In this document: in pieces, positions 1 through 33,482 of the stretch
Layout of the letters: every line of letters starts with the position of its first letter
Position numbering within the stretch: position 1 is the stretch's first letter
Source of the DNA: Verrucomicrobiota bacterium
GTDB lineage: Bacteria; Verrucomicrobiota; Verrucomicrobiia; Limisphaerales; UBA9464
Direction: 5' to 3'
DNA: 33,482 nt
NCBI GenBank assembly: GCA_029865985.1
Contig: JARXAF010000058.1
Coordinates: forward strand, 1-33,482
The notes under the pieces: generated by a model
The model's input: the letters and a program-made list of their open reading frames with translations, nothing else
Told to the model about the DNA's origin: nothing
Databases searched by the model: none
Position numbers and translations under genes: made by a program

Positions 1-1
1 C

Positions 2-535
2 ATGGTCATCGACGCCGGTAAAGGCGTGGAGTCCCAAACCCGCAAACTCTTCGAGGTCTGCGCCCGACGCGGGGTTCCTATCTTCACATTCATCAACAAG
101 CTCGACCGCCCATCCCGCGACCCCATCCAGTTGATGGATGAATTGGAAGCTGTTCTCGGGATCCGCTCCTGCGCCATGAATTGGCCTCTGGGCAACGGGC
201 CAGAATTCCGTGGCATCTACGATCGTGCCGAGAAAAAGGTACACCTCTTTGAACGTGTGGTAGGCGGCATGTACCGGGCCCCCGTCAATGTGACAGGCCT
301 CGACGATCCCTTGGTCCGCGAGAAGTTGGACGAACTCACCTACACCTCCGTCCGCGAGCAAATCGAGATGGTTGAAATGGCGGGCTCCGAGTTCGATCAC
401 CAACAAGTTCTGAACGGCAAACTCACGCCGGTCTTCTTCGGATCCGGCGTCAACAACTTCGGAGTCCAGCTCCTGCTCGATCGCTTTCTGGTGTATTCCG
501 CGGCTCCGCGCGGACGCTCCGTCGCTCTGGACTGA
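2..535 (+). CDS. prfC: Peptide chain release factor 3, GTPase-domain part; 5' end outside window, C-terminal domains missing
   Basis: RF3 is the cytoplasmic translational GTPase that recycles RF1/RF2 from the ribosome after termination. The visible 177 residues match the second half of the RF3 G domain: the VIDAGKGVESQTRKLFEVC segment, the guanine-specificity motif as FINKLDR, the RF3-typical MNWPLG, and the G-domain end TPVFFGSGVNNFGVQ. The Met at position 2 is an internal residue, because the frame must extend upstream of the window. The frame ends at a TGA after SAAPRGRSVALD, where a normal RF3 of about 530 residues enters its second domain. Only about 30 bases separate this stop from the convergent gene, so domains II and III are not encoded here. 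It could be a truncated gene, a pseudogene or a short RF3 paralogue. Family assignment is firm; functionality is doubtful. Confidence 0.88.
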   Translation: MVIDAGKGVESQTRKLFEVCARRGVPIFTFINKLDRPSRDPIQLMDELEAVLGIRSCAMNWPLGNGPEFRGIYDRAEKKVHLFERVVGGMYRAPVNVTGLDDPLVREKLDELTYTSVREQIEMVEMAGSEFDHQQVLNGKLTPVFFGSGVNNFGVQLLLDRFLVYSAAPRGRSVALD

Positions 536-566
536 GCAACGGGCGATGGCCCACTCGACCGAACGT

Positions 567-1529
567 CTACCGCTTTTTGGCGGGCATCTTATTGGCCTTC
601 GTAGCCTTCGTAGCCTTCGTAGACTGCTTCGATGACTTATTGGCCTTGGGACCGCGAGCCGGGAAGGTCAACTCCGCGATGCCAGACTTGTCCAATTCCC
701 CGAGTCCTGCTGCGACCATTCGGGAATATTGTTCAAGAGCTGCCTGTGCCAACGGTAACTTCAGCTTGGCTTTCTTGGCCAAGCTCACTGCGATGCCAGA
801 ATCCTTGGCAGCGTGAGCCGCGCTGAAATAGCAGGCATGGTCGCGCTTTTGCATGTCTTCACCGTCAGTCTCCAGAACCCGGGAATTGGCACCCGTTTGG
901 GAAAACACCTCACGAAGAATGGTGAGATCCAAACCCAGCGCGGCCCCCAAGCCCAAGCCCTCGGCCAATCCCGCGGTGTTGATGTTCATCACCATGTTGA
1001 CCAGAGCTTTCACCTGAGCCGCGGATCCGGCCGGCCCGATGTAGCGACGGGAAGCAGATAATTTGGCCAGAATGGGCTCTGCCTTGTCGCAAGCCCCCTT
1101 TTGACCCGCCGTCATCAAGTACAGCGTCCCCTGACGGGCCTGCGTGATGCTGGACGCCATGCAAGCCTCCACGCTCTCGGCTCCCACCGCTTGAGCTCTG
1201 GTTTCCACGAGCACATGGGTGGCTGGGCTGAGCGTTGCACAGTTGATGAACAAGCGACCCTTGGCCCCCTTGAGAAGGCTGTCACCCTTCACGGCGAATA
1301 GCGTCTCCATGGCCGCATCATCCGTGACCACCGTAATGATCACGTCGGCCAAAGCCGTGACGGCGGTCAATCGCGTAGGAGCCTCGCAACCCAATTCAGC
1401 CGCCAGCGCCTGAGCCTGCTTCCGGCGCAGGTCGTGGACCGCAGTCACTTGGAATCCTGATTCCTTCAGACGACGGGCCATGTTGGCTCCCATGCGTCCC
1501 ACTCCCACGCAGGCGATTCTGATGCTCAT
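567..1529 (-). CDS. 3-hydroxyisobutyrate dehydrogenase-family NAD(P)-dependent oxidoreductase with Lys/Ala-rich tail
   Basis: This 320-residue protein belongs to the beta-hydroxyacid dehydrogenase family (6-phosphogluconate dehydrogenase-like), cytoplasmic enzymes that oxidise 3-hydroxy acids or reduce small aldehydes and semialdehydes. The N-terminal Rossmann motif is G9-V-G11-R-M-G14. The family catalytic Lys and Asn fit K174 and N178 in KALVNMVMN, and a second conserved Lys fits K242 in AAKDSGIAV. The substrate loop, usually DAPVSGG, reads EACMASS here, so the substrate cannot be named. Residues from about 293 on leave the fold and form a Lys-rich tail containing three T-K-A units. The start is the ATG at 1529. 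It lies 35 bases downstream of the protease gene on the same strand and may be cotranscribed with it. Confidence 0.85.
   Translation of the reverse strand: MSIRIACVGVGRMGANMARRLKESGFQVTAVHDLRRKQAQALAAELGCEAPTRLTAVTALADVIITVVTDDAAMETLFAVKGDSLLKGAKGRLFINCATLSPATHVLVETRAQAVGAESVEACMASSITQARQGTLYLMTAGQKGACDKAEPILAKLSASRRYIGPAGSAAQVKALVNMVMNINTAGLAEGLGLGAALGLDLTILREVFSQTGANSRVLETDGEDMQKRDHACYFSAAHAAKDSGIAVSLAKKAKLKLPLAQAALEQYSRMVAAGLGELDKSGIAELTFPARGPKANKSSKQSTKATKATKANKMPAKKR
595..621. repeat. Three tandem copies of a 9-bp unit inside a coding region
   Basis: The unit gccttcgta occurs three times without interruption. On the minus strand it encodes Thr-Lys-Ala repeats in the tail of the dehydrogenase-like protein. 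The repeat is a multiple of three, so changes in copy number would keep the reading frame. Confidence 0.9.
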
Positions 1530-1564
1530 AAATTCTGGCTAAACCTTAACTCGTTTTCAGTCTT

Positions 1565-4195
1565 TTAGCGATCGGCTTGAACAGCCGCAGTCACTCCTGA
1601 AGGGGCACGCCGTGCATTGGACAACTCCAACAGGTCGATCAGGATGCGCTGGGCCTCCCTGAGATTCACATCGGCTGCAACGCCATCGTCATCGTTGTCA
1701 CCCTCTTCCAAACCCGCCTCACGCAAGCGACGCCGCTCTGCGGCCGCGGCATCCTTGGACGCACCCGCCTTGAGCGCACGGGCATCACGAGCCGTCGCCG
1801 CAACCACGGGCTTGGCAGTCTTGGGTTCAGGCAGTCCCGCCAGAACCGCATTCTTGAGAGTGATCTCGTACGTCAGAGGCTCTGTCTCATTGCGGGCCTT
1901 GATTTCGGATTTGCGGACGGACGCCCGGTTCCGATCGGCATCCATTTCCTGCCGACGTTTTTTCTCGTTCAGCGAAACGGTGCGGTCAGCCAACTGCTTC
2001 TTGAACCGTTCAATGTCCTCACCGATGTAGGAGTAATCACGATCTTTGGCCACCCGTTCACCGGAACGCCGTTGAAGCTCCGGCAGAGAACGGGTCAGGC
2101 GATCCACCTTGTCGAAACGAACCGGAGGGATGGTGTTCCAAGGCAGTGCATTGCTCAGTGCCGACTCCCCGATGTCGGCGAAATTGTTGATACTCGGAAG
2201 CACCACATCCGGAACCACACCCTTGAGTTGTGTCGATGAGCCGGACGGGCGGAAGAACTTGCTGATGGTCACCTTGACCTGCCCCGGTTTGCCGGTGCCG
2301 CGATAAAAGGGCTCCAGTCCCTGAAGGTTCTGCACGGTGCCCTTGCCATGAGTGGAACTGTCGCCCACCACCACCGCTCTTCCATAATCTTGCAGAGCTC
2401 CAGCCAAAATCTCGGAAGCCGAGGCGCTGAAACGACTCGTGAGCACCACCAGCGGGCCGTCATACAGCACCGAAGAGTCGTCATCTTCGAGGATCCGCTG
2501 CTGTCCCAGTGCGTTGACCACCTGAACCACCGGACCGGTCTTGATGAACAAACCGGTCAGGCTCACGCACTCCTCCAAGGACCCGCCGCCGTTGCGTCGC
2601 AAGTCCAAAACAACCCCATCGACCCCCTCAGCCATCAACTTGCGCAGCAACTTGGCGACATCCGCTGTCGGGCTCTTGGTGGCACCGCCACCGCCGATGG
2701 CACCACTGTAGAAGGCCGGAAGGTCAATGACCCCAATGCGGTTGGTCTTTCCGGAAGCATTCGGCAACAGGACCAGCTTGGCCTTGGCCTCTTGGTCTTC
2801 GAGCGGAATGGTGTCGCGAACGATGGTCACCGTCTTGCGCGTACTCAGGTCTGCTCCAGAAGGAATGTAGGTCAAGGTCACCTTGGAACCCTTCGGCCCA
2901 CGAATTTGCTCCACGACTTTTTGGAGCTTTTCATCGATCACGTCGACCGGAGCCTGCTTGTCTTGGGCTACGGCCACGATCTTGTCGCCCGACTTGAGGA
3001 TCTTGCTCTTTTCAGCAGGGCTACCGGGCTTGATCTCGGTGATGGTGGCGTAGCCGTCTTCACTCGTGAGCACGGCTCCGATGCCTACGAACGAGAGGGT
3101 CATGGACATGCTGAAGGCTTCTTCCTCACGAGGTCCGAAATAGTTGGTATGCGGATCGTAGGAATGGGCCAGCGCATCCAAGTACCACTGCAGCACCTCT
3201 TTGGACTCGAACTGCTTGAGATTGCGCATGACCCGGTTATACCGGCGGGTGAGCGTCTTCACGATTTCGTCGTGTCGATCGCCTTGAAGATTGCTCTCGA
3301 AGTAACTCCGCAAATCGGAGGGCCCCTTGAACTTCCCTGATTCGGCCATCTTGGCCACCAACCCGGACCGATTGGTCGACAAGTTGGCGTGGAGGCGATC
3401 TTCCAATCCGGTCACGTAAAGTTCTGCCACCTTCTTGCCTCCCGACAAGATGGGTTTGGTGACCATCTTGGCCGGAGGCGCGGCCGGCACTGAATTCGTG
3501 CCATCGGCGGCCTCGGCCTCGGGCTCGGGCGCAGTGGTCATTTGGGTCCAGACATTCGTGGCGAGCGTCGCAAAATCTCGGTTCAGCTTCTCCGAAAGGT
3601 ACTCGAATCGCAGACGGTCACGCCAAACCGATTGCAATTCCGTGAGGTCTTTCGGACGCGATGAATCCTTGCGGTTCAGAAGCATCTTGACGTCGCCTTC
3701 AAAATTGAATTTTTCGGTCTTCAGAGCCCCTTGAACCAACGCGTATTGCTGGTCGATGTGCTGGAGATACCGGTTGAAGATTTCGTAGGCAGGCCGTGTA
3801 TCACCACGACGCAGCGTCAAATCATCCAAGAGATGCCGATACGCAGCGAACTCCTCATAATCGGCTTGGGTGAAATACATCCTCTGGGGATCCAAGGACT
3901 CCAGATACCGTTCAAAGAAACGCTCCGAGACACGGTCATCAAACTCCCGACGCAGAAAGTGCGAACGCTCGATCATTCGGGCTGCCAAACGGGCGATTTC
4001 ACCGCTGGATTCCTCCGGAGCCAAGGTCTTCGGATCGGTGAACTTGGAGGGCAGCACCCCGGTGTCCGGCGTTGCCGCTTGGGCGGCCGTGGACTGTGCC
4101 GCGGTGTTGGTGCGGGTCGAAGGCCGCAATTCCTTGGCCAGCCCCACCCACTGCAGACAAAGGCTACCCAAAATTAACAGCGCCCAATGATTCAT
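1565..4195 (-). CDS. prc: Carboxy-terminal processing peptidase (Prc/Tsp), S41 family
   Basis: This is a periplasmic serine protease that degrades or trims proteins from their C-termini. From the chosen start it has a signal-peptide-like N-terminus (MNHWALLILGSLCLQWVGL), a Tsp N-terminal helical domain (FLRREFDDRVSERFFERYL), a PDZ domain (GIGAVLTSEDGYATITEI), the S41 catalytic core, and a long basic C-terminal domain of the DUF3340 type. The catalytic Ser lies in SRFSASASEILAG and the Lys in THGKGTVQNL, the standard Ser-Lys pair. The open frame reaches back to a TTG at 4291, but the ATG at 4195 directly precedes the hydrophobic segment and is preferred, giving 876 residues. It follows the AI-2E-type permease gene by about 115 bases. 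Family assignment is secure. Confidence 0.93.
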   Translation of the reverse strand: MNHWALLILGSLCLQWVGLAKELRPSTRTNTAAQSTAAQAATPDTGVLPSKFTDPKTLAPEESSGEIARLAARMIERSHFLRREFDDRVSERFFERYLESLDPQRMYFTQADYEEFAAYRHLLDDLTLRRGDTRPAYEIFNRYLQHIDQQYALVQGALKTEKFNFEGDVKMLLNRKDSSRPKDLTELQSVWRDRLRFEYLSEKLNRDFATLATNVWTQMTTAPEPEAEAADGTNSVPAAPPAKMVTKPILSGGKKVAELYVTGLEDRLHANLSTNRSGLVAKMAESGKFKGPSDLRSYFESNLQGDRHDEIVKTLTRRYNRVMRNLKQFESKEVLQWYLDALAHSYDPHTNYFGPREEEAFSMSMTLSFVGIGAVLTSEDGYATITEIKPGSPAEKSKILKSGDKIVAVAQDKQAPVDVIDEKLQKVVEQIRGPKGSKVTLTYIPSGADLSTRKTVTIVRDTIPLEDQEAKAKLVLLPNASGKTNRIGVIDLPAFYSGAIGGGGATKSPTADVAKLLRKLMAEGVDGVVLDLRRNGGGSLEECVSLTGLFIKTGPVVQVVNALGQQRILEDDDSSVLYDGPLVVLTSRFSASASEILAGALQDYGRAVVVGDSSTHGKGTVQNLQGLEPFYRGTGKPGQVKVTISKFFRPSGSSTQLKGVVPDVVLPSINNFADIGESALSNALPWNTIPPVRFDKVDRLTRSLPELQRRSGERVAKDRDYSYIGEDIERFKKQLADRTVSLNEKKRRQEMDADRNRASVRKSEIKARNETEPLTYEITLKNAVLAGLPEPKTAKPVVAATARDARALKAGASKDAAAAERRRLREAGLEEGDNDDDGVAADVNLREAQRILIDLLELSNARRAPSGVTAAVQADR

Positions 4196-4311
4196 TGTGT
4201 TCAGTATGGTTTGAGAGATGCGGTTTGCCAACCGAAGTTCCGGCGGCCTCAGGACCAACCTTGAGAGCAAATTTCCCGACCGGACGTTCAAACGTTTTCC
4301 CAGTCGGCAAC

Positions 4312-5529
4312 CTAACCCGCCTCATCCCTGGGCGTGTGCTTCCAGACATAACGGAACATCAGCACCCGCAAAGCCGCTGTGAGTGGAATGGCCAAAATGC
4401 CTCCCAAGAGTCCGCCCAACAACGTGGTCCCCACCATCACCGCAATGATGATGCTCAAGGGATGCAACCCTACGCGATCCCCCATGATTTTTGGTGAAAT
4501 CACCAACCCCTCCAACGATTGAACCAGGGCAAAAACCCCGAGCACCTTGACCGGCAGGATCCAATCACCGGAACTGGCGAAACCGACCAACAACGCGGCC
4601 ACGCAGGTCGTGATGGCCCCCAGGAACGGGATCATGGTGAGCACCGTCGCCATCAATCCGATGATGAAGGCGTAGGGTAGGCCAATGACCAAAAAACCGA
4701 ACGTGTAGAGAACTCCGTCGCACATCGCCACCAGCAATTGGCTGCGGAAAAACACGATCAGGTAGTCATTGATGGATCGCAGGATGAAAACCAACTCGTC
4801 TTTGAACTGCGAATCGCGCACGGGCAGGTAATCGGTCCACTCCCGTTCAATGCCTCGTTTTTCGAGCAGGAAATAGAACGCATAGACCGGCACCAGAAAC
4901 AACCCGGCCACGAGACCCAACCACCCACTCACCTTGCCCAACTGCCCTAAAAACCACACAGCACTGGCTGGCAAGAGGTTCATCAACCAAGTGGAGGCCG
5001 CCTTGAGAGAGGCTCGTGTTTCCGGGTCCATTGGGGCAGCTCCAGAGCCGACATTGGTCCCCACCGGATCAATTGGCGTCACAGCCGGATCCGACTTCGC
5101 CCGCAACTCCAGGATCTTTCGCACCACAACCGGCGGATTGGTGGCCCAGGATTCCATCTGGTGCTGAAACTTCTGGCTGTATTCTGGCACCCGATCAGCA
5201 AACTGCCGCGTCTCTCGGTAAAGCTGAGGAACCACGCTGGCGAATAAGCCCGCAACGAGCACCAATGCCGACACGAAAACCAATGAGATGGCACGAGCCC
5301 GCACCACACCCCGTCGCTCGATGAAATCCACGACAGGATCCAGCAAGTAAGCCAGCACCCCGGCCAAAGCCAGCGGCCATAGGACTGGCGACATGACATT
5401 GAGAATCTGCCCCACTCCCCAGACCGCGCATACGATCAGCCCCAACAAGACGGCAATGGCCACTGCGGTGAGTGTCCCCCAAAGGATTCGGAGCTGTGTC
5501 GGATGGGGCGGCGGGAGTGTGGTTTTCAT
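4312..5529 (-). CDS. AI-2E family transporter (PerM/YdiK-like permease)
   Basis: This multi-span inner-membrane protein of about 405 residues belongs to the AI-2E/UPF0118 family, whose members have been linked to export of autoinducer-2 or to Na+/H+ exchange. Hydrophobic segments lie near residues 20-45, 47-65, 77-98, 200-225, 255-285, 290-312, 328-350 and 365-390. Family-typical stretches are LAYLLDPVVDFIERRGV near the N-terminus, GLPYAFIIGLMATVLTMIPFLG in the core and SPKIMGDRVGLHP near the end. The loop after the third segment is long and Pro/Gly-rich. The frame opens at a TTG (5538), but the ATG at 5529 is preferred; it lies 9 bases after the proC stop, which suggests cotranscription. The transported substrate cannot be told from the sequence. 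Confidence 0.88.
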   Translation of the reverse strand: MKTTLPPPHPTQLRILWGTLTAVAIAVLLGLIVCAVWGVGQILNVMSPVLWPLALAGVLAYLLDPVVDFIERRGVVRARAISLVFVSALVLVAGLFASVVPQLYRETRQFADRVPEYSQKFQHQMESWATNPPVVVRKILELRAKSDPAVTPIDPVGTNVGSGAAPMDPETRASLKAASTWLMNLLPASAVWFLGQLGKVSGWLGLVAGLFLVPVYAFYFLLEKRGIEREWTDYLPVRDSQFKDELVFILRSINDYLIVFFRSQLLVAMCDGVLYTFGFLVIGLPYAFIIGLMATVLTMIPFLGAITTCVAALLVGFASSGDWILPVKVLGVFALVQSLEGLVISPKIMGDRVGLHPLSIIIAVMVGTTLLGGLLGGILAIPLTAALRVLMFRYVWKHTPRDEAG

Positions 5530-5538
5530 GGCTGGCAA

Positions 5539-6348
5539 TCAGGCCATGGCCTTGGCTTTGTCAGCGGCCACTCGGACAGCCCCGATCAGGGCCGCACGCA
5601 CCCCACCCTTCTCCAAAGCGTGAATGGCCTCGATGGTCGTTCCGCCGGGGCTGCAGACGGCGTCTTTGAGGGCACCGGGATGCTGGCCCGTCTCCAACAC
5701 CATCTTGGCCGCACCCAACAAGGTCTGGGCCGCCAAACGCTGTGCAATATCGCGCGGCAAGCCTGCGGCCACTCCGCCATCAGCCAACGCTTCGATCATG
5801 AGAAACCCGTAGGCGGGGCCGCTGCCACTGACACCGGTCACGGCATCGAGCAACTTCTCCTTCACCTCCAAAGCAATGCCGACCGACCCCAGAAATTGTT
5901 GAACGGTTTGCGCATCGGCCCGCGTCGCCGAAGAGCCTACAGCGAACGCCGAGGCACTGGCCCCGACCAAGGCCGGCGTGTTCGGCATGACCCGGATGAC
6001 CCTCAGTCCGGCAGGGCCTGCAGCTTCCATACGGGCCAGAGTCACACCAGCGGCGATGCTCACCACCAAATGGCGTCCGGTATTCCAATCGGCGGACAAC
6101 TCCTCCAACAAACCCACCACCTGGTCGGGCTTCACGGCGATGACTACCACGTCAGAGGCCGCGACCACCTCGGAGTTGCGTTCTGTCACCCGAGCCCCGG
6201 TTGCTTGGGCAAAGGCCTCACGGGCGGCTCCGATGGGGTCGCTGGCGATGACGTCGCCCGCCGACACCACTCCGGCATTGATGACTCCACGGGCCAAGGC
6301 TGTCGCCATCTTGCCCGCACCGAGGAATCCGATCGAAACGCGATTCAT
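5539..6348 (-). CDS. proC: Pyrroline-5-carboxylate reductase
   Basis: This cytoplasmic enzyme makes L-proline from 1-pyrroline-5-carboxylate with NAD(P)H, the last step of proline synthesis. The 269-residue length is normal for ProC. The nucleotide-binding motif GFLGAGKMATALA is at the N-terminus, followed by VIAVKPDQV, the RVMPNTPALVG motif and the C-terminal signature running from DAVTGVSGSGPAY to SPGGTTIEAI. The start is the ATG at 6348, with an AGGAAG sequence a short distance upstream. The permease gene begins 9 bases after its stop. No other proline genes (proA, proB) are in the window. Confidence 0.97.
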   Translation of the reverse strand: MNRVSIGFLGAGKMATALARGVINAGVVSAGDVIASDPIGAAREAFAQATGARVTERNSEVVAASDVVVIAVKPDQVVGLLEELSADWNTGRHLVVSIAAGVTLARMEAAGPAGLRVIRVMPNTPALVGASASAFAVGSSATRADAQTVQQFLGSVGIALEVKEKLLDAVTGVSGSGPAYGFLMIEALADGGVAAGLPRDIAQRLAAQTLLGAAKMVLETGQHPGALKDAVCSPGGTTIEAIHALEKGGVRAALIGAVRVAADKAKAMA

Positions 6349-6427
6349 GCTGCAGTCTTCCTATCAGTCACCGACAGACGGTGACATGGGAAAATCCGTC
6401 CTCCGTCTCCAATCAACATCCCTGACG

Positions 6428-7204
<777 letters not shown>

Positions 7205-7300
7205 GCCCACAACCTGCGGATTGCCGAACCATAACGGAAGCTTCAAGCGCAGGTTCCCCGTGCCGCACTTCCGGACGCCTCCCAGAACCTCTGTATGGAA

Positions 7301-9121
7301 TTACTTCGAAACCCCCACCGGTTTGAGCCAAGCCCCCGGAGCAGTGTCTTCGCGAATCCAATCCACGATGAGGCCTATTTCTCGTTCCGAAAGCCGACCA
7401 TCCTTGAGGTAGGAAGGCATTCGGTCGTTGCGCTTGCCATAGAAGTCAGCGTGGGTCGGATCCGATATCAGGCGAACCATCCAAGCCCGCGAACCCCAAC
7501 CAGTCAGGGTCGGCGCGGTCGCATCCTCGTCTGCTTTCCGGAAGGCATGGCAATCGGTGCATCCAAACGTTGTCGAAACATGCACCCGCCCCGCCTCGAT
7601 CTGTGGTGTGCGAGCGGCGAGGCCTGCACGGTTCGCCGGCAAATCGGCCTCGGCCACAACCGCCTCGATCATGGATGCCATCGCGGCCGGATCCTTGGCC
7701 TTCAGAGCCGGGAGCTTCTCCTGGACATAGCGGGCCATTTTGCCCGTTCGGAATTTCGTGCCGCCGTAGTAAAATCCATTGGTGATCTGTTCTGGATTCA
7801 GCAAACCCCGCAACCAGACCGCTGAACCAAAGCCGCGGAGATCCGGAGCGCTCGGCGCTTCGGCGGAAACCACCCCCAATCCATCGTGACCGCCATATCG
7901 ATGGCAGGAGGCACAATGCTGAGCGAAAAGCCGCGGCCCCACGGTCGCCGGATCTTGATTGAGCAATGCCACGGCCCCATCCCGCGGGATGCCACCGTTC
8001 GCCTGGATCAAGGTCACCATCCGGTCGGCGTCCGTTTGCGCCTGAATCACCGCCGCCTGAAACCCTGGGTTGGCCGCATCACTCCGCAACGATTTCACCG
8101 TCAGAAGAACCGCCCCGACGAGAACGACCCCAAGGAAACCCAAGTTGAAGCGGTGACCCAACCGCCAACCCCCGATGAACGGCATGCCAGCGAGAATTCC
8201 CATGACCACTCCGGGTATGACGATCGCCCCCACCAACTCGCCTTGGTGCCCAAACCATTGGGTCAGGAAATCCAGTTTCAGGAACTCAAACAGGAAGAGG
8301 AAATACCACTCCGGGCGCGCCGCGTTGAACGGTTGCGTCGGATCGGCGGGCGCATGCAACTCGGCCCCGTGATGCCGAACGGTCAGGTACACCACCGACG
8401 CCAGAACCGCCAAGCAGGCAACGCCATCCATGAGCACTTGGTCCGGCCAGAAATTCGCCTCGGGCTTGCGGTAAGGCTGCTTGGCGGTGATGCCATGCTT
8501 GCGGAACAAGGCCACGTGCGCCGCGATGGCCGCAATCATCAACCCGGGCAACACCCCGGCATGCAGGGCGAAGAACCGGGTGAGCGTGTGATGGCCGTAG
8601 TCGGAACCACCCACCACGAGTTTCTGAAGAGAGGGACCGACCAGCGGCACGATCCCAATCAGGCTCGTGGCCACCTTCGTCGCACCAAAGCCCTTTTGAT
8701 CCCAAGGGAGCAGATACCCGGTCAGGCCCAATCCCAGCGTGAGCATGAGCAGCACCACACCAAACCAGTAGTTGACCTCGCGTGGCGCCTTGTAGGCTCC
8801 GTCTATGATCACCTGCAGCAAGTGCAACACGAGCAGCACGTGCATGGCCTGCGCGACAAAATGATGCAATCCGCGCAGAAACCATCCGCCCGTCATCTCA
8901 TGCTGGATATAGTACACGCTCTCCCAGGCGGAGTTGGCACTCGGGCTGTAAGCCATCCACAGCACCACACCGGTCAGGATTTGAACCAAGAAACAGAAAC
9001 TCAGCGTGCTGCCCCAAACGTAGCGCCAGCGGGCTCCTCCGGGAATCCGCTCGAAGAGCACCTCATGCAGCAGCCCCTGCATTCCGGTTCGCTGGTCGAT
9101 CCAATCAATCAGCTTCTTCAT
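7301..9121 (-). CDS. Cytochrome b fused to a C-terminal dihaem cytochrome c (bc complex core)
   Basis: This 606-residue membrane subunit of a quinol-oxidising bc complex combines three parts. Residues 1 to about 215 are the cytochrome b N-terminal four-helix part, with haem-ligand histidines at H86, H100, H187 and H202. Residues about 220-345 are the C-terminal membrane part, with the Qo-site motif P270-E-W-Y. From about residue 385 on there are two c-type haem domains, with C403-ASC-H407 and C521-TDC-H525, and likely axial Met at M462 and M568. The histidine spacing (14 and 15) resembles cytochrome b6, but the Cys that binds the extra haem cn in b6 is Val35 here. The ATG overlaps the Rieske stop by four bases, so the two proteins are probably made in step. 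Confidence 0.95.
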   Translation of the reverse strand: MKKLIDWIDQRTGMQGLLHEVLFERIPGGARWRYVWGSTLSFCFLVQILTGVVLWMAYSPSANSAWESVYYIQHEMTGGWFLRGLHHFVAQAMHVLLVLHLLQVIIDGAYKAPREVNYWFGVVLLMLTLGLGLTGYLLPWDQKGFGATKVATSLIGIVPLVGPSLQKLVVGGSDYGHHTLTRFFALHAGVLPGLMIAAIAAHVALFRKHGITAKQPYRKPEANFWPDQVLMDGVACLAVLASVVYLTVRHHGAELHAPADPTQPFNAARPEWYFLFLFEFLKLDFLTQWFGHQGELVGAIVIPGVVMGILAGMPFIGGWRLGHRFNLGFLGVVLVGAVLLTVKSLRSDAANPGFQAAVIQAQTDADRMVTLIQANGGIPRDGAVALLNQDPATVGPRLFAQHCASCHRYGGHDGLGVVSAEAPSAPDLRGFGSAVWLRGLLNPEQITNGFYYGGTKFRTGKMARYVQEKLPALKAKDPAAMASMIEAVVAEADLPANRAGLAARTPQIEAGRVHVSTTFGCTDCHAFRKADEDATAPTLTGWGSRAWMVRLISDPTHADFYGKRNDRMPSYLKDGRLSEREIGLIVDWIREDTAPGAWLKPVGVSK

Positions 9122-9663
9122 GTCAGTGCCACCTTGGCTGGGATGCCGGATCGGAAGTTCTGGAAACGCAACCAGACAGCCTCGCCCCGAACCTCGACCG
9201 TCAGGGTATCCATGGGTCGCGGGCTCGGTGATCGCGGATCGTTGATCGAACCATCCACTGCGAAGGTGCTGTCATGGCAGGGACAGAAAAAGGCACGACG
9301 GTCGGTCTGGTAATCGACGAAACAACCAGCGTGAGGACAGACCGAATGCAATGCTACCACTTGGGCTGGTGCCGTGCGTCGCAGATAGACAACACCGACA
9401 GGCACGGCGGCATCCCGCGTCCAGGCATCGGATTTTCCGGTGACCACGGTGACGCGGACCGGAGTCCCATCGGTAGGCACGCTCGAAAGACTGGCGACCT
9501 GAATCCAATCGCCGGATCCACTGGCCTTGGAGAGCGGATCGAGCCAGGCCACCAGACCCGAAGCCAGCGGCACGCCGACACAGCAGGCCCCGACAGCGCC
9601 TGCCGCTGCCTCCGCGAGGAAACGACGGCGTGGCTGGGCGCCAGAATCTTGAGTTGCATCCAT
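9118..9663 (-). CDS. Rieske iron-sulfur protein of the bc complex
   Basis: This 181-residue membrane-anchored [2Fe-2S] protein takes electrons from quinol at the Qo site of the cytochrome b encoded next to it. The N-terminus carries a Tat-like RRRFL motif at about residues 12-16 followed by a hydrophobic segment to about residue 42. The cluster-binding boxes are C109-P-H111-A-G-C114 and C127-P-C129-H130, giving two Cys and two His ligands plus the usual disulfide pair. The ATG at 9663 is preferred over a TTG at 9684. It overlaps the cytochrome b start by 4 bases. It is the first gene of the long minus-strand run, so a promoter should lie within 9664-9854, although no clear one was found. Confidence 0.95.
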   Translation of the reverse strand: MDATQDSGAQPRRRFLAEAAAGAVGACCVGVPLASGLVAWLDPLSKASGSGDWIQVASLSSVPTDGTPVRVTVVTGKSDAWTRDAAVPVGVVYLRRTAPAQVVALHSVCPHAGCFVDYQTDRRAFFCPCHDSTFAVDGSINDPRSPSPRPMDTLTVEVRGEAVWLRFQNFRSGIPAKVALT

Positions 9664-9854
9664 AAAGAGCCCGCGCTCATCCAATGAATGAGCCGGCGGT
9701 CGCGGACGATGCCCCGGGATTGGGATTTTTCCAGCGTGAAGGCCAACTTTCTTGAAGGCCGCCGATTTGACTCTTGATTTGCCCCAGTGATTGGAGTCTC
9801 TAGCGCCCAGTTCTTTGACGGGCTTGTTCCTTTTCGAAAAAGCCTAAATCAAAA
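9664..9854. other. Divergent intergenic region upstream of the Rieske gene and the cobalamin riboswitch
   Basis: No gene is supported here. The region should hold the promoter of the minus-strand bc-complex operon and that of the plus-strand riboswitch RNA. TTGAC-like hexamers occur on the plus strand near 9768 and 9815, but neither has a convincing -10 box at a normal distance. Confidence 0.5.
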
Positions 9855-10012
9855 CATCGTTGGAAGTGCGGGAACGCCGTGAAAATCGGCGACGGTTGCG
9901 CCACTGTATCAGGCAACAAACCCCCTGGTCGTACACGACAGCCACTGGACGCGAGTCTGGGAAGGCGGGGGCGAGGTTCGAAGCCTGTAGTCAGGATATC
10001 GCGCCAATGATG
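9855..10012 (+). promoter_or_regulatory. Cobalamin (B12) riboswitch aptamer
   Basis: The sequence carries the conserved blocks of the cobalamin riboswitch (Rfam RF00174) in the right order: GGGAA then CGTGAAAATC near 9870-9887, GCCACTGTATC (the B12-box core) at 9899-9909, a second GCCACTGG at about 9941-9948, GGGAAGGC at 9959-9966, and GAAGCC followed by AGTCAGGA around 9980-9996. The closing P1 stem can be drawn between 9855-9863 and 10004-10012, nine pairs including one G-T. The RNA points to the PEP-CTERM gene at 10267 and so to the operon 10267-13254. In known cases the aptamer lowers expression of downstream genes when B12 is plentiful. Confidence 0.94.
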
Positions 10013-10266
10013 CTCGTCAGGTTCCGGCCCTAGGCCAGAACCGCTTCGCCGCAAAGCGAAGGATGAGGCCAGCCACTCCCTGCCTGTATGCCGGGATGGA
10101 AACATTACTGAATGTCTGACGCCTTCATTCCCTGTTTTGCCGGTGGATGGGAGGCGTTTTGCGTTTCAAACATTCAAAACTCCCCTTCCTTCCTCTCGGC
10201 CTGGTCTTCATTGACACACCTTGGCATGCCCCTGAACCAGGCGTGCCATCGCCGTGACCGGAGACC
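10013..10266 (+). promoter_or_regulatory. Long leader between the riboswitch and the first gene, with three hairpins
   Basis: This is the likely expression platform. A stem of ten positions with one mismatch spans 10020-10042, a six-pair hairpin spans 10044-10061, and an eight-pair hairpin (GGCATGCC against GGCGTGCC, one G-T pair) spans 10223-10247, just upstream of the start codon at 10267. None is followed by a T-run, so a classic intrinsic terminator is not visible. A GGAG sequence lies 4 bases before the start codon. Translational control or Rho-dependent control is possible. A small frame starting at 10112 runs into the next gene out of frame and is not supported as a gene. Confidence 0.45.
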
Positions 10267-11145
10267 ATGCACACTGAACGCAACTCGACTGTCCGAGCCG
10301 TTGGAATCCCCGCGTGGGGATCCTTCGCCGTCGGAATGATCCTCGCCAGCAACGCAGCCCTGAGCCTACAGGCCCAATACCCGTCCACTGTGGTGGAGTA
10401 CCAATCGGGAACCAGTTACACTCCCGGCTACACGAACGCCACCGCAGCCATCGGATCGCCCAGCCGCATCACCACAGGAGACTTCGGCGGACCTGTAGAC
10501 CCTTTCGCCCCGCCCTACACGCAGGCTCAACTGGTCAGCATCGGCACCGGCGGTTCGCTCACGCTCCGCTGGGATTCCCCGCTGAAGAATGCCATTGGCA
10601 ACCCCGACGGCCTCGACTTCACGGTCTTCGGCAGTACCGGATTCCTGATGACGAACGACTTCGATGCCAATTGGAGTCCGATCGGTGCACCGGCCACCGA
10701 TGGTTCGCTGTTCAACCCCAACTCCGGGACTCAGAAAATCAGCGTCAGCAGCGACGGCAAGACCTGGTACGTCCTCGATCCCGCCAAAGGCCCGAAACTA
10801 GATCACTACTACCCCACGGATGGATCCGGCGACTTCGGTATTCCGATGAGTGCTTCACTCAAGCCCATCGAGTTCTCCGGTAAGACTCTGGAGCAAATGC
10901 GTGCTCTCTACCGAGGCTCAGCCGGTGGTGCCAGTTTTGATCTCGCCTGGGCCCTCGATGCCAACGGCAAACCCGTGAACCTCACCGAAGCCTCATATCT
11001 CCGCATCGACGTGCTCAGCGGAAAGGTCGACATCGATGGGTTTTCCAGTGTCAACACCGTGCCCGAGCCGACCACCTGGTCCCTGATGGCTTCGGCGATG
11101 GCCGGCATTGTCGTTTGGCACCGGATGTCGCGAAAGCAACCTTGA
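10267..11145 (+). CDS. PEP-CTERM sorting-domain surface protein under the B12 riboswitch
   Basis: This exported protein of 292 residues has a hydrophobic N-terminal signal region (about residues 12-36) and a C-terminal PEP-CTERM tag (VPEPTTWSLMASAMAG, then a short membrane stretch and basic end), the signal cut by exosortase. The middle part contains PGYTNATAAIGSPSR, VSIGTGGSLTLRWDSPL and GLDFTVFGSTGF, which resemble secreted proteins of PVC bacteria called only cell surface protein, with a beta-rich composition. No enzyme motif was seen. It is the first gene after the riboswitch, with a GGAG 4 bases before the ATG. Regulation by B12 suggests a role in B12 capture or in a B12-sparing response, but this is inference. 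Confidence 0.85.
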   Translation: MHTERNSTVRAVGIPAWGSFAVGMILASNAALSLQAQYPSTVVEYQSGTSYTPGYTNATAAIGSPSRITTGDFGGPVDPFAPPYTQAQLVSIGTGGSLTLRWDSPLKNAIGNPDGLDFTVFGSTGFLMTNDFDANWSPIGAPATDGSLFNPNSGTQKISVSSDGKTWYVLDPAKGPKLDHYYPTDGSGDFGIPMSASLKPIEFSGKTLEQMRALYRGSAGGASFDLAWALDANGKPVNLTEASYLRIDVLSGKVDIDGFSSVNTVPEPTTWSLMASAMAGIVVWHRMSRKQP

Positions 11146-11159
11146 GAGGATCCGCACTC

Positions 11160-11519
11160 ATGATTCACACCGGCACGGTTTGCGAAGATCACTGTCCGCT
11201 CTGCGGTCAGGCCAATGCCTGCTGCCGGGCGTTTGGAGCCGACCCAGCCCCGGATCCGTGTTGGTGTGAATCCCTGGTCATTTCGCCGAAGGTGCTCGAT
11301 GGCATTCCAACAGCACTCCAGGGAAAGACCTGTCTCTGTCGGGCCTGCGCCATCGGCGACCAGTGCGGCTCCACCGTTTCTCCCCTAGAAGAAGCGGACA
11401 CCTATTTCACCGAGGATGGACGAATGGTCTTCACCCGTGCCTACCATCTCCGCCGGGGCTACTGTTGCGGCAGTGGTTGCCGCCACTGCCCGTTTGAAAA
11501 AACCAAGTCTCGACCGTGA
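11160..11519 (+). CDS. Cysteine-rich CWC plus DUF5522 protein
   Basis: This small protein of 119 residues has 15 cysteines and no signal peptide. The N-terminal half fits the Cys-rich CWC family (CPLCGQANACC at 12-22, then CWC at 34-36, then CLCRAC at 58-63). The C-terminal part fits DUF5522 (YFTEDGRMVFTRAYHLRRG, then CCGSGCRHCPF at 102-112). Both domains are of unknown function and look metal-binding. The start is the ATG at 11160, with AGAGGA at 11145-11150 placed ideally upstream; this site overlaps the previous stop. The stop overlaps the next gene's GTG start by four bases (GTGA), so the genes should be cotranslated. A longer in-frame start at 11115 lies inside the preceding gene and is unlikely. 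Confidence 0.88.
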   Translation: MIHTGTVCEDHCPLCGQANACCRAFGADPAPDPCWCESLVISPKVLDGIPTALQGKTCLCRACAIGDQCGSTVSPLEEADTYFTEDGRMVFTRAYHLRRGYCCGSGCRHCPFEKTKSRP

Positions 11520-12508
11520 CCACTTTTCTCCAGAAGTGCCGATCCATCGTTTCAGCGGTGATCGGTCTGGCATGCCTGGAAACCCAACTCTCGGGTGACA
11601 CGATCGAAGAGACCTTCACGACGGATCCCACGCTGCGCGGTTGGCGTCCTTGGGGCGATGCATCCCTCTTTCATTGGGACGCCACAGAACAAAGACTCAA
11701 CGTCACCTGGGATTCCGCACGACCCAACAGCTTCTTCGCCCTTCCCCTACCCGGTTCTCTCACGGCCAACGACGACTTCCGCTTCGCCTTCGATCTCACT
11801 CTCGAATCGCATGCGGTCGGCGTTTTGGCGGGTCAGGCGGGCACCTTCCAAATCGCCACAGGCCTGATTCGAAAGAACGACGCGCTGGCCACGAACTACT
11901 CCCGAGGATCGTTCCCCGGTCCCAAGAACACCGTGGAATGGACTTGGTTTGGAGAGGCTGGCGCGGTCTCGGCATCGCTTTCTCCGGTCATGATCCCCTC
12001 CGATGGCCGCCTGCCCTGGGGCTACGCCGACAGCTACGTCACCCTCGAAACAGGCCGCCATTACCGCTTCGAATTGGCTTACTCGACCACCCACCGAACC
12101 GCACGCATGAGCATGCTGAGCGACGGGCAACCCGGACCGCAGCTCACGGACATCGTATTGCCGGCCAATTTCACTCGGTTTCAGGTCGATACCTTCGCCA
12201 TCAGCAACTACTCCGGAGCCGGCCAGAATCCGCTCTATGCCGGATCGGTATTGGCCCGGGGGTGGATCGACAACATCTCGATCACCGTACCAGAGCCTCC
12301 GATCTTGCGCCTTCGGGCCCGCGATGGCGGTGTCAATTTGGATGCGCTGGCCGGCTGGCGCTACACTTTGGAGGCGTCGGGCAATTTGACCGACTGGAGT
12401 ACGGTGGCCGAAACACAGGCCAGCCAGACAGCACCACTCGATCTGTGGGACCCGAGAGATGGGTGGTTCCCAGTCCAGTTCTACCGAGTCGTCGCCATCC
12501 GCCCATGA
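11516..12508 (+). CDS. Secreted beta-rich protein of unknown function
   Basis: This protein of 330 residues starts at a GTG that overlaps the preceding stop. A signal peptide covers about residues 8-27. The main part (about 30-260) looks like a concanavalin/LamG-type beta sandwich: it begins with an ETFTTDPTLRGWRPWGD segment and ends with a GWIDNISITVPEP segment. From about residue 265 it has the C-terminal domain often found in Verrucomicrobial exported proteins, with YTLEASGNLTDWSTVA and a final FYRVVA. A VPEP sequence at about residue 262 is not followed by a membrane segment, so it is not a PEP-CTERM tag. The stop overlaps the next start by four bases (ATGA). No catalytic motif was recognised. 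Confidence 0.8.
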   Translation: MTTFLQKCRSIVSAVIGLACLETQLSGDTIEETFTTDPTLRGWRPWGDASLFHWDATEQRLNVTWDSARPNSFFALPLPGSLTANDDFRFAFDLTLESHAVGVLAGQAGTFQIATGLIRKNDALATNYSRGSFPGPKNTVEWTWFGEAGAVSASLSPVMIPSDGRLPWGYADSYVTLETGRHYRFELAYSTTHRTARMSMLSDGQPGPQLTDIVLPANFTRFQVDTFAISNYSGAGQNPLYAGSVLARGWIDNISITVPEPPILRLRARDGGVNLDALAGWRYTLEASGNLTDWSTVAETQASQTAPLDLWDPRDGWFPVQFYRVVAIRP

Positions 12509-13254
12509 ATCGGACCCGATCCTTGCGCGCGGAATCCCCGATACGGGCATTCACGCTGCTCGAACTTCTCGTGGTCATCGCGGTGATCACCCTCTTGGCC
12601 GCACTCACCCTGCCTGCTTTGGTCCGATCTCGGTCTGCGGCTCAAGCGACCGTCTGCACTTCCAACCTGCGCCAAGTCGGCTTGGCCACCCAACTCTACT
12701 GGGACGACCACAGAGGCATCGCGTTCGTCGAGCGGGGCTCACGCACCAATAACGGTTGGAACTACTGGTTTGGATGGCTGGAAGATGGAGCCGAAGGAGA
12801 ACGCCGATTTGAACCTGCCACTGGACCCCTGTGGCCTTACCTCCAATCTCGCGGCGTCGAGGTTTGTCCGGCTCTCAACCGCGCCAATCCACGCTTCAAG
12901 AGCAAGGCCCGTGGAGCGGCTTTCGGCTACGGCTACAACCTGAGGGTCGGCACCCGGGGCACCTCGGGAGTTCCCATCGCCACATTGCGTTCGCCCGCCG
13001 GATGCGCCGTCTTCGCTGACTGTGCGCAGATCAACGATTTCCAACCCCCCGCCTCACCCGAACATCCGCTGTTGGAGGAGTTTTATTACTTCGACCTCGA
13101 AGGACCGACCGTCCACTTCCGGCACTCGCGTCGTGCCGAAACGTGGTTCGCCGACGGCCATGTGACCGGCACCCTCCCAGCCCCAGACTCCGAGGACTCT
13201 CGAATCCCCGAAGAACACGTCGCCCGCCTGCCCGCCGAACTCATCCTGCCCTAG
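12505..13254 (+). CDS. Prepilin-like protein with H-X9-DG motif, last gene of the B12-riboswitch operon
   Basis: The protein has 249 residues. A 15-residue leader is followed by FTLLELLVVIAVITLLAALT, the type IV prepilin helix. The residue before the cut is Ala15 rather than the usual Gly. HSRRAETWFADG near the C-terminus fits H-X9-DG exactly. The ATG at 12505 overlaps the previous stop (ATGA). The same frame is open far upstream to 11641, but this is only the shadow of the previous gene. It may form a pseudopilus or act as a membrane-anchored minor pilin; no secretion machinery is nearby. Confidence 0.87.
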   Translation: MNRTRSLRAESPIRAFTLLELLVVIAVITLLAALTLPALVRSRSAAQATVCTSNLRQVGLATQLYWDDHRGIAFVERGSRTNNGWNYWFGWLEDGAEGERRFEPATGPLWPYLQSRGVEVCPALNRANPRFKSKARGAAFGYGYNLRVGTRGTSGVPIATLRSPAGCAVFADCAQINDFQPPASPEHPLLEEFYYFDLEGPTVHFRHSRRAETWFADGHVTGTLPAPDSEDSRIPEEHVARLPAELILP

Positions 13255-13280
13255 GCGGAGAGAGTCGCCCGGACAGCAAA

Positions 13281-13310
13281 CGGGGCACCCCCGTCTCCAG
13301 AGGCACCCCG
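13281..13310 (-). terminator. Possible terminator of the DUF5069 gene
   Basis: Read on the minus strand, CGGGGTGCC pairs with GGTGCCCCG (nine pairs, two of them G-T) around a 12-base loop, followed by only TTTGCTG. It lies between the converging pseudopilin and DUF5069 genes. The short T-run makes it a weak call. On the plus strand the stem has two mismatches. Confidence 0.42.
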
Positions 13311-13344
13311 TGTCGAAGTTTGCTTCAGATTCTGAACTTCAGAC

Positions 13345-14300
<956 letters not shown>

Positions 14301-14363
14301 AGCATCCCGCCTCGCGGTGTCACCCGGATACGTTCCCAACCTCTGGCTCCGATCAACGGAGGC

Positions 14364-15410
14364 TCAGCAGGTGCCGAAGCGGTACTCGGTGCGACTGGAG
14401 AAAACCTGACCCGGCCGCAACACACACGACGGGAATCCCGGATGGTGAATGGCGTCGGGGAAATTTTGGGTCTCCAGACAAAAACCGCCGTGCTTCGGAA
14501 CGGTCACACCGCCGGTGCAAACCACACCTTCCGGCGTCCGGTTGAAGGTCCACAACTGCACGCCCGGTTGGGTGGTGTGACATTCCATCATGCGCCCATG
14601 GGTGCGTTCAAAGGCCCGTGCGGCCAACCCCAGCGACCCGCCTCCGTGCCGCAGCACGAAATTGTGGTCGTATCCGGGAGGAGTCAGTCCGGTGTTCATT
14701 CCGCGGGCCCCGATCGCGATGGGTCGGGTGAAATCGAGGGCCGTCCCAGCCACCGGCAGGAGCCGACCGGTCGGAATGAGCCCCTCATCCACCTCCGTCG
14801 CCTGATCCGCAGCGATCTCCAGTTCGTGCGACAAAATATCACCGCTGCCCGCGAGGTTGAAGAAGCTGTGATTGGTGAGATTCAGAATCGTCGGAGCATC
14901 GGTCGTGGCCCGGTAATCGATCCGCCACACATCGTCACGGGTCAGCGTATAGGTGACCGTCACCGTCAGCGCTCCGGGATAGCCCTCCTCGCCGTCAGGG
15001 CTGGTGTAGGTCAGGTCCACCGAGACCGCTTCCTCGGTCGTTTGAACGGGACCGGCCGTCCAAAGTTTCTTGTCGAAACCCACCAACCCGCCGTGCAAGT
15101 GGTTCAGGCCGTTGTTGGTGGCCAGCACATAGTCCTTTCCGTCCAAGGTGAACTTCCCCCGGGCAATCCGATTGGCGAAACGGCCGGCGATGCATCCAAA
15201 GAACGGGTGACCTTGAAGATAGCGGGCCAAGGTATCAAACCCCAGAACCACATTCCCCAGCTTGCCGTGACGGTCCCGAGTGTGGAGCTCGGTCACCAAA
15301 ACCCCGTAGTTGGTGAACTTGAGCGTGGTGCCGTTGGGGTTGCGAAAGACGAATCGGTGGGCTTCGCGGCCATCGGGCAGCGTGCCGAAAACGGTGCATT
15401 CGGAGGTCAT
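14364..15410 (-). CDS. galM: Aldose 1-epimerase (mutarotase)
   Basis: This protein of 348 residues interconverts alpha and beta anomers of aldoses such as glucose, galactose or xylose. Conserved features are GRFANRI at 76-82, NHLHGG at 103-108 with catalytic H106, NHSFFNL with the second active His at 181, YDHNF at 247-251 and CLETQNFPD with the catalytic Glu at 313. The start is the ATG at 15410, which gives normal family length; the frame itself extends to 15569 through sequence unlike GalM. It lies downstream of xylA on the same strand but is separated by a clear terminator, so it probably has its own promoter or depends on readthrough. No signal peptide is present. Confidence 0.95.
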   Translation of the reverse strand: MTSECTVFGTLPDGREAHRFVFRNPNGTTLKFTNYGVLVTELHTRDRHGKLGNVVLGFDTLARYLQGHPFFGCIAGRFANRIARGKFTLDGKDYVLATNNGLNHLHGGLVGFDKKLWTAGPVQTTEEAVSVDLTYTSPDGEEGYPGALTVTVTYTLTRDDVWRIDYRATTDAPTILNLTNHSFFNLAGSGDILSHELEIAADQATEVDEGLIPTGRLLPVAGTALDFTRPIAIGARGMNTGLTPPGYDHNFVLRHGGGSLGLAARAFERTHGRMMECHTTQPGVQLWTFNRTPEGVVCTGGVTVPKHGGFCLETQNFPDAIHHPGFPSCVLRPGQVFSSRTEYRFGTC

Positions 15411-15513
15411 GGGATGAATTGCGAAAGGATCGGGGCGGGATAGTGCGGATTCTGTCCATCGAGGTCGACACCTCATCGAACCGACGACTTCAGCCGAGTC
15501 ATCGATCGAGACC

Positions 15514-15551
15514 AAAAAGGCCGGAGCCCTCGTGATGGAGAGACTCCGGCC
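15514..15551 (-). terminator. Intrinsic terminator downstream of xylA
   Basis: On the minus strand GGCCGGAG pairs with CTCCGGCC (eight pairs) around a 17-base loop and is followed at once by TTTTT (15518 down to 15514). It lies 34 bases after the xylA stop and about 100 bases before galM. Confidence 0.78.
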
Positions 15552-15558
15552 CTGTGGC

Positions 15559-15578
15559 TGCCACCTCATCGGGTGGCA
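15559..15578 (-). other. Second hairpin between the xylA stop and its terminator
   Basis: TGCCACC pairs with GGTGGCA around a six-base loop, only a few bases after the xylA stop. It has no T-run of its own. It may stabilise the 3' end of the xylA mRNA. Confidence 0.45.
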
Positions 15579-15584
15579 CGGCGA

Positions 15585-16904
<1,320 letters not shown>

Positions 16905-16956
16905 GATGTTTTGCAAAAAGGACGCGGAAAACTACGCACCACCCCGGACCATGGGA

Positions 16957-16978
16957 AGCGGTTAAAATCAGCACCGCT
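16957..16978. repeat. Inverted repeat upstream of xylA
   Basis: AGCGGT and ACCGCT are separated by ten bases, 53-74 bases before the xylA start and directly after the stop of the upstream hydrolase gene. It could be an operator of xylA or a weak 3'-end hairpin of the hydrolase mRNA; no T-run follows. Confidence 0.35.
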
Positions 16979-16986
16979 CAACAACC

Positions 16987-18825
16987 TCAAGGCTGGAGGT
17001 GCTCGTGGAGCAGCCTGCTCACTTGTGCCGCGCACACGGGGTGATTGTGTCCACTGTGATCCGACGGGATCACCGTTTCCGGCACTCCATCCAAGTGGCT
17101 GCTCCAGTAAGGCACCACCCCGTCCGAGGAATGCCTCGGATCTCCGCAACCGTCTTGGCAACCGATAATGCTGGAGACTTGGACCCGCGGGTCCATCGGC
17201 AACTCACCGAGGAGCTGGACGGTATCACTGTTGGGACGCAGAGATTCAATGCTGCTACCCGGAATAATGCGCCCGCGAACCGTGAGGGCATCCCGATTGA
17301 AGGTCATCAGGTCGGCCGTGACTTCGAGAGCGGTGATGGGCAGACGGGCCAGATACCGGGCAGCGCGCCCCGGCCAATCGGTCGCCATTGGACTCCCACC
17401 GTGCGGAACACAAATGAAGACGACTCGTCCCACCCGCGGATTCGGTTCGAAAAAGAACATGTCCCGGAGCATGCGTCGTTGGGGTTCTTCCACGCGCAAT
17501 TCATCAATGGATCGAGTGAAGTATCGCCCATACAGAGAGCCCCCTCCCGGGACGATTTGCATCCGCGAGAGCAGTCCTCCCATGCTGTGACCCACCAGCA
17601 CCATCCGGTGCAAGTTGGTATGCGTGCCCTCGGGATCCATGCGTTGCTGCCACTGGGCCAGACTTTGCCGCAAACGGGTGGAGGACCATTGGACCGGCGT
17701 GCTACTGGGGTATTGGAAGGCCCAGAACTGATATTTCTGACGGATCACGGGATCGGCCAGAAGCGCTGCGTGCAGGAACCGCCACGTATTGGGCTCACTC
17801 AAGAGGCCATGAACGAACACCACCGGAATCTTGTCGGTACTGGGGGTTTCCAGCGGATAAAGACCCGTTTCCTCAGAAAACCTGTCCCCACGCAGAAACC
17901 CCAGCAAACCGAGGCTCAACAAATTCTGCCGATCCAATTCGCGGGTCCGAACGGCAAATGGAGTGACAAAATCCCCGGACAGTCCCCGGGTCCGGCCGCT
18001 CGACTCCACCACTTCGGTCCTCTTTCGATCATGCACCCGGAAAACCACACTCCGCAACGGGGCCTCCGGGCCAAACTCGATGGTCACAGTCAGGGGTTGC
18101 CAGGTGCCATCGGGCAACTGCGCCCCGTCGGCTAGACCTCTTGGCACCCGATGCCGCTGAACCTTTCCAACACAGGCCGCTCCCAGGCCGACAATCGGAG
18201 AAATTGGCGGCCCCTTCCGCACTTCAAACCGATCGACTGGAACCACCCGGCGCCAAGGACCCAAACCGTCATCACCCGTCACCGCCGAATTCCGGATCCA
18301 CTGATAGCGCCGGGATGGACCTGTAAACCCCGCAGGAGCCGACCGGCTGGAATCCCAAAGTGCCTGACCATGTCGATCGAGCAGTCTTGAAACAGCAAAT
18401 CCACTGGCTCGATCCACGAAGGCGTTGAAGGAGGCATCGCTGGAACTCTTCAAACTGGCCGCATGTTCAGCGGCGTGGAGGTAAAGCCCGTCACACTCGC
18501 TCGAGCGATCGCCGTTCCTCTGCCGGTCGATCGCAGCCGCCAGCGCGATTTCGACCATGGTCCGGCCCACCCAGGGAATTCCGGCATCGGGTTCCAAAGC
18601 CGCCAGAGCCGCAGCGGGCCGGACTCTCCAAGCAACGCCCCAACCACGTTCATCCAAAACGGCTTGGCTGGTTCGACTAATCTCACCCGGATCCCATCCT
18701 GGAGTCGGTTCCGAACGCAGCGGATTCACCGCGACGGCTGAAAATGGCGTGGTGCAACCACCCGTCAGAAGGATCAACACCCAGCAAAAGGATACCCATC
18801 GAAGAAGATGAAGATTCGACGGCAT
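16987..18825 (-). CDS. Lipoprotein alpha/beta hydrolase (lipase/esterase-like)
   Basis: This exported protein of 612 residues has a lipobox (LTGGC, Cys at residue 24), so it should be lipid-anchored. The N-terminal half (about 25-335) matches nothing that I recognise. From about residue 345 it has an alpha/beta hydrolase domain: VVFVHGLLSEPNTW with the oxyanion-type HG, VLVGHSMGGLLSR with the nucleophilic Ser in GHSMG, an Asp probably in SSDGVVPYWS, and a His in SDHSGHNHP near the end. The start is the ATG at 18825. The substrate is unknown; the layout resembles triacylglycerol lipases and other large-substrate hydrolases. It is followed by xylA 82 bases away. Confidence 0.85.
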   Translation of the reverse strand: MPSNLHLLRWVSFCWVLILLTGGCTTPFSAVAVNPLRSEPTPGWDPGEISRTSQAVLDERGWGVAWRVRPAAALAALEPDAGIPWVGRTMVEIALAAAIDRQRNGDRSSECDGLYLHAAEHAASLKSSSDASFNAFVDRASGFAVSRLLDRHGQALWDSSRSAPAGFTGPSRRYQWIRNSAVTGDDGLGPWRRVVPVDRFEVRKGPPISPIVGLGAACVGKVQRHRVPRGLADGAQLPDGTWQPLTVTIEFGPEAPLRSVVFRVHDRKRTEVVESSGRTRGLSGDFVTPFAVRTRELDRQNLLSLGLLGFLRGDRFSEETGLYPLETPSTDKIPVVFVHGLLSEPNTWRFLHAALLADPVIRQKYQFWAFQYPSSTPVQWSSTRLRQSLAQWQQRMDPEGTHTNLHRMVLVGHSMGGLLSRMQIVPGGGSLYGRYFTRSIDELRVEEPQRRMLRDMFFFEPNPRVGRVVFICVPHGGSPMATDWPGRAARYLARLPITALEVTADLMTFNRDALTVRGRIIPGSSIESLRPNSDTVQLLGELPMDPRVQVSSIIGCQDGCGDPRHSSDGVVPYWSSHLDGVPETVIPSDHSGHNHPVCAAQVSRLLHEHLQP

Positions 18826-18858
18826 GCCTCCGTGTCTAGCCGGTGAGGGCCGTCGAGT

Positions 18859-19971
18859 TCAAGTCGTGCTTACGGAATGCTCACTGGATTTCCAATCAAA
18901 CACCATCTGACGCCCGCCATCCTCGATCAATCCACTGACCCCCAATCCCAACAAACGCAACGGTCGATGAACCAACTGGTGACGCGCCAACAACCAGCAG
19001 GCCAGGCGATACAAATCCCGGGCACCCGCTACCGGCTCTTCAACGGAGAACTGACGGGTCAAGGTGGAGAAGTCGCCATAGCGCACCTTCACCTGCACCG
19101 TCTGCGCTGCGACTCCGTGGCGTTGCAGTTTGGTGGAAAGTTCGGCCGCCTGTTCCCTCAAGACGCTCCGTAATGTGGGGCGATCGGCGGTGTCTTGCGA
19201 AAAGGTGTTCTCGCTGCTGATGCTCTTGATGGTGTCGTCCTGCGAAAGCGGTCGATCATCAATGCCTAGGGAAAACGACTTGAGGACTGGCCCCCAGGCG
19301 CCCACTAAGGCCTTGAGGTCGCCAGGGTAATCTTGGAGATCTCCCACCGTGTGGATGCCCACCTTGAGCAGAACCTCTTCGGTCACCCGGCCCACCCCAT
19401 GGAGAGTCCGCGCAGGCAGCGGACGCAAGAAAGCAGCACGATCGCGATCGGGAATCAGCAGCAAACCATTGGGCTTTCCCCAGTCGCTGGCCACCTTGGC
19501 CATGAGCTTGTTGGAGGCGATGCCGATACTGGCAGTCAATTGCCGCTCGGAACGGATGCGTGCCTTGAGTTCACGCGCCCACCGGACCGTAAAGACCAGC
19601 GCCTCTTCCGTGTCCTCAGACAAATTCAGACAGGACGCATCGAGGTAAGCTTCGTCAACGGACACCTGCTCCACTTCCGCGCCGCTCTCGGCCACCAGAC
19701 TGAAGATCGCCCGCGACTCCTCACGGTAGCGATCCATCCGAGGTGTCAGGAAAACCCCATGCGGACACAATCGGCCTGCGGTGCGACTGGGCATCGCCGA
19801 TCGAACCCCAAATCGGCGAGCTTCGTAACTGGCAGCACACACGACGCCGCGCGACGATGGTGAACCGCCAACGATGACCGGCAACCCCTTCAAATCCGGA
19901 CGGTCCCGCTGCTCCACCGCAGCGAAGAACGCATCCATGTCCAGATGCAGGATGACCCGGGGTTTACCCAT
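18859..19971 (-). CDS. dinB: DNA polymerase IV (Y-family)
   Basis: This error-prone translesion polymerase has 370 residues, close to the family norm. The first catalytic Asp is in LDMDAFFAAVE (D11, D13, steric-gate Phe at 16), and the second catalytic pair is in SVDEAYLD (D106, E107). YEARRFGVRSAMPSRTA and TASIGIASNKLMAKVASD are further family motifs, followed by the helix-hairpin-helix region LHGVGRVTEEVLLKVGI and the little-finger domain. The ATG at 19971 begins the conserved N-terminus; a longer frame to 20244 is the shadow of the preceding gene. It lies 26 bases after the TPR gene, and no LexA-type box was recognised. The C-terminal end has no obvious QLxLF-type clamp motif. Confidence 0.96.
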   Translation of the reverse strand: MGKPRVILHLDMDAFFAAVEQRDRPDLKGLPVIVGGSPSSRGVVCAASYEARRFGVRSAMPSRTAGRLCPHGVFLTPRMDRYREESRAIFSLVAESGAEVEQVSVDEAYLDASCLNLSEDTEEALVFTVRWARELKARIRSERQLTASIGIASNKLMAKVASDWGKPNGLLLIPDRDRAAFLRPLPARTLHGVGRVTEEVLLKVGIHTVGDLQDYPGDLKALVGAWGPVLKSFSLGIDDRPLSQDDTIKSISSENTFSQDTADRPTLRSVLREQAAELSTKLQRHGVAAQTVQVKVRYGDFSTLTRQFSVEEPVAGARDLYRLACWLLARHQLVHRPLRLLGLGVSGLIEDGGRQMVFDWKSSEHSVSTT

Positions 19972-19997
19972 GCTCCGGTGCTGGATACCCGAGACCG

Positions 19998-20885
19998 TCA
20001 GCGTTTCTTGGAAGTGAAACCCTTCGGCAAATTCGCGTCGCCTGCATCGGGTTCGGGCTCGGGATCCGCTGGCACGGCTGGAGCCGCCGACTCCTCCGGC
20101 ACCCCCAAGCGAACCCGGGCCTTCTTGGCCGCAGCGGTCTCCGGATAATCGCGGATGATGCGCTCCAACCACGCGATGGCCTTGTCCGGTTGATTCATTT
20201 TGCCCGAGTACAAATTGGACAAATGGATGGCGGTCCAACCCCATTTCTCGCGGCTCAACCGTTTGGTCAGCACCTCCTCCAGTTCCAAAGAGGCAGCGAC
20301 AAAGTTGTTAAGATCCTTTTCGTAAATCTCAGCAATCCGGATCGCCGCGTACTGCTCGGAAGGATTCTTGTCGAGGTACTCGCGCATCATCCGAACCGCT
20401 TCCAGTGGATTGCCATTGGCCCATTCAGCCTCGGCGGCCTCATATTCGGCATCGGTCGACGACGGTGCGTTCTCGGATAGGAGGACATCCCCGGTCCTGC
20501 GCGAGAACCAGCGCGCTATCTCCCAGCCCACCAGCCCGGCCAAACCCAGCAGTGAGGCGACAAACCCACCCATCCAGAGAAAGCTCCGGCTTTTGTCGGG
20601 CTTTTTGGCAGGTGCCTTCGCCGGAGCGACCGAGGGGATATTCGTGGAAACGCTGGAGGACCCGTTGGTTGCGCCGGCCGCTTGGGCGACTGTTCCAACT
20701 ACAGCAGCTGCATTGGTCGCAGCATCCGGCGCGGGCTCGGCAGTGGATTCCACAGCGGGTTCTGCGGCATCCAAGCCCGCCCGCCTCACTTCAACCGATG
20801 AGAAGTCCGAACGGAATCGCTGAAGGCACAATGAGGCGAGGAGAAAGAATGACAGGGCGGCTATTCCCTTGATCCAAGTGGTCAT
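19998..20885 (-). CDS. Membrane-anchored TPR-repeat protein
   Basis: This protein of 295 residues begins with a hydrophobic segment (about 5-22). An Ala/Pro/Thr-rich linker follows, then a second membrane segment (FLWMGGFVASLLGLAGLVGW, about 103-122) and a C-terminal soluble part with tetratricopeptide-like helices (EYEAAEAEWANGNPLEAVR, EKDLNNFVAASLELEEVL, NQPDKAIAWLERIIRDYP). The last 30 residues are acidic and Pro-rich with a basic end. The ATG at 20885 fits the signal-anchor; the open frame reaches 21137 without family support. No specific function can be given. It is divergent from the lipoate-ligase-like gene. Confidence 0.75.
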   Translation of the reverse strand: MTTWIKGIAALSFFLLASLCLQRFRSDFSSVEVRRAGLDAAEPAVESTAEPAPDAATNAAAVVGTVAQAAGATNGSSSVSTNIPSVAPAKAPAKKPDKSRSFLWMGGFVASLLGLAGLVGWEIARWFSRRTGDVLLSENAPSSTDAEYEAAEAEWANGNPLEAVRMMREYLDKNPSEQYAAIRIAEIYEKDLNNFVAASLELEEVLTKRLSREKWGWTAIHLSNLYSGKMNQPDKAIAWLERIIRDYPETAAAKKARVRLGVPEESAAPAVPADPEPEPDAGDANLPKGFTSKKR

Positions 20886-21012
20886 CAGTCCGGTCGTGTT
20901 AACGCCACACTGACGATTCGAAAAGGGGAAACCGAGGATTCCTGGGTTCTCAACCATCGACGCTTCCACCTTGAAAGAAGCCCCCGGTTCAAGGCTAGCT
21001 GCGCAGACCGTG

Positions 21013-21735
21013 ATGGAATGGTTCCAGCCCCCTAGCCCGCAATCCCCGGCCGAGCCTCTGGCTTGGGACGAAGCTTTTTTGGATCGCGCGGAAGTCGGCG
21101 AAGGAGGTGAAGCCCTCTGGTTCTGGGAGTCCCCCACCCCTTTTGTTGTTCTGGGATATGGTCAACAAGCCGACGTGGAGACCCAATCGGAAACCTGTGA
21201 GCACCACGGAGTTCCGATCTTGCGTCGATGCAGCGGCGGCGGCGCGGTCCTTCAAGGGCCGGGATGCTGGAATTACGGGCTCGTGTTGCGCATCCCAGAA
21301 GCGGGTCCATTGGCATCCATCACGGGAGCCAACGCATGGATCATGGAGAAAAACCGCGCGCTCCTGGCCAACCTGCTCTCCCAACGCGTCACCGTCGAAG
21401 GCCACACAGACCTGGCGATCGAAGGCCGCAAATTCTCCGGCAACGCACAGCGGCGCAAACGCAACCACCTGCTGTTCCATGGAACCATCCTCTACAAATT
21501 TCCTCTGAGCCTCATCGCGCAATTATTGAAGTTTCCGTCGGCTCAACCTGACTACCGACAGAGTCGTGATCACTCGGCGTTCGTCCGGAATGTGTCCACC
21601 ACTCCGCAAGCATTGAGCGAGGCCTGGATCCGTGCGTGGGGGGCCGAACCGGCCCGGTCAGAGTTCCCCTTCGAACTCACCCAAGCCGCCATGGAAGCCC
21701 GGTACGGAAATCCTGAATGGCACTCCCGACGTTGA
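21013..21735 (+). CDS. Lipoate-protein ligase A-family protein
   Basis: This cytoplasmic protein of 240 residues has the BPL/LPL catalytic fold, whose members attach lipoate or octanoate to the lipoyl domains of 2-oxoacid dehydrogenases and GcvH. The substrate-binding loop RRCSGGGAVLQGPGCWNY (71-88) and the DLAIEGRKFSGNAQ motif (133-146), with the catalytic Lys at 140, are both intact, as is the FHGTILY strand. The C-terminal accessory domain of classical LplA is short or missing, which resembles LipM-type octanoyltransferases and LplA2 proteins. A TTG-led extension to 20971 is less likely than the ATG at 21013. Exact activity, ligase or transferase, cannot be told. Confidence 0.85.
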   Translation: MEWFQPPSPQSPAEPLAWDEAFLDRAEVGEGGEALWFWESPTPFVVLGYGQQADVETQSETCEHHGVPILRRCSGGGAVLQGPGCWNYGLVLRIPEAGPLASITGANAWIMEKNRALLANLLSQRVTVEGHTDLAIEGRKFSGNAQRRKRNHLLFHGTILYKFPLSLIAQLLKFPSAQPDYRQSRDHSAFVRNVSTTPQALSEAWIRAWGAEPARSEFPFELTQAAMEARYGNPEWHSRR

Positions 21736-21772
21736 CGGGGATTGCTGATCCAAAAGGGCTCCCTCCAAGACC

Positions 21773-21973
21773 TCAGCCCCCAGCCACGATTCGGACAATT
21801 TCCAAGCGGTCTCCAGCTTTCAAGGGACGCTCGGTAAACTCGGAAGGAGCAACCGCTTCACCATTGTGTTCGACGACGACACTGCGCGGGAGAAGCCCCT
21901 GATGCACCAGGAACTGCTCGATGGTGCAGGGCAACGGGGCCGGAACGGCTTCGCCATTGGCGATCACGGACAT
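21773..21973 (-). CDS. thiS: Sulfur carrier protein ThiS
   Basis: This 66-residue ubiquitin-like protein supplies the sulfur of the thiazole ring in thiamine synthesis after C-terminal activation. It opens with MSVIANGEAV, the middle carries VVVEHNGEAVAPSEF, and it ends LKAGDRLEIVRIVAGG. The terminal Gly-Gly that is thiocarboxylated is present. The start is the ATG at 21973. It stands alone: no thiG, thiF, thiE or thiC lies beside it, and its neighbours face the other way. Confidence 0.92.
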   Translation of the reverse strand: MSVIANGEAVPAPLPCTIEQFLVHQGLLPRSVVVEHNGEAVAPSEFTERPLKAGDRLEIVRIVAGG

Positions 21974-22113
21974 GTCCCAAGGGTGATGCGGTCTCCATGG
22001 AAGTAAAGGCGGCCCCACTGGGGTTCAAGAACGCCTCGACTGGCCCGCGAAGCCGCATCCGGAGTCGCCACATTTCGCTTCGGGCTGAACCGCTCAGGCA
22101 CTACTTTTTCGCC

Positions 22114-23004
22114 GTGTCGCCGGATCCCATCCTTTCCCTCGACCTTCCTGGAATCACCAAGGTGAAATCCGGCAAGGTGCGTGAAGTCTTTGACCTGGGA
22201 GATTCTCTCCTCTTTGTGGCCACCGACCGGATTTCAGCCTTCGACTGCGTGATGCCCAACGGCATCCCCAGAAAGGGTGAAGTCCTCACGCAAATCTCCC
22301 ATTTCTGGTTCGACCAGACTGAGTCGTGGCTTCCGAATCACCGGTTGCTCAAGACCGAAGATCCCCTGCCCGACCGGCTCAAGCCCTTCGCGTCGATTCT
22401 GGACGGCCGGAGCATGATCGTACGCAAAACCCAACCGCTGCCCATCGAGTGTGTGGTCCGCGGTTATCTTTCGGGATCGGGTTGGAAGGAATATCGGAAG
22501 TCCGGATCCGTGTGCGGCATCGCCTTGCCTCCAGGACTGGTCGAGTCATCCGAGTTGCCAGAACCCATCTTCACCCCCGCCACCAAGGCCGAATCGGGGC
22601 ACGACGAGAACATTTCCTTCGAACAAGCCGTCCAACTCACTGGGCCCGCAGTTGCTCAGCAAGCCCGCGACCTCAGTCTGCGGCTTTACCGCTTTGCCCG
22701 CGACTATGCGCGGACCCGCGGCATCATCATCGCAGACACCAAGTTTGAGTTCGGACTCGTGGACGGCCAGCTCATCCTGATCGACGAGGTGCTCACTCCA
22801 GATTCATCCCGCTTCTGGCCGGCTGAACACTACGCGGCCGGTCGTGGTCAACCCAGTTTCGACAAGCAGTTCGTCCGCGATCATCTGGAGACGCTCGACT
22901 GGGATAAGACTCCGCCCGCCCCTGCCTTGCCCGCCGACATCGTGGCCAAGACCCAGGCCAAATACCTGGAAGCCTATCGACTGCTGACCGGCAAACCGCT
23001 CTGA
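22114..23004 (+). CDS. purC: Phosphoribosylaminoimidazole-succinocarboxamide synthase (SAICAR synthetase)
   Basis: This cytoplasmic purine-synthesis enzyme joins CAIR and aspartate using ATP. The 296-residue product, typical of the longer PurC type, has GKVREVFDLGDSLLFVATDR near the start, SAFDCVMPNGIPRKGEVLTQ, VVRGYLSGSGWKEY and FTPATKAESGHDENIS in the middle, and IADTKFEFG later. The start is uncertain. The GTG at 22114 begins just before the first conserved strand and is preferred. An in-frame ATG at 21997 would add 39 residues without family similarity. It is divergent from thiS and 42 bases upstream of ribH. Confidence 0.95.
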   Translation: MSPDPILSLDLPGITKVKSGKVREVFDLGDSLLFVATDRISAFDCVMPNGIPRKGEVLTQISHFWFDQTESWLPNHRLLKTEDPLPDRLKPFASILDGRSMIVRKTQPLPIECVVRGYLSGSGWKEYRKSGSVCGIALPPGLVESSELPEPIFTPATKAESGHDENISFEQAVQLTGPAVAQQARDLSLRLYRFARDYARTRGIIIADTKFEFGLVDGQLILIDEVLTPDSSRFWPAEHYAAGRGQPSFDKQFVRDHLETLDWDKTPPAPALPADIVAKTQAKYLEAYRLLTGKPL

Positions 23005-23046
23005 GCTCAAACCCGCCTTAGACCCCAATTCAGCCTCCGATTTCCC

Positions 23047-23544
23047 ATGCTCAAGGCGCCCACACTGAAAGACCCGCTGCGCACCGATGGACGCTTTGCC
23101 ATCGTTTGCTCCCGCTACAATGCCGAGTACACCGATCCGATGCTCGACGCCGCCCGGACGGTCCTCGAAGCGGCGGGAGCCTCGTTCGTCGAAGTGATTC
23201 GGGTGCCCGGTGCTTTTGAAATCCCCATGGCGGCCTCGGCAGTCGCGCACCGCAAACGCAGCCGCGTCCGAGCGATCCTCTGCCTCGGAGTCCTCTGGCA
23301 GGGTGAAACCTCCCACGCCGAACAAATCGGCAGTGCTGTCACCCGAGCCTTGATGGACATCAGCTTGGCCACCGGCATCCCGTGCATCCACGAAGTGCTC
23401 ACCATCCAGACCGAAAAACAGGCGCGTCAACGCTGTATCGATCCACGGACCAACCGAGGCATCGAAGCCGCCCATGCAGCCCTCGAAATCTCCGAGGCCT
23501 TGGCCAGCATCCGGACTCCGGGATCTGAGCGACAGACCCTCTGA
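23047..23544 (+). CDS. ribH: 6,7-dimethyl-8-ribityllumazine synthase
   Basis: This penultimate enzyme of riboflavin synthesis condenses the ribityl pyrimidine with dihydroxybutanone phosphate and usually forms an icosahedral or decameric shell. The 165-residue protein has CSRYNAEYTDPML, RVPGAFEIP at 52-60, the phosphate-binding loop with catalytic His at 90 (GETSHAEQIG), VLTIQTEKQARQR and NRGIEAAHAALE. The loop before the His reads LGVLWQGETSH rather than the commoner LGAVIRGDTPH. It is followed 13 bases later by lspA; no other rib genes are nearby. Confidence 0.95.
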   Translation: MLKAPTLKDPLRTDGRFAIVCSRYNAEYTDPMLDAARTVLEAAGASFVEVIRVPGAFEIPMAASAVAHRKRSRVRAILCLGVLWQGETSHAEQIGSAVTRALMDISLATGIPCIHEVLTIQTEKQARQRCIDPRTNRGIEAAHAALEISEALASIRTPGSERQTL

Positions 23545-23557
23545 CTCCCTGCCCAAC

Positions 23558-24094
23558 ATGACCCAAAACCGAGCCCCCATCTCCGCGGACCGCCTCACTC
23601 TGGTCCTCGCCTTCTCCATTCTCGGTCTGGATCAGTTGACCAAGTGGATGGTGATGCGCTGGATGGAATTCGGTGCTGAGAAGACGATCTTGGATGGGTT
23701 TTTCAAATTGGTTCATTGGGGCAACACGGGGGCGGCTTGGAGCATCTTTCGGCATCACAACAACTGGTTGGCCGTGTTTTCAGCGATCGCCATGCTGGCT
23801 CTCTGGCGTTGGCGGCGCCAATTCGAGTACCACCACCGTCTCGGACAAATCGCCTTGGGACTGCTCTTCGGCGGAATCGTCGGCAACTTGCTGGATCGCA
23901 TCGTGCATGAGCATGTGGTCGATTTCCTGAGGTTCTACTGGAACCGACGCAGCGGTGCTGAACTGGGTTTTCCGGCTTTCAACGTCGCGGATTCGGCCAT
24001 TTGCACCGCGGTGGGCATCTTGCTGATCCTCTCCTGGCAGGCGGAGCCGCAGACCACCTCCGGAAAGCCCGTCGGTGGCGGCACGCCGAAATGA
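23558..24094 (+). CDS. lspA: Lipoprotein signal peptidase (signal peptidase II)
   Basis: This inner-membrane aspartyl protease of 178 residues removes the signal peptide from lipoproteins after lipidation. There are four hydrophobic segments (about 12-30, 70-86, 97-113, 145-161). The catalytic Asp pair is expected at D122 in HVVDFLRF and D145 in FNVADSAI, and the conserved GNLLDR is at 109-114. The stretch between the two Asp is a few residues longer than in enterobacterial LspA. The ATG at 23558 lies 13 bases after ribH; the frame extends further back only as a shadow of ribH. Its stop overlaps the miaA ATG (ATGA), so the two are likely coupled. Confidence 0.95.
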   Translation: MTQNRAPISADRLTLVLAFSILGLDQLTKWMVMRWMEFGAEKTILDGFFKLVHWGNTGAAWSIFRHHNNWLAVFSAIAMLALWRWRRQFEYHHRLGQIALGLLFGGIVGNLLDRIVHEHVVDFLRFYWNRRSGAELGFPAFNVADSAICTAVGILLILSWQAEPQTTSGKPVGGGTPK

Positions 24095-25041
24095 GACCCA
24101 TTCTCCTGACTGGCCCCACCGCCTCCGGCAAATCGGCCGTGGCCATCGAACTGGCGCTACGGATCGGTGGGGAGATCATCTCCGTGGACTCCATGCAGGT
24201 GTACCGTGGGTTGGACATTGGAACAGCGAAGCCCTCGGGAGATGAGCGAGCTCGGGTACCCCATCACCTCATGGATGTCGTTGGGTTGGACGAGCCCTTC
24301 GATGCCGCCCGGTTCGTCCAGTTGGCCAATGCCGCCATTCAAGACATTGAGGGGCGCGGTCGGACGGCCATTCTCTGCGGAGGGACTGGACTCTATTTCA
24401 ATGCCTGGCTTGGGGGGCTCGGCTCGGCTCCGCCACCGGATCCAGCTTTGCGGGCACAACTCGAAGCGGCCACCACCGCGGAACTCCTGGAGGAACTGGC
24501 CCGAAAAGATCCGGTGACACTCGACCAGATCGACATTCAAAACCGTCGTCGCTTGGTCCGGGCCGTCGAAGTCATACGCATCACCGGAAAACCTTTTTCG
24601 CTGCAGCGGGCGAAATGGCCCGAGCAAGGCGGCCCAGCCACTGCAGGCCGCGCCTTCGGAATCCAACGAGATCGACAGGATTTGGTGCGCCGCATCCACG
24701 AGCGGGTGGAGCGGATGTTCGCTGCAGGCCTGATTGCAGAGACCCAAGAGCGCCTGCAACAAGGATTGCGAGAAAACAGGACCGCCATGCAGGCCATTGG
24801 ATACCGGCAGGTGGTGGAGCACCTCGAGGGTTTGATGTCACTGAGGGCCACCCTTGAGAGGGTTCAAATCAAGACACGCCAATATGCCAAGCGGCAGATG
24901 ACCTGGATGCAAGGCCAACTGGATCTGGCTTGGCTGGAGATTGGATCCAAGGAAACCCCTTCAGAGACCGCAGACCGCATCCTCCGACAATGGGAAGCCA
25001 CTCCGACAACCTCGGATCAGACGGCGTCTCCGAACGGATAA
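24091..25041 (+). CDS. miaA: tRNA dimethylallyltransferase
   Basis: This cytoplasmic enzyme adds a dimethylallyl group to A37 of tRNAs that read codons starting with U. The 316-residue protein has the P-loop LTGPTASGKS at 6-15, then DSMQVYRGLDIGTAKPS, the HHLMDVVGLDEPFDAA motif, GGTGLYFNAWLGG, and AIGYRQVVEHLEG with the later KTRQYAKRQMTWMQ. The ATG at 24091 overlaps the lspA stop. The longer open frame upstream is the shadow of lspA. It ends the purC-ribH-lspA-miaA series and faces the HlyD gene tail to tail. Confidence 0.97.
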   Translation: MRPILLTGPTASGKSAVAIELALRIGGEIISVDSMQVYRGLDIGTAKPSGDERARVPHHLMDVVGLDEPFDAARFVQLANAAIQDIEGRGRTAILCGGTGLYFNAWLGGLGSAPPPDPALRAQLEAATTAELLEELARKDPVTLDQIDIQNRRRLVRAVEVIRITGKPFSLQRAKWPEQGGPATAGRAFGIQRDRQDLVRRIHERVERMFAAGLIAETQERLQQGLRENRTAMQAIGYRQVVEHLEGLMSLRATLERVQIKTRQYAKRQMTWMQGQLDLAWLEIGSKETPSETADRILRQWEATPTTSDQTASPNG

Positions 25042-25166
25042 CCATCCCGCTGCGGAATCGAAGTCTGGGCCTTTTGCTCTGCAACGGACACCAGCCAAAC
25101 GCCTGGAGCACCAACCCATGCGATCCAGCGCATCACCCGGGCATGAATTCTGGATCGGACACCGTT

Positions 25167-26333
25167 TCAGGGAGCCACGATACGAAGGTCAATGATCTCT
25201 CCCGGATACACCGTCAGGTTACCAGGGAGTGAAACCAAGATCGGGAGTCCATTTTCTGCCACGACACCACCGCCCATACCGCCAGACGAGGCCGACGCAC
25301 TTCTGGGCAACAGAGTCGGGGAGATCGGCTCCAATTGGGATCCCACCCGAATCACTTCACCCACACCCGCCTCCCGATTGCCTCCACGAGACCGGACCTC
25401 TACCTTCATTCCAGTTCGAGCCTGCAATTGGATCGGTTGACGGACAAAGGCGACCACGCGGGAAGGTTTCTCTTGGGAAACGGTCAAAATAGGCTCCCCG
25501 GCCTGGATGGTTTCTCCGGTCCATCGGTGCACCACACTCACCACTCCATCGAATGGTGCCAACAAATCGACAGGCATCATCTGAGATTCAATGAGATCGA
25601 GGTTCTTGGATTCGACATCGATGGCGGCCAACATGGACCTGGATTCCTGACCCTCCGGCCGCTTGGACTGCATGAGCTGAATGCTGTCCCCAATTTGCGT
25701 CACCAACTGCTCCAACTCCTTCACGGACGCTTCTTCCACCGCGGCATCGCGCCGGGATATGTCCAAATCATTCTGACTCAAAGCCGGAAATGGGGAACTC
25801 GCTCCGGCATTGGTGACTCCCGCCCGTAACTTCTCCAGACGAGCCAATTCCAATTGCCGATAAACACTCCGAGCCTTGGCCGAGAGCCACTCCGCGCGTT
25901 TGTACATCCAGCTCAAACGCAGGCCCTCCAGATTGATCTGACTGTTCAGTTTTCGGAGATCGGAGTCAGGTCCCAAGCGAATCGCATCGATCCGGGCCTT
26001 GCTCAAGGCGATTTGAGCCTCCAAAATACGGGGTTCTGCCGTGATCACACGTGCCAGAACCTGTCCGGCCGTCACCCGCTGCAACGCATCTACCTGAACC
26101 TGAGCCAAGCGACCGGGGCCCACGCTGGAAACGATTCCCCTCACCGACTCGACCTCTCCCACTAAAGTGGCCGGACCCACGTAGCCGCGCCACAACCAGG
26201 CGGCCAACCCGACGCCCGCCACAAATGCAATGTAGGGAACGGCCTGAATACGAAATTCCCGGAACAGTGTTCCCGGGGGCGTCGGTATCGGAGGCAGCGA
26301 GCTGCTTTGGCCAGTTGTTGATTGGTCCTGCAT
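25167..26333 (-). CDS. HlyD-type membrane-fusion (periplasmic adaptor) protein
   Basis: This protein of 388 residues has one N-terminal membrane segment (about 31-50), the first half of a barrel-sandwich (GRLAQVQVDALQRVTAGQVL), a long helical coiled-coil region (about 100-270), the second half (LLAPFDGVVSVVHRWTGETI and AGEPILTVSQ) and a beta-barrel end. Such adaptors link an inner-membrane pump to an outer-membrane channel, but no ABC, RND or TolC gene is present nearby. It is the last gene of the operon with the VTC and DUF4956 genes; its ATG is only four bases after the DUF4956 stop. It may hold together an envelope complex rather than work in drug efflux. Confidence 0.87.
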   Translation of the reverse strand: MQDQSTTGQSSSLPPIPTPPGTLFREFRIQAVPYIAFVAGVGLAAWLWRGYVGPATLVGEVESVRGIVSSVGPGRLAQVQVDALQRVTAGQVLARVITAEPRILEAQIALSKARIDAIRLGPDSDLRKLNSQINLEGLRLSWMYKRAEWLSAKARSVYRQLELARLEKLRAGVTNAGASSPFPALSQNDLDISRRDAAVEEASVKELEQLVTQIGDSIQLMQSKRPEGQESRSMLAAIDVESKNLDLIESQMMPVDLLAPFDGVVSVVHRWTGETIQAGEPILTVSQEKPSRVVAFVRQPIQLQARTGMKVEVRSRGGNREAGVGEVIRVGSQLEPISPTLLPRSASASSGGMGGGVVAENGLPILVSLPGNLTVYPGEIIDLRIVAP

Positions 26334-26337
26334 TCGA

Positions 26338-27030
26338 TTACATTTCAGATTCTTCCTCGGCCTTCAGGCTGGTGACCCGGGAAACTCCGGGGAACGCCTT
26401 GAGCTCCGACACCAATTCACCGGCCCGCGATGCATCCCTCAGGAGGATGCGGTAGGAAAGATCGGCCCCATCCGAATTGGCACCGGCCCGCTGACTGGCC
26501 AACTGGTTCCGGCGTCCATGGCGCGTCAGCAATTCTGCCAACCGAGGCAGCTCGTCCAACGGGCGTCCCCAGTGCAAATTGAGGATCAGATCATAGCGAT
26601 GCCGCGCACCAAACGAAGTCCAATGCAGGTAGAGCATCACCAAGGCGAAGATCAGGCAGCCCAAAATGGCTGTGCTGAATTTGCGAGTACCGGCAGCCAT
26701 CCCGGTGCTGATGCTGGCCAGGATGTAGGTGGTGTCCAAGGTGTCGCGAAGGATATTCCTGAACCGAACCACCGCGAACACCGCCATCATGCCGAACGCC
26801 ATCAGCAGGTTGTTGAACATCACGGCCATGACCAGTGAGACGATCACGCAAAGAACGATCAACGAATTGACGAAGGATCGGGAATAGCTCAGCCCGGAAT
26901 GGCAGGCGATATACACCCAAGCCACGACATGGCCGCAGAGAAAGGCTATTAGAAGACCCAGAATGATCCCAGTCAGGTCATCCTGTGCCGTTCCAAAATC
27001 CCCCCTCAGGATCAGGTCTGAAAGATTCAT
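26338..27030 (-). CDS. DUF4956 family membrane protein
   Basis: This protein of 230 residues has about four membrane segments (near 20-44, 53-75, 77-97, 118-136) and then a soluble C-terminal part of about 80 residues. The patterns FGMMAVFAVVRFRNILRDTLDTTY and ASISTGMAAG are typical of DUF4956, a family that commonly neighbours VTC-domain genes. The ATG overlaps the VTC stop by four bases (ATGA), so the proteins should be made together. The C-terminal part looks like a small alpha/beta domain. Its biochemical function is not known. Confidence 0.88.
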   Translation of the reverse strand: MNLSDLILRGDFGTAQDDLTGIILGLLIAFLCGHVVAWVYIACHSGLSYSRSFVNSLIVLCVIVSLVMAVMFNNLLMAFGMMAVFAVVRFRNILRDTLDTTYILASISTGMAAGTRKFSTAILGCLIFALVMLYLHWTSFGARHRYDLILNLHWGRPLDELPRLAELLTRHGRRNQLASQRAGANSDGADLSYRILLRDASRAGELVSELKAFPGVSRVTSLKAEEESEM

Positions 27031-27890
27031 GTTCGTGATACACCAACGCTACCGAGCAAACGTGTGAGGCGGGATATTCGCGCCTGTTTACGTTCGGCCG
27101 CCAGTCCAACCTCGAAGTTTTTGCTACTTCCTTCGGGGTTCCGCAAGAAGTGGTGTTCGCCTTTGACGGCGATCCCGTCGGCGTATTTGGAAGCCGAACC
27201 CTGTCGCAAGCCAAAGACCCGAACCATCTCACTAAACCACTCCGGGAACCGACCGGTAAACTTCAACTCGAGAACGACCCAAGTCCCGAACACGGAGGTG
27301 GGGGCATCCATTTCCGAGGTGAAGCGTGCGGAAAACTCGGGCGAGATCAGGACATTGCGATCGAAGGTGACCCGGACCGAATTGTCATGGGGGCTGATCC
27401 AGGCTTCTCGGTCATAGGCGACATGGGCCACCGGATACGCGTTCAAGTCTGTGGAAAGTTCAATGAAACGCTGCACCGCCACCAGTTGCCTGGCGTCTTG
27501 GCTCAATAACTCTCCCACCTCGGGCAACTGTCCGCCCAATACCGCTTCAACGGCTCCACGCTGAACACCACACCTCTGTTTGAGGATCGCCTCATTCATC
27601 CGCCGCTTGATCTCAAAGAAGACCGGCGCCTGCGGATTGGGGTTATCGGCATAGAACCGCAACCGCAGTTTGAAACGGTTCTTGTTGCCGTTGATGGTAC
27701 CCCAGTAGATGTCGAGATCTTCCGAATCGAGGTAGAGATTATGGATGGAGTAGGAGAGGTTCGGCCGGTTGGCCCCGTACTCATCAATCTCCAGGTACGA
27801 CGAGACGAACTCCCTGAGAGCCAACGCAACGTCCTCGGGAATAAGGTACTTCAATTCCCACCGCTGCATCTGCATGTTGTCCTGAGCCAT
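27027..27890 (-). CDS. VTC domain protein, probable polyphosphate polymerase
   Basis: This protein of 287 residues belongs to the VTC domain family, which in yeast Vtc4 makes polyphosphate from ATP in a tunnel lined with basic residues. The likely tunnel residues are present: R10-WELK14-Y, K74-L-R76-L-R78, E93-I-K95-R-R, Y159-D-R161, R173, E208-L-K210 and S234-K-Y. There is no signal peptide or membrane segment, so it should work at the cytoplasmic face beside the DUF4956 membrane protein. The start is the ATG at 27890. It is the first gene of the operon. Polymerase activity is inferred from the family. Confidence 0.9.
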   Translation of the reverse strand: MAQDNMQMQRWELKYLIPEDVALALREFVSSYLEIDEYGANRPNLSYSIHNLYLDSEDLDIYWGTINGNKNRFKLRLRFYADNPNPQAPVFFEIKRRMNEAILKQRCGVQRGAVEAVLGGQLPEVGELLSQDARQLVAVQRFIELSTDLNAYPVAHVAYDREAWISPHDNSVRVTFDRNVLISPEFSARFTSEMDAPTSVFGTWVVLELKFTGRFPEWFSEMVRVFGLRQGSASKYADGIAVKGEHHFLRNPEGSSKNFEVGLAAERKQARISRLTRLLGSVGVSRT

Positions 27891-28162
27891 CGTCTGTCTC
27901 TGTTACGGTCACGCCAAACAGCGTGTTGCATGACTGTTACCCGATCACCGCCCATTTGTCACTTGGCTGCCTTCGCAAAATGCCCAAGGCCTCCCTACAG
28001 GTAGCGGTTTACGAGCGATGAAATATCCTAGCAATTACAATGCCTGACAGGCGTGATCAGCACTAAAAAAGGGCAAAGATTCAGAATGCCTGCCTCCGTT
28101 TTCGCCTGAACGATTCAATGGGGAGTAAAGCGTTGGCTTGGCGGATTGTTTCGCAGGTCGGC
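27891..28162. other. Intergenic region between the PSCyt1/DUF1592 gene and the VTC operon
   Basis: No gene is supported in these 272 bases. The middle is more AT-rich than its surroundings. It contains a perfect small palindrome, GCCTGACAGGC at about 28042-28052, and an A-run next to GGGCAAAG near 28065-28080 that could be a poor terminator for the upstream gene. Confidence 0.5.
28022..28050 (-). promoter_or_regulatory. Possible promoter of the VTC-DUF4956-HlyD operon
   Basis: On the minus strand CTGTCA (28050-28045) and GATATT (28027-28022) are separated by 17 bases, matching the sigma-70 hexamers at four of six positions each. It would leave a leader of about 125 bases before the ATG at 27890. 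This is a weak, consensus-based call. Confidence 0.28.
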
Positions 28163-30535
28163 TCAAGGAGCTTCGATGAGGAGCGGATCCCCATCACCAC
28201 GTCGGTATTGAAATGGAACACTGTCGACGACCGCCTGAATCAATGCCGAGAAGCGGAGTTTTTTCTTCCGGAGCTGAACGTCGATGGCGGCCAGAGCGGG
28301 TCGGTCGTAGTACTCGAGACCTCGACCCAAGGCATAGGTCAGGACTTTCTCGCTGATACACCGAACAAAATCCGATTGGCGGGAATCCGACAGCACCCGG
28401 CTCAGTTCGGTGTGGTCGGCGAAACGCTCGCCAGAAACTAGTTGTCCGCCCGTATCTACGGTCTCATCACCGTCTTTTTCTCGGAATTGCCCGACGGCAT
28501 CAAAGTGTTCAAAGGCAAACCCCAGCGGGTCCATCTTGGCGTGGCAGGAAGCACACATGGCATTGTCGCGATGGGCATCCATCCGCTGGCGCAAGGTTCC
28601 GTGGGTCTCTTTCGATTCAAGGGCAGGCACTCCCGGCGGCGGCGGCGGCGGCGGCGAAGCCAGGATGTTCTCCAGAATCCACTTACCACGCTTCACCGGC
28701 GAGGTGCGGTTGGGATTGGAAGTGAGGGTCAGGACGCTGCCATGGGTCAGCACTCCGCTACGACCGGTGCCCTTGAGGGATACCTGCACGAACTCAGGTC
28801 CCTTCACGCCGTTCAAACCGTAATGCTGGGCCAACCGCTCGTTGACGAAGGTGTAATCAGCCGTCAGGAACTCGGTAATCGGACGGTCCTTGCGCAAAAC
28901 ATGATCGAAGAGCGCCTCCGTCTCGCGACGCAAAGCCTCGCGCAACGGTGCATCAAAGCCGGGGAACAGTTTTTCGTCGGGCGCCACGATGTCGAGGGTC
29001 CGCAACTGCAGCCATTGGCCCGCGAAGTTGTCCACGAGGGCCCGGGACTTGGGATCAGCGAGCATCCGCTTCACCTGTGCAGCCAAATTCCGCCTCAAGC
29101 GTCCCTGCCCGGCCAATCGGAGCAATTCCTCGTCCGGCATGGTGCTCCAGAGGAAATACGATAGCCTCGAGGCCAAGGCATACTCCGAGACGGGATGGGT
29201 TTCGTGGGGGTTGTCCGGGTTGCCTTGAATTTCCCCGCGGAAAAGGAAATGGGGCGAAACCAGAACCGCGAGCAACGCTTGCCGGACGGAGGATTCGAAT
29301 CCATCGCCGGCCTCCCGAGCCTGAGTGAACAACCGCATCAAGCCGTCCAACTCGACCGAGGTGGCCGGACGACGGTAAGCACGGTCCGTGACCCGCTGAA
29401 TGATTTCCCTGGCCACCTGATTGGTGGTCTTCGGCCCAGGGGCTTTGAAGAAGATCTTGCGATGAATCTCATGCAGCGGCGGGACCGCGTCGGAAAACGG
29501 TCCGGTCACCTCCATGAATTCCACCTGCAAATTTCGGTCCTCGATCTTCTTTTCTTTGTAGATCTTGCCCTTGCCGTTGGTTCTCACCAGTTCGGTTTCG
29601 CGGTAAAAGTCATTGAGGAAGGCCGCTGCCAACTGATGCCGGCCAGGCTCCAACCGCAGACGATGTTCATGCAGCTTGGGATTTCCGCGCCCCCGACGCA
29701 CTTCGATGGTCTCCAGGTCTTTTCCGTCCGACCTCAGGGCCATCTGGACCTTGTCTTCTCCGGCTTGGTCACCGTAAGCCTGAACCTTGAAGATGTAGTC
29801 TCCCGGCACCAGGGCCTCGTACTGAACGAACATTTCTCCCTGGGTTGAAAGGGTCGCCAGGGCGCCGCTTCCCGAATGCCCCTGAATTTGGGACGGAGCA
29901 AACCGACGGTTCTTCGGGGACAAGGGACCAGACACGATGGCGCGATCCAAAACCGCCTCGGCTGCGTTCAGGTACTTCTCGAGCAAAATGGGGGGCATCG
30001 AAAGCACGTCTCCGATGTTGTCAAAACCGTATCCCACATCGTCCTGCGGGAAATCATCTGCTGGTTGGAAATCGGCACCGAACAAATCCCGGACCGTGTT
30101 GTTGTACTCCACCCGATTCAACCTCCGAAGGGTCACACGTCCCGGATCCGGACGGGCGGGATCGATCGGGAACAAGGTTCGCTCAATCCATCCCACCAAA
30201 TGGGTTCGAACCCCGGAGTCCGGCTGAGTCTTTCGCTTCTTGGGCGGCATGTCGCCCGACCTCACCGTATGGATCACCCTCTCCCAAGTTCCGCGATCCC
30301 GCAGCACCGCCATCAAGTTGGTGTGCGCATCAAAATTCACTCCACCCTTGGCCTCCGCGTCACCGTGACAATCCCAACAATATTCGCGAAGGACCGGCAA
30401 CACGGTCTCCCTCAATTGAGCGTCGGCCACCGTGCGGTCCATCCGGGGGGGCGGTGATCCCGGCGGCTTGACCGCCCCCACCCCCATCAAGAGGGCCACA
30501 GGAAACAACAGCAGGATGAACAAGCGCTTCGGCAT
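28163..30535 (-). CDS. Planctomycete-type cytochrome protein (PSCyt1, DUF1587, DUF1595, DUF1592, DUF1588, DUF1585)
   Basis: This exported protein of about 790 residues has a signal peptide (KRLFILLLFPVALLMGVG). A PSCyt1 haem-binding domain follows, with C53-WDC-H57 and a candidate ligand Met in SGDMPPKKR. The DUF1587 motif RRLNRVEYNNTVRDLFG, a carbohydrate-binding-like middle part, DUF1595/DUF1592 (YALASRLSYFLWSTMPDEEL, VDNFAGQWLQLR), DUF1588 (SNPNRTSPVKRGKWILEN with a second CxxCH, CASCH) and DUF1585 at the end come next. Such proteins are abundant in PVC bacteria and are usually paired with a DUF1552 gene; none follows here. The ATG at 30535 precedes the signal peptide. A run of seven Pro lies in DUF1588. 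Redox or polymer-degrading roles have been proposed; none is proven. Confidence 0.93.
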   Translation of the reverse strand: MPKRLFILLLFPVALLMGVGAVKPPGSPPPRMDRTVADAQLRETVLPVLREYCWDCHGDAEAKGGVNFDAHTNLMAVLRDRGTWERVIHTVRSGDMPPKKRKTQPDSGVRTHLVGWIERTLFPIDPARPDPGRVTLRRLNRVEYNNTVRDLFGADFQPADDFPQDDVGYGFDNIGDVLSMPPILLEKYLNAAEAVLDRAIVSGPLSPKNRRFAPSQIQGHSGSGALATLSTQGEMFVQYEALVPGDYIFKVQAYGDQAGEDKVQMALRSDGKDLETIEVRRGRGNPKLHEHRLRLEPGRHQLAAAFLNDFYRETELVRTNGKGKIYKEKKIEDRNLQVEFMEVTGPFSDAVPPLHEIHRKIFFKAPGPKTTNQVAREIIQRVTDRAYRRPATSVELDGLMRLFTQAREAGDGFESSVRQALLAVLVSPHFLFRGEIQGNPDNPHETHPVSEYALASRLSYFLWSTMPDEELLRLAGQGRLRRNLAAQVKRMLADPKSRALVDNFAGQWLQLRTLDIVAPDEKLFPGFDAPLREALRRETEALFDHVLRKDRPITEFLTADYTFVNERLAQHYGLNGVKGPEFVQVSLKGTGRSGVLTHGSVLTLTSNPNRTSPVKRGKWILENILASPPPPPPPGVPALESKETHGTLRQRMDAHRDNAMCASCHAKMDPLGFAFEHFDAVGQFREKDGDETVDTGGQLVSGERFADHTELSRVLSDSRQSDFVRCISEKVLTYALGRGLEYYDRPALAAIDVQLRKKKLRFSALIQAVVDSVPFQYRRGDGDPLLIEAP
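28635..28655. repeat. Seven GGC triplets encoding a proline run
   Basis: On the minus strand this simple repeat encodes seven consecutive Pro in the DUF1588 part of the cytochrome protein. Copy changes would alter the length of the Pro run but not the frame. Confidence 0.9.
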
Positions 30536-30600
30536 GTGAGGTGACGGACGACACTGCGCCCGTTGGTATTGAAGTAAACTCTGCGCGAACCTGGGAACCG

Positions 30601-31584
30601 TCAACCACCTGAACGGGAAACCGGGGAATCCGACCGATGACGCCACGGCCAAAAAGACCGAGGCGGGCGTATTCCCTGCAATCGACGCACCGCGCGGACA
30701 GCCGCGTCACCACCCCCGCAATCGGCAGCCGTCTGGTAGTCCTTGATCGCAGCTTCCTTGTGACCCAGTAGTTCTTGAGCAAGGGCTCGATCCATCAGCA
30801 ACGAAGGTTCCCGCACCTCGCGGGGCATCCGCGACTCGATCTCGCTCAAGGCCTCCTGAAGATCGCGTTCTGCCTCGGACCGACGCCCCAAGCCCAGCAG
30901 CGCCCGAGCACGACGGATTTTCCACGAACCTTGCAACCGAGAGGTGGCCAGTTCCGGTCCAATGGCTTCCAACGACCGCTGCCACTGGGAGTCGTCCAAC
31001 AAAGCATCGACTCGTTCGCCGATCAGCAGGCCGGCTCCGGTCTGCCGTATTCCTTGATCGAGCCCCTCAATCCGCTCCCGATGCCGTTTGAGTCGAAGCT
31101 GCCATGCGCTCCGTTCCAGATAAGCCGAGACCAGCAACGGATCCCAACGCAAAGCCTCCGAGCAATCCTCCAAAGCCTGAACCACGGTTCCTTCGGCAGC
31201 ATGACAGTGACTGCGGATCATCAGGACAGCAGCCCGCTCCCCGGGCACCAATCCGGGCAGCTGTAGCGCCTGACGCACCGTGATCATCGCCTCAGATATC
31301 CGGCCCCGCTGCAGTTGGATCTGCGCCAACTCACGCAACAGCAAGGAATCCATCGGAGCCAGTCGAACCGCCCGTTGGAGATCTCGTGATGCCTCGCTCA
31401 ACTTTCCCAGCACTCGGTATTCGATGGCTCGTTCCAATAACAAGTCCGCGGTTTCTCCCCCTTGGGCCATGCGCAGAGAAAGTTCTTCAATCTCATGCTC
31501 GGGACCCTCATGGCCGAGAAGACTCAAAGCCAACAGCCCGGTCCCCAGAAGGACCAGCACGCGTCGGGCAAACAAGGGAGCCAT
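30601..31584 (-). CDS. Exported or membrane-anchored TPR-repeat protein
   Basis: This protein of 327 residues has an N-terminal hydrophobic segment (VLVLLGTGLLALSLLG, about 9-24) and several tetratricopeptide-like helix pairs. Examples are EYRVLGKLSEASRDLQRAVRL, LAQIQLQRGRISEAMITVRQAL, CHAAEGTVVQALEDCSEALRW and ARALLGLGRRSEAERDLQEAL, plus a last unit (DRALAQELLGHKEAAIKDYQTA). The C-terminus is basic. The ATG at 31584 shares one base with the stop of the phosphatase gene (TGATG), so translation is probably coupled. It likely serves as a protein-binding partner; no enzyme motif is present. The cytochrome gene follows 65 bases later. Confidence 0.85.
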   Translation of the reverse strand: MAPLFARRVLVLLGTGLLALSLLGHEGPEHEIEELSLRMAQGGETADLLLERAIEYRVLGKLSEASRDLQRAVRLAPMDSLLLRELAQIQLQRGRISEAMITVRQALQLPGLVPGERAAVLMIRSHCHAAEGTVVQALEDCSEALRWDPLLVSAYLERSAWQLRLKRHRERIEGLDQGIRQTGAGLLIGERVDALLDDSQWQRSLEAIGPELATSRLQGSWKIRRARALLGLGRRSEAERDLQEALSEIESRMPREVREPSLLMDRALAQELLGHKEAAIKDYQTAADCGGGDAAVRAVRRLQGIRPPRSFWPWRHRSDSPVSRSGG

Positions 31585-33482
31585 CAATCCTCCATCCACA
31601 ACTGGGGATTCAATCCAAAGTCGATGACGGCGTCGGAGTGGGCGTGACATTCAATGGCCAAGACGTTGGTTCCATCGACCAAGTGACGATAAGCCGAACC
31701 GAGCGGGACATAGACCGCTCCAGCATCCTCCCGTTGCTTGACCCCCTGAGCGTTGCGACCAGCGCTGCGACCCACATTCACCCGCGTCACCTCATGACCA
31801 TTGACGTAGACAATCATGCCATCGGCGTAGTCCACCCAGAGACCCAGTTCGGTCACCTTGTCGGCCTGGGGCACCGTGAATTCACGTCGGGCGTACAACG
31901 AGGAACGGCCCTCCCGACTCCACGGGACTCCCGACTGCAACCGCCCTCGGCCGGAGCTGAAGGGGGGCTTGCCCATGGTCCAAGAAGACACATCAAAACC
32001 GGGGCGAGTCCAACCCAAGCCCTGAGGGTGTGAACCGGTCAGTGTTTGCCAGACCGAACCCGCGGGAATGAGCACTTGATAGTCCAACGGCGGAGCAGCC
32101 GGGGTCTTGGGGGCCTTTTCCGGGGCTTTGTACTCCGGTGGTTGCCACGGCAAAGCCAGACGACGCACGGTGACCGATCCTCGTTTGATGAGATTGAACC
32201 GATCCCGTTCGACACCGGCGCGATTGATCATCCGACCGGTCAAGGTGTCACCATTCACCTCGATGACCATCGAACCGTGTTCCACCAGCGTGCGCCGCAT
32301 GACCGGTGAACTGCCAACCCGTCCCAAATCCGCGCCGGAGTGTCCGGTCACTACTTGGACGGTGCCTTCATGAGGGCGGAGGCCTTTGCTCTTCCGATAG
32401 GCTCCATCCCCATTCGCATCACCATCACCGTCATCCAAGATGAAGTTCTCGGCGACGGTGGCGTTGGTGGAATAGGCGCCGTCCATGAGCATGGAGCGCT
32501 CATAGACATGGGAATGCCCGGTGAGCACGAGATCCACCCCGCCCGATTCCAAAATAGGGAGGAGATGGTGGCGCACCTCGATCAAATCCGATTCCTTGTC
32601 GCTGTCATGACTGCCTTTCGTGTAGGGCGGGTGGTGCCAAAAGGCGATCAACCAGTCGGCATTGGCCTTCTCCAAATCCGCTTTCAACCACTTGGCCATG
32701 GCCCCACCGGGTTTTCGGTCTAAATCATGGGAATCGAGGCAAATGAAATGGATATTCCCGTGATCGAAGGAGTAGTACGCCTCAGTGCCGGAGGCGAGAC
32801 CGCCGGACTCTCCGCGCGTGGGCACCAGATACGCATCGTAGTAGGGTCCGATTCCGGTGGAACCCTTCGAGGTGTGCCCCTCGTGATTGCCCATGGTCGG
32901 CCAACAAACGCTGTTTTGGAGGGTCGCAGCATACGACTCGAAGAAACGGCTCTGGAACTCCACGTCCCGGCCGGTTCCATAGGCCATGTCTCCGGCATGG
33001 ATCCAGAAATCCAATGGATGACCGTCTTTCTTGAACCACTCCAGCATGCCTTCATGGACCGCGTGTTGAGCCTCGCGCCCCGTGCCGCTATCGCCGAGCA
33101 CCCAGAAGCGGTAAGGGCGAACTGTTCCTGGCTTGGGTTGGGTCTGAAAGCGATGGTCTGACGATTCCGGGGTGAGCCGCTCCGTGCCGTTGAACACGCC
33201 ATAGTAGTAAAGCGTGTCCGGCGACAAACCTTCGATCTTCGCCTCATACTGAAAGGTTCCCACCGGGGCACTGTGCAGCTTGGGCAGGGCCAGATTGGTG
33301 GTCGTTCGAAGGGCTTGCCAACGAGGCAATAGGACCTGTCCGTTGGTTCCAAAGCTGGCTCGGGTGACGATGGACTCCAAGGGCACTGTCCGGTCGAGTT
33401 GATCCGGACGGCTTCCCCAACGCACCACCGGCTGGATCGGGCCCTCCGTGCGCCATAGCACATGGATTTGAGTGGGGCTGGC
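31584..33482 (-). CDS. Purple acid phosphatase-like metallophosphoesterase, N-terminus beyond window
   Basis: The frame stays open to the right edge (reading ASPTQIHVLW at the border), so the gene is partial. At least 632 residues are visible. An N-terminal fibronectin-like domain of the purple acid phosphatase type is followed by the metal-binding motifs in order: GDSGTG, GDMAYG, GNHEG, FWHHPPY and GHSHVYER. These bind the two metals that hydrolyse phosphate esters, most likely outside the cytoplasm. An Asp-rich loop (DDGDGDANGDG) within the catalytic domain looks calcium-binding. The C-terminal 170 residues form a galactose-binding-like beta domain (FDVSSWTMGKPPF, LYARREFTVP, VYVNGHEVTR). 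It is coupled to the TPR gene by a TGATG overlap. The physiological substrate is unknown. Confidence 0.93.
   Translation of the reverse strand, partial: ASPTQIHVLWRTEGPIQPVVRWGSRPDQLDRTVPLESIVTRASFGTNGQVLLPRWQALRTTTNLALPKLHSAPVGTFQYEAKIEGLSPDTLYYYGVFNGTERLTPESSDHRFQTQPKPGTVRPYRFWVLGDSGTGREAQHAVHEGMLEWFKKDGHPLDFWIHAGDMAYGTGRDVEFQSRFFESYAATLQNSVCWPTMGNHEGHTSKGSTGIGPYYDAYLVPTRGESGGLASGTEAYYSFDHGNIHFICLDSHDLDRKPGGAMAKWLKADLEKANADWLIAFWHHPPYTKGSHDSDKESDLIEVRHHLLPILESGGVDLVLTGHSHVYERSMLMDGAYSTNATVAENFILDDGDGDANGDGAYRKSKGLRPHEGTVQVVTGHSGADLGRVGSSPVMRRTLVEHGSMVIEVNGDTLTGRMINRAGVERDRFNLIKRGSVTVRRLALPWQPPEYKAPEKAPKTPAAPPLDYQVLIPAGSVWQTLTGSHPQGLGWTRPGFDVSSWTMGKPPFSSGRGRLQSGVPWSREGRSSLYARREFTVPQADKVTELGLWVDYADGMIVYVNGHEVTRVNVGRSAGRNAQGVKQREDAGAVYVPLGSAYRHLVDGTNVLAIECHAHSDAVIDFGLNPQLWMED

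Follow-up and report, generated by a model that had tools for sequence, protein, structure and literature searches.

The four genes that follow a cobalamin riboswitch in the window (the whole stretch of 33,482 nucleotides that was analysed) are best explained as a B12-repressed acquisition operon, in which a putative BtuH-like catcher, predicted to be anchored by an exosortase, is accompanied by a pseudopilin as its steady partner. Judged from sequence comparison, this reading was assigned a probability of roughly 0.7. The unit consisted of the following features:

9844–10022, + strand: cobalamin riboswitch aptamer (RF00174, 66.4 bits, the gathering score being 31.5 bits; model positions 1–189)
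10044–10166, + strand: candidate expression platform, identified by folding (terminator-like hairpin at 10118–10158 with the tail UUUUGCGUUU, plus a competing upstream pairing)
10267–11145, + strand: g1, exported protein with a PEP-CTERM motif and a BtuH-like domain, probably a catcher of B12 (Pfam; family profiles against PDB)
11160–11519 (ATG start), + strand: g2, Cys-rich CWC and DUF5522 protein (Pfam Cys_rich_CWC, 41.6 bits; DUF5522, 69.3 bits)
11516–12508, + strand: g3, secreted beta-rich protein with a C-terminal NLTDW...FYRV module (alignment A7)
12505–13254, + strand: g4, pseudopilin with a prepilin N-terminus and an H-x9-DG motif (Pfam N_methyl)

The covariance-model scan proposed by the initial annotation confirmed the riboswitch ahead of the genes, although its start had been placed at 9855, 11 bases later than the model puts it. 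This was the sole RF00174 match in the host genome (216 contigs, 92% complete). The candidate platform was nearly unchanged across nine congeners and showed no covariation; a simple promoter and terminator scan of the region reported nothing. Gene coordinates agreed with the earlier description of four tightly packed genes, there being 14 bases between g1 and g2, a GTGA overlap between g2 and g3, and an ATGA overlap between g3 and g4.

The riboswitch was present in 47 of 50 genomes of the host family, and in all 47 of these g1 lay behind a riboswitch; the constancy of this order indicates that the arrangement is more than chance. The flanks of the unit varied between family genomes. Across the phylum g1 was uncommon, being found in just 20 of 288 sampled Verrucomicrobiota genomes. 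In a set of 19 g1-bearing genomes from outside the family, a cobalamin aptamer was situated upstream of g1 on the same strand at 16 of the 19 loci, 13 of these exceeding the gathering score and three falling slightly under it (29–30.6 bits); no aptamer was found at the distant g1 loci L107 and L141. Just one of these 19 loci had g2 nearby. Gene order at 37 family loci showed that a g2 match was absent from six, which nevertheless kept g1, g3 and g4. At two of the 37 loci (G003 and G015) g1 and g3 were fused in one frame. Importer genes entered the unit in two distant genomes only: in L110 the order was riboswitch, g1, pseudopilin and a FecCD-ABC fusion, and in L114 it was a weak aptamer, pseudopilin, g1, Peripla_BP_2, FecCD and ABC.

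At the level of Pfam and NCBIfam, none of the four proteins matched a known B12 protein, in agreement with the initial annotation. Wider profiles gave a different result for g1. A search of PDB with profile A5 returned 7biz (E = 7e-4) and 8blw (E = 2.7e-3), the next match being at 1.3; profile A8 returned 8blw (E = 7.5e-4), the next being at 0.32, and did not list 7biz. The former structure is BtuH2 with B12 and the latter is BtuB1G1, in which a BtuH domain forms part of BtuG1, so that the sole matches to these two profiles with E < 0.01 were BtuH-domain proteins. The similarity was weak (approximately 22 bits, as the sum of two short stretches, neither of which passed alone), and the g1 profiles A1 and A6 missed BtuH in the PDB search. 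According to the available text of PMC8941943, Asn399 of BtuH2 contacts B12; at the position that probably corresponds to it, host g1 has Ser, and Asn occurred in 19 of 41 rows, comprising 14 of 16 distant rows and 5 of 25 family rows. On the profile matches, weak as they are, g1 is distantly related to the BtuH domain, and the earlier statement that the unit has no recognised cobalamin function was therefore too strong where g1 is concerned. The PEP-CTERM match of g1 scored 20.7 bits, exactly the Pfam cut-off of 20.7, and the host genome contained two EpsH exosortase matches (155 and 112 bits). For g3, nothing exceeded the Pfam cut-offs and no solved relative emerged from the PDB search. A DUF4430-like (transcobalamin-like) nature was considered for the small PEP-CTERM genes beside g1 (A9); neither Pfam nor the PDB search supported it. 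BtuK was considered as a relative of g1 after PMC12751083, and was dropped once the PDB matches favoured BtuH.

A census of domains in 49 family genomes described the setting in which such an operon would function. B12-binding domains were present in all 49, CbiC in none and CobS in one; hence, the host family seems to need B12 without making it. ECF S-components (ECF_trnsprt) were found in none of the 49 genomes. Matches to FecCD occurred in 45, of which 32 were over the cut-off, with a maximum of 45.9 bits; the four inspected (the best and the host's own among them) were ABC-3 permeases at approximately 220 bits.

A pseudopilin is the steady partner of g1. The prepilin methylation motif of g4 was recognised by PF07963 (22.8 against 21.2 bits) and TIGR02532 (21.6 against 16.3 bits). 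Among 37 family loci, 33 had a codirectional pseudopilin within 2.6 kb of g1, as did 17 of 18 distant ones; other pilin-like matches numbered 20 in 654 kb and three in 262 kb respectively. A codirectional pseudopilin gene adjoined g1 in 18 of the 19 genomes outside the family. G046 and G048 held g1, g2 and g3 without g4.

Under the preferred reading, scarcity of B12 would cause the riboswitch to let the transcript through, the control presumably being repressive. The g1 product would be exported and then sorted by exosortase to the cell surface, where its BtuH-like domain may capture B12, with g3 perhaps working alongside it as a second envelope protein and the g4 pseudopilin helping to place, export or move these proteins. 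Captured B12 would pass to a TonB-dependent receptor encoded elsewhere, and would then cross the inner membrane by a route not yet recognised in the family. Points against this reading are the weakness of the BtuH similarity, the Ser at the Asn399 position, the absence of an outer-membrane receptor gene from the unit, the restriction of importer genes to two distant units, the two distant loci lacking an aptamer and the rarity of g1 in the phylum. The initial annotation had proposed an envelope system for capturing B12 or handling cobalt; its first part is strengthened by the association with cobalamin riboswitches across the phylum, by the importer genes in two distant units and by the profile similarity of g1 to BtuH-domain proteins. 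Its second part, a cobalt-handling system around the Cys-rich g2, could appeal to the cysteines of that protein, most of which were invariant across ten congeners. It is nonetheless very improbable, since the family genomes, lacking CbiC, give no indication of a cobalt-requiring synthesis of B12, and no g2 match occurs at several family loci or near all but one of the distant ones.

Two other explanations were thought unlikely. One extends the best explanation: g4 would assemble on machinery of the type II secretion or type IV pilus kind and, with B12-binding parts supplied by g1 and g3, form a moving device in the envelope. Such a device would carry B12 inward or push the catchers out, replacing part of the missing Btu machinery. 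While the proximity of pseudopilins to g1, the lack of ECF S-components and the ABC-3 identity of the inspected FecCD matches are all consistent with this, pilin-like genes abound in the phylum (a single genome has 67 homologues, according to the available part of PMC13274419, which contains no link between vitamin B12 and pseudopilins), G046 and G048 manage without g4, and L110 and L114 combine the pseudopilin with ordinary importer genes. The associated conclusion, that catcher and dedicated pseudopilin acquire B12 jointly and so bring a device resembling a pilus or a type II secretion system into vitamin uptake, was likewise held to be unlikely. In the other explanation, which appears improbable, the riboswitch would control a general response of the envelope or biofilm when B12 runs short, with g1 sharing only the BtuH fold and binding something else, a glycan for example. 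The cobalamin riboswitch link at distant loci, the importer genes in two units and the restriction of significant PDB matches to BtuH-domain proteins argue against it, even though the BtuH score was low and the contact residue is changed in g1. Further points in its favour, from the available text of the sources, are that exopolysaccharide is the usual tie of PEP-CTERM proteins (Haft 2006, cited in PMC12530212) and that the BtuH domain is modestly similar in structure to the alginate lyase AlyQ (PMC8941943).

A literature search covering few subscription journals and preprints found no published link between cobalamin riboswitches and PEP-CTERM proteins, or between BtuH and Verrucomicrobiota; PEP-CTERM genes behind c-di-GMP riboswitches are reported in the available part of PMC12530212. 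The operon bears on a testable question, namely how B12 is imported in a family with B12-dependent enzymes, no sign of synthesis and no recognised BtuC or ECF permease, and it supplies the first genes to test.

Among known systems, BtuG was offered by the initial annotation as the analogue. It resembles the proposed g1 in being a surface B12 catcher; however, the relative found was BtuH, and Pfam and NCBIfam identified no propeller family in g1 or g3, nor in the other two proteins. DUF4465/BtuJ proteins are also riboswitch-linked scavengers of B12, reported from PVC bacteria too in the available part of PMC13398666, whereas DUF4465 (PF14717) was absent from the four proteins and from the 49 family genomes. 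BtuFCD is represented by the importer genes of the L114 unit and the fusion in L110, but its genes are missing from the host operon and the family's FecCD matches were weak, those inspected being ABC-3. The closest comparison is with BtuH2 and the H-domain of BtuG1 in Bacteroides thetaiotaomicron, which, like g1 in its predicted location, are riboswitch-controlled surface proteins; the B12-binding domain distantly resembles g1 along two stretches whose order is shared. The g1 unit differs in having no PKD or propeller domain and no btuB, in its pseudopilin, in the Ser at the Asn399 position, and in PEP-CTERM where BtuH has a lipoprotein anchor. Catchers of the BtuH kind have been characterised in gut Bacteroidetes; the present comparison would place a BtuH-like domain in Verrucomicrobiota as well, on a different anchor and, unexpectedly, with a pseudopilin as steady partner.

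A covariance-model scan bore out the riboswitch that the initial annotation had placed ahead of four genes, matching RF00174 at 9844-10022 (66.4 bits); a whole-genome scan gave no other match. The claimed packing (a 14-base gap, a GTGA overlap and an ATGA overlap) was re-read and also held:

10267-11145, plus strand: g1, exported PEP-CTERM protein (PEP-CTERM match exactly at the Pfam cut-off)
11160-11519, plus strand: g2, Cys-rich protein (CWC and DUF5522 matches in Pfam)
11516-12508, plus strand: g3, secreted beta-rich protein (no Pfam family above cut-off)
12505-13254, plus strand: g4, pseudopilin (N_methyl match in Pfam)

The aptamer is ordinary. When the leader was folded, positions 10118-10158 formed a hairpin (-21.4 kcal/mol, z = -3.4), followed by UUUUGCGUUU, with a competing pairing upstream; together these would suit transcription termination, as a candidate expression platform. 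A simple scan for terminators and promoters found none. The leader was almost invariant across nine congeners, with both-sided changes in 0 of 72 pairs. Elsewhere in the window, a second pseudopilin gene (6428-7246, minus strand; pilin-like match, E = 1.8e-32) was unrelated to the riboswitch; a gene near it reads by eye as ProC-like. Neighbours within 7301-9684 (minus strand) and 13845-16916, also read by eye, would comprise a cytochrome b with haem motifs, a Rieske-type protein, a HIT protein, an aldose epimerase and a xylose isomerase.

Within the family UBA9464, RF00174 was present in 47 of 50 genomes and all nine genera, and g1 lay behind it in all 47. Gene order was tabulated for 37 of these loci (ten more complete the set): it was g1-g2-g3-g4 in 27, six had no g2 match, three had no g4 (G036, at a contig end, G046 and G048), and in G016 g1 stood alone at a contig end. 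Operon flanks varied from genus to genus. In G003 and G015, g1 and g3 shared one open frame, an apparent fusion, and in G020, G035, G046 and G048 the NLTDW...FYRV module, known from the g3 end, replaced PEP-CTERM at the end of g1. Five family genomes had a second RF00174 riboswitch; that of G025 was stronger (about 110 bits) and preceded a class I ribonucleotide reductase pair (L074:6118-10224), a gene pair that clustering also placed in G026 (L072). Two contigs nearly identical or close to the window (L031 and L037) are titled Akkermansia muciniphila, a label that looks wrong for the family.

Among 288 sampled genomes of the phylum, the g1 query found 17 besides the window's own, and a 41-row g1 profile found 19 outside the family. 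A same-strand RF00174 match above the gathering score lay upstream of g1 in 13 of the 19, and matches of 29-30.6 bits (E up to 0.0015) in three more (L111, L112 and L114); L107 and L141 had no match upstream, and L105 was cut off by a contig end. In all, g1 had an aptamer in 16 of 19 loci and an adjoining, codirectional pseudopilin in 18 (the copy in L141 being convergent); g3 was found in none of the 19 and g2 near g1 in one, L102. Five distant loci had small PEP-CTERM proteins of about 180-230 aa, mutually similar (alignment A9) and without known relatives in Pfam or PDB:

L099:2523-3224, small PEP-CTERM gene beside g1
L100:8851-9450, small PEP-CTERM gene beside g1
L101:165-812, small PEP-CTERM gene beside g1
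L106:5991-6614, small PEP-CTERM gene beside g1
L103:11248-11781, small PEP-CTERM gene beside g1

In the first four this gene separated g1 from its aptamer, as the pseudopilin did in L114. Riboswitch apart, the pseudopilin is the steadiest partner of g1 across the phylum, and the oddest part of the operon. An automatic count (E < 1e-9) placed a codirectional pseudopilin near g1 in 17 of 18 distant and 33 of 37 family loci; the corresponding numbers of other pilin-like matches were 3 (over 262 kb) and 20 (over 654 kb). Pilin-like genes are common in the phylum, with 67 homologues in one genome according to PMC13274419.

Profiles of g1 were compared with 177,635 PDB sequences. Alignment A5 (41 rows) matched 7biz (E = 7e-4) and 8blw chain B (E = 2.7e-3), the next match being at 1.3; A8 (25 family rows) matched 8blw (E = 7.5e-4, next 0.32) and did not list 7biz. 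BtuH-domain proteins were not found by A1 (10 rows) or A6 (16 distant rows). 7biz is BtuH2 with cyanocobalamin (PMC8941943). The BtuB1G1 paper, in which 8BLW is mentioned once, describes a BtuH2 homologue of about 250 residues that extends BtuG1 at its C-terminus (PMC10404256); the g1-profile match on 8blw falls within that extension. Similarity to BtuH proteins comprised two short stretches in conserved order, neither significant alone. At the position of the B12-contacting Asn399 (numbering inferred), the window's g1 has Ser and 19 of 41 rows have Asn. By sequence, g1 is putatively 'BtuH-like', a label adopted because the stretches were insignificant singly, A1 and A6 missed these proteins and the Asn399 position varies.

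Need and supply were surveyed in 49 family genomes, many incomplete. All 49 had a B12-binding domain, and in at least 33 it lay in a frame 1200 or more residues long, which reads as MetH size. CbiC, ECF_trnsprt and DUF4465 were each found in 0 of 49; CobS occurred in G021 alone (G021:C17:6237-6944), as either a salvage gene or contamination. Plug was present in 48, with nine in the window's genome. FecCD matches occurred in 45 (32 above cut-off, best 45.9 bits); the four checked, including the best and the window genome's own, were ABC-3 permeases at about 220 bits, while true FecCD proteins of the distant loci L110 and L114 scored 248 and 280. On these counts the family looks dependent on B12 that it does not make and equipped with receptors in the outer membrane, and no B12 permease was recognised by the ECF_trnsprt scan or among the four FecCD matches checked. 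The L110 unit runs on into a FecCD-ABC fusion, and L114 reads pseudopilin, g1, Peripla_BP_2, FecCD, ABC. Since iron and haem, too, are substrates of FecCD systems, it is the riboswitch that suggests a B12 role for these two importers.

A probability of roughly 0.7 was assigned to the reading as a whole, that of a B12-repressed operon in which g1 is an exosortase-anchored, BtuH-like catcher assisted by g3 and the pseudopilin. Most likely, the operon would be expressed when B12 is scarce; g1 would be exported, sorted by an exosortase (the window's genome has two) and capture B12 in the manner of BtuH, acting together with g3, to which it is fused in some genomes. B12 would then be handed to a presumed TonB receptor and pass inward by a further route, and the pseudopilin may place or export the catcher, or move B12. 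A PEP-CTERM anchor, a pseudopilin link and BtuH-like proteins of Verrucomicrobiota were not found in the literature searched. The putative catcher is of a type already known from BtuH of Bacteroides thetaiotaomicron, but its form here is new.
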